Positions 1 to 50,507 of a DNA stretch of 50,507 nt are shown in pieces. Source of the DNA: Azospirillum sp. (GTDB lineage Bacteria > Pseudomonadota > Alphaproteobacteria > CACIAM-22H2). The DNA lies in the NCBI GenBank assembly GCA_020249045.1, contig JADCGK010000098.1, forward strand, positions 1-50,507, read 5' to 3'. Position 1 is the first letter of the stretch. Each line of letters begins with the position of its first letter. The translations under genes and the position numbers were made by a program. The notes under the pieces were generated by a model, which made no database searches, was not told the DNA's origin, and saw only the letters and a program-made list of their open reading frames with translations.

Positions 1-89
1 CAGGTGCGGACCTCATGGCCGGCTTGGGCGAGGCGCGCGGCCATGCCCGTCCCCATCCGCCCCAAGCCGAGGAACGCGATCCGCGCCAT
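1..89 (-). CDS. NAD-binding dehydrogenase, 3-hydroxyisobutyrate dehydrogenase type (N-terminal fragment)
   Basis: Only the first 29 codons are inside the window; the rest lies beyond the left edge. The reading starts at an ATG (complement of 87-89) and gives MARIAFLGLGRMGTGMAARL, a Rossmann beta-alpha-beta with the GLGRMG signature of the 6-phosphogluconate / 3-hydroxyisobutyrate dehydrogenase superfamily. These enzymes oxidise beta-hydroxyacids or reduce aldehydic acids with NAD(P). The start is only 5 bases after the stop of glpD on the same strand, so the two genes are probably co-transcribed. The substrate cannot be judged from the N-terminus; imine reductases share the same fold. Confidence 0.8.
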   Translation of the reverse strand, partial: MARIAFLGLGRMGTGMAARLAQAGHEVRT

Positions 90-94
90 CGCCG

Positions 95-1633
95 TCACCC
101 CGTCTGTCCAAGCCCGTGCGTGCGCGCGAGATAACCGCCGAGGACGGCCTGCTCGGCGAGCGACAAGTGCAACCCCGTCTTCGTGCGCCGGAACAACACG
201 TCGTTGGCGGTGCGCGCCCATTCCTCGCGGACCATCAGATCGACCTCCGCACCGTAGAGCCCCGCGCCGAAATGCGGGCCGAGCCCGTCGAGGGTTTTCG
301 CCTTGTCGAGGAAGCCGAGCGCGCGCGCCCCTTGGCGGCGCAAGATCGCGCGCAGGTGGTCGGGCGGCACGAAGGCGTAGGTCTTCGCGCACGCGGCGAA
401 AAACCGCTCGAAATCCGAATCCCGGCCGTCGAGCGCGCCGCCGGGCAGTTTCGCGCCCGCCGTCCAAGCGCCCTTTGCGCCGGGGAAGAACGGCGCGAGC
501 TTCTCCATCGCGTGTTCGGCCAAGCGCCGGAAGGTCGTGATCTTGCCGCCGAAGATCGACAAGGCCGGCGCGCGGTCGGCGCCCGCGTCGAGTTCGAGCA
601 CGTAATCGCGCGTGACCTCGCTCGCGTTGTCCGCTCCGTCGTCGTAAAGCGGCCGGACGCCCGCGTAGCTCCAAACCACGTCGGCTTGCGTGACCGGCTT
701 GGCGAGGAAGCGGTTCGCCGCCTTGCACAGATAGTCGGTCTCCTCGGCCGAGATCGCCACGCGCCCCGGATCGCCCTCGTAGACCACGTCGGTCGTGCCG
801 ATCAGCGTGAAGCGCCCCTCATAGGGGATGACGAACACGATGCGCCGGTCTTCGTTCTGCAGGATGAAGGCGTGCTCGCCCTCGTACTGGCGCGCGACAA
901 CGATGTGGCTGCCTTTGACGAGTTTCAGCTTGGCCGGCGCGTTCTGGCCCATCACGCCGGTGATCGTGGACATCACCCACGGCCCCGCGGCGTTGACGAG
1001 CGCCTTTGCGCGCACGTCGGATTTGTGTCCCGACAGACGATCGGACAGGGTGGCCCGCCATTCGCCGTTTTCGCGCCGTGCCGCGGCCACTTGCGTGCGC
1101 ACGCGGATCTCCGCCCCCAGATCGGCCGCGTGCCGTGCGTTCAACGCGACCAGGCGCGCGTCGTCGACCCAGCAATCGGAATAGACGAAGCCGACGGGCA
1201 CGTCCGCGCGCAGGCCGCGGCCGTAGTCGCTGCGCGGCAGATCGACTTTGGTCGAGCCCGGCAGGCGCGATTTTCGTCCCGGCGTCCAACCCAGGTGATC
1301 GTAGAGGAAAAGTCCCGCGCGGATCATCCAAACCGGGCGCAGCGAGGCGTCGTGCGGCAGGACGAAACGCATGGGCCAGACGATATGCGGCGCGCAGTCG
1401 AGCAGCACGTCGCGTTCGGCGAGCGCTTCGCGCACCAACCGGAACTCGTAATGCTCGAGATACCGCAAGCCGCCGTGGATCAGCTTGGACGAGGCCGAGG
1501 ACGTCGCCGAGGCGAGGTCGTTCTGTTCGGCAAGCAGGACTTTGAGGCCGCGGCCCGCGGCGTCGCGGGCGATACCGCAGCCGTTGACGCCGCCGCCGAC
1601 GATCAGAAGGTCGTAAACGGGTGATTCGGACAT
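95..1633 (-). CDS. glpD: Aerobic glycerol-3-phosphate dehydrogenase
   Basis: The 512-residue product has the usual length for GlpD. It begins with the FAD-binding dinucleotide fold (DLLIVGGGVNGCGIARDAA, residues about 9-27), followed by the family stretch SSASSKLIHGGLRYLE (about 46-61) and a central segment with GTTDVVYEGDP that is characteristic of GlpD. GlpD oxidises sn-glycerol-3-phosphate to dihydroxyacetone phosphate at the cytoplasmic membrane and passes electrons to ubiquinone. No glpFK genes are adjacent; the only partner is the dehydrogenase fragment downstream. The ATG at the complement of 1631-1633 is the natural start because the FAD fold follows directly. Confidence 0.95.
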   Translation of the reverse strand: MSESPVYDLLIVGGGVNGCGIARDAAGRGLKVLLAEQNDLASATSSASSKLIHGGLRYLEHYEFRLVREALAERDVLLDCAPHIVWPMRFVLPHDASLRPVWMIRAGLFLYDHLGWTPGRKSRLPGSTKVDLPRSDYGRGLRADVPVGFVYSDCWVDDARLVALNARHAADLGAEIRVRTQVAAARRENGEWRATLSDRLSGHKSDVRAKALVNAAGPWVMSTITGVMGQNAPAKLKLVKGSHIVVARQYEGEHAFILQNEDRRIVFVIPYEGRFTLIGTTDVVYEGDPGRVAISAEETDYLCKAANRFLAKPVTQADVVWSYAGVRPLYDDGADNASEVTRDYVLELDAGADRAPALSIFGGKITTFRRLAEHAMEKLAPFFPGAKGAWTAGAKLPGGALDGRDSDFERFFAACAKTYAFVPPDHLRAILRRQGARALGFLDKAKTLDGLGPHFGAGLYGAEVDLMVREEWARTANDVLFRRTKTGLHLSLAEQAVLGGYLARTHGLGQTG

Positions 1634-1743
1634 GACGGCGGGAGAATAGCCCGCAGTTCAGCAGCAAGACGAGACTGTTATTCGATCAAAGCTGTGGTTT
1701 ATCGACGTCAGGCAGCGGCAAAAGTGCGCAACGCTGGCACAAA

Positions 1744-2166
1744 TCACCCGTTTTCATTCAGTTGCTTCATTGCGAGCTCGTGCCTCCGCGCGCGCTCATT
1801 TTCCGATATTGCTGCTTCCCGGCCGATGTGGGATTCCACGAACTTGGAATTGGAGCCCATGGCATACATCTTCGCGACAGCTCCAAACGTAAAAAGTAAA
1901 ATGCTTGCTAATACACAAATCAAAAAATCAATACTAGAGAACTCGAGTTTGAGCAGAGAAGCCACGACCTTCATGGTCCCCGCATAAATCAGCAACATGA
2001 ATGCAGCGATATGAAGAACAACGCCGCCTTTTTTATCAGCTAAACGAGAAGAAATATCAACTAACCTCTCGGTTATATGCAGTGCTTGTTTAACCGTCAC
2101 TGAAGCAACGTCAGTTGCGGCTGAGTTTACGGGTTTTGAGGTTGTCGTGTTAGAAACATCTGTCAT
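1744..2166 (-). CDS. AT-rich orphan two-helix membrane protein
   Basis: I do not recognise this 140-residue protein. A Thr/Ser/Val-rich N-terminus of about 50 residues is followed by two hydrophobic segments (about 49-74 and 78-104) and a charged C-terminal helix rich in Glu, Arg and Lys, so it is probably an inner-membrane protein. Base use is clearly unlike the neighbours: bases 1861-1920 contain 23 G/C of 60, while flanking genes are strongly GC-rich and use GC-ending codons. A near-consensus promoter sits directly upstream and the ATG lies where transcription should begin, so the mRNA may be leaderless. Both facts suggest recent acquisition. An internal GTG start is possible. Function unknown. 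Confidence 0.7.
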   Translation of the reverse strand: MTDVSNTTTSKPVNSAATDVASVTVKQALHITERLVDISSRLADKKGGVVLHIAAFMLLIYAGTMKVVASLLKLEFSSIDFLICVLASILLFTFGAVAKMYAMGSNSKFVESHIGREAAISENERARRHELAMKQLNENG

Positions 2167-2172
2167 ATTAAT

Positions 2173-2201
2173 TTTATATAATGAAAAACCTTTATTGTCA
2201 A
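2173..2201 (-). promoter_or_regulatory. Consensus sigma-70 promoter of the AT-rich gene
   Basis: On the minus strand TTGACA (2196-2201) is followed by a 17-base spacer and TATAAA (2173-2178). Only six bases separate the -10 box from the ATG (A at 2166), so the predicted transcription start coincides with the start codon and leaves no room for a Shine-Dalgarno sequence. It is among the best-matching promoters in the window. Confidence 0.65.
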
Positions 2202-2208
2202 TTATGTT

Positions 2209-2529
2209 TTAGCGTCGCGTAAAACCGGCGTCGGTCAGGCAAGCTGCAAGCGACGCGTCGCGCGCGCGGATCCGCGCGGCAAGCCGCGCATAGGCGGCAT
2301 CCGCGTCGCGCTGGCACGCGTCGCGCGCGATCGTCGAGATTTCGCCGCCGCAGGGGCGCGGCAGCGGCGCTGGCGGTCCCGCCGCGTCTTCGGCCCGCGC
2401 TTCGCACGCCGCGCGCGCGCTTTGAGCTTGCGGACCGCCCAGCGTCGGGTGGACCCATTCGGGCTCGGTGCTCGCGCAACCCGCCAGCAGCGGGATCAGA
2501 AGACCGAAAACTTTCCGCATTCTCGCCAT
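2209..2529 (-). CDS. Small lipoprotein with W-x-HP-x-L motif
   Basis: The 106-residue protein begins with a lipoprotein signal peptide ending in LLAGC (Cys at about residue 18). The mature part starts EPEWVHPTLGG and ends CLTDAGFTRR, with two further Cys between (about 42 and 60). I do not recognise the family. The lipoprotein at 3610-3960 has the same plan: lipobox, W-x-HP-x-L, an alanine-rich stretch with a Cys, and a terminal CL-x(3)-GF. The two therefore look like diverged paralogues on either side of the LpxR-like gene. It is divergent from the LpxR-like gene, with about 50 bases between starts. A start four codons later is also possible. Confidence 0.7.
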   Translation of the reverse strand: MARMRKVFGLLIPLLAGCASTEPEWVHPTLGGPQAQSARAACEARAEDAAGPPAPLPRPCGGEISTIARDACQRDADAAYARLAARIRARDASLAACLTDAGFTRR

Positions 2530-2578
2530 GCGGGCATCATGCTAGCGCGTTCTCCTGCGCTCGGATATGAGCGGAAGC

Positions 2579-3616
2579 ATGAAATCGATCCGGTTCCTGG
2601 TCTTCGGCATCGCGTGTGCGTTCGCGGCCCCGGCGGCGGGGCGCGATGCGACCCCCGTTTGGGACTGGCGCGGCACCTATTCGATCCTGGTCGAGAACGA
2701 CAAATTCAATTCCTGGGATCAAGGCAAGCAGACCGATCGGAACTTCACCAACGGCCTGCGGATCAACTGGATGTCCGAACCGGGCCTGCGCTGGGAACCG
2801 CTGAAGGCGCTCGCCGCATGGGTGCCGGTGTTCGACGCTTCGGGCAAGACGCGCGCGGGGTTCGCGCTCGGGCAAAACATTTATACGCCCGAAGATATTT
2901 CGCGCCGCGATCTGGTGCGCACCGACCGGCCTTATTCGGGTTGGACTTATCTGGCTGCGGCGCTGACGTCGGATTTGGGCGGCGAGGGCAAAGGTCGGCT
3001 GGATACGCTCGAGTTGCAACTCGGCCTCGTCGGTCCGCAAAGCTTCGCCGAGCAGACCCAGAAGGAATGGCACAAGCTGATCGGCGCGCGGCCGCCGTTG
3101 GGCTGGAACAATCAATTGCGCAACGAGCCGGGCGTCGCATTGTTCTACGAACGCAAATGGCGGCGCCAGGAAACGCCGATCGCCAGGATCGGATGGTTGG
3201 AAATCGACGCCACGCCGCATATCGGCGGGTCGGTCGGAAACGTGTTCACCTACGCCGCCGCCGGCGCCACGTTCCGGATCGGCAACGACCTTTCCGTCGA
3301 TTACGGCCCGCCGCGCATCCGACCGGGGCTGGCGGGATCGATGCACATCGATCCGCCGGCCGACGGGTTCGCGTACTACGCCTTTTTCGGGTTCGAGGGG
3401 CGGGCGGTCGCACGTGACATCACGCTCGACGGCAACACTCTGGCGCGCAGCCATTCGGTCGATCGGCGGCCCTTGGTCGGCGATCTGCAAATGGGCGTGG
3501 CCGCGTTGGTGGGGCCGATGCGCGGCACCTTCAGCTATGTGATGCGCACGCGCGAATTCGACGGCCAACGCAGCCCCGACCGCTTCGGCGCCTTGTCGAT
3601 TTCGTATCGCTATTGA
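2579..3616 (+). CDS. lpxR: Lipid A deacylase LpxR family protein (DUF2219)
   Basis: The product has about 345 residues, with a signal peptide (MKSIRFLVFGIACAFAAPAAG) and a predicted outer-membrane beta-barrel. LpxR removes the 3'-acyloxyacyl group of lipid A in a Ca2+-dependent reaction. The residues known from Salmonella LpxR can be placed: Asn-Asp in VENDKF (about 39-43), Thr in FTNGLR (about 56-61), Gln and His in QKEWHKLIG, and the family stretch WNNQLRNEP. The enzyme may therefore be active. I chose the second ATG (2579) because it gives a canonical signal peptide; an in-frame ATG at 2567 adds four residues. The stop overlaps the stop of the convergent lipoprotein gene by 7 bases. Confidence 0.85.
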   Translation: MKSIRFLVFGIACAFAAPAAGRDATPVWDWRGTYSILVENDKFNSWDQGKQTDRNFTNGLRINWMSEPGLRWEPLKALAAWVPVFDASGKTRAGFALGQNIYTPEDISRRDLVRTDRPYSGWTYLAAALTSDLGGEGKGRLDTLELQLGLVGPQSFAEQTQKEWHKLIGARPPLGWNNQLRNEPGVALFYERKWRRQETPIARIGWLEIDATPHIGGSVGNVFTYAAAGATFRIGNDLSVDYGPPRIRPGLAGSMHIDPPADGFAYYAFFGFEGRAVARDITLDGNTLARSHSVDRRPLVGDLQMGVAALVGPMRGTFSYVMRTREFDGQRSPDRFGALSISYRY

Positions 3617-3960
3617 GGGACGGGAACGAGCCGGAAGCCCTTGTTGCGCAGACAGAAATCGCGCAAGCGCATCTCGTCGAACCAAGTGTCGTTGAACGAT
3701 GGCCGCGCGGACCACGGATCGTAGGCGTAAAGCCGCCCATCGCGTCCGCGCAGGTAACTCGGCCGCGACCAGCGGTTCATCCATGCGCGCGATTGCGCTT
3801 CCGACCACGCTTGCCGGCCGCAATCGGCATATTCGGCCCCGGCTTCGGCGTCGGACAATGACGGGTGCTGCCAACGCAGCGCCGGCCCGCATGCGGCGAG
3901 CGATAAAAGGGCGGCGAGGGCGAGGATGCGGCGCAAGTTGGGTCCCGTTCGCGCCGACAA
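3610..3960 (-). CDS. Small lipoprotein, paralogue-like to the one at 2209-2529
   Basis: About 116 residues with a signal peptide ending in LSLAACG, so a lipid-anchored protein is expected. The mature part contains WQHPSLSDAEAG, a Cys at about 47, an aromatic and Arg-rich middle (SRPSYLRGRDGRLYAYDPW), and the end CLRNKGFRLVPVPQ. It resembles the 2209-2529 lipoprotein in the W-x-HP-x-L and CL-x(3)-GF motifs but has the extra tyrosine-rich middle. No ATG is available; the longest form starts with TTG at 3960, and a TTG at 3936 would give a more typical short signal peptide. It converges on the LpxR-like gene with a 7-base overlap. Family and function are unknown to me. Confidence 0.65.
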   Translation of the reverse strand: MSARTGPNLRRILALAALLSLAACGPALRWQHPSLSDAEAGAEYADCGRQAWSEAQSRAWMNRWSRPSYLRGRDGRLYAYDPWSARPSFNDTWFDEMRLRDFCLRNKGFRLVPVPQ

Positions 3961-4003
3961 CGCGAAAGGGAAGGGTTCTATTTCGACGGCCGGGAAGGGC
4001 GGA

Positions 4004-4078
4004 TGGCTCCCTGGGCAAGATTCGAACTTGCGACCAGCCGATTAACAGTCGGCTGCTCTACCGCTGAGCTACCAGGGA
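4004..4078 (-). tRNA. tRNA-Asn (GTT)
   Basis: The reverse complement folds as a full cloverleaf. The acceptor arms TCCCTGG/CCAGGGA pair perfectly, the anticodon loop CTGTTAA carries GTT, the T-arm contains GTTCGAATC, the discriminator base is G, and CCA is encoded. It lies 65 bases downstream of tRNA-Cys on the same strand. Asn-tRNA here is probably made by tRNA-dependent amidation, given the features of AspRS at 18594. Confidence 0.97.
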
Positions 4079-4143
4079 ACACGTCTCCGATGCGGGCGGG
4101 CTTATAGCCGAAGGCCCCGCCGCTCGCCAGTGTAAATCCGCGC

Positions 4144-4218
4144 TGGAGGCCGAGGGCGGAATCGAACCGCCGTATATCGGATTTGCAATCCGATGCATTA
4201 CCACTTTGCTACTCGGCC
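4144..4218 (-). tRNA. tRNA-Cys (GCA)
   Basis: The reverse complement gives a perfect acceptor stem GGCCGAG/CTCGGCC, anticodon GCA in the loop TTGCAAA, T-arm GTTCGATTC, discriminator T and an encoded CCA end. A good promoter lies just upstream (4235-4263). Confidence 0.97.
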
Positions 4219-4234
4219 GCCGACGCGAGCGCCC

Positions 4235-4263
4235 CATATAGGCGTGCGGCCGGTCGGGGTCAA
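4235..4263 (-). promoter_or_regulatory. Promoter of tRNA-Cys
   Basis: On the minus strand TTGACC (4258-4263), a 17-base spacer and TATATG (4235-4240) lie 16 bases before the mature 5' end of tRNA-Cys. This is the expected placement for a stable-RNA promoter; tRNA-Asn could be read from the same start. Confidence 0.6.
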
Positions 4264-4308
4264 TATTCCCGCGTAACGAACCGCTTACGTACTGAAATGC
4301 GCTTTCAG

Positions 4309-4337
4309 TTGTCGCGTGTTGCGGAGCACCATATATA
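4309..4337 (+). promoter_or_regulatory. Promoter of the pcm-like / rhodanese / tolC group
   Basis: TTGTCG (4309-4314), a 17-base spacer and TATATA (4332-4337) predict transcription from about 4344. That gives a 5' leader of roughly 35 bases to the ATG at 4379 and argues against the earlier in-frame start at 4316, which lies upstream of the -10 box. Confidence 0.5.
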
Positions 4338-4378
4338 TGGGGACGTTAACGTATTCGCCCTCGGGGGGCCCTATCGCC

Positions 4379-4933
4379 ATGGATTTCGCCGAACGCCGCC
4401 GCAATATGGTCGAAGGCCAGCTGCGCACGAATAAGGTGATCGACGAGCGCCTGATCGCCGCGATGGGGCGGGTCGAGCGCGAGAAATTCGTACCCGCGCG
4501 GCTGGCCGGGGTCGCCTATGTCGACGAGGATATCGCGCTGGGCGGGGGAAAGTATCTGATGGAGCCGATGGTCTTCGCCCGCTTGGTGCAGGCCCTGGCG
4601 CTGAACCCCGGCGAGCGCGTGCTGGTCGTCGGCGATTTCTCCGGTTATGCGGCGGCGGTTTTGCGCGAAATGGGCGTGGGTTTGGCCTCCGACGCGGACG
4701 AATCCCCCGTCGATGCGGTCTTGTTCGCCGGCGCGGTGGGCGAGTTGCGAGGCCGTTACGCGGATCGCCTGACCGAAGGCGGTCGTATGGCGGCGGTGGT
4801 CGTGGAACCGGGCGAGCCCGGTCGTGCCACGTTGTGGCGAAAAATCGGCGGCGCGCTTTCGAGCCTCGTGATGTTCGACGCGGCGACACCCGTTCTGCCC
4901 GGCTTCGAAAAAACCCCGAGCTTCGTGCTTTGA
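4379..4933 (+). CDS. Degenerate protein-L-isoaspartate methyltransferase homologue
   Basis: The 184-residue protein aligns by eye with the PCMT family: an N-terminal helix RRRNMVEGQLRTNKV (7-20), then EKFVPARLAGVAYVDEDIALGGG, then a Rossmann-like core. The SAM-binding glycine motif, normally of the form EIGTGSGYQ, reads VVGDFSGYAAA (83-93). The usual acidic residue after strand 2 and the downstream D-G loop are hard to find. It is shorter than true Pcm, and a canonical copy is present at 49128-49763. It may have lost methyltransferase activity. It overlaps the rhodanese gene by four bases, and a promoter precedes it. Start chosen at 4379 because homology begins there. Confidence 0.75.
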   Translation: MDFAERRRNMVEGQLRTNKVIDERLIAAMGRVEREKFVPARLAGVAYVDEDIALGGGKYLMEPMVFARLVQALALNPGERVLVVGDFSGYAAAVLREMGVGLASDADESPVDAVLFAGAVGELRGRYADRLTEGGRMAAVVVEPGEPGRATLWRKIGGALSSLVMFDAATPVLPGFEKTPSFVL

Positions 4934-5259
4934 GCGACCATCCGTTGCAAATCGGCGTCGACGACTTAAAGGCGTGGCGCGCGGAAGGCCGGCAAGTCTG
5001 CGTGCTCGATGTGCGCGAGACTTGGGAGTACGAAATTTGCCGAATCGAAGGTAGTTTGAACATTCCAATGGCGACGGTGCCCGAGTCGCTCGACCGCCTG
5101 CCGCCGGAGGGTCAGATCGTCGTCGTGTGCCATCACGGCGGCCGCTCGATGCGGGTCGTTTCCTGGTTGCGTTCGCAAGGCGTGGATCGGGCGATCAATC
5201 TGGCGGGTGGCGTCGATCAATGGGCCGAGCGGGTCGAGCCCGGCATGCAACGGTATTGA
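4930..5259 (+). CDS. Rhodanese-like sulfurtransferase, single domain
   Basis: About 109 residues, the size of a single rhodanese domain. Motifs are VCVLDVRETWEYE (about 23-35), GSLNIPM (41-47) and the active-site loop CHHGGRSM with the persulfide-forming Cys at about 67, then GVDQWAERVEPGMQRY at the end. Such proteins move sulfane sulfur in the cytoplasm; the acceptor is unknown. The start is most likely TTG at 4930, overlapping the stop of the preceding gene (TTGA), which suggests translational coupling. A longer in-frame opening runs back to 4834 inside the upstream gene and is probably not used. tolC follows 18 bases later. Confidence 0.85.
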   Translation: MSDHPLQIGVDDLKAWRAEGRQVCVLDVRETWEYEICRIEGSLNIPMATVPESLDRLPPEGQIVVVCHHGGRSMRVVSWLRSQGVDRAINLAGGVDQWAERVEPGMQRY

Positions 5260-5277
5260 GGCGGAGAAGGGGATTTC

Positions 5278-6696
5278 ATGACGCGGCGCGGGACGTTTTT
5301 GAAGGGCACGACGGCGACGGCGGTATTGGCCGCTTTCCTGGCGCTGGCCACGCCGGCGGGCGCCCAGTCGATCGAGGAAGCGCTGGCCAACGCCTATCGC
5401 ACCAATCCCGAATTGCTCGCCCAACGCGCGGCGTTGCGCGCGACCGACGAAACCGTTCCGCAGGCGCTGTCGCAGTGGCGCCCGTCGATCACGTTGTCGG
5501 GCAACACCGGCCGGGCGCGGGATTTCTCGTCCTCGACGACGACCAATTTCGGTGCCAACGGCTCGCGCGACCAAACGACAACCGAAAACGAGCGCGTGCG
5601 CACGCCGATGTCGGCGACGCTGACGCTGACCCAGCCTCTTTATCGCGGCGGCCGTTCGACGGCCGAACTCGCGCGCGCGGAAGCCAACGTTTCGGCCGGG
5701 CGCGCGCAACTCGACGCGATCGAACAGCGCGTGCTGCTCGATACGGCGACCGCCTACATCAATCTCGCCCAGGCCTTCGCGGTGCTGGAACTGAACATCA
5801 ACAACGTGCAGGTTCTCCAGCGCCAGTTGGACGCCGCGCGCGACCGCTTCCAAGTCGGCGAAATCACCCGCACGGACGTCAGCCAGGCGGAATCCCGCCT
5901 CGCACAGGCGCAAGCGAGCCGCACGCGCTCGGAAGGCGACGTTGCCACCGCGCGCGCCACCTTCCTGCGTACGGCGGGCGTGGAAGCCGGGCGCGTGCGC
6001 GTGCCGGCCGTGCCGCGCGGCATTCCGGGTACGGAGGCCGACGCGCGCGCGATGGCGCAGACCGTGAACCCCAACGTCGTCCAGGCGCGCTTCGCCCACG
6101 ACGCGGCCTCCCAGGATGTGGCGCTGGTCGAAGGCGAGCAATTGCCGACCGTCGCTTTGCAGGCCGACGCGATCAAGGCGCGCGAGACCCAAACGCGCGG
6201 CGTCACGCGCGATACGGTCGATTTGTTGCTGACGTTCTCGGTGCCGATCTATCAGCAGGGCGCGACCGACGCGCGCGTGCGCGGCGCCAAGCAGACCCAA
6301 GGCCAGCGCCGGACGCAAATCGACGTCGCCACGCGCCAAGCGGTCGACGACGCGACACGCGGCTGGCAGCAATTGCAGACCGCGCGCGCGCAGATCGGGT
6401 CCTTCACAGCGCAGATCCGCGCCAACGAAATCGCGCTCGAGGGCGTCGAGCAGGAAGCCCGCGTGGGGTCGCGCACCGTTCTCGACGTGCTGAACGCCGA
6501 GCAGGAATTGCTCAACAGCCGCGTGAGCCTGGTGCAAGCCCAGCGGGACGAAGTGCTGGCCGCCTTCCAACTGCTGTCGGCTGTGGGCCGGCTGCGGGCG
6601 AGCGAGTTGGGCCTGCCGGTTGAGATCTACGATCCGGCCGCCAACCTCGGCGCCGTACGTGGCCGGTGGCGGGGTAACGACATACCGGGCGAGTGA
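5278..6696 (+). CDS. tolC: TolC-family outer membrane efflux / type I secretion channel
   Basis: The 472-residue protein has a signal peptide (to about residue 29, ATPAGAQS) and two internally related halves of long alpha-helical, Gln/Ala/Arg-rich sequence, as in TolC. The start of the mature protein, SIEEALANAYRTNPELLAQRA, and LTLTQPLYRGGRS are family signatures. The second half carries FSVPIYQQGATDARVRGA and ends with VGSRTVLDVLNAEQELLNSR. TolC trimers form a periplasm-spanning exit duct for ABC, RND and MFS exporters. A strong Shine-Dalgarno (GGAG-AAGGGG) precedes the ATG. No periplasmic adaptor gene is nearby; the MFS gene at 10289 is of a class that normally works without TolC. Confidence 0.92.
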   Translation: MTRRGTFLKGTTATAVLAAFLALATPAGAQSIEEALANAYRTNPELLAQRAALRATDETVPQALSQWRPSITLSGNTGRARDFSSSTTTNFGANGSRDQTTTENERVRTPMSATLTLTQPLYRGGRSTAELARAEANVSAGRAQLDAIEQRVLLDTATAYINLAQAFAVLELNINNVQVLQRQLDAARDRFQVGEITRTDVSQAESRLAQAQASRTRSEGDVATARATFLRTAGVEAGRVRVPAVPRGIPGTEADARAMAQTVNPNVVQARFAHDAASQDVALVEGEQLPTVALQADAIKARETQTRGVTRDTVDLLLTFSVPIYQQGATDARVRGAKQTQGQRRTQIDVATRQAVDDATRGWQQLQTARAQIGSFTAQIRANEIALEGVEQEARVGSRTVLDVLNAEQELLNSRVSLVQAQRDEVLAAFQLLSAVGRLRASELGLPVEIYDPAANLGAVRGRWRGNDIPGE

Positions 6697-6842
6697 GCAG
6701 GGGGCCTGCGCGGGGGCCGAAGCCGCCGCCGGGTTTATCTCTGGCGTCCGGCCGGGGCCTCGCTTAATCTCATGTCCCGGAATGGCTTAGCGACGATTCG
6801 CGAGGCCTCAGCGCGTGTGAAGGCGTTTGGATCGAAACGACG

Positions 6843-7505
6843 ATGACGGATCCGAAAAATCAGCAAGAACCGTCGATGGAGGAAATCCTCGCCTCCATCC
6901 GTCGTATCATTTCCGAAGATGGCGACGCGGGCAAAACCCCGCCGGCGGCCCCTGCCGCTGAGGCTGCACCGCCGCCGCCACCGCCACCACCTCCGCCTGC
7001 TGCGGCACCGCCCCCGCCGCCGCCGCCGCCCCCTCCGCCGCCGATGGCGGAACCCGAGCCGATGCCCGAACCCGAGCCGATGCCGGAGTTCGAGCCCGAG
7101 CCTGCGATGGAGATGGCGCCACCTCCGCCGCCTCCGCCCCCGCCGCCGCCACCACCGCCCCCGCCGCCGCGTCCGCGCATGGCGATGCCGGAGCCCGAGC
7201 CCATCGACGACGTTCTGGAACTGACCAACGTCGTGGACAAGCCGCCGCCGGTGATGGCGGGCGAGCCCAATCGTTTGATGTCCGACGATGCCGCGAACAA
7301 GGCGTCGGAATCCTTGCAGGGGTTGCAGGCGCGCGTGCCGCGCAATCTGCTGCTGGGCAATTCGGACCTGACGATCGAGGATCTCGTGCGCGCCGAACTG
7401 CGCCCGATCCTCAAGGCGTGGCTCGACCAGTATCTGCCCGATTTGGTCGAGCGTATGGTCCAGCGCGAAATCCGCCGGATCACCCGTGAATCTCAGGACT
7501 ATTGA
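6843..7505 (+). CDS. popZ: PopZ-type polar organising protein (DUF2497)
   Basis: The 220-residue protein has the three-part PopZ plan. The N-terminal helix is SMEEILASIRRIISEDG (11-27), the region that recruits partners in Caulobacter PopZ. The middle is a Pro/Glu-rich disordered linker (about 32-120). The C-terminus holds helices for self-assembly: LTIEDLVRAELRPILKAWLDQ (about 178-198) and LVERMVQREIRRITRES (about 203-219). PopZ forms a polar microdomain that anchors ParB-parS and cell-cycle regulators. The linker contains proline runs of 10, 12 and 17 residues, far more proline-pure than the Pro/Glu/Asp mix of Caulobacter PopZ. valS follows after 34 bases. The role in this organism is inferred from the domains. 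Confidence 0.88.
   Translation: MTDPKNQQEPSMEEILASIRRIISEDGDAGKTPPAAPAAEAAPPPPPPPPPPAAAPPPPPPPPPPPPMAEPEPMPEPEPMPEFEPEPAMEMAPPPPPPPPPPPPPPPPPRPRMAMPEPEPIDDVLELTNVVDKPPPVMAGEPNRLMSDDAANKASESLQGLQARVPRNLLLGNSDLTIEDLVRAELRPILKAWLDQYLPDLVERMVQREIRRITRESQDY
6969..7169 (+). repeat. Proline-codon runs in popZ
   Basis: Three uninterrupted proline-codon tracts occupy 6969-6998 (10 codons), 7008-7043 (12 codons) and 7119-7169 (17 codons), mostly CCG with CCC, CCT and CCA mixed in. Between the second and third lies a short PEPMPEPEPMPEFEPEP segment that is itself repetitive. Such low-complexity DNA can slip in replication, so length differences between strains would be expected. Confidence 0.9.
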
Positions 7506-7539
7506 GCGTTCGGCGCTGTCCGTCTAAACACGGCGCACC

Positions 7540-10284
7540 ATGACCGACGCATCGACCGAAGGGACCGCCGCCGGCGGCCTCGCCAAAACCTTTTCGCCCG
7601 CCGACATCGAAGCGCGCCGCTACGCCGCGTGGGAGGCCTCGGGCGCGTTCGCGGCCGACCTGGCGTCCGGCAAAACGCCCTACACGATCATGATGCCGCC
7701 GCCCAACGTCACGGGCTCGCTGCATATGGGTCACGCGCTGACGTTCACGATCCAGGACGCGCTGATCCGCTTCCAGCGCATGCGCGGCCGCGATGCGCTG
7801 TGGCAGCCGGGCACGGACCATGCGGGCATCGCCACCCAGATGGTCGTCGAGCGGCGTCTGGCCGAGCGCGGCACGTTTCTCGACCGCGGCGGCGTCGCGC
7901 CGAAATCGAATGCGGTTCTGATCGGGCGCGACAAGTTCCTCGAGGAAGCTTGGGCGTGGAAAGGCGAAAGCGGTGGTACGATCACGCGCCAATTGCGCCG
8001 TTTGGGCGCCTCGCCCGATTGGGCGCGCGAACGCTTCACGATGGACGAGGGGCTTTCGCGCGCCGTGCTCAAGGTGTTCGTCGAACTGCACCGACAGGGG
8101 CTGATTTATCGCGACAAGCGCTTGGTCAATTGGGACCCCAAGCTGCACACGGCGATTTCCGACCTGGAAGTCGAGCAGCGGGAGATCAAGGGCCAACTCT
8201 GGCACTTCAAGTACCCGATCGAAGGCGAACGCGACCGCTACATCGTCGTGGCGACGACGCGGCCCGAAACCATGCTGGGCGACACGGGCGTCGCGGTGCA
8301 TCCGGACGATCCGCGTTTCAAGGATTTGGTCGGCAAGCACGCGATCCTGCCGATCGTCGGACGCCGCATTCCGATCGTCGCGGACGAGTATTCCGATCCC
8401 GAGAAGGGGACGGGTGCCGTCAAGATCACGCCCGCGCACGACTTCAACGACTTCGAAGTCGGCCGCCGCCATAAGCTTGCCATGATCAACGTCCTCGACA
8501 AGGACGCGCACATCGCGGGCGACGTGCCCGAGCGCTTCCGGGGCATGGAGCGCTACGGCGCGCGCAAGGCGGTCGTGGCGGAGATGGAGGGCTTGGGGCT
8601 GCTCGAGAAGGTCGAGGCGCACACGCACATGGTCCCGCACGGCGACCGCTCGGGCGTGGCGCTGGAGCCCTGGCTGACCGACCAGTGGTACGTCGACGCG
8701 GCGACGCTCGCCAAGCCGGCCATCGAAGCGGTCGAAAAGGGCCATACGGTGTTCGTGCCCAAGCAGTGGGAGAACACGTATTACGAGTGGATGCGCAACA
8801 TCCAGCCGTGGTGCGTGAGTCGCCAGCTGTGGTGGGGCCATCAAATCCCGGCGTGGTACGCCCCCGACGGCACGCCCTTCGTCGCCGAGAGCGAGGACGA
8901 GGCGTTGGCCGCCGCGCGCGCGCGGTTCGGCGCCGACGTGACGCTGACGCGCGACCCCGACGTCTTGGACACTTGGTTCAGTTCTGCGCTGTGGCCGTTC
9001 TCGACGCTCGGTTGGCCCGACCAAACCGCGCATCTCGCGCGCTATTACCCCGGCGACGTGCTCGTCACCGGCTTCGACATCATCTTCTTCTGGGTCGCGC
9101 GAATGATGATGATGGGCATCCATTTCGGCAATCCCGGCAAACCGCTGGCCGAACGCGTGCCCTTCAAGACCGTCTACATCCACGCGCTGGTCCGCGACGA
9201 ACGCGGGCAGAAGATGTCCAAGTCCAAGGGCAACATCATCGATCCCCTGGAACTGATCGACAAATACGGCGCGGACGCGCTGCGCTTCACATTGTGCGCG
9301 CTGGCGGCCCAAGGGCGCGACGTGAAGCTCGCCACCGCCCGCGTCGAAGGCTATCGGAACTTCGTCACCAAGCTGTGGAACGCGTGCCGGTACGCGGCGA
9401 TGAACGGCTGCGCGCCGGTCGCGGGTTTCGATCCCGCGCGCGTGACGCTGACCGTCGACAAATGGCTCATGGGCGAACTCGCCAAGTGCGCGAAGGGCGT
9501 CACGGCCGCGCTCGACGCCTATCGATTCAACGAGGCGGCGGAGACGCTTTACCGCTTCGTGTGGGGCACGTTCTGCGACTGGTATCTCGAATTCTCGAAG
9601 CCGTTGCTGCAGACGGGCGGCGAGGCCGAGAAGGCCGAGGTGCGCGCGACGACGGCGTTTTGCATCGGCCAGGTCCTCAAGCTCCTGCACCCGCTCGCCC
9701 CTTACGTGACCGAGGAACTGTGGGAGGCGCTGGGCTTCAAGCAGGGCGCGCGGATGCTGCTCGTCGAAACCTGGCCCGAGTTCGCACCCGGTCTGGGCGA
9801 CGCCGCGGCCGAGGCGGAGATGAACTGGATCGTCGAGGCGATTTCCGGCGTGCGCGCGTTGCGCGCGGAGATGAACGTGCCGCAAGGCGCCAAGATCGCG
9901 CTGCTCCATCGCGACGCCGACGAAACCGCGCGCGCGCGCCTCGCGCGGCACGAGGGGTTGATCAGGACCCTCGCGCGCGTCGAGAGCGTCGCCGCCGAAA
10001 CCGGCGGGCCGACCAAGGGCGGTGCGCCGGTGGCGCTTTCGGGCGCGACGCTGGTGTTGCCGCTGGCCGGGGTCATCGACGCCGGCGCGGAGCGCAAGCG
10101 CCTGGAGAAGGAGATCGCCAAGCTCGACGGCGAAATCGCCAAGACCGCGAAGAAACTCGCCAACCCCGATTTCGTCGCGAAGGCCGATCCCGAAGCCGTC
10201 GAAGACCAGCGCGAACGCCAGGCCGAAGCCGAAGCGGCACGCGCGCGACTGGCGGCGGCACTGGACCGGCTGAAGGAAATCTGA
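7540..10284 (+). CDS. valS: Valyl-tRNA synthetase
   Basis: The 914-residue class I synthetase charges tRNA-Val. Visible landmarks: the HIGH-type motif HMGH (62-65) preceded by the invariant MPPPNVTG (52-59), the editing domain with TTRPETMLGD, the W-rich TYYEWMRNIQPWCVSRQLWWG segment, KMSKSKGN (558-565), the anticodon-binding helical domain, and a C-terminal coiled coil rich in Glu, Lys and Ala (last 60 residues or so) as is normal for ValRS. Length is typical. The gene follows popZ by 34 bases and is followed by the MFS gene after 4 bases, so all three are probably one transcript. Confidence 0.97.
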   Translation: MTDASTEGTAAGGLAKTFSPADIEARRYAAWEASGAFAADLASGKTPYTIMMPPPNVTGSLHMGHALTFTIQDALIRFQRMRGRDALWQPGTDHAGIATQMVVERRLAERGTFLDRGGVAPKSNAVLIGRDKFLEEAWAWKGESGGTITRQLRRLGASPDWARERFTMDEGLSRAVLKVFVELHRQGLIYRDKRLVNWDPKLHTAISDLEVEQREIKGQLWHFKYPIEGERDRYIVVATTRPETMLGDTGVAVHPDDPRFKDLVGKHAILPIVGRRIPIVADEYSDPEKGTGAVKITPAHDFNDFEVGRRHKLAMINVLDKDAHIAGDVPERFRGMERYGARKAVVAEMEGLGLLEKVEAHTHMVPHGDRSGVALEPWLTDQWYVDAATLAKPAIEAVEKGHTVFVPKQWENTYYEWMRNIQPWCVSRQLWWGHQIPAWYAPDGTPFVAESEDEALAAARARFGADVTLTRDPDVLDTWFSSALWPFSTLGWPDQTAHLARYYPGDVLVTGFDIIFFWVARMMMMGIHFGNPGKPLAERVPFKTVYIHALVRDERGQKMSKSKGNIIDPLELIDKYGADALRFTLCALAAQGRDVKLATARVEGYRNFVTKLWNACRYAAMNGCAPVAGFDPARVTLTVDKWLMGELAKCAKGVTAALDAYRFNEAAETLYRFVWGTFCDWYLEFSKPLLQTGGEAEKAEVRATTAFCIGQVLKLLHPLAPYVTEELWEALGFKQGARMLLVETWPEFAPGLGDAAAEAEMNWIVEAISGVRALRAEMNVPQGAKIALLHRDADETARARLARHEGLIRTLARVESVAAETGGPTKGGAPVALSGATLVLPLAGVIDAGAERKRLEKEIAKLDGEIAKTAKKLANPDFVAKADPEAVEDQRERQAEAEAARARLAAALDRLKEI

Positions 10285-10288
10285 CCGC

Positions 10289-11524
10289 ATGACCGCCGGC
10301 GGCCCGCGACGCGCGACGCTGGCGTTCATCTTCACCAGCGTGGCGCTGGACGTGCTGGCGCTGGGCGTGATGATCCCGGTTCTGCCCAAGCTGGTCGTCG
10401 AGTTGACCGGCGGGGAGACCGCGCACGCGGCCGAGATCTATGGGCTGTTCGCCACATTGTGGGCGGTCATGCAGTTCCTCGCCCAGCCGTTGCTCGGCGC
10501 GCTGTCGGACCGGATCGGGCGGCGGCCGGTGATTCTTGCGGCCAATGTGGGCCTGGCTCTCGACTACGTATTGATGGCGCTGGCGCCCAGCGTGGGATGG
10601 CTATTCGTCGGGCGCGCAATCTCCGGCTTTTTCGCGGGCGGGGGTGCGGCCGCCCAAGCCTATATCGCCGACGTGACGCCGCCCGAAAAGCGCGCGCGCG
10701 GCTATGGATTGGTCGGGGCGGCGTTCGGGCTCGGCTTCGTGCTGGGGCCCGCCTTGGGCGGTTTGCTGGGAAGCGTCGATCCGCGGCTGCCCTTCTGGAC
10801 GGCGGCCGCACTGGGTTTCGCCAATTTCCTGTTCGGGGTGTTCGTCCTGCCCGAATCATTGCCGCGCGAAAGGCGCACGCCGGTCTTCGAATGGCGCCGG
10901 GCCAATCCGATCGCCGCCTTCGCGTTCCTCGGCGCGACGACGGGCTTGGGATCGCTTGCGCTCGCGCATTTCCTCCAGAAGCTCGCGCATGTCGCGTTGC
11001 CCGCGACGTTCGTGCTTTACGCCCATCACCGCTATGGCTGGGACGATCTGCGCGTCGGCGCCGCGCTGGCGGCGGTCGGCCTCGTTTCGGCGATCGCGCA
11101 AGGCGCGCTGGTCGGCCCGGCGCGTGCCCGATTGGGCGAACGCGGTCTCGCCGTGTTGGGCTTCACGGTGGGGGCCGCAAGTTTCCTGCTGTCGGGCCTG
11201 GCGGCGGAGGAACTGTTCTTCGCGCTCGCCATTCCGCTGATGGGATTGTGGAGCCTCGCGGCGCCTGCCGTGACGGGGCTTGCGTCCCAACGCGTGGCCG
11301 CGGACGCGCAAGGCCGCTTGCAGGGGGCTCTTGGCGGGCTCGGCGGGGTTGCGGGTATCGTCGGCCCGGGCCTGTTCACACTGGCGTTCGCGCGCGGGAT
11401 CGACGGCTCGTTGGGGCTCGAGATTCCGGGGATCGCGTTCTTCGCCAGTGCGGCGATGCTGCTTGCGGCGGCGTTCGTCGTCGCGCGGCGCGTTCAATCC
11501 GCGTCGTCGGCCGGAATGCGATAG
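10289..11524 (+). CDS. MFS drug/metabolite exporter, TetA-like
   Basis: A 411-residue 12-helix major facilitator. The first helix (LAFIFTSVALDVLALGVMIPVLPKL) and the loop 2-3 motif GALSDRIGRRPVI (motif A) match the tetracycline / multidrug DHA1 exporter branch; motif C-like GFVLGPALGGLLG follows in helix 5. Such proteins export small compounds by proton antiport in the inner membrane. Family resemblance to TetA does not prove tetracycline resistance. The start lies four bases after the valS stop. Its last 31 bases overlap the 3' end of the convergent SixA-type gene. Confidence 0.88.
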   Translation: MTAGGPRRATLAFIFTSVALDVLALGVMIPVLPKLVVELTGGETAHAAEIYGLFATLWAVMQFLAQPLLGALSDRIGRRPVILAANVGLALDYVLMALAPSVGWLFVGRAISGFFAGGGAAAQAYIADVTPPEKRARGYGLVGAAFGLGFVLGPALGGLLGSVDPRLPFWTAAALGFANFLFGVFVLPESLPRERRTPVFEWRRANPIAAFAFLGATTGLGSLALAHFLQKLAHVALPATFVLYAHHRYGWDDLRVGAALAAVGLVSAIAQGALVGPARARLGERGLAVLGFTVGAASFLLSGLAAEELFFALAIPLMGLWSLAAPAVTGLASQRVAADAQGRLQGALGGLGGVAGIVGPGLFTLAFARGIDGSLGLEIPGIAFFASAAMLLAAAFVVARRVQSASSAGMR

Positions 11525-12027
11525 GCGTCCAGCGTCGCGCGCGCGGGTCCGATCTGCGCCCAGCGTTCGCATGCGAAGCGCAGTGCCACGAACGCGCAAG
11601 TCGGGAACTTGGCTTCGATGCGCGCGCGCGCGGTCGTCTCGGCCGGCGGGATCAGCCGCAATGCGATGTCTTCGAGACCCGGATTATGCGCGACGATCAT
11701 CACCGCCTGGGGCAGGGGGTCGCGGTTGTCGAGTTCGGCGAGGCGGGCCAACATCGCCTCGGCCTCGGCAAGGTAAAGCCGCCGCTCGATCGATAACTCG
11801 GGCGCCGAACCAAAGCCGTCCTGCACCAGGGCCAGCGTTTGCCGGGTGCGCAAGGCCGCCGAGCAAAGGACAAGGTCGGGGGTAAAGTCGCGCGGTTTCA
11901 GCCACTTGGCGAGCGCCTCGGCGGCTTTTCGGCCGCGCTTGTTGAGGTCGCGCGCGAAATCGTCGACGAAGGCGTTCGCCCACGAGGATTTCGCGTGCCG
12001 CAGCAGAAAAAGACGCTTGGGTTTCAA
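11494..12027 (-). CDS. SixA-type histidine phosphatase
   Basis: About 177 residues, beginning KPKRLFLLRHAKSSW, the phosphohistidine RHG signature of the SixA branch of the histidine phosphatase superfamily. Later HNPGLEDIA supplies the second catalytic His, and LCSAALRTRQT is the conserved phosphate-binding stretch. In Escherichia coli SixA removes phosphate from phosphohistidine of phosphotransfer proteins; the target here is unknown. Homology starts just after a TTG at 12027, so I place the start there; the reading frame is open further upstream to 12132 but would run into the ppk start region. It is divergent from ppk and converges with the MFS gene, overlapping it by 31 bases. Confidence 0.85.
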   Translation of the reverse strand: MKPKRLFLLRHAKSSWANAFVDDFARDLNKRGRKAAEALAKWLKPRDFTPDLVLCSAALRTRQTLALVQDGFGSAPELSIERRLYLAEAEAMLARLAELDNRDPLPQAVMIVAHNPGLEDIALRLIPPAETTARARIEAKFPTCAFVALRFACERWAQIGPARATLDAYRIPADDAD

Positions 12028-12112
12028 AAAGTTGACACCGTTCGGGCAGTAGAGTCGCGGTCCCGTGATAACATATTCGGTCCGGCGGTCGCGACCGTCG
12101 GCCAAAGGAGCG

Positions 12113-14266
12113 ATGACAGTGGACGGCGACACCCAGCCCCGTGACCGCGTATCGGCGAGCGAACCGGCCGAAGGCCGCTACATCAACCGCGAACTGTCCT
12201 GGCTCGCGTTCAACGAACGCGTGATCGAGGAGTGCGCGAACGCGCGCCATCCGCTGCTCGAACGCTTGCGTTTCCTGTCGATCTCGGCGTCGAACCTCGA
12301 CGAGTTCTACATGGTCCGCGTCGCGGGCCTCAAAGGCCAGGTGGCGGCGGGCGTGACCACGCCGTCGGACGACGGCCAGGCCCCCGCGCAAGCGCTCGCC
12401 GCGATCAATCGGCGCGCGGGCCAGTTGATGGCCGCCCAGCAGAAGGTCTGGATGGCGCTGGTCGACGAGTTGCGCGCGGCGGGCGTTTCGGTCGTCCACG
12501 CGCCCGATCTTTCCGAGGACGATCGCGATTGGCTCAGCCAGCGCTTCAAGGAAGCGATCTTCCCGATCCTGACGCCGCTCGCGGTGGACCCGGCCCACCC
12601 GTTTCCGTTCATCCAGAACAAGGGGCTGGCACTGGTCGCGCGCCTCGTCGCGCGCGCCGACGGCCGCGTGCTGCAGGCGCTGATCCCGGTTCCCCAGCAG
12701 GTCGAACGCTTCGTGCGCCTGCCCGGGGATACGCTGCGCTTCATCCCGGTCGAGGAAACGATCGCCCTGCACCTGGAGACGCTGTTCCCCGGCTTCGAGG
12801 TCAAGGCGGTCGGACGCTTCCGGTTGCTGCGCGATTCGGAAATGGAGATCGACGAGGAAGCCGAAGATCTCGTGCGCGTGTTCGAAAGCGCGCTCAAACG
12901 CCGCCGGCGGGGGGAGGTGATCCGCCTCGCCATCGACGCGGACATGCCCGAGGATCTGCAGAGCTTCGTCCTCGACGAGTTGCAGGTGAAGCCCGAGGAT
13001 TGCTTCCGACTGCGCGGCATGCTCGGCATGGCGGACCTCAAGCAGCTTGTCGTGGCCGAGCGCGCGGATCTGCTGTTCGCGCCCTACAACCCGCGCTTCC
13101 CCGAGCGGATCCGCGATTTCGGCGGCGATTGCTTCGCCGCGATCCGGCACAAGGACATCGTCGTCCATCACCCGTACGAAAGCTTCGACGTCGTCGTCCA
13201 GTTCCTGCGCCAGGCGGCGCGCGACCCGGCCGTCGTCGCGATCAAGCAGACGCTCTACCGCACCTCCGACAATTCGCCCATCGTGCGCGCGCTGGTCGAA
13301 GCGGCGGAGAGCGGCAAGTCCGTCACGGCGATGGTGGAACTCAAGGCGCGCTTCGACGAGGAGGCGAACATCCGCTGGGCGCGCGATTTGGAGCGCGCCG
13401 GCGCGCAGGTCGTGTACGGGTTCATCGATCTGAAGACGCACGCCAAGATTTCCTACGTCGTGCGCCGGGAGGGCGCGGCGCTGCGCTCCTACGTGCATTT
13501 CGGCACCGGGAACTACCACCCGATCACCGCGCGCATCTATACGGACCTGTCGTTCTTCTCCTGCGATCCGGGGCTGTGCTCGGACGCGGCGCGGCTGTTC
13601 AACTACATGACCGGCTACGCCAAGCCCGAGGCGATGGACAAGCTCGCCTTCGCCCCGCTGACCCTGCGCGCGACGCTGACGCGCCTGATCGACGCCGAGA
13701 TCGGCCACGCCAAGGCCGGCCGGCCGGCGGCGATCTGGGCGAAGATGAACGCGCTGGTCGACGTGAAGATCATCGACAAGCTTTACGAGGCGAGCCAAGC
13801 CGGCGTGCAGGTCGATCTGGTGATCCGGGGCATTTGCTGCCTGCGCCCGGGCGTGCCGGGCCTGTCGGAGAACATCCGCGTGCGCAGTCTCGTGGGCCGG
13901 TTCCTGGAGCACACGCGTCTCGTCTGCTTCGGCAACGGGTTCGGTTTGCCGCACGCGCAATCGAAGGTCTTCATTTCCTCGGCCGACTGGATGCCCCGCA
14001 ACCTCGACTGGCGCGTGGAGACCTTCGTGCCGATCGAAAATCCGACGGTCCACGAGCAGATCCAGGACCAGATCATGGTGGCGAATCTGCGCGACGTCGC
14101 GCAGACTTGGACTCTGGATTCGCGCGGGGAATATGTCCGTTTGCCGTGCGGGCCCGACGCGTTCTCCGCGCACGAGTTCTTCATGACCAATCCCTCGCTC
14201 TCCGGCCGCGGCAAAGCTTTGCGCAAGGCCGACAAGTCAAAGCCCAAGGGGCCCTCGAAAGCCTGA
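12113..14266 (+). CDS. ppk: Polyphosphate kinase 1
   Basis: About 717 residues, typical of PPK1. The N-terminal domain begins [16 protein letters not shown]. The two catalytic phospholipase-D-like domains carry [14 protein letters not shown], containing the phosphorylated His, and [18 protein letters not shown], with the second active His. [11 protein letters not shown] is also conserved. PPK1 reversibly makes inorganic polyphosphate from ATP. The AAAGGAG Shine-Dalgarno at 12104-12110 is only two bases from the ATG at 12113 but eight from an in-frame GTG at 12119, so initiation at GTG is plausible. The stop overlaps the ppx start by one base (TGATG), implying coupled translation. Confidence 0.96.
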
Positions 14267-15762
14267 TGATCTCGGCGCGCGCGAAGGGGACGGCTTCCAT
14301 CGATCGACGTCCCGTCGCCGTCGTCGATATCGGATCGAATTCGATCCGATTGGTCGTCTTCGACGGCACCAGCCGCGTGCCGCTGCCGTTGTTCAACGAA
14401 AAGGTTCTGTGCGGGCTCGGCAAGGGGCTCGAACGGACCGGGCGCCTCGATGAGACGGGTGTCGAACAGGCGCTCGTCAATTTGCGCCGTTTTGCCGACA
14501 TCGCGCGCGCGATGGGCGTGCGCAAGACCTTCGCGCTCGCCACCGCCGCGTGCCGGGACGCCGCCAACGGCCCCGAATTCGTCGCGGCGGTGCGCAAACG
14601 CACCGGCCTGCCGGTCAAGATCCTGTCGGGCGCGGAGGAGGCGCGCGTCTCCGCCCTCGGCGTGATCGCGGGCACGCCCGACGCCGAAGGGGCGATGGGC
14701 GATTTGGGCGGCGGCAGTCTCGAACTCGTGGCGTTGGGCAAAGGCAAGCCCGCCGGGCACGCGACGCTGCCGTTCGGGCCGCTGCGGCTGCGCGAATACG
14801 CCGAAAAAGGCCGAGGCCGGCTGAAGGACATGCTCGACGAGCGGCTGAAGGCGCTCGACTTCCTCGATAGGGGCCGCGACGGCGAGTTCTACGCCGTGGG
14901 CGGGGCTTGGCGCGCGCTTGCCAAGCTGCACATGGCCCATGCCAACTATCCGCTCGAAATCATCCATCACTATTCGATCCCGCGCGACCGGGCGATCGAC
15001 TTCCTGGACGTCGTGGCCACGCAAAGCCGCGCGTCGCTCGAAGGCTTCCCGGGCATTTCGCGCAAGCGTCTCGAGACGCTGCCGCTGGCCGCAACGGTGC
15101 TCGAACGACTGTTGCGGCGTATGAAGCCCGAACGGCTCGTCTTTTCCGCCTACGGCTTGCGCGAAGGGTGCCTTTACGATTCGCTGCCGCCCGCGCTCAA
15201 GCGCACGGATCCGTTGCTCTCCGGAGTGGCGGCCATCGCGGCGCAGAACCGGCGCTACCGCGTGACCGCGGACGAATTGCATCGCTGGGTCGAGCCCGTC
15301 TTCAAGGACAAGGCGAACGCGCGGCTTCGACTTGTCGCCTGCCATCTTTCCGATCTCGCCTGGAGCGAGCATCCCGACCATCGCGGGGAGATCGCCTATC
15401 GCCGCGCGCTGTTCATGCCCGTGGCGGGTATCGACCATCCGGGCCGGGCTTACGTGGCGCTGGCGCTTTACGCCCGTTACGACGGCGAGCCGGGCGGGGA
15501 GATCGCGCAGATCGCCTGGCGCCTGCTCGACGAAACGCGGCTGCGCGATGCGTTCCGGCTGGGGCTTGCGTTGCGCGTGGCCTATCGCCTGTCGGGCGGG
15601 GCTTCGTCGGTTTTGGCGCGCACGCGCCTCAAGCTCGACGGGCGCGATTTGGTTCTCGAAGTGCCCAAGCGCGACGCCGGGATGGTCGGCGAGGTCGTCG
15701 GCCGGCGGCTCGAAGCGCTGGCCACCGCCCTCGACAAGCGTGCGGTCGTCCGTCCGCGATGA
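14266..15762 (+). CDS. ppx: Exopolyphosphatase, Ppx/GppA family
   Basis: The 498-residue product has the long Ppx form. The actin-like ATPase-fold motifs are VAVVDIGSNSIRLVVFD (about 17-33) and GDLGGGSLELV (about 145-155). A C-terminal HD-like helical domain follows (about 320 onward). It releases terminal phosphate from polyphosphate, or hydrolyses pppGpp; these two activities cannot be separated by eye. The ATG shares its A with the ppk stop, and its own stop overlaps the start of the next gene (ATGA), so ppk-ppx-hydrolase form a tightly coupled operon of opposing enzymes for polyphosphate synthesis and breakdown. Confidence 0.95.
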   Translation: MISARAKGTASIDRRPVAVVDIGSNSIRLVVFDGTSRVPLPLFNEKVLCGLGKGLERTGRLDETGVEQALVNLRRFADIARAMGVRKTFALATAACRDAANGPEFVAAVRKRTGLPVKILSGAEEARVSALGVIAGTPDAEGAMGDLGGGSLELVALGKGKPAGHATLPFGPLRLREYAEKGRGRLKDMLDERLKALDFLDRGRDGEFYAVGGAWRALAKLHMAHANYPLEIIHHYSIPRDRAIDFLDVVATQSRASLEGFPGISRKRLETLPLAATVLERLLRRMKPERLVFSAYGLREGCLYDSLPPALKRTDPLLSGVAAIAAQNRRYRVTADELHRWVEPVFKDKANARLRLVACHLSDLAWSEHPDHRGEIAYRRALFMPVAGIDHPGRAYVALALYARYDGEPGGEIAQIAWRLLDETRLRDAFRLGLALRVAYRLSGGASSVLARTRLKLDGRDLVLEVPKRDAGMVGEVVGRRLEALATALDKRAVVRPR

Positions 15763-16451
15763 AGCGCATCGTGCCGATTTTGCTGGCGGCGACGCTCGCC
15801 GCTTGCGCCGCCCGGCCGCCCGCGCCGATCGCGCGGCCGGTCGGCCCGGAACCGTTCGGCGCCGTTTTGCTCGTGCCCGGCTGCGGCGGCGCCGGTGCGC
15901 ACACCGAACGCGCGGCGCGCGAATTGGTGGCGGCCGGGTTCGCGGTGGGCCAGATCGACGCGGGCGTTTGTTCGGCCGATGCCCGCGCCGCGACACCCGC
16001 GATCCGGCGCGAATTCGCGCGCCTGGCGGCGTTGCCCGGTGTGGATCGGGCGCGGCTGCATCTGGTCGGATGGTCGGAAGGCGGGGCGGGGGTGATGGCC
16101 GCTTTGGCCGAAATCGGCGCAAGGTCGGCGGCAGCGTTCTATCCCGCGTGCGCCAATGTCGCCGCCTGGCGGGCCAGCGCACCGTTCCTGATGATCCTGG
16201 CCGAGAACGACACCGTGACACCGCCCGCAGCGTGCCTCGACCTTATGGAACGCACGCCCGGGGCCGAGAACGTGCTCGCGGTTCGCTATGGGGGTGTCGC
16301 GCATGGCTTCGACAATTCCGGGCAATCCGGCGCCGCTGCCGCCCCCTGGACGTTCTGGCGTCTCACCCCCAATGGGGGCTACAACCCGGCCGTACGCGAT
16401 GCCGCGCTGCTCGATTTACGAATATTTCTAGATGGTTCTAACCAGAAATGA
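15759..16451 (+). CDS. Lipoprotein alpha/beta-hydrolase (dienelactone hydrolase-like)
   Basis: The 230-residue protein has a lipoprotein signal ending LAACAAR (Cys16) and an alpha/beta-hydrolase core. The nucleophile elbow is GWSEGG (Ser106). The acid residue is probably in LAENDTVTPP and the catalytic His in GGVAHGFDN, the arrangement seen in dienelactone hydrolase-like enzymes. A Cys pair and PGCGGAGAHT near the N-terminus replace the usual oxyanion strand. It overlaps ppx by four bases and so belongs to the ppk-ppx operon. The substrate is unknown. Its coding end (from about 16420) turns AT-rich, and an imperfect hairpin lies around the stop. Confidence 0.82.
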   Translation: MKRIVPILLAATLAACAARPPAPIARPVGPEPFGAVLLVPGCGGAGAHTERAARELVAAGFAVGQIDAGVCSADARAATPAIRREFARLAALPGVDRARLHLVGWSEGGAGVMAALAEIGARSAAAFYPACANVAAWRASAPFLMILAENDTVTPPAACLDLMERTPGAENVLAVRYGGVAHGFDNSGQSGAAAAPWTFWRLTPNGGYNPAVRDAALLDLRIFLDGSNQK

Positions 16452-16546
16452 CCATTTTACTTTAATCTCGTTTTTGGCCGTCGCGGCTTGCGGACCGGAG
16501 AAAAGCGGCCTAAGTTGTCGAGTGTTCCGGTTCGGAGGGTTCGGGT

Positions 16547-16741
16547 ATGGCCGCGAGTTCGATCTCCAACAGCCAGTTTTCGCCGACGAGCCAGCTCTCG
16601 CAGCTGGAGACGCGGCAGCCGTCGACCGAGCAGCCCGCCCCCAGCGAGCGCGCGCGTCCGCAATTGGGGTCCGCCGCGGTCGAATTGACGGCCCCGCCGG
16701 CCGATTCCGGTCGCGGCCGGAACGTCGACGTGGTCGCCTAG
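16547..16741 (+). CDS. Small Ser/Gln/Pro-rich hypothetical protein
   Basis: A 64-residue reading frame with a good Shine-Dalgarno (GGAGG about nine bases before the ATG). The product is hydrophilic, rich in Ser, Gln, Pro and Arg, has no Cys or membrane segment, and ends GRGRNVDVVA. I do not recognise it. The sequence looks disordered and protein-like, and it fills the gap between the hydrolase and the GNAT in the same direction. Competing frames on both strands are also open here, as is common in GC-rich DNA, so this call rests mainly on the ribosome binding site and composition. Confidence 0.5.
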   Translation: MAASSISNSQFSPTSQLSQLETRQPSTEQPAPSERARPQLGSAAVELTAPPADSGRGRNVDVVA

Positions 16742-16771
16742 GCGCCGAACCGGCGTCACCGAAAATTCGGG

Positions 16772-17368
16772 ATGAAGGGCGTCACGCTGCGCACGGCGCG
16801 CGTGGTCTTGCGCCCGTGGACGGCGGACGATCGTGTCCCGTTCGCCGCGATGAACGCAGACCCCGAGGTCCGGCGATTCTTCCCGTCGCTGCTGACGCGC
16901 GCGCAGAGCGACGCGAGCGCGGATTTTCTGGCCGGACAGTTCGAGCGCACCGCTTATGGCCCGTGGGCCGTTGAAATTCCCGGCGTGACCCCGTTCGCGG
17001 GCTTCGTCGGCGTGTGGGAAACGGCAGCCGACATGCGGCCCCTCGGGCGGGTTGAAATCGGTTGGCGGCTGGCGCGCGCGCAATGGGGGCGGGGTTATGC
17101 GACCGAGGGAGCCCGCGCGGCGCTCGACTTCGCTTTCGGCCCCGGCGGCCTCGATGCGCTGGTTGCGTTCGTGGCGCCGGGCAACCACGCGTCGCGCGCG
17201 GTGATGGACCGGATCGGATTGATCGAGGATCCGGATGCCGCTTTCGACCATCCGCGCTTGCCCGAGGGCCACGCGCTTCGCCGGCATTTGCTGTATCGCG
17301 CGACGCGCGCGACGTTCAGGCCTTCGTCGCCCCGTCCAGGCGCATCAGCACGATCCGCTTGCCCTTGA
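16772..17368 (+). CDS. GNAT acetyltransferase, RimJ/RimL-like
   Basis: A 198-residue GNAT. It begins with the RimJ/RimL-type opening VTLRTARVVLRPWTADDRVPFAAMNADPEV, here split across residues 4-33, and contains the acetyl-CoA pyrophosphate loop QWGRGYATEGA (about 107-117) and NHASRAVMDRIGL (about 138-150). Members acetylate N-terminal or side-chain amines of proteins or small molecules; the target is not predictable. The last 53 bases overlap the 3' end of the convergent rnd gene, so the final 17 residues (Pro/Ser/Arg-rich) are probably a frame accident beyond the domain. A frameshifted or shorter end is possible. Confidence 0.85.
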   Translation: MKGVTLRTARVVLRPWTADDRVPFAAMNADPEVRRFFPSLLTRAQSDASADFLAGQFERTAYGPWAVEIPGVTPFAGFVGVWETAADMRPLGRVEIGWRLARAQWGRGYATEGARAALDFAFGPGGLDALVAFVAPGNHASRAVMDRIGLIEDPDAAFDHPRLPEGHALRRHLLYRATRATFRPSSPRPGASARSACP

Positions 17369-18482
17369 GCGTGAAGCCGAGGCGCCCGGCCTTGAGGTCG
17401 ATGGCCGCTTCGCCGAACACCTCGCGCCGCCAGCCGTTCAGCGCGGGAATATCGTCCCCGTCGTCGGCCGCGATGCGTTCGAGCTCGGCCGTCGTCGCGA
17501 CAAGCTTTTGCGCGACGCCGTGCTCCTCGCACTTCATTTTCAGCAGGACCTTGAGCAACTCGACGATCGGCCCCAAGCCGGGCGGCAGGTCGTGCTGATC
17601 GGGCAGGGACGGCGCTTCGGCCGCGGGTACGGCAAGGCCCCGCTTGACCGCTTCGAGCAATTCCTGGCCCAAGCGGCCTTCGGCGAACCCGCGGTTGATG
17701 CCGCGCATGCGCGCCAAGTCTTCGAGCGTCGCGGGCGTGTGCGCGGCCACGTCCAGGATCGTCTCGTCGCGCACGACGCGGTTGCGCGGCGTGTCGCGGC
17801 GTTGGGCTTCGCGTTCGCGCCAGGCGCAGGCTTCCTTTAGCACGGCCAGGAAGCGCGGCTTGGCTCCGCGCGGCTTCAGGCGCCGCCAAACCTCGTCGGG
17901 GTCGATCCGATAGGTTCCGGGGTCCATCAGGATCGCCATTTCCTCGGCAAGCCAATGGGCCCGGCCGCTGGTCGCAAGCTTGCGCGCCAGCGCCTCGTAG
18001 GCCGGACGCAGATGCGTCACGTCCGACAGCGCGTAGCTGATCTGCCGCTCCGACAAGGGCCGCGCGGCCCAATCGGTGAAGCGCACCGACTTGTCGATCC
18101 GCGCGCGGGACAGTTGGGCGGCCAAATTCTCGTAGCTGACCTGTTCGCCGAACCCGCAGACCATCGCGGCGACTTGGGTGTCGAACAGCGGGGCGGGCAC
18201 GCGGCCCGTCAGGTTATGGAAGATCTCCAGATCCTGGCGCGCGGCGTGGAAGACCTTCAGCACGGCCGGGTTGTCCATCAGCGCCAGCAGCGGCGACAGA
18301 TCGATGCCCGGCGCGAGCGCGTCGATCACGGCCGCATCCTCGTCGCCGGCGACTTGGACCAGGCACAGTTGCGGGTAGTAGGTCTTGTCGCGCATGAATT
18401 CGGTGTCGACGGTCACGTAGCTCGACCGCGACACCCGGGCGCAAAACGCCGCCAATGCGGCGGACTCGACGATAGGGGCCAT
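17316..18482 (-). CDS. rnd: Ribonuclease D
   Basis: A 388-residue 3'-5' exoribonuclease of the DEDD superfamily, acting in maturation of tRNA and other stable RNA. ExoI is visible as VTVDTEFMRDKTYYPQLCLVQV (split: Asp and Glu in DTEF, about 24-27), ExoII as VFHAARQDLEIF (about 78-89) and ExoIII with SYALSDVTHL (about 149-158; the usual Tyr precedes the Asp by four). HRDC-like helical domains follow (about 205-285 and 300-375). Length is usual. The gene is divergent from aspS with 111 bases between start codons and overlaps the GNAT gene at its 3' end. Confidence 0.93.
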   Translation of the reverse strand: MAPIVESAALAAFCARVSRSSYVTVDTEFMRDKTYYPQLCLVQVAGDEDAAVIDALAPGIDLSPLLALMDNPAVLKVFHAARQDLEIFHNLTGRVPAPLFDTQVAAMVCGFGEQVSYENLAAQLSRARIDKSVRFTDWAARPLSERQISYALSDVTHLRPAYEALARKLATSGRAHWLAEEMAILMDPGTYRIDPDEVWRRLKPRGAKPRFLAVLKEACAWREREAQRRDTPRNRVVRDETILDVAAHTPATLEDLARMRGINRGFAEGRLGQELLEAVKRGLAVPAAEAPSLPDQHDLPPGLGPIVELLKVLLKMKCEEHGVAQKLVATTAELERIAADDGDDIPALNGWRREVFGEAAIDLKAGRLGFTLKGKRIVLMRLDGATKA

Positions 18483-18531
18483 GTCCTTGTTTAGCCTCGC
18501 GTCTTGGCGCCAACAAGGGCCGCGTTAGCGG

Positions 18532-18561
18532 TTGACAAACGCCGCCCGAAATGGGCCATTA
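18532..18561 (+). promoter_or_regulatory. Probable aspS promoter
   Basis: A consensus -35 box TTGACA sits at 18532-18537. The best -10 candidate is CCATTA at 18556-18561 after an 18-base spacer, which is a weak match. A leader of about 25-30 bases with a GGAG Shine-Dalgarno then leads to the ATG at 18594. Confidence 0.45.
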
Positions 18562-18593
18562 CCCGCCGTTTTGTTTCACGGAGAGTCGAAGCG

Positions 18594-20384
18594 ATGCACG
18601 CCTACCGCTCGCATACTTGCGGCCAATTGCGCGCCTCGGACGTCGGCGCGCGAGTGCGCCTGTCCGGCTGGGTCCACCGCAAGCGCGACCACGGCAATCT
18701 GCTGTTCGTGGACCTTCGCGACCATTACGGCCTGACGCAATGCGTGCTCGACACCGAAAGCCCGGTGTTCAAGACCGTCGAGGGCTTCCGCCCCGAAAGC
18801 GTCGTCACGTTCACCGGCAAGGTCGTGGCGCGCGAGCCGTCGACCGTGAACGCCAAGCTGCCGACGGGCGAGATCGAAGTCCGCATCGAGGAAGCGACGC
18901 TGCAATCCGCGTCCGAAGTGCTGCCCTTCCAGGTGGCGCAGGAAGGCGACTACCCCGAGGACATGCGCCTGAAGTACCGGTTCCTGGACCTGCGCACCGA
19001 GCGCCTGCACGCGAACATCGTGCTGCGTTCGCAGGTGATCGCGTCCATCCGCCGCCGGATGATCGAGCAGGGCTTCACCGAGTTCCAGACGCCGATCCTG
19101 ACCTCGTCCTCCCCCGAGGGCGCGCGCGACTACCTGGTGCCCTCGCGCCTGCACCCGGGCAAGTTCTATGCGCTGCCGCAGGCCCCGCAGCAATTCAAGC
19201 AGTTGCTGATGGTCTCGGGCTTCGACCGCTACTTCCAAATCGCGCCGTGCTTCCGCGACGAGGACGCGCGCGCCGACCGCTCGCCCGGCGAGTTCTATCA
19301 GCTCGATTTCGAAATGAGCTTCGTCACCCAGGAGGACGTGTTCGCCGCGATCGAACCCGTGCTCGGCGGCGTGTTCGAGGAATTCTCGCGCGGCCGCGGC
19401 GTCACCAAGCCGCCGTTTCCGCGCATCCCGTTCGACGAGGCGATGCTCAAATACGGCTCCGACAAGCCGGATCTGCGCAACCCCTTGGTCATCGCCGATG
19501 TGGGCGAGGTTTTCGCCGGGTCCGACTTCAAGGTGTTCGCGGGTATCGTCGCCGCGGGCGGCGTCGTGCGTGCGATCCCCGCGCCGAAGACCGCCGATCG
19601 GCCGCGCTCGTTCTTCGACAAGATGAACGCGTGGGCGCAAGGCGAGGGGGCTCCCGGCCTCGGCTACATCGTGTTCGAGGGCGACGCGGCCAAGGGTCCG
19701 ATTGCCAAGTTCCTCAACGAGGAACGCCTGGCGAAGTTGAAGGCGCTGGCCGGCGTGGGCGCGGGCGACGCGGTGTTTTTCGTCGCCGACAAGAAGGCGC
19801 TGGCCGCGGCCAAGCTTGCGGGCGCCGCGCGCAAGAAGCTGGGCGAGGAGCTCGAACTCATCAAGGCCGGCGAATTCCGCTTCTGCTGGATCGTCGATTT
19901 CCCGATGTACGAGCTCAACGAGGACACTGGCAGGATCGAATTCAGCCACAACCCGTTCTCGATGCCCCAAGGCGGGCTCGAAGCGCTGACGACCAAGGAC
20001 CCGCTGACGATCAAGGCCTTCCAGTACGACATCGTTTGCAACGGCGTCGAATTGTCCTCGGGTGCCATCCGCAACCATCTGCCCGAGATCATGTACAAGG
20101 CCTTCGAAATCGCCGGCTACACCCAAGCGGACGTCGAAAACCGCTTCGGGGGCATGCTCAACGCGTTCAAATTCGGCGCGCCGCCGCATGGCGGTTCGGC
20201 GCCCGGCATCGACCGGATCGTAATGCTGCTCGCCGACGAACCGAACATCCGCGAGGTGGTCGCGTTCCCGATGACCCAGGGCGCGATCGACCTGCTGATG
20301 CAGGCCCCGAACACGGTCGACCCCGCGCGCCTCAAGGAACTCCACATCAAGCCCGACCTGCCGCCGGTCAAAAAGAAGGATTGA
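18594..20384 (+). CDS. aspS: Aspartyl-tRNA synthetase, likely non-discriminating
   Basis: A 596-residue bacterial-type class II synthetase. It has an OB-fold anticodon domain (1 to about 105), catalytic motif 2 around [30 protein letters not shown] (split by text), an inserted GAD domain (about 290-420) and motif 3 at [14 protein letters not shown]. The anticodon-domain loop reads RKRDHGNL with His at residue 33. In Pseudomonas aeruginosa the matching His is associated with relaxed recognition that also charges tRNA-Asn. This suggests Asp-tRNA-Asn formation followed by GatCAB amidation. The start with homology is 18594; an earlier opening to 18504 lacks support. Confidence 0.95.
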
Positions 20385-20403
20385 ACGCGGTCGGCGCGGT
20401 TCA

Positions 20404-20445
20404 CCGCGTCGGCGCCGCTTTGCCGACGTCCGACACGCGGTTTTC
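20404..20445 (+). terminator. Possible terminator after aspS
   Basis: Between the convergent ends of aspS and the DUF6505-like gene a nested inverted repeat occurs: ACCGCG (20404-20409) pairs with CGCGGT (20437-20442), enclosing TCGGC/GCCGA, and is followed by TTT. The T run is short, so termination is plausible but not certain. Confidence 0.35.
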
Positions 20446-20502
20446 GGATGGGCTGAGCCCGGCCCGAAGCGGTATCGCGTCGTATGTCGACCAACCGCGA
20501 CG

Positions 20503-20979
20503 TTATGCGCCGTCGAGTTCCCAAACCCGCGTGTGATCGCCCGCGCGCGATTTCACGACGACGCGCACCCGCTCGGTCACGCCGCCGCCTTCGGCCGGCT
20601 CGCGTTCGAGGATCAGCAGCGTATGGTCGGGGTGCTCGGCGAGTTCGGCCGCGTAGGTCAGTTCCTCGCGCGCGGCGCGCGCGGCCGTCAGCACGTCGGG
20701 CGCGCCGTACGCCTCGACGAAATGGGCCGCGAGCTTGCGCACGCACGCCTCGAATTCCGCCTCGGCGACGCCGATCGCCTCGACGATCGTCGCATCGCCG
20801 AACCCATCGAGACCCAGCCACGCGCTTTTGAACGCCACGCGCGCTTTTTTGTCCAGCGTGGCGGGATCGACGCCGGCGAAGCGGAACGCGGCCGGGATCG
20901 CCCATTCGCCGGGTTCGGCCGGTCGGGCGAAGACTTTGGTATCGGAACTGTCCAGACGGACGACGCGCGGCAACTTCAT
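20503..20979 (-). CDS. DUF6505-like conserved alphaproteobacterial protein
   Basis: A 158-residue soluble protein without signal peptide or membrane segment. It begins KLPRVVRLDSSDTKVFARPAEPGEWAIPAAF, here read as strand-forming residues 2-32, continues with KARVAFKSAWLGLDGFGDATIVE, and ends in RVRVVVKSRAGDHTRVWEL. This matches my memory of the DUF6505 family, which is found in alphaproteobacteria and has no known function. No catalytic motif is visible and there is no Cys in a metal-binding pattern. It converges with aspS and is divergent from eipB (119 bases between start codons). Confidence 0.75.
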   Translation of the reverse strand: MKLPRVVRLDSSDTKVFARPAEPGEWAIPAAFRFAGVDPATLDKKARVAFKSAWLGLDGFGDATIVEAIGVAEAEFEACVRKLAAHFVEAYGAPDVLTAARAAREELTYAAELAEHPDHTLLILEREPAEGGGVTERVRVVVKSRAGDHTRVWELDGA

Positions 20980-21098
20980 GACACTCGATGCGACTGGTGA
21001 GGGCGGGTGGGAAGAAAGGACGACCGACCTGGATCATAGACCCCGAAAACGCCATATTCATCGGCGAACGTCGTTCCGTCGCATTTTCCGGAGTTCCC

Positions 21099-21878
21099 AT
21101 GCGGAATCTGGTGCTTTTCCTCGTCGCACTGCTGTTCGCGCTGCCCGCGCAAGCGCAAAATCTGGCGCCGCATCGGGCGGCCTATACGCTTTCTTTGGGC
21201 GACAACCGCGGGCAGGTCGCTGCCCTCGAAGGACTGCTGGCGATCGATTGGTCGGAGACCTGCCAGGGCTACACGCTCAACCAGCGCATGCGCTTTCGGA
21301 TGAGCACAGCCGAGGAGGGGGCGGTCGAGAACGACATCGTCTTCTCGTCGCTCGAATCGAAGGACGGACGGAATTATCGCTTTTCGCTGGTGACCTCGCG
21401 CGACGGGTCGGTCGTCGAGGAATTGCGCGGCAACGCGATCCTCGACCCCGACAAGGGCGGCAAGGCGTTCTTCACGACGCCGGATGTCGAGATGGATCTG
21501 CCGCCGGGCACAATGTTCCCGACCGCCCACTCGCTGCTGTTGCTCAACCTGGCCGAGGGCGGGGAGCGCGTGATCGCGCGCGCCGTTTTCGATGGGGCGA
21601 CGCTCGACGGGGCCTTGGACGTCACCGCGTTCGTGTCGAACAAACTCGCCCCCGAGGCGGCGCTGGGCGCGCGCACGCCGCCCATCGGCAATCGGCCGTC
21701 CTGGCGCGTCCGCATGGCCTATTTCAACCCCGACGAGCGGACGGGCACGCCGCAGTACGAAACCTCGATGCGTATGCTCGACAATCTGGTCGCGACGGAC
21801 TACTCGTTCGAATATCCCGAATTCAGCATGCGCGCGAAGTTGGAACGACTGGAAGCCGTACCGCGTCCGAATTGCTAG
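21099..21878 (+). CDS. eipB: EipB-like periplasmic envelope integrity protein (DUF1849)
   Basis: A 259-residue exported protein. The signal peptide is MRNLVLFLVALLFALPAQAQ with cleavage after AQA or AQAQ, and the mature N-terminus LAPHRAAYTLSL is the DUF1849 signature. ETCQGYTLNQRMRF follows. The protein has two Cys that bracket it, Cys55 and the very last residue, matching the disulfide of Brucella EipB, a beta-spiral protein needed for envelope stress resistance. The start at 21099 has a GGAG Shine-Dalgarno at good spacing; an earlier opening to 20988 would place the signal peptide internally and is rejected. It converges with the ROK gene, 10 bases between stops. Confidence 0.88.
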   Translation: MRNLVLFLVALLFALPAQAQNLAPHRAAYTLSLGDNRGQVAALEGLLAIDWSETCQGYTLNQRMRFRMSTAEEGAVENDIVFSSLESKDGRNYRFSLVTSRDGSVVEELRGNAILDPDKGGKAFFTTPDVEMDLPPGTMFPTAHSLLLLNLAEGGERVIARAVFDGATLDGALDVTAFVSNKLAPEAALGARTPPIGNRPSWRVRMAYFNPDERTGTPQYETSMRMLDNLVATDYSFEYPEFSMRAKLERLEAVPRPNC

Positions 21879-21888
21879 GCCTGTAGCA

Positions 21889-22797
21889 TCATGCCGGCCA
21901 TAGCCAGGCCGCGCCGCGCACGCCGCTCGAATCGCCGTGTTTGTTGCGCACCAGCTTCGTGACCAATCGGTCGGTTAAACAATGGCGCGCCAGCAGCGCG
22001 GGCACGTCGCGGTAAAGCCGTTCGACGTTCGACAACCCGCCGCCCAAAACGATCGTCTCGGGATCGAAGATGTTGACCACGACCGCCAGTGCGCGGGCCA
22101 ACCGGTCGGCGTAGCGCGCGAGGGCAGCGTCGGCATCTGCGTCGCCCGCCAGATCGGCGGCGACGATCTGCTCCGCGCCCAGCCGCCGGCCCGTATGACG
22201 TTCGTGATCGGCGACCAAGCCGCCGCCCGAGAGGAAGGTTTCGACGCAGCCCGTGCGACCGCAATAGCAGGCGGGGCCGGGCCGTTCGTCCTGGCCGTCG
22301 AAAACACGCATAGCTGGCAGCGGGTTGTGGCCCCATTCGCCGGCAATCGCATTCGGGCCGGCGACCAGGCGGCCCGCATGGACCAAGCCGCCGCCCACGC
22401 CCGTGCCCAGGATCACGCCGAATACGCTGGTCGCGCCGGCGGCGGCGCCGTCGATCGCTTCGGACAGGGCGAAGCAGTCGGCGTCGTTGGCGACGCGCAC
22501 CGGCCGGCCCAACCGGGCGGCCAGATCGCGGTCCAACGGATGGCCGATCAACCAGGTCGAGTTGGCGTTTTTGACGAGGCCCGTCGCGGGCGAAACGGTC
22601 CCCGGGATGCCGATGCCGACCGTGCCCCGTGCGCCCAATTCGCGGTCCGCGGTTTCGACCAAGCCGGCGATCGTTTCGAGCGTCGCCCTGTAATCCCCTT
22701 GCGCGCTGGGCACGCGGCGGCGATGGACCATCGTCCCGTCGCCCGTCAGCGCCGCGATTTCCGTTTTCGTGCCGCCCAGATCGATCCCGTAACGCAT
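21889..22797 (-). CDS. ROK-family sugar kinase (fructokinase / N-acetylglucosamine kinase type)
   Basis: A 302-residue ROK kinase. The phosphate-binding loop [10 protein letters not shown] (about 6-15), the sugar-binding GNDAD-like [12 protein letters not shown]-binding [11 protein letters not shown] and the zinc site (His in GEWGHNPLP plus Cys of [15 protein letters not shown]) are all present. These enzymes phosphorylate free sugars such as fructose, glucose or N-acetylglucosamine in the cytoplasm; the exact substrate cannot be called. No sugar transporter or regulator is adjacent. It is divergent from divK with 110 bases between. Confidence 0.92.
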
Positions 22798-22871
22798 GGC
22801 GTGATCAAATACCTCGTTCGAACCTCTCCCGGCTATCGCCGGGATACGAGAGCATGCTAAAGATAAGGACC

Positions 22872-22877
22872 TATAAT
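22872..22877 (+). promoter_or_regulatory. -10 element upstream of divK
   Basis: A perfect TATAAT lies 30 bases before the divK ATG, giving a leader of about 25 bases without a clear Shine-Dalgarno. No good -35 match is visible at 16-18 bases upstream, so an activator may be needed. A hairpin (CCCGGC/GCCGGG, 22828-22843) lies further upstream between the divergent genes. No TTAA-N7-TTAA CtrA box is present here. Confidence 0.4.
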
Positions 22878-22907
22878 GTTCAAATCAGCCATTGTCGCGG
22901 GTTCAAA

Positions 22908-23273
22908 ATGGCCAAAACCGTCCTGATCGTCGAAGATAACGAACTGAATATGAAGCTTTTTCACGATCTTTTGGAGGCGCACGGCTACGCTATCCTCCAG
23001 ACCAAGGATGGTATCGAGGCAATGAAGATCGCGCGCCAAAAGCGCCCCGATTTGATCCTGATGGACATCCAGCTTCCCGAGGTTTCGGGGTTGGAGGTCA
23101 CCAAATGGCTCAAAGAGGATCCCGATTTGCGCGCGATCCCGGTGGTGGCGGTCACGGCTTTCGCGATGAAGGGCGACGAAGACAAGATCCGGCAGGGCGG
23201 CTGCGAGGCCTACATCGCCAAGCCCATTTCGGTCGCCAAATTCCTCGAAACCGTGCAACGGTTCCTCAACTAG
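22908..23273 (+). CDS. divK: Single-domain response regulator DivK
   Basis: A 121-residue stand-alone receiver. The acidic pocket is IVEDNE (about 7-12), the phospho-acceptor Asp53 lies in [13 protein letters not shown], Thr is in AVTAFAM, and Lys is in YIAKPISV. No output domain is present. In Caulobacter DivK is phosphorylated by DivJ, dephosphorylated by PleC, and acts on the CckA-CtrA pathway. The pairing with pleD 19 bases downstream is the same as in Caulobacter and supports the name. The start at 22908 puts the receiver fold at once after MAKT; the frame is open upstream to 22629 but without homology. Confidence 0.93.
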
Positions 23274-23292
23274 AAACCGAGGGGCGCGCGCC

Positions 23293-24666
<1,374 letters not shown>

Positions 24667-24687
24667 ATCGGCCGCCCTGAAACGCCG

Positions 24688-24717
24688 AAGCCGGCCGCCC
24701 TTTCGGGCGCCCGGCTT
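24688..24717. terminator. Bidirectional hairpin between pleD and rpmG
   Basis: AAGCCGG and CCGGCTT pair, followed after one mismatch by CGCCC/GGGCG around a TTTC loop. It lies between the converging ends of pleD and rpmG and could end both transcripts. No long T run follows on either strand. Confidence 0.55.
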
Positions 24718-24751
24718 GCGGGAGAGCCGACAATCCGGCGAAGTGAAGGCG

Positions 24752-24919
24752 TTACTTGATCTTGCCTTCCTTGAACACGACGTGCTTGCGCGCGATCGGG
24801 TCGTACTTCTTCAGCTCGAGCTTTTCGGTCGTCTTGCGGGGATTCTTCTGGGTCACGTAGTAGTACCCGGTATCCGCCGTGCTGTTCAGTTTGATGAGCA
24901 ATTGCTTGGACTTGGCCAT
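24752..24919 (-). CDS. rpmG: 50S ribosomal protein L33
   Basis: A 55-residue protein with the full L33 pattern: [20 protein letters not shown], then a Lys-rich tail ending in FKEGKIK (residues shown are split from the whole). The four Cys of zinc-binding L33 are absent, so this is the zinc-independent form. The start at 24919 gives the usual length; the frame opens earlier, but a promoter at 24975-25002 agrees with the short form. It is monocistronic between two convergent or separate units. Confidence 0.96.
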
Positions 24920-24974
24920 GGTCGCGATCCCGAGACAATAGGGGTTGCGCGCGGGTTCGCGCGGCAGGGCGCGG

Positions 24975-25002
24975 AACATACAAGGCCCTCGGGCAATGTC
25001 AA
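24975..25002 (-). promoter_or_regulatory. rpmG promoter
   Basis: On the minus strand a perfect TTGACA (24997-25002) is followed by 16 bases and TATGTT (24975-24980). This gives a leader of about 50 bases to the rpmG ATG. A 12-base palindrome GCGCCCGGGCGC lies just upstream, after the mipA stop. Confidence 0.6.
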
Positions 25003-25024
25003 GCGCCCGGGCGCCGCACCCGGT

Positions 25025-25822
25025 TCAGAACAGGCGGTAGCTAACTCCCAGGCCGACGCGGGTCTGATCGGCCGACCCGCGGGTCTTGACCAGCGAGGAA
25101 TCGGCCGCATCGCCGATGAGGCGGGCGTACCCGGCCGTGCCGACCAGCGACCAGCCCTTGCCGAGCGGGTGAACGGCCGACCCGGACAGGCCAACATCCT
25201 TGAAGCCGGCGGAAGGAGAGGCCGTCGCGAGCCCCGAGGCACGCGACTGCGCGGCCGTGACCCCGAAATACGTGCGCATGTAGTCCGAATCCGCCCAGGT
25301 CGCCGATGGGCCGACCGCAAGCATGGTGCCGCCCGCAAGCCGGTGGCGATAGCGGCCCGAAACCTCGACCGTGGAGCCGAGTTCCGTGTGCGACACGTTC
25401 TTCCTGCCGACGAGGCCGAGCGCGAACGATCCGAACTCGTAGGACGCGAAACCGCCCATATCGACGCCGTCCTTGACGTTGCCGAGGCCGCGCAGATCGG
25501 AATCGTCGTCCTCGTCGCGCGCGAAACGCCAGCTCAGCAAAGGTCCGACGCGCAACGCGCCGCGCCCGTTGGGATCGCGTAACGTCAGCGCATTGGCGCC
25601 CAAGCCGCGTCGCGTATCGAGGAAAACCGTCTCCCGCCACTCGATGTCCACGATCGGCAGCGCGCGCGCCTTGAGCCGGTCCGAACCTTCGTAGGACGGC
25701 GCGAAAAAGCCGGCGCCACCCAGCACGACGCGCCAATCGCCGCGCGGCGCGGCCGGGTCTTGGGCCAAAGCGGGGGTGGCGGCGAACACAAAGAACGAGG
25801 CGGCGACGAGCCATTTACGCAT
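25025..25822 (-). CDS. MipA/OmpV family outer membrane protein
   Basis: A 265-residue protein with a signal peptide (RKWLVAASFFVFAATPALAQ) and alternating beta-strand sequence ending in GLGVSYRLF, with the terminal Phe typical of outer-membrane barrels. The MipA/OmpV signature is GGAGFFAPSYEGSDRLKARALP near the mature N-terminus (split here at residues about 32-53). MipA in Escherichia coli links a murein hydrolase and synthase; OmpV homologues vary in role, so no function is claimed. I place the start at 25822; a longer frame to 25885 only adds residues before the signal peptide. Confidence 0.85.
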   Translation of the reverse strand: MRKWLVAASFFVFAATPALAQDPAAPRGDWRVVLGGAGFFAPSYEGSDRLKARALPIVDIEWRETVFLDTRRGLGANALTLRDPNGRGALRVGPLLSWRFARDEDDDSDLRGLGNVKDGVDMGGFASYEFGSFALGLVGRKNVSHTELGSTVEVSGRYRHRLAGGTMLAVGPSATWADSDYMRTYFGVTAAQSRASGLATASPSAGFKDVGLSGSAVHPLGKGWSLVGTAGYARLIGDAADSSLVKTRGSADQTRVGLGVSYRLF

Positions 25823-25912
25823 TTTGCGGGTACTTTCTTTCGTATTTATCGGTCCACCGGACATGTGGCGCGCGCGACGGGGCATTCAAGGCCCGCCGCG
25901 CGGACCACCTGT

Positions 25913-27514
25913 CTAACGCGCCTGCGCGGCCGTTTGCACGGATTGAAGCGTGCGGGCGAACAGGCCGCGATCGCGCAACAACGCGGCCGCGATGGCGATG
26001 TCGCTGTCGCGCGCGGCGTTCTCCGGGGCGCAAATCGAACGCAGCCGCTTGAGGCCTTCCATGTCGGAATGGTCGGCAGCGCGCCAACGGGCCATCGTTT
26101 CCGGCCGGGTGGTGCGGCCTTGGCGGACCGCCTGCAGCGCGCGGTCCACATCCGCGTCGGCGCCGGAAGTGCAAACCGCCGGCACCACGCCCAGATCGGC
26201 GAGCGGGTAGCCGGTGGGCGCGTGGAACCGCGCCCACGTGATCACGAGTTCGCCTTCGTTCGGCAAGGTCACGATCGATTGGACCGAGCCTTTGCCGAAC
26301 GACGTGGTGCCGACGACGATGGCGCGGCCGTTGTCCTGCAAGGCGGCGGCGACGATTTCGGAGGCCGAGGCCGATTGTCCGTTGATCAGCACGACCAACG
26401 GCACGTCCTCGCCCACGTCGCCGGGCTGCGCCGACATCGCCTGCAGCGATCCGCGATGGCGGCCGCGCGTCGTCACGATCGTTCCGCCGGCCAGGAAAAG
26501 GTCGGACACGCCGACGGCTTGATCGAGCAAGCCGCCCAGATTGCCGCGCAGATCGACGATCGCGCCGCGCATTTGCGGGCCGATTTCGCTCTTGGCACGG
26601 CGGATCGCGTCGGCCAGGTTTTCGGCCGTGCGTTGGTTGAAGCCCGCGACGCGGATGTAGGCGACGTCGCCATCGCGGCGATAGGTGACGGTCGCGGGCA
26701 GGATGTGCGTGCGCAGGATCCGCAGTTCGAACTTCGCGTCGACGCCGGGTCGGCGCACGTCGACACGAACCTCGGTTCCCACCGGACCGCGCAGGCGGGC
26801 CAGCACGTCGCGATCGGGCAGTCCGATCAGCGAGCGGCCGTCCGCACCCACCAGGCGGTCGCCCGCGCGCAAACCCGCGCGCGCGGCGGGGGAGTCGGGC
26901 GTCACCGCTTCGATGCGCGCTTCGCCTTGCTCGAAGGCGAGGGTGACGCCGATCCCCCCGAAGCCTTCGCGCGTGGCGCGCACGTCGCGCGTGCGCTCGG
27001 GATCGTCGTAGCGCGTGTAGCCGTCGAGCGGCGCCAACGCCGAGTCCAGGATCGCGCGGTACACCCTTTCGTTGTTGGCTTCGCGCAGCGGCTGGGAAAA
27101 GCCGCGCGCGCTGTCGATCGCCGCGGCCGTCAACTGCGCCCAGCGCAGCGCGTCGTCCCGGCGCGGCAGATCGTAGCTCGCCGTCACGACGGCCCCGTCG
27201 AGCACGTCCAAGCGGGTGTCGGTGCGGCGCACGTTCACGCGCGGGTCGAGTTTGGAGAGGCCCGAGAGCCCCGATCCGGCGAGCGCGGGCATGTCGATGG
27301 GCGCGATATAGCGGCCGGACAGTTCCTCGTACGCGCGACCGAAAAACTGGGTCGGCGTCGTCGCGACGGCGCGCGGCGGGCCCGAGGCGTCGGGCCGCGT
27401 CGCCTCGCGCGGGCCCGCGCACGCCGTGGCGAACAGCACCATGGCGGCCGCCAGCACGCCCAGCCGCGATTGCGGCCGTCGGGGACGTGCGAATTGGCGG
27501 CCCAACGCGTTCAT
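25913..27514 (-). CDS. S41 C-terminal-processing-type peptidase, lipoprotein
   Basis: A 533-residue protein with a signal peptide ending LFATACAG, so probably lipid-anchored in the periplasm. A PDZ domain is centred on FGGIGVTLAF and GLRAGDRLVGADG. The S41 core has VAYIRVAGFNQ and GAIVDLRGNLGG, with the catalytic Ser in LINGQSASASEIVA and Lys in GTTSFGKGSVQS. Prc/CtpA enzymes trim or degrade envelope proteins, including peptidoglycan hydrolases. The N-terminal 150 residues are unlike CtpA and may be a docking region. The start overlaps the DUF983 gene by four bases. Confidence 0.9.
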   Translation of the reverse strand: MNALGRQFARPRRPQSRLGVLAAAMVLFATACAGPREATRPDASGPPRAVATTPTQFFGRAYEELSGRYIAPIDMPALAGSGLSGLSKLDPRVNVRRTDTRLDVLDGAVVTASYDLPRRDDALRWAQLTAAAIDSARGFSQPLREANNERVYRAILDSALAPLDGYTRYDDPERTRDVRATREGFGGIGVTLAFEQGEARIEAVTPDSPAARAGLRAGDRLVGADGRSLIGLPDRDVLARLRGPVGTEVRVDVRRPGVDAKFELRILRTHILPATVTYRRDGDVAYIRVAGFNQRTAENLADAIRRAKSEIGPQMRGAIVDLRGNLGGLLDQAVGVSDLFLAGGTIVTTRGRHRGSLQAMSAQPGDVGEDVPLVVLINGQSASASEIVAAALQDNGRAIVVGTTSFGKGSVQSIVTLPNEGELVITWARFHAPTGYPLADLGVVPAVCTSGADADVDRALQAVRQGRTTRPETMARWRAADHSDMEGLKRLRSICAPENAARDSDIAIAAALLRDRGLFARTLQSVQTAAQAR

Positions 27515-27885
27515 CGCGGCCCGTTATGCGCCCAAAGCAAGCCCAGCGTCGCGCCCTTGATCGGCCGCAGCAACGCCAGCGTGAGGATCATGATCAACGG
27601 CAACCACAGCACCATGTGAACCCAAATCGGCGGGGCGTAGCCGCGTTCGAGCATCAGCATCAGCGGCACGACGATGTGGCCCACGAGGAAAATCGTGAAA
27701 TAAGGCGGCGCGTCGTCGGCGTGCAGATCGTCGAACTTGGTCCCGCAGGCGGCGCAAATCGGCGTCACGCGCAGATAACCGGCGAAGGCCGATCCTTCGC
27801 CGCAAGCCGGGCATTTGCAGATGGCGCCGCGGCGCATGGCAAGGGACCAGTCACGGGCGGGTGGCGAAACGGGGTCGGATGACAC
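27511..27885 (-). CDS. DUF983 membrane protein
   Basis: A protein of about 124 residues. The N-terminus holds a zinc-ribbon-like pair CKCPACG and CAACG, followed by PPYFTIFLVGHIVV and a second membrane helix WVHMVLWLPLIMILTLALL, ending RPIKGATLGLLWAHN. This is the DUF983 architecture, common near rnr or topA in alphaproteobacteria; some members lie near cytochrome oxidase genes. Function is not established. The likely start is GTG at 27885, three codons before DPVSPP; a TTG at 27909 is the alternative. It overlaps the S41 gene by four bases. Confidence 0.85.
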   Translation of the reverse strand: MSSDPVSPPARDWSLAMRRGAICKCPACGEGSAFAGYLRVTPICAACGTKFDDLHADDAPPYFTIFLVGHIVVPLMLMLERGYAPPIWVHMVLWLPLIMILTLALLRPIKGATLGLLWAHNGPR

Positions 27886-28028
27886 GATTGGGGTCTTTCG
27901 CAGTTGCAAAGATCATATACCCCTGTGCGCGGCCGGCCACTCCTTCGCACAAAGCATGGCAGAAAGGACGCGCATGCGCGGCTTTGCTGCAACACGTCCC
28001 GGCCGCGGCTGCGCGCCGAGGGCCGAAT

Positions 28029-30212
28029 TTACCTCCGTCGGCGGGGGAATTTACCCTGCGCGACCCGGCGTCCGCCCGAGTCGAGCAAATCGAAGGTCAG
28101 GGAACCGGTCAGCGCATCGACCTCGCGCAAACGGACCTCCACCGACTCGCCGAGCCCGAAAACGCGGCCCCGGCGGCCGGTGAGGGTGTGCCGGCGCTCG
28201 TCGAAGCGATAGAAATCCTGCGGCAGTGCGCGCACCGGCACCAATCCGTCGGCGCCGATATCGTCCAACGTGACGAACAACCCGAATTTTTGGACGCCGG
28301 ACACCCGCGCCGGGAACGTCGCCCCGCGCCGGTCGGCGAGATAGGCGGCCATATAGCGCGCCATGGCGTCGCGCTCGGCGGCGACCGCGCGTCGTTCGGT
28401 CGAGGAAATGTGTTCGCCCGCCTTCACGAAATCCGGGACGTGGCCGCGCGCCAGCCCGCCTTCGCCGAAATCGCCCGCATCGACCAGGGCGCGATGGACC
28501 AGCAAATCGGCGTAGCGCCGGATGGGCGACGTGAAATGCGCGTAGCGGGCGAGCGCCAACCCGAAATGCCCGGCGTTGTCGGGGGCGTAGATCGCAAGGG
28601 ATTGGCAGCGCAGTACGAGCGTGTTGACCAGATGCCGCCACGGCTTGTCGGCGGCCCATTCCAGAATGCGCCCGAAATCCTTCGGCCTCAGCGCGGTCTT
28701 GGCGAGCCGCATGCCGAGCCCATCCAGGGTTTCGCGCAGCGCTTCGATCCGCGTCTCGGCCGGCGGCTCGTGCACCCGGTACATGCACGGCAGGCGCTTC
28801 TTCTCGAGCGTTTCGGCCGCACACACGTTGGCGAGGATCATGAACTCCTCGATCAGGCGATGGCTGTCCAGGCGCTTGCGCGGCTTGATCGAAACGACGC
28901 GGCCGGCCGCGTCGAGTTCGACCTTGCGCTCCTCCAGATCGAGGTCGAGCGCGCCGCGATCGACGCGCGCGGCCACCAGCGCGCGATAGGCGGCGTAGAG
29001 CGGGCGGACCACGGACTCCAGCTTCGCGTCGGCGATTCGCCCGTCGGCGAGGTCCTGGACCTCCTCGTAGGTGAAGCGCTTGGCCGAGCGGATGATCGCG
29101 CGCGCGAAACGATGGCCGATCTTCCGGCCGCCCGCGTCGATGCGGATGTGCACGGCCAGAACCGGCCGATCCTCGTCCGGGCGCAGCGAACAAAGATCGT
29201 TCGACAGGCGCTCGGGCAGCATCGGCACGACGCGGTCGGGGAAGTAGCACGAATTGCCGCGCGAATAGGCGTCGCGGTCGAGCGCGTCGCCGGGCCGCAC
29301 GTACCACGCGACGTCGGCGATCGCGACGATCAGTTCGAAACCGTCGGGGCTTTCGGGATCGGGCCGCGCGAAGACCGCATCGTCGAAGTCGCGCGCGTCC
29401 GCGCCGTCGATCGTGACCAAGGGCAGGGCCCGCAGGTCCTCGCGGCCGTCGACCGGGGCGGGGCGCGCACGCTTGGCCTGTTCGAGCGCTTCGGGCGAAA
29501 AGACGGTCGGTATGTCCTGCGCGTGGATCGCGATCAGGCTGGCCGCTTTCGGATCGGTTTCCGCGCCGATCCGTTCGACGATCCGCGCCCGCGGCAAACC
29601 CAAGCGGCGCGCCGGCAGAACTTCGGCGAGGACCAGATCGCCCGGTTTGGCATCGTCGGGCGGGTCGGCAGCCAGGACGAATTCGGTGCGTACGCGCCGA
29701 TCGGTCGGCGTCAGGCGCCATTGCGTACCCGTACGGTCGAGCCGGGCCACCAGCCGCTCCTCCGCCTTGTCGGCGACGCGCACGACGTCGGCGATCCAGT
29801 CCGCGCCGTCGCGTTTCAGGCGCGCGAGCGCGCGCGCGCCGACGGGGGGCATGGGGTGGCCTTGCGCCACGCGCACGCGCGCGAGCGGTGCGGGTTCGTC
29901 GCCCGACCAGTCGATCGGGCGGGCGCGCAGAATGGCCTCTTCGATGTCGGCCTCGACGATCTCGACCATCGTCGTGCCCGGCGGTGCCGCGCCCGGCCCG
30001 CGGGGCAGCGCCACTTTGCCCTCGTCCAGGGCGACGAGTTCGCCGTCGCGCAGCATGTCGCGGATGAGGAATTTCAGCGCGTCGCGCGCAGGCCCGCGCA
30101 AGCCGAGGATTTTGCCGAGCCGACGCTTTTCGACCGGCTTGGGCGCGCGGGCGAGCGCGTCGAGCACGCGTTGCCGGGTCGGCCAGGATTTATCGTCGGG
30201 GGAACGGGACAT
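28029..30212 (-). CDS. rnr: Ribonuclease R
   Basis: A 727-residue RNB-family 3'-5' exoribonuclease. An N-terminal helix-turn-helix-like segment (1 to about 60) precedes cold-shock domains (about 65-230). The catalytic RNB domain carries TIDGADARDFDDAVFA, whose Asp residues bind magnesium, then AYSRGNSCYFPDRVVPMLPE, and RYAHFTSPIRRYADLLVHR near its end. A C-terminal S1 domain (about 625-705) follows and the protein ends in a short basic GKFPRRRR. RNase R degrades structured RNA. It lies 143 bases upstream of DUF983; that gap holds no gene I can support. Confidence 0.95.
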   Translation of the reverse strand: MSRSPDDKSWPTRQRVLDALARAPKPVEKRRLGKILGLRGPARDALKFLIRDMLRDGELVALDEGKVALPRGPGAAPPGTTMVEIVEADIEEAILRARPIDWSGDEPAPLARVRVAQGHPMPPVGARALARLKRDGADWIADVVRVADKAEERLVARLDRTGTQWRLTPTDRRVRTEFVLAADPPDDAKPGDLVLAEVLPARRLGLPRARIVERIGAETDPKAASLIAIHAQDIPTVFSPEALEQAKRARPAPVDGREDLRALPLVTIDGADARDFDDAVFARPDPESPDGFELIVAIADVAWYVRPGDALDRDAYSRGNSCYFPDRVVPMLPERLSNDLCSLRPDEDRPVLAVHIRIDAGGRKIGHRFARAIIRSAKRFTYEEVQDLADGRIADAKLESVVRPLYAAYRALVAARVDRGALDLDLEERKVELDAAGRVVSIKPRKRLDSHRLIEEFMILANVCAAETLEKKRLPCMYRVHEPPAETRIEALRETLDGLGMRLAKTALRPKDFGRILEWAADKPWRHLVNTLVLRCQSLAIYAPDNAGHFGLALARYAHFTSPIRRYADLLVHRALVDAGDFGEGGLARGHVPDFVKAGEHISSTERRAVAAERDAMARYMAAYLADRRGATFPARVSGVQKFGLFVTLDDIGADGLVPVRALPQDFYRFDERRHTLTGRRGRVFGLGESVEVRLREVDALTGSLTFDLLDSGGRRVAQGKFPRRRR

Positions 30213-30273
30213 GCGACTCCGGCGGGCATCTTGCTGCCTGCGCGAGTCTACCGGAAGCCGCGTGCCGCCGCCC

Positions 30274-31569
30274 TTACATCGCGCGATCGAGGAACGACTT
30301 CACGGAATCGCGCAGGGTCTCGGCTTCCGCGCCCAGCGCTTCCGCCGCTTGCAGCACCGACTGCGCCGAACCGTGCACCCGGTCGGCGGATTGCGAGACG
30401 GTCGCGATGTTCTCGCGCACCGTACTCGTGCCGGCGGACGCCTCGGCGACCGAACGCGCGATTTCCATCGTCGCGGCGTTCTGTTCCTCGACGGCGCCGG
30501 CGATGGCGGTGGTCGTGGCGCTGACCCGCTCGACGGTTCCCATGATGGCGCGGATCGCCGCGACCGCCTCGGTCGTCGCGCGCTGGATTTCGGCGACTTC
30601 GGTGCCGATCTCGCCGGTGGCGCGCGCCGTCTGGTCGGCGAGGTTCTTCACCTCCGTCGCCACGACGGCGAAGCCCTTTCCGGCGTCGCCCGCGCGCGCG
30701 GCCTCGATGGTGGCGTTCAGCGCCAGCAGGTTCGTTTGGCCGGCGATGTTGCGGATCAGGCCCGACACGGACTCGATCTTCGTCGCGGCCGCGGCGAGCG
30801 AGGCCACCGTCGCGTCGGCCGCGCGCGCCTCCTGTGCGGCTTGCGAAGCCACGTTCGCCGCGTCGCCGACGCGCGAGGAGATCTCGCGGATCGACGCGGA
30901 CAGTTCCTCCGCCGCGGACGCGACGGTCTGCACGTTCGACGACGCCTGTTCGGACGCCGCCGCCACCGCGCGCGAACGCGATTGCGTATCCTCCGCGACG
31001 CCGACCATCTCGCGCGCGCCGCCGCGCAGCGCGACCGCCGACTCCCCGACCGTGCCGACGATGCCGCCCATCTTGCCGCGGAACTCCTCGACGATCTCGC
31101 GCGTGCCGTCCAAGCGCAGGCGCATCGCCGCGTTGGCGTCGTTGATCGTCCGCGCCGCGCGGCCGAAGGCGCCGCTCATGCCGCGCTCGATCACGCGCCG
31201 GTGGAACTGGCCCTTGCGGACGTGATCCATCGCGGCGGCCGCCTCGCGCACGAACGCGTCGGTTCGGTCGATCAGCGTGTTGATGGCGCTCGCCACGCGT
31301 TCGAACTCGCCGCCTTCGCGGGTCAGGATCAAACGCGGTTCAAGGTCGCCCGCGGCGGCGCTCTGCGCCACGGTCTCGACCCGCGCGATGAACCGGCGCG
31401 CGCGATAAGCGAAAAACGCGCCCGCGGCGGCGCAGATGGCCGCCGCCGCCGCCAGCATGCCCGCGGAGGCCGCTTGAGCCAGAAACGCGGCCGGTGCTGC
31501 GGCGGCGGCGAACGCCGCGGCCGCGCAGATCGCGAGGATCGCTCTAGAAAGAGAAGATGAATTCGTCAT
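30274..31569 (-). CDS. Methyl-accepting chemotaxis protein without periplasmic sensor
   Basis: A 431-residue receptor. Two Ala-rich membrane helices (about 7-30 and 33-50) are separated by only a few residues, so there is no periplasmic ligand domain. A HAMP-like segment (about 51-105) follows, then the coiled-coil signalling domain with the hairpin tip [23 protein letters not shown] (split at 20). In the family this part binds CheA and CheW. It ends [11 protein letters not shown]. The ATG lies inside the PAS gene, overlapping it by 26 bases, so the PAS protein is very likely its sensor partner. An upstream opening to 31755 is part of the PAS gene in another frame. Confidence 0.9.
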
Positions 31570-32068
31570 AGCTCGCCCCCACGCCCTTGAGAACCGATCC
31601 CAGATGTTCGCTGGCCTTCGCGATGCCTTCCTTGCCGCCGCCGGATTTCGCCTCGATCTCCAGCAATTGCCGATAGATCGGCTCGATCTTTGCGATCTGC
31701 GCGGGATCGGGGCAGCGCCGATTTGAGTGGTAGGATACGATCTTGCCGCCCGCATCGAACGTCGGCGTGACGTGGGCGAAGACCCAGTAATGGTCGCCGC
31801 CCTTCGCCATGTTCTTCACATACGCGAAGATCTCCTTGCCCGACTCGATCGAGTCCCACAGCAGCTTGAAGACGCAGCGCGGCATATCGGGGTGGCGCAA
31901 AATGGAGTGCGGCGCGCCCAGATATTCGCTCTCGGCGTAGCTTGCGACGCGGCCGAAAACGTCGTTTCCGTAGGTGATGCGCCCCTTGAGATCGGTCTTC
32001 GACACGATGATCTCGTCGATTCCGAATTTCCGTTCCCGGCCGGTGGGCGTGAACGCGTATTTGGTCAT
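31544..32068 (-). CDS. Aer-like PAS sensor protein, stand-alone
   Basis: A 174-residue protein with one PAS domain (about 20-125) and no signalling domain. Key features are [14 protein letters not shown] (25-38), ILRHPDMPR (56-64) whose R-H-x-D pattern binds FAD in Escherichia coli Aer, W71, [18 protein letters not shown] (85-102), and [10 protein letters not shown] helical tail (about 126-174) could dock on the MCP. It may sense redox state or oxygen for energy taxis. A Shine-Dalgarno AAGGGGAG is eight bases from the ATG, and a CtrA-type box lies upstream. Confidence 0.88.
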
Positions 32069-32093
32069 CGGCGCGCTCCCCTTTTTAACTTGG

Positions 32094-32108
32094 TTAATAG
32101 ATTGTTAA
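32094..32108. promoter_or_regulatory. CtrA-type binding box
   Basis: The sequence TTAA (32094-32097), seven bases, TTAA (32105-32108) matches the CtrA full site TTAA-N7-TTAA exactly; on the minus strand the second half reads TTAACC. Its edge is 26 bases from the PAS start codon. In many alphaproteobacteria CtrA activates motility and chemotaxis genes, so control of the PAS-MCP pair by CtrA is a direct prediction. No other exact match was noticed in the window. Confidence 0.6.
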
Positions 32109-32150
32109 GATTGAAGGTTTTCTCACATGGAGAATGCCATATCCCGGCGG

Positions 32151-32178
32151 GGACGGATTGAGGTGGATCAATCCGTCC
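32151..32178. terminator. Perfect 11-bp hairpin downstream of the HD-GYP gene
   Basis: GGACGGATTGA and TCAATCCGTCC pair without mismatch around a six-base loop. It lies 31 bases after the HD-GYP stop and ahead of the PAS-MCP promoter region. It may end the HD-GYP transcript, but there is no T run on the minus strand. A protein-binding site is the alternative. Confidence 0.5.
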
Positions 32179-32208
32179 GCGACGCCCGCAAGAAAAACGA
32201 CGTGATCG

Positions 32209-32835
32209 TCATTCCGGCAAGAGGCGACGGAGTTCGGGCTGGGAAGCGCGGATCGCGGCGATGACGGCGGGGTCGAACATCGCGGGGGTCATGCGGTCGT
32301 CGCCTTCGAGCAGGCGGCGCATGACTTCCGCGTGCGGCAAAGCCGGTTTGTAGGGGCGTCTTTCCCACAAGGCCGAGTACACGTCGCACGCCGCGACGAT
32401 CCGCGAGGGCAGGCTGACCGCGTCGCCGACGAGGCCGTTGGGATAACCGGACCCGTCGTAACGCTCGTGGTGGTGCAGCGCCACGTCGGCGACGAAGCCC
32501 AGCAACGGCGTGTCGGCGCTGATTTGGCGGATGCGCCGTTCGCCCATCACCGAGTGCTCGCGCACCAGGGTCAATTCCTGCGCGGTCAACCGGCGCGGCG
32601 CGTAAAGCACCGCGTGCGGCACGTTGAGTTTCCCGATGTCGTGGAATTGGCCCGCGATTTGGATGCGGATCACGTCGGCCTCGGGAAGGCCCATCGCGCC
32701 GGCGACGACGCCGGCGATCAAGCCGACGTGGGAGGAATGGTCGTGTAGCGCGGGATCATGTCCGATTTGCTCGTTCCAAAGTGCTGCGATCCAACCTTCG
32801 GCCGGCTCCGAGGGCGGTATCTTGAAATATGGCAT
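32209..32835 (-). CDS. HD-GYP domain protein (cyclic di-GMP phosphodiesterase type)
   Basis: A 208-residue, almost domain-only HD-GYP protein. The residues are intact: HD in FHDIGKLNVP (65-66, Lys69), His94 in VREHSVMG, HHHE (121-124), DGSGYP with the GYP at 130-132, and a metal-binding Asp in VAACDVYSAL. HD-GYP enzymes hydrolyse cyclic di-GMP. No receiver or membrane part is present, so regulation must come from a partner or from expression. It lies upstream of the PAS-MCP pair on the same strand, separated by a hairpin and a CtrA box. pleD nearby makes the same messenger. Confidence 0.9.
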   Translation of the reverse strand: MPYFKIPPSEPAEGWIAALWNEQIGHDPALHDHSSHVGLIAGVVAGAMGLPEADVIRIQIAGQFHDIGKLNVPHAVLYAPRRLTAQELTLVREHSVMGERRIRQISADTPLLGFVADVALHHHERYDGSGYPNGLVGDAVSLPSRIVAACDVYSALWERRPYKPALPHAEVMRRLLEGDDRMTPAMFDPAVIAAIRASQPELRRLLPE

Positions 32836-33081
32836 CTCGCGGAATCTCCTGCGGTCTTCGGGGCGGTTCCGGCGCGCGCGCCATCCGCAGTTCCACGCTA
32901 CAATTAAATCTTAACGGGAATATAGAAAACGACGAATTATTTCGGACAGAACGACGAGCGTCGGCGCGAAGCGCGCGAAAAACGCGCGATCAGTCCTGGA
33001 AATTGCGGATAGATCCTGTATCGACGCGGAGGCCAGCACGCCGTCGGCGTGAAACGCGCCACTCGGCTTCGCCGCGGTTTC
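32836..33081. other. Intergenic region between topA end and the HD-GYP gene
   Basis: This 246-base stretch holds two hairpins after the topA stop: 33037-33051 (CACGCC/GGCGTG) and 32972-32988 (CGCGCG around five A). Either could end the topA transcript. An AT-rich patch at 32897-32940 probably holds the HD-GYP promoter. I see no gene here. Two TTAA half-sites at 32904 and 32911 are only three bases apart and are not a CtrA box. Confidence 0.4.
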
Positions 33082-35763
33082 TCAGTCGATGTCGCCCGCG
33101 GGCGCCGCTTTCTTGGCCTTCTTGGCTTTGGGGGCGGCTTTTGGCTTCGCCTCGGCGGGCGGCTTTGCCGCCTTCGGCGTCGCGATTTTCTTCTTCGCGG
33201 CTGCGGCGCGCTTGGGTTTTCCACCGCCCGCCGCTTCGCGCGCGCGCCGCTCGGCGAGCAACGCCACGGCTTCGTCGAGCGTGACCGAGTCCGGCGAGCC
33301 GTCCTTGGGCAGGTTCGCGTAGGTGGATCCGTGCTTGACGTAGGGGCCGTAGCGTCCGGCCGCAGCCGTGATCGGTTGGCCGTCGTCGGGGTGGTTGCCG
33401 ACCACGCGGCCCACCGGGCCGGCCGCACGCCCGAACCGCCGTCCGGTCGAGGGCTGGGCGAGGATGTCGACCGCGCGATTGAGACCGATTTCCAGCGCGT
33501 CTTGGGTCGTGGGGATCGATTTGTATTTGTCGCCGTGCTTCAGATAGGGCCCGAACCTGCCGAGGCCCGCCAGGATCGGCAGGCCGTCGGTCGGATGGTC
33601 GCCGACGGGGCGGGGCAGGGACAAAAGTTTCAAGGCGAGTTCCAGGCCGACATCCGACGGCTGGATGTCCTTCGGGATCGAGACGCGTTTGGGCTTTTCC
33701 TTCGCACCGCCCGTGCCGAGCTGCAGATAGGGGCCGTAGGGCCCGTTCTTGAGATGCACTTCCTCGCCGGTCGCCGGATCGACGCCGAGCACCTTGTTGG
33801 CGACGCCGCCCAAAGCGCCGCCTTCGCCGTCGGCACCTTCCACGCTCAGCGGGCGGGTGAAGCTGCATTCGGGGTAGCGCGAGCAACCGATGAACGCCCC
33901 GCGTTTGCCCAAGCGCAACCCCAAACGGCCGTCCGAGCATGCGGGACAGCTGCGCGGATCGGCGCCGCCGGGCTTTTCGGGGAAGAAATGCGGGCCGAGC
34001 GCCGCGTCCAGCGCGTCGATCACGTCGCGGATCTTGAGATCCTTGGTTTCGTCGAGCGATTTCGAGAACGCGGCCCAGAAATCCGTCAGCACTTTGCGCC
34101 ATTCGGCGCGGCCGCCGGAGATTTCGTCGAGCAGATCCTCGAGCTTCGCGGTGAAATCGTACTCGACGTAGCGGCGGAAATACTGCTCGAGGAAGGTCGT
34201 GACGACGCGCCCCCGATCCTCGGGAATGAAGCGGCGCTTGTCCAAGCGCACATAGCCCCGGTCCTGCAGGGTCTCGAGGATCGAGGCGTAGGTCGAGGGC
34301 CGGCCGATGCCCAACTCCTCCAGCCGCTTGACGAGGCTGGCTTCGGAGAAGCGCGGCGGCGGCTGGGTGAAATGCTGCTCGGGCTTGACCGACTGGCGCG
34401 GCGTCGCGTCGCCTTCGGCGAGCGCGGGCAACAGGCGATTCTCCTCGTCCTCTTCGCCGCTGGGATCGTCGCGATCCTCGCGGTAAAGGGCGAGGAACCC
34501 CTCGAACACGATCACCGAGCCCGTCGCGCGCAGGGTCGTGCGGCCGTCGCGCGAGACCAGATCGACCGCGGTTTGGTCGAGCTGCGCGCTTTCCATCTCC
34601 GAGGCGACCGTGCGCCGCCAGATCAGTTCGTAGAGCTTCAATTGATCGTCGGAGAGGCGCGAGCGAACCTGGTCGGGCCGGCGCAGCAAATCGGTCGGCC
34701 GGATCGCCTCGTGCGCCTCCTGGGCGTTCTTGGCTTGCGTCTTCCATACGCGGGGCTGATCGGGCAGGAAGCGCTTGCCGTATTGTTCGGCGATCAGCGC
34801 GCGCGCGGCGCGCACGGCTTCCTGCGAGAGCGTGACGCTGTCGGTGCGCATATAGGTGATGAGGCCGACGGTCTCCCCGCCGATATCCACGCCCTCGTAA
34901 AGCTGCTGGGCCAGGCGCATGGTGCGCGAGGCGCCGAAGCCGAGTTTGCGCGAGGCTTCCTGCTGCAGGGTCGAGGTCGTGAACGGCGCCATCGGATTGC
35001 GCCGCGAACGCTTCTTTTCGACCGAACCCACGCGGAAGGGGTCGCCCGCTTCGATCTTGGCGACGGCCGCGCGCGCGGCGTCCTCGTTGGGCAGATCGAA
35101 TTTGTCGAGCCGCACGCCGTCCAAATGCGTCAATTTCGCATCGAAGGCCGTGCCGTCGGGCGCTTTGAAGGTGCTGGCGATCGTCCAGTACTCGCGCGCG
35201 CGGAAGCGTTCGATCTCGGTCTCGCGTTCGCAGATCAGCCGCAGGGCGACCGATTGCACGCGGCCGGCGGACCGGCTGCCCGGCAGTTTGCGCCACAGCA
35301 CCGGCGAAAGATTGAACCCGACCAGATAATCGAGCGCACGCCGCGCGAGATAGGCGTCGACCAGATCGCGGTCGAGATCGCGCGGATGGCGCATCGCCTC
35401 CAAAATCGCGGTCTTCGTGATTTCGTTGAAGACGACGCGCTTGACGTCGATTTTGCCGAGCTTTTTGGCCTCGTCGAGCACCTCCTTGAGGTGCCAGGAG
35501 ATCGCTTCGCCCTCGCGGTCGGGGTCGGTCGCCAGGATGAGGGTATCGGCGCCCTTGAGTGCCTTGACGATTTCCGACACGGGCTTGCGGGCGCGTTCGC
35601 CCACTTCCCAATGCATGGCGAATTCGCGATCCGGCTCGACCGCGCCGTCCTTTTCGCGCAAATCGCGGACATGACCGAAGGACGCCAGCACCGTGTATTC
35701 GGCGCCGAGATACTTGTTGATCGTTTTCGCCTTTGCGGGCGATTCGACGATGACCAGTTTCAT
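33082..35763 (-). CDS. topA: DNA topoisomerase I
   Basis: A protein of about 893 residues, normal for the alphaproteobacterial enzyme. The TOPRIM domain begins KLVIVESPAKAKTINKYLG and has LATDPDREGEAISWHL with the metal-binding acids. The catalytic Tyr is in GLITYMRTDSVTLS. Downstream lie a zinc-ribbon CPACSDG...CSRYPEC, several short repeated basic domains of the type GRFGPYLKHGDKYKSIP and GRYGPYVKHGSTYANLP, and a Lys/Ala-rich tail. It relaxes negative supercoils. ATG at 35763 is preferred over the GTG at 35778 because the fold starts there. dprA ends 44 bases upstream. Confidence 0.97.
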   Translation of the reverse strand: MKLVIVESPAKAKTINKYLGAEYTVLASFGHVRDLREKDGAVEPDREFAMHWEVGERARKPVSEIVKALKGADTLILATDPDREGEAISWHLKEVLDEAKKLGKIDVKRVVFNEITKTAILEAMRHPRDLDRDLVDAYLARRALDYLVGFNLSPVLWRKLPGSRSAGRVQSVALRLICERETEIERFRAREYWTIASTFKAPDGTAFDAKLTHLDGVRLDKFDLPNEDAARAAVAKIEAGDPFRVGSVEKKRSRRNPMAPFTTSTLQQEASRKLGFGASRTMRLAQQLYEGVDIGGETVGLITYMRTDSVTLSQEAVRAARALIAEQYGKRFLPDQPRVWKTQAKNAQEAHEAIRPTDLLRRPDQVRSRLSDDQLKLYELIWRRTVASEMESAQLDQTAVDLVSRDGRTTLRATGSVIVFEGFLALYREDRDDPSGEEDEENRLLPALAEGDATPRQSVKPEQHFTQPPPRFSEASLVKRLEELGIGRPSTYASILETLQDRGYVRLDKRRFIPEDRGRVVTTFLEQYFRRYVEYDFTAKLEDLLDEISGGRAEWRKVLTDFWAAFSKSLDETKDLKIRDVIDALDAALGPHFFPEKPGGADPRSCPACSDGRLGLRLGKRGAFIGCSRYPECSFTRPLSVEGADGEGGALGGVANKVLGVDPATGEEVHLKNGPYGPYLQLGTGGAKEKPKRVSIPKDIQPSDVGLELALKLLSLPRPVGDHPTDGLPILAGLGRFGPYLKHGDKYKSIPTTQDALEIGLNRAVDILAQPSTGRRFGRAAGPVGRVVGNHPDDGQPITAAAGRYGPYVKHGSTYANLPKDGSPDSVTLDEAVALLAERRAREAAGGGKPKRAAAAKKKIATPKAAKPPAEAKPKAAPKAKKAKKAAPAGDID

Positions 35764-35807
35764 CGGCGTATACGGCACCCTTCGTTCTGCGCGGGCTCGC
35801 CGGAGGT

Positions 35808-36917
35808 TCAGACGCGCAAGGCGACCTTATTCCCGGGATACCGCTCGAGACGGCCGGCCAACTCCAATTCCAGCAAGGCGGCCAGCACGGCGGGGGCGGA
35901 CAATTGGCACCCGCGAAGGATTTCGTCAACTGAAGTGGGCGCAGGACCCAATTGGCGCAGCAGGATTTCGCGCGCCGCGTCCACATCATTTTCTGTTGTT
36001 TCGGAGTGCTTTACGAGCCTTTCCTCCGGTTCTTTCGAGGGCTCCGCGAGGGGCCGCCGCAGCAAAGCGTCGAGGATGTCCTTTGCCCCTTCGACCAGCG
36101 TCGCCCCCTGGCGGAGCAGGTCATTGGTCCCTTTGGCGCGTGGGTCGAGGGGGGAGCCAGGCACGGCGAAAACCTCGCGGCCTTGCTCGGCCGCTAGCCG
36201 GGCCGTGATCAACGATCCCGATCGCAAAGCGGCCTCGACCACCACGGTCCCGGCCGCGATGCCGGCCACGATCCGGTTGCGCCGCGGGAAATGCCGCGCC
36301 TGGGGCTGTACCCCCGGCGCCAATTCCGAGATGAGTGCACCGGCAGCGAGGATCGCATCGTAAAGCCCGCGGTTCTCGGCCGGGTAGCACACGTCCACGC
36401 CCCCCGCCATCGCCGCGACCGTGCCGGTGGCGAGCGCCCCCTTGTGCGCGGCCGTGTCGATGCCGCGCGCGAGTCCCGAAACCACGACGAGACCGGCTTC
36501 GCCGAGTGCCCGCGCCAGATCCTCGGCGAAGCGCAGACCGTTGAAGGAAGCATTGCGCGCGCCGACGATCGCGACCGCGGGCTTGCGCCACAAATGCGCG
36601 TGCCCGCGCACGGCGAGAACCGGAGGTGCATCCTCGACGTGCCGCAGCAACTCGGGATAGTCGGGTTCGCACAGGCAGATCAGCCGCGCGTCGAGCGCCG
36701 CGAGGCGCTCGAGTTCGGCCGTCGCCTCGGCTTGCGAGAAGGGTTTGAAGCCGCGTTTGCCGCCGCGCTTTGCGAGTTCAGGCAACGCGGCGAGGGCCGC
36801 GTCCGCTGTACCGTAGCGGCGCAGCAACTGCCGGAAGGCGATCGGCCCGACATTTTCGGATCGGTAGAGGCGCAGCCAATCGCGCCGCTCGGCGGATGTC
36901 AGGTCGCGGACGATCAT
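35808..36917 (-). CDS. dprA: DNA processing protein DprA
   Basis: A 369-residue protein with a helical N-terminal SAM-like region (to about 70), the Rossmann-type DprA/Smf core with VAIVGARNASFNGL, VVSGLARGIDTAAHKGAL, FPRRNRIVAGIA and VVVEAALRSGSLITARLA, and a C-terminal winged-helix (about 300-369). DprA loads RecA on incoming single-stranded DNA during transformation, although it is widespread in bacteria not known to be competent. It belongs to the minus-strand group plsY-dprA-topA, a common order in alphaproteobacteria. Confidence 0.95.
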   Translation of the reverse strand: MIVRDLTSAERRDWLRLYRSENVGPIAFRQLLRRYGTADAALAALPELAKRGGKRGFKPFSQAEATAELERLAALDARLICLCEPDYPELLRHVEDAPPVLAVRGHAHLWRKPAVAIVGARNASFNGLRFAEDLARALGEAGLVVVSGLARGIDTAAHKGALATGTVAAMAGGVDVCYPAENRGLYDAILAAGALISELAPGVQPQARHFPRRNRIVAGIAAGTVVVEAALRSGSLITARLAAEQGREVFAVPGSPLDPRAKGTNDLLRQGATLVEGAKDILDALLRRPLAEPSKEPEERLVKHSETTENDVDAAREILLRQLGPAPTSVDEILRGCQLSAPAVLAALLELELAGRLERYPGNKVALRV

Positions 36918-36949
36918 GCGTCCGGTTAGAACCTACGACCCTAGGTCTG

Positions 36950-37621
36950 TCAACCTACGCCATCCTGGTTTTTCTTCGATTTCCCGATCTTGGGCTCGGT
37001 ACCGGCCAGAAGGCGGCGGATATTCGCGTGATGCTTGGCCCATACGAGCACGGCGAGGAACGCAGCGAACCCGGCCATGCGCGCATCGCCGACGGTCTCC
37101 GCCCCCGGTGCCCACAGCAGCGGCAAGTACCACGCGAGGACCGGCGCGGCCGCCGTCGAGAGCAACGCGGCGAGCGAGGAATACCGAAACGCGAAAGCGA
37201 CGATCAGCCACGTGGCGCACGTCGCCAGTCCGACGGGAAGATCGGCGGCCAGCAGCGTGCCAAGCGTCGTGGCCACGCCCTTGCCGCCCTTGAAGCCGAG
37301 CCACACCGGAAACAGATGACCGAGCATGGCGCCGGCGCCGGCGAGGATCGCCGGGTCCGGCCCCCAAAACCAGCGCACGAGCAGGACGGCCGCAGCCCCT
37401 TTGCCGCCGTCGAGCAACAAGGTCGCGAGCGCCAAACCTTTGTTGCCGGTGCGCAGCACGTTGGTCGCGCCGATATTGCCCGACCCGATCTTGCGGATGT
37501 CCCCGAGGCCCGCCGCACGCGTCAGCACGAGCCCGAACGGCACAGCACCCAGCAGATAGCCGCCGCCGAGCGCCGCGAGGTAGTACGGCCACGCGTGCGC
37601 GAGGAGATGGGCGTCGAACAT
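36950..37621 (-). CDS. plsY: Acyl-phosphate glycerol-3-phosphate acyltransferase
   Basis: A 223-residue inner-membrane protein with about six helices. Family motifs are present: [12 protein letters not shown] (about 47-58), the glycine-rich [19 protein letters not shown] (about 103-121), and [17 protein letters not shown] near the end. PlsY transfers an acyl group from acyl phosphate to glycerol-3-phosphate, the first step of phospholipid synthesis. Its start is one base from the pyrC-like stop, and dprA follows 32 bases on. A substrate link to glpD at the left edge is only circumstantial. Confidence 0.95.
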
Positions 37622-37622
37622 C

Positions 37623-38963
37623 CTAGGCTTGATGGACGGTCAATCCGCCCGCGACGGTGCGTTTGACCCGGCCTTGGGTCAGATGCCCGTCGAAGGCGGA
37701 GTTTTTGGACTTCGACGTCAGTTCCTTGGCGTCGATCTTCCACGGCGCCGCCGGATCGAACAGCACGAGATCGGCGTGCCCCCCCTTGGCGAGGCGCCCG
37801 TCGGGCAGGCCCAGCAGCTTGGCGGGCTTGACCGTCAACAGCGCCAGTACTTCGAGCAAATCGAGTTCGCCCTTGTGGACGAGTTCGAGCGACACGGGCA
37901 GCAGCGTTTCGAGGCCGACCGTGCCGAACGCCGCCTGGGCGAAGGGCAGGCGCTTCGAATCCTGATCGTGCGGCGCGTGGTCCGAGACGATCGCGTCGAT
38001 CGTACCGTCCTGCAGCGCCGCCACGACCGCGCGCCGGTCCTCCTCGCGCCGCAAAGGCGGGGAGACTTTGGCGAAGGTGCGGTAGTCGCCGACGGCGAGT
38101 TCGTTGAGCGCGAAATAATGCGCGGCCGTATCGCAAGTGACGCCGACGCCGCGGGCCTTCGCGTCGCGGATCGCGCGCAATGCCTCGGCGGTCGTCACGC
38201 AGCTGAAATGGATCCGGCCGCCGGTCAGTTCGGCCAAGCGCAGATCGCGTTCGACCTGGATGATCTCGGCGAACGCCGTCGTGCCGGGGATGCCCAGGCG
38301 CGTCGAGATTTCGCCTTCGTTCATCGCGCCGCGCGCGAGGCCCGGTTCCTCGGGATGCTGGATCACCGGCTTGCCGAAGACCTTGGCGTAGGACAGCGCG
38401 CGGCGGAGCAATTGGGCGTCGGTCGTGGCGTGCGTGCCGTCGGTGTAGCCGAGCGCGCCCGCGCCCGCGAGCAGCCCGAATTCGGTCATCTCCTTGCCGT
38501 TCAACCCGCGCGTGACGGCCGCGTAGGTTTCCACGCGCACAAGGCTGGTCTCGCGCGCGAGGCGGGCGACGGATTCGACGAGCGCCGCGTCGTCGATCGC
38601 GGGCCGGGTGTTGGGCAGGGCCACCATGGTGGTGACGCCGCCGGCGGCCGCAGCCTCCGAAGCGGTGGAGATCGTCTCCTTATGCTCCTCGCCCGGTTCG
38701 CGCAATTGAACGCGGATGTCGATCAGGCCGGGGGCCAGGCAGGCGCCCGCGCAATCGATCGCCTCGACGCCGAGCGCGGCGAGCGCGCCGGGCTTGGCCA
38801 GATGCGGACCCAGATCGGCGATCAGTCCGTCGCGGACGATCAGGCCGCCGAGCGTGTCGAGCTTCGTGGCGGGATCGAGCAGTCGCGCGTTGACGTAGGC
38901 CAGCGGCGGACCGCCGCGCCCGCCCGGGGTGCGGCCGGCGATGGCGCCTTCGGGGAGCCTCAT
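37623..38963 (-). CDS. pyrC: Dihydroorotase-like protein (PyrC type I), metal ligands altered
   Basis: A 446-residue amidohydrolase-fold protein clearly related to type I dihydroorotase: [19 protein letters not shown] (78-96), [10 protein letters not shown] (116-125), [16 protein letters not shown], and [15 protein letters not shown]. However, the HxH metal pair at the start of the barrel is R84-V-Q86, and the His of the usual HVCHVST motif is Cys255 in HFSCVTT. The protein may therefore be catalytically inactive, comparable to the PyrC' partner that Pseudomonas aspartate transcarbamoylase needs for assembly. It overlaps pyrB by four bases. A functional dihydroorotase would then be encoded elsewhere. 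Confidence 0.88.
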
Positions 38964-39940
38964 GCCGCACCTCCGCCGTTAGAGTTGCTGGCGAGCAGAT
39001 CGCGCGTGAGCACGTCCAGGCAGGCCATGCGCACGGCCACGCCCAACTCCACCTGCTCGCGGATCAACGAGCGGTCGACGTCGTCCGCGACCTCCGAATC
39101 GATTTCCACGCCGCGGTTCATCGGGCCCGGATGCATGATCAGCGCGTCGGGCTTCGCGGCTTTGAGTTTGTCGTAGTCGAGGCCGTAAAGCCGGAAATAC
39201 TCGCGCACCGACGGCACGAAATTGCCCTGCATGCGCTCGGTCTGCAGGCGCAGCATCATGACGATGTCCACGCCCTCCAGGCCCTTCTTCATGTCGTGGA
39301 ACACCTCCACGCCCATCGCCTCGATCCGCGCGGGCATCAGCGTCGGCGGACCGACCACGCGCACGCGCGCGCCCATCGTCGACAGCAGATGGATGTTCGA
39401 GCGGGCGACGCGGCTGTGCAGGATGTCGCCGCAGATCGCGACCAGCAGGCCTTGCAGGCGCTTTTTGTGCCGGCGGATGGCCAGCGCGTCGAGCAGCGCT
39501 TGGGTCGGATGCTCGTGCGTGCCGTCGCCCGCGTTGATCACCGCGCAGTCGACCTTCTCCGAGAGCAATTTCACGGCGCCGGAGTCCGGGTGCCGGACGA
39601 TCAGCACGTCGGGCAGCATGGCGTTGAGCGTCGTCGCCGTGTCGGTCATCGTTTCGCCCTTCTTGATGGACGAAACCTCTGCCGACATGTTCACGACGTC
39701 CCCGCCGAGGCGCTTGCCGGCGAGTTCGAAGGACGTGCGCGTGCGCGTCGAATTCTCGAAGAACAGATTGATGATCGTCCGGCCGCGCAGCAGTGTCGAT
39801 TTCTTGCCGCGTTCGCGGTTCTGTTCGACGTAGGAGTCGGAAAGATCGAGGAGAAGGGAGATTTCTCCGGCGGATAGCCCCTCGATACCCAAAAGGTGGC
39901 GGGGGCGGAAGCCGATGGCGGCGAGCGGCGAAGCGGACAT
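38960..39940 (-). CDS. pyrB: Aspartate carbamoyltransferase catalytic subunit
   Basis: About 326 residues. The carbamoyl phosphate loop is [12 protein letters not shown] (61-72), followed by [17 protein letters not shown] and, near the C-terminus, [16 protein letters not shown]. It joins carbamoyl phosphate and aspartate in pyrimidine synthesis. No regulatory pyrI is present; the partner is the dihydroorotase-like gene that overlaps it. The start at 39940 is favoured because the promoter -10 box lies at 39950-39955; an opening to 39982 would begin inside the promoter. Confidence 0.96.
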
Positions 39941-39949
39941 TAAAGCGGC

Positions 39950-39978
39950 GTTATAGAGGCGGGGCACCCCGCCCGCAA
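39950..39978 (-). promoter_or_regulatory. pyrB promoter with an inverted repeat in its spacer
   Basis: On the minus strand TTGCGG (39973-39978), 17 bases and TATAAC (39950-39955). The spacer region contains a perfect inverted repeat, GGCGGGG-TG-CCCCGCC (39958-39973), which could be an operator. Only nine bases lie between the -10 box and the pyrB ATG, so the leader would be about three bases or none. Confidence 0.5.
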
Positions 39979-40107
39979 GCACGGCGCGCCCGGCCGCCGA
40001 AAACGCCGCGTTTCCGGTAATTTCCGGTTAACCAAGACCGGTCGATACTCGGACCTCGAACGTGCGACTCCATCCTTCGAGCCTTCCCCCCGCCCGAGTG
40101 CCGCGCC

Positions 40108-40359
40108 ATGCCCCCGAAGACCCGATCGCCCGAAGCGGGCGACGAACCGATCCTCATTCCGGGGCCGGATGCGGCTTTGGCGATGATCGACCGACTGATC
40201 GCGGTCGATAAGGTCGAACATCAATCGCCGGCGCAGAAGGCTCTTTTGTGCCGGAACATGGCCGATGCGTCCACCGCCACCGTGGATCGGAGCTTCCGCA
40301 CGCTCGATGTGCCGCCCTGGGACGGCAACGGTCCGGCCGCGCGCCGGTCGGGCGGCTGA
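40108..40359 (+). CDS. Small hypothetical protein
   Basis: An 83-residue frame beginning PPKTRSPEAGDEPILIPGPDAAL and containing a helical middle with AMIDRLIAVDKVEHQSPAQKALLCRNMADA. It is soluble, with one Cys, and has no recognisable motif. No clear Shine-Dalgarno is present. It ends four bases from the end of the convergent CopCD gene. Without it, the gap 39941-40362 would be the only long empty stretch of the window, and the composition looks protein-like, so I report it with limited confidence. Confidence 0.45.
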   Translation: MPPKTRSPEAGDEPILIPGPDAALAMIDRLIAVDKVEHQSPAQKALLCRNMADASTATVDRSFRTLDVPPWDGNGPAARRSGG

Positions 40360-40362
40360 CGG

Positions 40363-41892
40363 TCAGCGCCCCCGCAATTCGGTTTCGAACGTCGCCGCGC
40401 TGAAATCGTCGATCAGCGCTTCGACGCGCAAGTTCCTCGGCCGCGTTTGCGGTCCGGTTGCGGGCAGCGTCAGCGCGGGCTCGACGAGGGCGTAGTGCCC
40501 GGGGCCCAGGCGCTGCGGCGACCGGCGCAACGCTTCGAACGCGCCGCCTGAAAGTACGACCGCGAATTCCTTCGCGTCGATCGGCGCGCCCGCTGCGTCG
40601 CCCAAATGCAACTCGAGGCGCGCGCCCGTGCGGGCGATCGACAAGATGCGGCCGTCGCGCACGATCGCGAGCGACAAGTCCGCGCGCGGCGCCAGGGCGT
40701 GCGCATGCGCTTGCGCGTGGCCGGCCGTCGGCGCGGTATGTGCGAGGATCGCTGCGAAGACCAGCACGCCCGCCCCGGCGATCGCCTCGAGCGTCAGATT
40801 GCGCGCGAACCGGGCGGTGGCGGCGGGGTCGGTGCCGCGCGCGCCGGCCGCGGCGGCGGCCCGGTTCTCGGCGGCGAGGAAGACCATCAGACCGAGGAAC
40901 GTCGCCTTGCCCGCGACCAGCATGGCGTAGTCGACCGAGATGCCCACGCCATGCGCCGCGGTCAACGCCACGCCGCCGAGTGCGACGAGCGAGACCGCCG
41001 CCATACCAAAAGGCGAAAACGTCACTCCCCATCGGGCGGCGCGCGCGGGCGCGCGGCGCAATTCGGCGGCGAGCGGCCAGAATGCGCCGAGCCAGAATAT
41101 GGCGGCGCCGACATGAAGCGCTTGCGCCGTGCCGAACAGCCACCGCGGTTCGGCGGTCGCGGCGTGGCCGGTCAGCGCGGTGCCGATCGCCACCGCCGCA
41201 AGCCCGGCGAAAGGACCGACACGGCCGGGCAACGCGGCGAGCGCCACACCGGCCAGGATCGCAACCATCGCGTCCCCCGCCGTCGTCGCGAGGGCCGCAT
41301 TCCATGCGGATTCCGTCCACGGATCGGCATCCGCAAGACGCGCGCCTGCCAGGGCGGCACCGGCGATCGTGGCGCCGGCGGCGGTGGCGAGCGCCACGTA
41401 AATGCTGTGCGAGCGGCGCGCGCCGACGAGGGCGAGAAAGGCCGCCCCGCCGACGCCGAGCGCCAATGCGACATCGCGCACGGCCCGCGCAAGGATGGCG
41501 GCACCGCGCCAGGCATCAGCGCCGGCCGCGCCCGAGATTGGCGCCGCCGCCGGCCCGTCGCCGACCGAAAACGCGAGCGTGCCCGCGATCGGATGCGTGT
41601 CGGCCGAGGCCACGCGCCACGCGAGGTAGTACCCGCCGGGCGCCAACGCCGCGGGCAAAGCGACGTCGATGCTGTATCCCCGTGCCGATGGCGTCAGCGT
41701 CGCGACCGCCCCGTCGGGGCCGATCAGTCGCGCCGCGATGGGGGCGACATGTTCGTTGAACCGCAAAGACACCGAAGACGGCGGCGTCGCGAGACGCGCG
41801 CCGTCCCCGGGGTCGGTTTCGAGCAAAACCGCATGCGCAACGGCCGCTCCCGCCCAGAGGCAGAGCAGCACGGCGAGAACGGCCGCGCGCAT
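40363..41892 (-). CDS. CopC-CopD fusion, copper resistance/uptake protein
   Basis: A 509-residue protein. A signal peptide is followed at once by a CopC domain (about 20-115): mature start HAVLLETDPGDGARL, RFNEHVAP, and the copper-site end DTHPIAGTLAFSV. About eight membrane helices of CopD type follow (about 130-400), with LHVGAAIFWLGAFWPL, and a periplasmic tail of about 100 residues with a His cluster GHAQAHAHAL. CopC binds Cu(II) in the periplasm and CopD is thought to move copper across the inner membrane. It is the last gene of the YcnI/DUF2946-like cluster, five bases after YcnI. Confidence 0.9.
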   Translation of the reverse strand: MRAAVLAVLLCLWAGAAVAHAVLLETDPGDGARLATPPSSVSLRFNEHVAPIAARLIGPDGAVATLTPSARGYSIDVALPAALAPGGYYLAWRVASADTHPIAGTLAFSVGDGPAAAPISGAAGADAWRGAAILARAVRDVALALGVGGAAFLALVGARRSHSIYVALATAAGATIAGAALAGARLADADPWTESAWNAALATTAGDAMVAILAGVALAALPGRVGPFAGLAAVAIGTALTGHAATAEPRWLFGTAQALHVGAAIFWLGAFWPLAAELRRAPARAARWGVTFSPFGMAAVSLVALGGVALTAAHGVGISVDYAMLVAGKATFLGLMVFLAAENRAAAAAGARGTDPAATARFARNLTLEAIAGAGVLVFAAILAHTAPTAGHAQAHAHALAPRADLSLAIVRDGRILSIARTGARLELHLGDAAGAPIDAKEFAVVLSGGAFEALRRSPQRLGPGHYALVEPALTLPATGPQTRPRNLRVEALIDDFSAATFETELRGR

Positions 41893-41897
41893 CGGCG

Positions 41898-42413
41898 TCA
41901 GGGCCGAGGCGTCAAACGCAGCGCCGGCGCGGGGTAGCGCAGGTCGCGGGCGGTCTGGCCGGCGGCGGGGATCTCGATCCAGCGATCCACGCCGGTTTCG
42001 CACTCCGACACCACCGGGAAATGCAGCGTGGTGTTCGGTGCATCCGGCAACGTGCCGCGGAAGACGAACTCGTCGTAATGCTCGTCGAGCAGGCGGCCGC
42101 TCCAAACGATTTCGCGCACGCCTTCGGTGATCCGTGCGCCGTGATCGCCCGAGGCGGGGTGCGCAAGCGGGCCTCTGACGGTCGTGAGCTCCCAGCCCGC
42201 TTTGGGCATGGGTTTGACGTTGACGACGCCGTCGGGAATTCGCACGCGCAAACGCACGGTGGGCGAGCCCGAACAACCGTGCGGCACGCGCAGCACGGCC
42301 TTGTAGGTCGATCCGGCGGCGGCTTGCGGCTGTTCGAGCGTGACGTGCGCCGAGGCGGGGACGAACGCGATCAAGGTCGCGACCGCGCAAGCGGTCGCAA
42401 AAAGATTCTTCAT
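41898..42413 (-). CDS. YcnI-type copper-binding protein (DUF1775)
   Basis: A 171-residue periplasmic protein. The signal peptide ends PASA and the mature protein begins HVTLEQPQAAAGSTYKAVLRV, the DUF1775 signature with the N-terminal His that binds copper in Bacillus YcnI. VPHGCSGSPTVRLRVRIPDGV (split) and HYDEFVFRGTLPD are also conserved. Unlike YcnI it has no C-terminal membrane anchor. It sits between the DUF2946-like gene and the CopC-CopD gene, an arrangement that supports copper handling. Confidence 0.92.
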   Translation of the reverse strand: MKNLFATACAVATLIAFVPASAHVTLEQPQAAAGSTYKAVLRVPHGCSGSPTVRLRVRIPDGVVNVKPMPKAGWELTTVRGPLAHPASGDHGARITEGVREIVWSGRLLDEHYDEFVFRGTLPDAPNTTLHFPVVSECETGVDRWIEIPAAGQTARDLRYPAPALRLTPRP

Positions 42414-42452
42414 GGTGTGTGACTCCGGTCTGAAAGGAAAAAGAAGCGAGTT

Positions 42453-42797
42453 TCAGACCGAAGCAGGGGGACCGCGCGCGGGATGCGGCAACGCCGGGTG
42501 CGTGCGGGTGGGTGCCGATGCTGGCGCGGGATAGAGGACCGGACCCCACGCGACGGGCGCCGCCAGTGCGGCGTCGGCGGGCGCCGGCCCGGCGAAATTC
42601 GGCACTTGGCAAAGCTGGCAGGCGGGAACCGGCGCGTCGGCCGGTTCGGGCGCGTGCTCGGCCGCGCAAAGGATCGCCTCCGCCCGCGCGAAGACGTGCC
42701 CGGCATGCGCAATGCCCATCGCCGCGTTGGCGAACAGCGCCAATGCCGCAAGGTACAGCGCGATTTCACGAGGCCATATTCGGCGGAAGGGATTCAT
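42453..42797 (-). CDS. DUF2946-like small protein with CxxC
   Basis: A 114-residue protein with a cationic N-terminus, one hydrophobic helix (about 11-30, probably a signal anchor), then HAGH, Cys44, and a C-Q-L-C motif at 60-63, followed by a Pro/Ala/His-rich tail. This agrees with the DUF2946 family, often found in copper clusters, although I am placing it from the CxxC pattern and the context. The Cys and His residues could bind copper in the periplasm. It lies 39 bases upstream of YcnI. Confidence 0.72.
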   Translation of the reverse strand: MNPFRRIWPREIALYLAALALFANAAMGIAHAGHVFARAEAILCAAEHAPEPADAPVPACQLCQVPNFAGPAPADAALAAPVAWGPVLYPAPASAPTRTHPALPHPARGPPASV

Positions 42798-42807
42798 TCC
42801 CTAAACC

Positions 42808-42993
42808 CTAACGCGTGACCTCGCGGAAGACCAGCAGCACGGTCAACGCCAAACCCCACACGAGCAAGCCCGCCGCCGTCCAACCGAAGACGCGCGCCAC
42901 GGGGCCTTTGGTCAGCAGCGCGCCGATGGCGCACAGCACGCCGACGACGAGCAGCAGCGGGCCGCCGAACTCGGCCGTGAAAAGAAGGCTCAA
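42808..42993 (-). CDS. Small two-helix membrane protein
   Basis: A 61-residue protein, probably starting at TTG 42993, which overlaps the stop of the CoA-transferase gene (TTGA). It has two membrane helices: FGGPLLLVVGVLCAIGALL and VFGWTAAGLLVWGLALTVLLV (about 8-27 and 35-55), joined by a short TKGPVAR loop. I do not recognise the family. Coupling to the gene before and a 10-base gap to the DUF2946-like gene suggest it is part of the copper group's transcript. The frame continues upstream without a good start, so the exact N-terminus is uncertain. Confidence 0.65.
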   Translation of the reverse strand: MSLLFTAEFGGPLLLVVGVLCAIGALLTKGPVARVFGWTAAGLLVWGLALTVLLVFREVTR

Positions 42994-44216
42994 ACCACGC
43001 CCCGTCGTCGAAGGTCGGCCACCGCCGCGGCGTCGAGACCGAGCAACTCGCCGAGCACTTCCTCGGTGTGCTGGCCGCACACCGGCGGCGCGTGGCGATA
43101 GCGCGGCGGCGTCTTCGACATTTTGATCGGGCTTGCGATCAGGGGCACGTCCACCCCGGCGGCGTGGGGCATGTCGATGCGCATGCCGCGCGCCACGACT
43201 TGCGGATCTTCGAACACCTGCTTGATGTCGTTGACGGGCGAACAGGGCACGCCGGCCTTGGCGAGGCCTTCGACCCAGTGCGCTTGCGGCTTCTCGCGCA
43301 GGATGTCGCCGACGATGCGCACGATCTCCGCGCGGTTGGCGATGCGCGAGGGGTTGGTCGCGAATTTGGGATCCTTGGCGAGTTCGGGCCGTCCGGCGAA
43401 ATCGCAGAACTTCCCGAACTGGCCATCGTTGCCGACCGCCAGAATGACGAAGCCGTCGGCGCAGCCGAACACTTCGTAGGGCACGATGTTCGGATGCGCG
43501 TTGCCCTGGCGCACCGGCACCTTGCCCGACACGAGATAATTCGTGCCTTCGTTGGCGAGCCAGGAAACCTGGGTGTCGAGCAGCGCCATGTCGATGTGCT
43601 GGCCTTCGCCCGTGCGGTCGCGATGGCGCAGGGCCGCGACGATCGACAGCGCCGCGTACATGCCCGTCATGATGTCGGCGATGCCGACGCCGACTTTATG
43701 CGGCTGCCCGCCGGGCGTGCCTTCGGCGGGCCCGGTGATCGACATGATGCCGCCCAAGCCCTGGGCGAGCATGTCGTAGCCCGCGCGCGGCGCGTAAGGT
43801 CCGGTTTGGCCGAAACCGGTGATCGAGCAATAGACCAAACGCGGGAATTCGGCCGACAAGGTTCCGTAGTCGAGCCCGAATTTGGCGAGGTCGCCGACCT
43901 TGAAGTTTTCGATCATCACGTCGGACTTGGCGATCAGCCGCTTGGCGAGCGCCTGGCCCTCGGGCTTGGCGAGGTCGAGGCTGATGGACCGCTTGTTGCG
44001 GTTCGCGGCCAGGTAATAGGCGCTTTCGTTCGTCGGCTTTCCGTCCTTGCCGATCACGTAAGGCGGGCCCCATTTGCGCGTGTCGTCGCCCGCACCCGCG
44101 CGCTCGATCTTGATCACGTCGGCGCCCAGATCGCCGAGGGTTTGGGTGCAGGTCGGACCCGCAAGGATGCGGGTCAGATCGAAGATGCGGATTCCGTCGA
44201 GGGGCAGGGCGGTCAT
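42990..44216 (-). CDS. Class III CoA-transferase (CaiB/BaiF family)
   Basis: A 408-residue family III CoA-transferase. It begins LDGIRIFDLTRILAGPTCTQTLGDLGADVIKIE (split at 6-38), and continues with NRNKRSISLDL, SITGFGQTGPY and the catalytic Asp in GVGIADIMTGMYAAL (about Asp181). The family moves CoA between carboxylic acids such as formate/oxalate, carnitine or succinate and others. The acids cannot be named here. It is an unexpected first gene for a copper-type cluster; the 3' overlap with the small membrane gene suggests shared transcription. It is divergent from the ABC ATPase. Confidence 0.93.
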   Translation of the reverse strand: MTALPLDGIRIFDLTRILAGPTCTQTLGDLGADVIKIERAGAGDDTRKWGPPYVIGKDGKPTNESAYYLAANRNKRSISLDLAKPEGQALAKRLIAKSDVMIENFKVGDLAKFGLDYGTLSAEFPRLVYCSITGFGQTGPYAPRAGYDMLAQGLGGIMSITGPAEGTPGGQPHKVGVGIADIMTGMYAALSIVAALRHRDRTGEGQHIDMALLDTQVSWLANEGTNYLVSGKVPVRQGNAHPNIVPYEVFGCADGFVILAVGNDGQFGKFCDFAGRPELAKDPKFATNPSRIANRAEIVRIVGDILREKPQAHWVEGLAKAGVPCSPVNDIKQVFEDPQVVARGMRIDMPHAAGVDVPLIASPIKMSKTPPRYRHAPPVCGQHTEEVLGELLGLDAAAVADLRRRGVV

Positions 44217-44356
44217 GGCGGGCGGCACCATGCCGCCGCCATGTGCGCATCGCAAGGGCCATTCGGCGCGCCGGAACGGGATGGCGGGTTCGCCAGCCGC
44301 TCGCACGCCGCGCTTGTCCGCTGGCGCGGACGGATTTTTGAGGTAAGTTCCGCGCG

Positions 44357-45487
44357 ATGGACGGCGCCGCATCCAAACTCGATCTATCGGCCAAGCTGCC
44401 CGCGTTGCCGGGCTTGCGCTTGCAGGGGATTTCGCACGCCTTCGGCGCCAAGAAGGCGCTCGACGACGTGTCGCTGGCGGTCGAACCGGGCCAGCTCGTT
44501 TGCCTGTTGGGGCCGTCCGGCTGCGGGAAGACGACGCTGCTGCGTATCGCCGCAGGTCTCGAGCCGTTGCAGAAGGGGTCTGTGGCGCTCGACGGCTGTG
44601 CGGTCGCCGAGCCCGGCTACGCGGTTCCCCCCGAACAACGCGGCGTCGGGCTCGTCTTCCAGGATTACGCGCTGTTCCCGCATCTGGATGTCGCGGGCAA
44701 CGTCGCTTTCGGTCTGTCGAAACTGTCCGCGTCCGCGCGGGCGGCACGCGTCGCCGAAACCCTGGCCCAAGTCGGCATGCAGGACTACGCGCGCGGCTGG
44801 CCGCACGAACTTTCCGGCGGCCAGCAGCAGCGTGTGGCGCTTGCCCGCGCGCTGGCGCCGCGCCCCCGCGTGGTGCTGATGGACGAACCCTTTTCCGGAC
44901 TGGACGCGCGCTTGCGCGAAAGCATCCGCGACGACACGCTGCACGTCCTCAAGAAAAGCGGTGCAGCGACGCTGATGGTCACCCACGACCCCGAGGAGGC
45001 CATGTTCATGGCCGACATGATCGTCGTGATGCGCGAGGGCCGCGTCGAACAGGCCGGTCCGCCCGATGCCGTCTACGCCAAACCCGCCAGCGCCTTCGTC
45101 GCGCGGTTTTTCGGGCAGGTGAACGAAGTCGATACCGTGGTTTCCGGCGGCCATGCCGTCACGCCGTTCGGCCGCGTGGCCGCACCGGGCCGCGCGGAAG
45201 GTACGCGCGTGAAGGTCTTGATCCGGCCCGAGGGCCTGCGCCTGGACGGCATTCCGGACACCGCCGCCGACCCCGCGTGCCCCGCGAAGGTGCTGGCTTC
45301 GCGGTTGTTGGGCCGGTCGTCTTGGGTGCATTTGTGCCTGGGGCAGGGGGCGGAAGAAGGCCATCCCGAACACGTACATTTCCATGCGCGGGTTCCCGGC
45401 CGCTATCTGCCGCCCGAGGGCGACGTGCTGGCGGTCGACCTCGATCCCGCGCAGGCCTTTGTATTCGACGCGCACGACCCTATCTAA
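44357..45487 (+). CDS. ABC transporter ATP-binding protein, FbpC/PotA-like, orphan
   Basis: A 376-residue ATPase of the importer type that serves iron(III), polyamine or sulfate systems. Walker A is GPSGCGKTT, the signature is LSGGQQQRVALARAL, Walker B is VVLMDEPFSGLD, and the H-loop is VTHDPEEA. A C-terminal TOBE-type regulatory region (about 245-370) includes HPEHVHFHARVPGRYL. Length agrees with FbpC/PotA. No permease or substrate-binding gene is found on either side, so it must work with components encoded elsewhere or be a remnant. The first 20 residues are an unusual extension. Confidence 0.9.
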   Translation: MDGAASKLDLSAKLPALPGLRLQGISHAFGAKKALDDVSLAVEPGQLVCLLGPSGCGKTTLLRIAAGLEPLQKGSVALDGCAVAEPGYAVPPEQRGVGLVFQDYALFPHLDVAGNVAFGLSKLSASARAARVAETLAQVGMQDYARGWPHELSGGQQQRVALARALAPRPRVVLMDEPFSGLDARLRESIRDDTLHVLKKSGAATLMVTHDPEEAMFMADMIVVMREGRVEQAGPPDAVYAKPASAFVARFFGQVNEVDTVVSGGHAVTPFGRVAAPGRAEGTRVKVLIRPEGLRLDGIPDTAADPACPAKVLASRLLGRSSWVHLCLGQGAEEGHPEHVHFHARVPGRYLPPEGDVLAVDLDPAQAFVFDAHDPI

Positions 45488-45634
45488 GCGAAACGAAAGA
45501 CCGTCGGGAGCGGTTGCGGGCGGCGACGCACTCCGCCATACTCCGCCCCCGATTTGATCCCGGCCGTCGGCGGAACGCGAATTTCCTCAGCGCTTTAGCG
45601 GCCGGACCTCAACCCCTCCACGGGAGCGACTTCG

Positions 45635-45871
45635 ATGGGTATGACGAGCATTTGGCACTGGCTGATCCTGCTGGTGGTCGTGCTGTTGTTGTTCGGCGCG
45701 GGCAAGATTCCGAAGCTGATGGGCGACATGGCCTCGGGCATCAAGGCCTTCAAGAAAGGCATGAAGGAGGACGAAGCCGAAGGCCAAACGACGGCCTCGT
45801 CCCAGCCCGCGCAAGTCACCGGTCAGCCGGCCGCGGCACCGAGCCAAGCCGCCGACAAGCCCAAGGTCTAA
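45635..45871 (+). CDS. tatA: Sec-independent translocase protein TatA
   Basis: A 78-residue protein with one N-terminal membrane helix ([16 protein letters not shown]), the [13 protein letters not shown] hinge, an amphipathic helix (about 25-45) and a disordered tail. TatA forms the size-adaptable pore of the twin-arginine pathway that exports folded proteins. A GGGAG Shine-Dalgarno is eight bases from the ATG. tatB starts 33 bases later and tatC follows. A second ATG at 45641 is in frame. Confidence 0.95.
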
Positions 45872-45904
45872 GTCCGGCCTGGGCCGCGCGGGGGTACGGG
45901 CGAC

Positions 45905-46369
45905 ATGCTCGATTTGAGTTGGGGCGAGATCCTGGTGATCGGCGCGGTCGCGGTGATTTTCATCGGACCGAAGGAATTGCCGGGCGCCTTGCGTGCGGCC
46001 GGCAAGTGGATCGGCAAAGCGCGCATGATGGCGCGCGAGTTCCAGAACAACGTCGACGACATGATCCGCGAAGCCGAACTCGACGAGGTCAAAAAGCACG
46101 TCACCACCGCCACCGGTTTGGCGACGGGGGGCATCGGCGGCGCGATCCAGAACGTCGTGGATCCCAAAGGCGATCTGCAAAAGGCGTTGGCCCCACCCGA
46201 TCTGAGCCTGGGCACCGCCGCGACTCCGCCGCCGCCGCCGCCCGCGACCCCCGTCGCACCGGCGACCGCGGCGGCGACCCCCGTGCCGGGACCCGCGTCC
46301 TCGGGTGCGACGGCGATCGCCCAGACGGCAGCGCCGGCCGCGCCCGCCGAGCCCGCGAAACCCGCTTGA
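45905..46369 (+). CDS. tatB: Sec-independent translocase protein TatB
   Basis: A 154-residue protein beginning MLDLSWGEILVIGAVAVIF, the TatB membrane helix, with GPKELPGALRAAGKW in place of the TatA hinge and a longer amphipathic helix (about 35-65). The Pro/Ala-rich tail (about 100-154) is usual for TatB. TatB forms the substrate receptor with TatC. Ten bases separate its stop from the tatC GTG start. Confidence 0.94.
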   Translation: MLDLSWGEILVIGAVAVIFIGPKELPGALRAAGKWIGKARMMAREFQNNVDDMIREAELDEVKKHVTTATGLATGGIGGAIQNVVDPKGDLQKALAPPDLSLGTAATPPPPPPATPVAPATAAATPVPGPASSGATAIAQTAAPAAPAEPAKPA

Positions 46370-46379
46370 GCGTGCGCAC

Positions 46380-47261
46380 GTGAGCAACGACGACCTCGAC
46401 GACAAGAAAATGCCGTTGATCGAGCACCTGGTGGAGCTGCGCCAGCGTTTGCTCTATTCGATCCTCGCGTTTCTGGCGGCGTTCATCGTCGCCTATTACT
46501 TCCACAGCCAGATCTTCAATTTCCTGATCGAGCCGCTGAACCGCGTTTTCGAAGGCCAGCAGGGGCGGCGGATGATCTTCACCGCGCCGACCGAAGCTTT
46601 CTTCACCTACATCAAGGTCGCGTTCTTCGCCGCGTGCGCGATCTCCTTTCCGATCGTCGCCAATCAGGTTTGGCTGTTCGTGGCGCCGGGCTTGTACCGC
46701 AACGAGAAGGACGCGTTCCTGCCGTTCCTGGTCGCCACGCCCGTGATGTTCACGATGGGCTCGTCGCTGCTTTACTTCTTCGTGCTGCCCGTGGCGTTGA
46801 AGTTCTTCGCCGGGTTCGAGGTGGCGCCCGACGACGGCCAGCTCGCGATCCAGCTCGAAACGAAGATGAGCGAATACCTCTCCTTCGTCATGACGCTGAT
46901 CTTCGCCTTCGGCATCAGCTTCCAATTGCCGGTCTTGCTGCTGCTACTGGTGCGCGTCGGCCTGATCTCGGCCGAAACGCTGGCGGGCAAGCGCCGCTAC
47001 GCGGTCGTTGGCTGCGTCGCCTTCGCGGGCGTCGTCACGCCGCCGGACGTGTTCAGCCAGTTGTCGCTCGCCGTGCCGATGTACCTTCTCTACGAGGCAT
47101 CGGTCTGGATCGGCCGGTGGATGGAGAAGGCGAAGCTCGTCAAGGAAGCCCGGGAGGCCGCCGCCGATGAAGCGGGTGCCGCGCCGGCGCCGGCGACCGC
47201 CTCGGCCGCGCCCATCGTGCCGGCAGCCGTGGGCGAAACCGACTTCAACCAGTCGCGCTGA
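46380..47261 (+). CDS. tatC: Sec-independent translocase protein TatC
   Basis: A 293-residue protein with six membrane helices and the conserved opening MPLIEHLVELRQRLLYS, FTAPTEAFFTYIKVAFFA, GLYRNEKDAFLPF and RRYAVVGCVAFAGVVTPPDVF. TatC recognises the twin-arginine signal. I place the start at GTG 46380, ten bases after tatB, because the conserved N-terminus follows closely; the frame is open further upstream inside tatB. The Ala/Glu-rich tail (about 255-293) is longer than in Escherichia coli. Confidence 0.95.
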   Translation: MSNDDLDDKKMPLIEHLVELRQRLLYSILAFLAAFIVAYYFHSQIFNFLIEPLNRVFEGQQGRRMIFTAPTEAFFTYIKVAFFAACAISFPIVANQVWLFVAPGLYRNEKDAFLPFLVATPVMFTMGSSLLYFFVLPVALKFFAGFEVAPDDGQLAIQLETKMSEYLSFVMTLIFAFGISFQLPVLLLLLVRVGLISAETLAGKRRYAVVGCVAFAGVVTPPDVFSQLSLAVPMYLLYEASVWIGRWMEKAKLVKEAREAAADEAGAAPAPATASAAPIVPAAVGETDFNQSR

Positions 47262-47287
47262 CGCCGCGCGAGCCGAGGGGGATCCGC

Positions 47288-48220
47288 ATGGCCGCCGCGC
47301 GCAAAGTCATCGTCACCTGCGCGGTGACGGGGGCGATCCACACGCCGTCGATGTCGCCCCATCTGCCGGTGACCCCGGCCGAAATCGCGCAAGCCGCGAT
47401 CGAAGCCGCGCAAGCGGGGGCCGCGATCGTGCATCTGCACGCGCGCGACCCGGTGACCGGCAAACCCGACCAAAGCCCCGAGGCGTTCGCGCCGTTTCTG
47501 GGCGTCATCAAACAGGCGTCCGATTGCGTCGTGAACATCACGACCGGCGGCGCGCCCAACATGACGGTCGAAGAGCGGCTGCGGCCGGCCGCGCGCTACA
47601 AGCCGGAGGTCGCGAGCCTCAATATGGGCACGATGAATTTCGGCCTATACCCGATGCTCGACCGCTTCAAGGACCTGAAGCACGAATGGGAGCGGCCTTA
47701 TCTGGAGGGCTCGCGCGCCGGGTTCTTCAAGAACACGTTCGCCGACATCGAAAACATCCTGCGCACCTGCGCCGACAACGGCACGCGCTTCGAGATCGAG
47801 TGCTACGACATCGGGCATCTCTACACGCTCGCGCATTTTCTCGACCGCAAGGTCGTCGCGCCGCCGCTGTTCGTTCAATCGGTGTTCGGCATTCTGGGCG
47901 GGATCGGCACGCATCCCGAGGACGTCGCGCACATGAAGCGCACCGCCGACCGCCTGTTCGGCGACCAGTATCGCTGGTCGGTTTTGGGGGCGGGCAAGAA
48001 CCAGATGGCGATCGCCGCCCAAGCCGCTTCGATGGGCGGAAACGTGCGCGTGGGCCTCGAAGATTCGCTGTGGATCGGGCCCGGGCAGTTGGCGAAGTCC
48101 AACGCCGAACAGGTGCGCAAAGTGCGCGGCATCCTCGAAGGCCTCGGCCTCGAACTCGCCACGCCGGCCGAGGCGCGCGCGATGCTCGCGCTCAAAGGCG
48201 GGGATAAAGTCGCGTTTTGA
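47288..48220 (+). CDS. Beta-keto acid cleavage enzyme (BKACE, DUF849)
   Basis: A 310-residue TIM-barrel protein with the BKACE signature: VIVTCAVTGAIHTPSMSPHLP (split at residues 7-27), the metal-binding HLHARDPVTGKP (about 55-66), and VRVGLEDSLWIGPGQLA near the end. The family condenses beta-keto acids with acetyl-CoA, for example 3-keto-5-aminohexanoate in lysine fermentation. Other members act on carnitine-derived or different keto acids, so the substrate is unknown. In related genomes serS often occupies the place between tatC and surE. It starts 26 bases after tatC, within the same run of genes. Confidence 0.92.
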   Translation: MAAARKVIVTCAVTGAIHTPSMSPHLPVTPAEIAQAAIEAAQAGAAIVHLHARDPVTGKPDQSPEAFAPFLGVIKQASDCVVNITTGGAPNMTVEERLRPAARYKPEVASLNMGTMNFGLYPMLDRFKDLKHEWERPYLEGSRAGFFKNTFADIENILRTCADNGTRFEIECYDIGHLYTLAHFLDRKVVAPPLFVQSVFGILGGIGTHPEDVAHMKRTADRLFGDQYRWSVLGAGKNQMAIAAQAASMGGNVRVGLEDSLWIGPGQLAKSNAEQVRKVRGILEGLGLELATPAEARAMLALKGGDKVAF

Positions 48221-48273
48221 GCGTCCGCCCGGCCCCGCTAAGCGCTTGATCCGGATTCGTTTCCGGCGATCTG

Positions 48274-48303
48274 TGGACGCCCGAGTCGCCCCTCCCGTAT
48301 AAG
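48274..48303 (+). promoter_or_regulatory. Possible surE promoter
   Basis: TGGACG (48274-48279), 18 bases and TATAAG (48298-48303). The -10 is a five of six match and the -35 four of six. Transcription would start about 40 bases before the surE ATG, consistent with a separate unit surE-pcm-nlpD. Confidence 0.35.
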
Positions 48304-48348
48304 ATGGGAGTCGCGCGTTTCCCGACTTCCGCGCGGCGGGAAAGGCGC

Positions 48349-49131
48349 ATGTTCGGCAAACCCATCGACCCGTCCAAGGCCCGCATCCTCGTCGTCAACG
48401 ACGACGGCTATCGCGCGACGGGCATCGGCATCCTCGAAAAGATCGCCCGCAAGCTGTCGCGCGACGTCTGGGTCGTGGCGCCGGAAAGCGAGCAAAGTGC
48501 GGTCAGCCATTCGCTGACGATCCGCCGGCCGTTGCGCATCCGCAAGATGAAGGGCAACCGTTACGCCGTCGACGGCACGCCGACCGACAGCGTGATGCTG
48601 GCCGTCCAGGAGATCATGAAGGACAAGCGCCCGACCTTGTGCCTCTCGGGCATCAACCGGGGCGCCAATCTGGGCGACGACGTGACCTATTCGGGTACGA
48701 TCGCCGCGGCGATGGAGGCGACGATCCTGGGCGTGCCGGCGATCGCGCTGAGCCAATTCTATACCTCGCCCCATCCGGTGAAATGGACGACCGCCCAGCG
48801 CCATGCCGAGGCGACGATCCGCAAAATCCTCAAGCTCGGCTGGCCCGAGGAAACGCTGATCAACGTCAATTTCCCCGACGTGCCCGCCGCGGCCGTGCGC
48901 GGAATCGAAGTCGCGCGCCAAGGCCGCTACAAGACCGGCGACGAGATCGCGCGCAACGTCGACCCGCGCGGCGAACCTTATTTCTGGATCGGTCAGGCGA
49001 TGCGCGGGCGCGACACGCGCCGAGGCACGGACATTCGCGCGGTCGACACCGGCCACATCTCGGTCACGCCCATCCATCTCGATCTGACCCACAAGCCGAC
49101 GCTGCGCCGCTTCGCGAAGGGACTGGCATGA
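48349..49131 (+). CDS. surE: 5'/3'-nucleotidase SurE
   Basis: A 260-residue metal-dependent nucleotidase. ARILVVNDDGYRATGI carries the metal-binding Asp pair, APESEQSAVSHS the next conserved loop, GTPTDSVML and SGINRGANLGDDVTYSGTIAAAMEA the rest (split here). SurE dephosphorylates nucleoside monophosphates and is linked to stationary-phase survival. An AAAGG Shine-Dalgarno precedes the ATG. The stop overlaps the pcm start (ATGA). surE-pcm-nlpD is a classic proteobacterial order. Confidence 0.96.
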   Translation: MFGKPIDPSKARILVVNDDGYRATGIGILEKIARKLSRDVWVVAPESEQSAVSHSLTIRRPLRIRKMKGNRYAVDGTPTDSVMLAVQEIMKDKRPTLCLSGINRGANLGDDVTYSGTIAAAMEATILGVPAIALSQFYTSPHPVKWTTAQRHAEATIRKILKLGWPEETLINVNFPDVPAAAVRGIEVARQGRYKTGDEIARNVDPRGEPYFWIGQAMRGRDTRRGTDIRAVDTGHISVTPIHLDLTHKPTLRRFAKGLA

Positions 49132-49763
49132 GCACGCCCAACCACAAGATCCGCCTGGTCATGGAGTTGCGCGCCGCCGGCGTCGCCGACGTGGGCGTAC
49201 TCGCGGCCATCGAACGCGTGCCGCGCGAAGCCTTCGTGCCGCCGACGTTCCGCGACCGCGCCTACGAGGATGCGGCGCTGCCCATCGGTCACGCCCAGAC
49301 GCTGTCCCGGCCGTCGGTCGTCGGGTTGATGAGCCAGGCGCTGGAGGCGAGTCCGCGCATGAAGGTGCTGGAGATCGGCACCGGTTCGGGTTACCAAACA
49401 TGCGTGCTCGCGCGCATGGTGCGCCGAGTCTACACGATCGAGCGGCATCGCGAACTGATGGTCCAAGCCGAGGAACGCTTCAAGGCCCTGCGCATCCACA
49501 ACGTCGTCACCAAATTCGGCGACGGCTGGGCGGGATGGCACGAGCAGGCGCCCTTCGAGCGCATCATCGTCACGGCGGCGCCGGCGGATATTCCCGGCGC
49601 GCTGGTGGACCAATTGGCCGAAGGCGGGGTGATGGTCCTGCCGGTGGGGCGCGAGAAGCGCACCCAGGCCCTGGTGCGGGTGCGCAAGCTCGACGGCCGG
49701 ACGACCATCGAGGAGCTCGACGCCGTGCGCTTCGTGCCGATGGTGGCCGGCCTTCCGAACTGA
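49128..49763 (+). CDS. pcm: Protein-L-isoaspartate O-methyltransferase
   Basis: A 211-residue canonical Pcm that methylates isoaspartyl residues for repair of aged proteins. Motifs are EDAALPIGHAQTLSRPSVVG, the SAM-binding VLEIGTGSGYQTCVLA, the acidic IERHREL after strand 2, GDGWAGWHEQAPFERIIVTAA and VLPVG. All parts missing or altered in the homologue at 4379-4933 are intact here. It overlaps surE by four bases and is followed two bases later by the nlpD-like gene. Confidence 0.96.
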   Translation: MSTPNHKIRLVMELRAAGVADVGVLAAIERVPREAFVPPTFRDRAYEDAALPIGHAQTLSRPSVVGLMSQALEASPRMKVLEIGTGSGYQTCVLARMVRRVYTIERHRELMVQAEERFKALRIHNVVTKFGDGWAGWHEQAPFERIIVTAAPADIPGALVDQLAEGGVMVLPVGREKRTQALVRVRKLDGRTTIEELDAVRFVPMVAGLPN

Positions 49764-49765
49764 CG

Positions 49766-50507
49766 ATGCGCGCGCGCGCGCTGGCCGCGGCGGCGCTGAT
49801 CGCAGCGTTGGCCGCGTGCGGGCGCTCGGGGCCGCCCGCGCCGGTGATCGTCGGTCCGGGGGCGCCCGGCCCCGCCCAACAGGCACGCGCCGTCGTTCCG
49901 CCGACGGCCGCGCAAACGCCGATCGAACCCGGCACGATCCATGTCGCCCGCGACGGGGATACGGTCTTCACGTTGTCGCGCCGTTCGGGCGTGCCGACGC
50001 GCGCGATCATCGACGCGAACAACCTGCAAGCGCCGTATGCATTGGCGCCGGGCACGCGCCTCGTCATCCCGGCCGTGCGCGTGCACGAGGTGCGCAGCGG
50101 CGACACCGCCTCCCAGCTCGCCCAGCGCTACGGCGTTTCCTTGGCCGCCCTCGTGCGCGCCAACGGCATCGAGCCGCCCTACAACATCCGCGTCGGCCAG
50201 CGTTTGATCATTCCGGGTGCCACCGCCGTGACGGCGGCGCCGGCCGTGTCGGCGCCCCGCGGGCCGGTCGAGCAGGCGGCATTGCCGCCGCCGGCACAGC
50301 CCCAAATCCCCGCCCAAATCCCCGCCCAAGTCCCGGCCCAAACTCCCGCCCAGGTTCCCGTCCAAGCCCCCGCCCAGGTTCCGGTTCAGGCGGTCCCATC
50401 GCCGTCGGTGCAGCAAACACCGGCCCCACCGTCGGCGCCCGCCCCGCAAGCGGCCCCGGCCTCGGCCCCCGCGATACCCGCGAATCCTGTGGCGACCCCA
50501 GCGGAGG
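49766..50507 (+). CDS. nlpD: NlpD-like LysM lipoprotein, 5' part
   Basis: About 247 codons are inside the window; the gene runs off the right edge. The signal peptide ends AALAAC (Cys18), so it is a lipoprotein. Two LysM domains follow: HVARDGDTVFTLSRRSGVP to LVIPAV (about 57-102) and HEVRSGDTASQLAQRYGVS to LIIPGA (about 105-152). Then comes a low-complexity Pro/Ala/Gln/Val segment. Family members end in a degenerate M23 peptidase domain that activates amidases in cell division; that part is not visible. The position after surE-pcm supports the name. Confidence 0.88.
   Translation, partial: MRARALAAAALIAALAACGRSGPPAPVIVGPGAPGPAQQARAVVPPTAAQTPIEPGTIHVARDGDTVFTLSRRSGVPTRAIIDANNLQAPYALAPGTRLVIPAVRVHEVRSGDTASQLAQRYGVSLAALVRANGIEPPYNIRVGQRLIIPGATAVTAAPAVSAPRGPVEQAALPPPAQPQIPAQIPAQVPAQTPAQVPVQAPAQVPVQAVPSPSVQQTPAPPSAPAPQAAPASAPAIPANPVATPAE
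50303..50386 (+). repeat. Seven imperfect 12-base repeats in the nlpD-like linker
   Basis: Seven tandem units of 12 bases, such as CAAATCCCCGCC, encode Gln-x-Pro-Ala/Val tetrapeptides. The first two are identical; later ones vary at third positions and in the second codon. They form a flexible linker between the LysM domains and the missing C-terminal domain. Confidence 0.85.

Follow-up and report, generated by a model that had tools for sequence, protein, structure and literature searches.

In a genome of the same genus as Tagaea sp. CACIAM 22H2 (Alphaproteobacteria), comparison with close relatives shows that DNA with a consensus promoter sequence and a compositionally foreign open reading frame has been inserted, in this lineage, between the gene for a small lipoprotein and glpD. 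The whole stretch of DNA analysed, called the window here, is 50.5 kb long; its relevant features are:

95 to 1633, minus strand: glpD, encoding an FAD-dependent glycerol-3-phosphate dehydrogenase, the downstream neighbour
1634 to 1680, minus strand: presumed ancestral glpD leader, with GGCTATTCT in common with congener G008 and GGCTAATCT present in G009 (compared by eye)
1680 to 2208, no strand assigned: inserted DNA, approximate, absent from congeners
1744 to 2166, minus strand: coding sequence of the orphan gene, 140 amino acids, ATG start
2173 to 2201, minus strand: sigma-70 consensus promoter TTGACA-N17-TATAAA, by sequence match
2209 to 2529, minus strand: small lipoprotein gene, the upstream neighbour, on the same strand as the orphan gene
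2567 to 3616, plus strand: gene for an LpxR family outer-membrane protein (Pfam PF09982, E 2.7e-97), adjoining the lipoprotein gene
4004 to 4078 and 4144 to 4218, minus strand: tRNA-Asn and tRNA-Cys genes

Here, 575 nt separate the lipoprotein gene from glpD; in each of the eight congeners with both genes (G001, G002, G003, G004, G006, G008, G009 and G010), the distance is 9–42 nt and no gene lies between them. Since the neighbours adjoin in every one of these relatives, the insert looks like a recent single-gene acquisition, and the simplest history would be one gain in this Tagaea lineage. The original prediction had proposed a recently gained gene with a strong promoter of its own, and a comparison of the locus in related strains; the empty site, together with the failure to find a convincing copy among 60 further related genomes, supports such a gain. 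The last ~40 nt before glpD resemble the leaders of G008 and G009, and the inserted part therefore probably spans about 1680–2208. These limits are inexact, the low end lying at ~1660–1740 and the high end no more than a few nt from 2208. G007 (74% complete) contains neither the lipoprotein gene nor glpD. In G005 (C50, L038), there is no match to the lipoprotein, and a different small gene, the product of which begins MSGPVFTLKISADEAKLM, takes its place upstream of glpD; gene content upstream of glpD thus varies. Separately, a small lipoprotein-like open reading frame without Pfam match is present at 3610–3960 on the minus strand. Its W-x-HP-x-L motif, RWQHPSLS, resembles EWVHPTLG of the lipoprotein upstream of glpD, of which it is perhaps a paralogue.

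The surroundings of the orphan gene are the most AT-rich place of the window, as had been predicted. The 420-bp segment at 1801 has a GC content of 41.4%, 6.5 standard deviations below the window mean (67.4%, standard deviation 4.0%), and the next lowest stretch elsewhere, near 22.76 kb, has 53.8%. The coding sequence itself has 45.6% GC and a GC3 of 47.5%; the GC3 values of the glpD, lipoprotein and LpxR genes are 86.7%, 75.7% and 81.1%, respectively. The AT-richness is graded and greatest on the 5' side, with 14% GC in the 42 nt from the lipoprotein stop codon to the orphan ATG, 42% in codons 1–100, 54.5% in codons 101–141 and 54.5% in the 110-nt 3' flank. When the 575-nt gap was shuffled 2000 times by dinucleotides, an open reading frame as long as the 140-codon gene arose in 7 of the shuffles.

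The promoter sequence consists of TTGACA (2201–2196), a 17-nt spacer and TATAAA (2178–2173), followed by ATTAAT and the ATG, so that TATAAA ends 6 nt 5' of the start codon. The −35 element is full consensus and the −10 element matches it at five of six positions; a generic promoter scanner missed the site because it requires T as the sixth base of the −10 element. A genome-wide pattern search for TTGACA-N16-18-TATAAW returned this as the single site in the 3.87-Mb genome, the expectation from base composition being 0.07 per genome and ~0.002 per insert. No Shine-Dalgarno sequence is present in the 20 nt 5' of the orphan ATG, the only similar motif being an AAGG at −26 to −23. The original description of a promoter six bases before the ATG, lacking a Shine-Dalgarno sequence, is accurate. 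Transcription usually starts some 7 nt past the −10 element, which, with the geometry described, puts the predicted +1 at the A of the ATG (2166) or immediately beside it. The natural reading of this geometry and of the missing Shine-Dalgarno sequence is that the orphan mRNA would be leaderless. Such an mRNA would be unsurprising, because leaderless transcripts are common enough in Alphaproteobacteria: 119 are reported for Zymomonas mobilis (PMC7566282), and rnTrpL of Sinorhizobium meliloti is a translated leaderless mRNA (PMC10117765). As in these examples, the start is predicted at the AUG, with no Shine-Dalgarno sequence; unlike them, the orphan case is predicted only, and its promoter is of the E. 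coli consensus type and unique in the genome. In some Alphaproteobacteria, MucR/Ros is reported to keep the expression of acquired AT-rich genes in balance (PMC8857273). It was not found in the host genome, and nothing thus suggests silencing of the orphan gene by that route.

Homologues of the orphan protein were sought widely. There were none in about 22–23 further genomes of the family and order, and none convincing in samples of 385 genomes of the class and 398 of the phylum. The class sample gave one 27%-identity match inside an 880-amino-acid frame, at E=8e-4 per genome, which is near chance for 385 genomes, and the phylum sample a single match, interrupted by a stop codon (E=1.4e-3). 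Searches of 50,697 phage and 72,556 plasmid records returned nothing at E<=1, no PHROG matched, and nothing real was found in IMG/VR (three scans) or GTDB r220; these last scans reach close relatives only, because they require an exact 8-residue seed. Two IMG/VR loci (L169 and L170) were discarded as spurious, since their exact ENERARRH seed is in a frame antisense to a longer open reading frame. Nothing convincing was present in PDB sequences, Pfam or NCBIfam, the weak profile matches being to DUF6264 (E 0.09), TrbF (E 0.029) and PycTM. Within the collections searched, the gene is thus an orphan as first described, and the suggestion that it came perhaps from a phage or plasmid gains no support from them.

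The insert showed no integrase, no terminal repeats and no convincing duplication of the target, nor do its ends take the insertion sequence form of terminal inverted repeats with a target duplication; no integron attC was seen by eye. Direct repeats of 8 bp at 1707 and 2234, considered as possible mobile-element ends, are within chance. The tRNA genes, of a class that frequently serves as integration sites, are ~2 kb from the insert. An exact 12-nt inverted repeat pairs 1615–1626, in glpD codons 3–7, with 1742–1753, at the orphan stop codon. It could form an RNA stem in read-through transcripts but may well be a chance match and was not retained, as 1.3% of randomly chosen sites in the window perform equally well; its predicted pairing varies with the length folded. 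Rfam gave no match.

The orphan protein contains two hydrophobic stretches by hydropathy, at residues ~47–71 and 79–104, matching the two-helix membrane protein originally predicted. In an AlphaFold single-sequence model, a helix at residues 14–43 is followed by a transmembrane helix (46–73) and then by another, which extends into a long, charged C-terminal helix (79–139). The model is poor (pLDDT 64, pTM 0.26); its overall arrangement agrees with the hydropathy, and its details are untrustworthy. A fold search with it against viral structures was uninformative, with a best E of 2.9. Most likely, to judge from hydropathy and model, the product is an inner-membrane hairpin with both ends cytoplasmic and a long C-terminal helix, the net charges (+1 for the N-terminal part, 0 for the loop and +1 for the C-terminal part) giving weak support for this topology.

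Several other explanations may be weighed against acquisition of a foreign gene expressed from its own promoter. Most expression of the orphan gene could come from transcripts that read through from the lipoprotein gene, which ends 42 nt upstream on the same strand; the orphan leader would then be AU-rich and lack a Shine-Dalgarno sequence, and the promoter-like site would be a by-product of AT-rich foreign DNA, in which spurious promoters are known (PMC7229825). We regard this as rather unlikely, given a full −35 element, a 17-nt spacer and a five-of-six −10 element placed exactly for a start at the AUG, and the very low number of such sites expected in the insert. An origin of the gene de novo from non-coding DNA of this lineage would fit the failure to find a homologue in any collection and the lack of mobile-element marks. 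However, the composition of the insert is not that of the host, no similar DNA is present elsewhere in the genome or family, and a local source is lacking, because congeners hold just 9–42 nt at the site, making such an origin very improbable. That the insert is an assembly chimera is, in our estimation, extremely improbable: the assembly is a draft of 255 contigs and the insert occurs in no other genome, but it sits well within one 50-kb contig, flanked to left and right by intact host genes in the order of the relatives, and two joins would be needed.

The profile match to PycTM was examined further because the Pycsar defence system uses PycTM proteins as its membrane effectors, and the orphan protein could be a reduced Pycsar-type transmembrane effector or a similar two-helix abortive-infection effector. 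The PADLOC model matches residues 41–112, over the first two transmembrane helices of the family (PF18967, PDLC02365), at E=0.0012 and 17.2 bits; ten segment-wise shuffles of the orphan protein gave no match to the library, and its LADKKGG resembles the ADQKAxxL that precedes the first transmembrane helix in the family. Nevertheless, a profile built from 27 PycTM proteins gives the orphan protein 3.8 bits and the best of 2000 shuffles 14.5 bits, and the Pfam PycTM model matches neither the orphan protein nor anything else in this genome. The orphan protein lacks the additional hydrophobic stretch that the retrieved family members carry at the C terminus, and the flanking genes, for the lipoprotein and glpD, include no cyclase. 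With a shuffle control that outscored it, a curated cut-off that was not reached and no adjacent pyrimidine cyclase gene, the assignment was rejected, and an effector of this kind appears improbable.

The best explanation remains the insertion of ~530 nt of AT-richer foreign DNA, with one complete gene and its own promoter. From its geometry, this promoter would start the mRNA at the AUG, yielding a leaderless transcript made constitutively, and the product, the predicted inner-membrane hairpin, would act alone as an accessory membrane protein, in the manner of moron products. It may block phage DNA entry or otherwise alter the envelope, which is the weakest step; a phage-exclusion or similar accessory function is a guess from layout and topology. 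Taken as one explanation, from foreign insertion and leaderless constitutive expression to membrane hairpin and moron-like role, we give it an even chance of being right.

Accessory (moron) loci are highly expressed during lysogeny (PMC7067206). Like those of phages and prophages, the present locus consists of one gene of deviating composition with its own promoter (by sequence match only), absent from the same place in relatives and lying between genes that adjoin there. Unlike them, it is chromosomal, with glpD, the lipoprotein gene and lpxR on its flanks, no prophage genes identified around it and no phage homologue; no terminator-like site follows the orphan stop codon on its strand. Its likeness to morons is one of layout only. 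There is a slim chance that the locus is a self-contained mobile unit of one gene that brings its own leaderless promoter with it; the product would then represent a new family of two-helix membrane proteins, acting against phages or as an inhibitor. If so, it would be expressible in a new host, needing neither a local promoter nor a Shine-Dalgarno sequence.

Single-gene acquisition is known from many bacteria, and much of bacterial accessory genomes consists of single genes whose composition is foreign and for which no relatives are known. The orphan locus is a clean example of this common phenomenon. Its significance is modest, as it is a single example with no homologues. On the question of how such acquired genes gain expression in a new host, the clean empty site in eight relatives and the promoter with its full-consensus −35 element at the start codon make the orphan gene suitable for a direct test of whether leaderless promoters aid the immediate expression of acquired genes.
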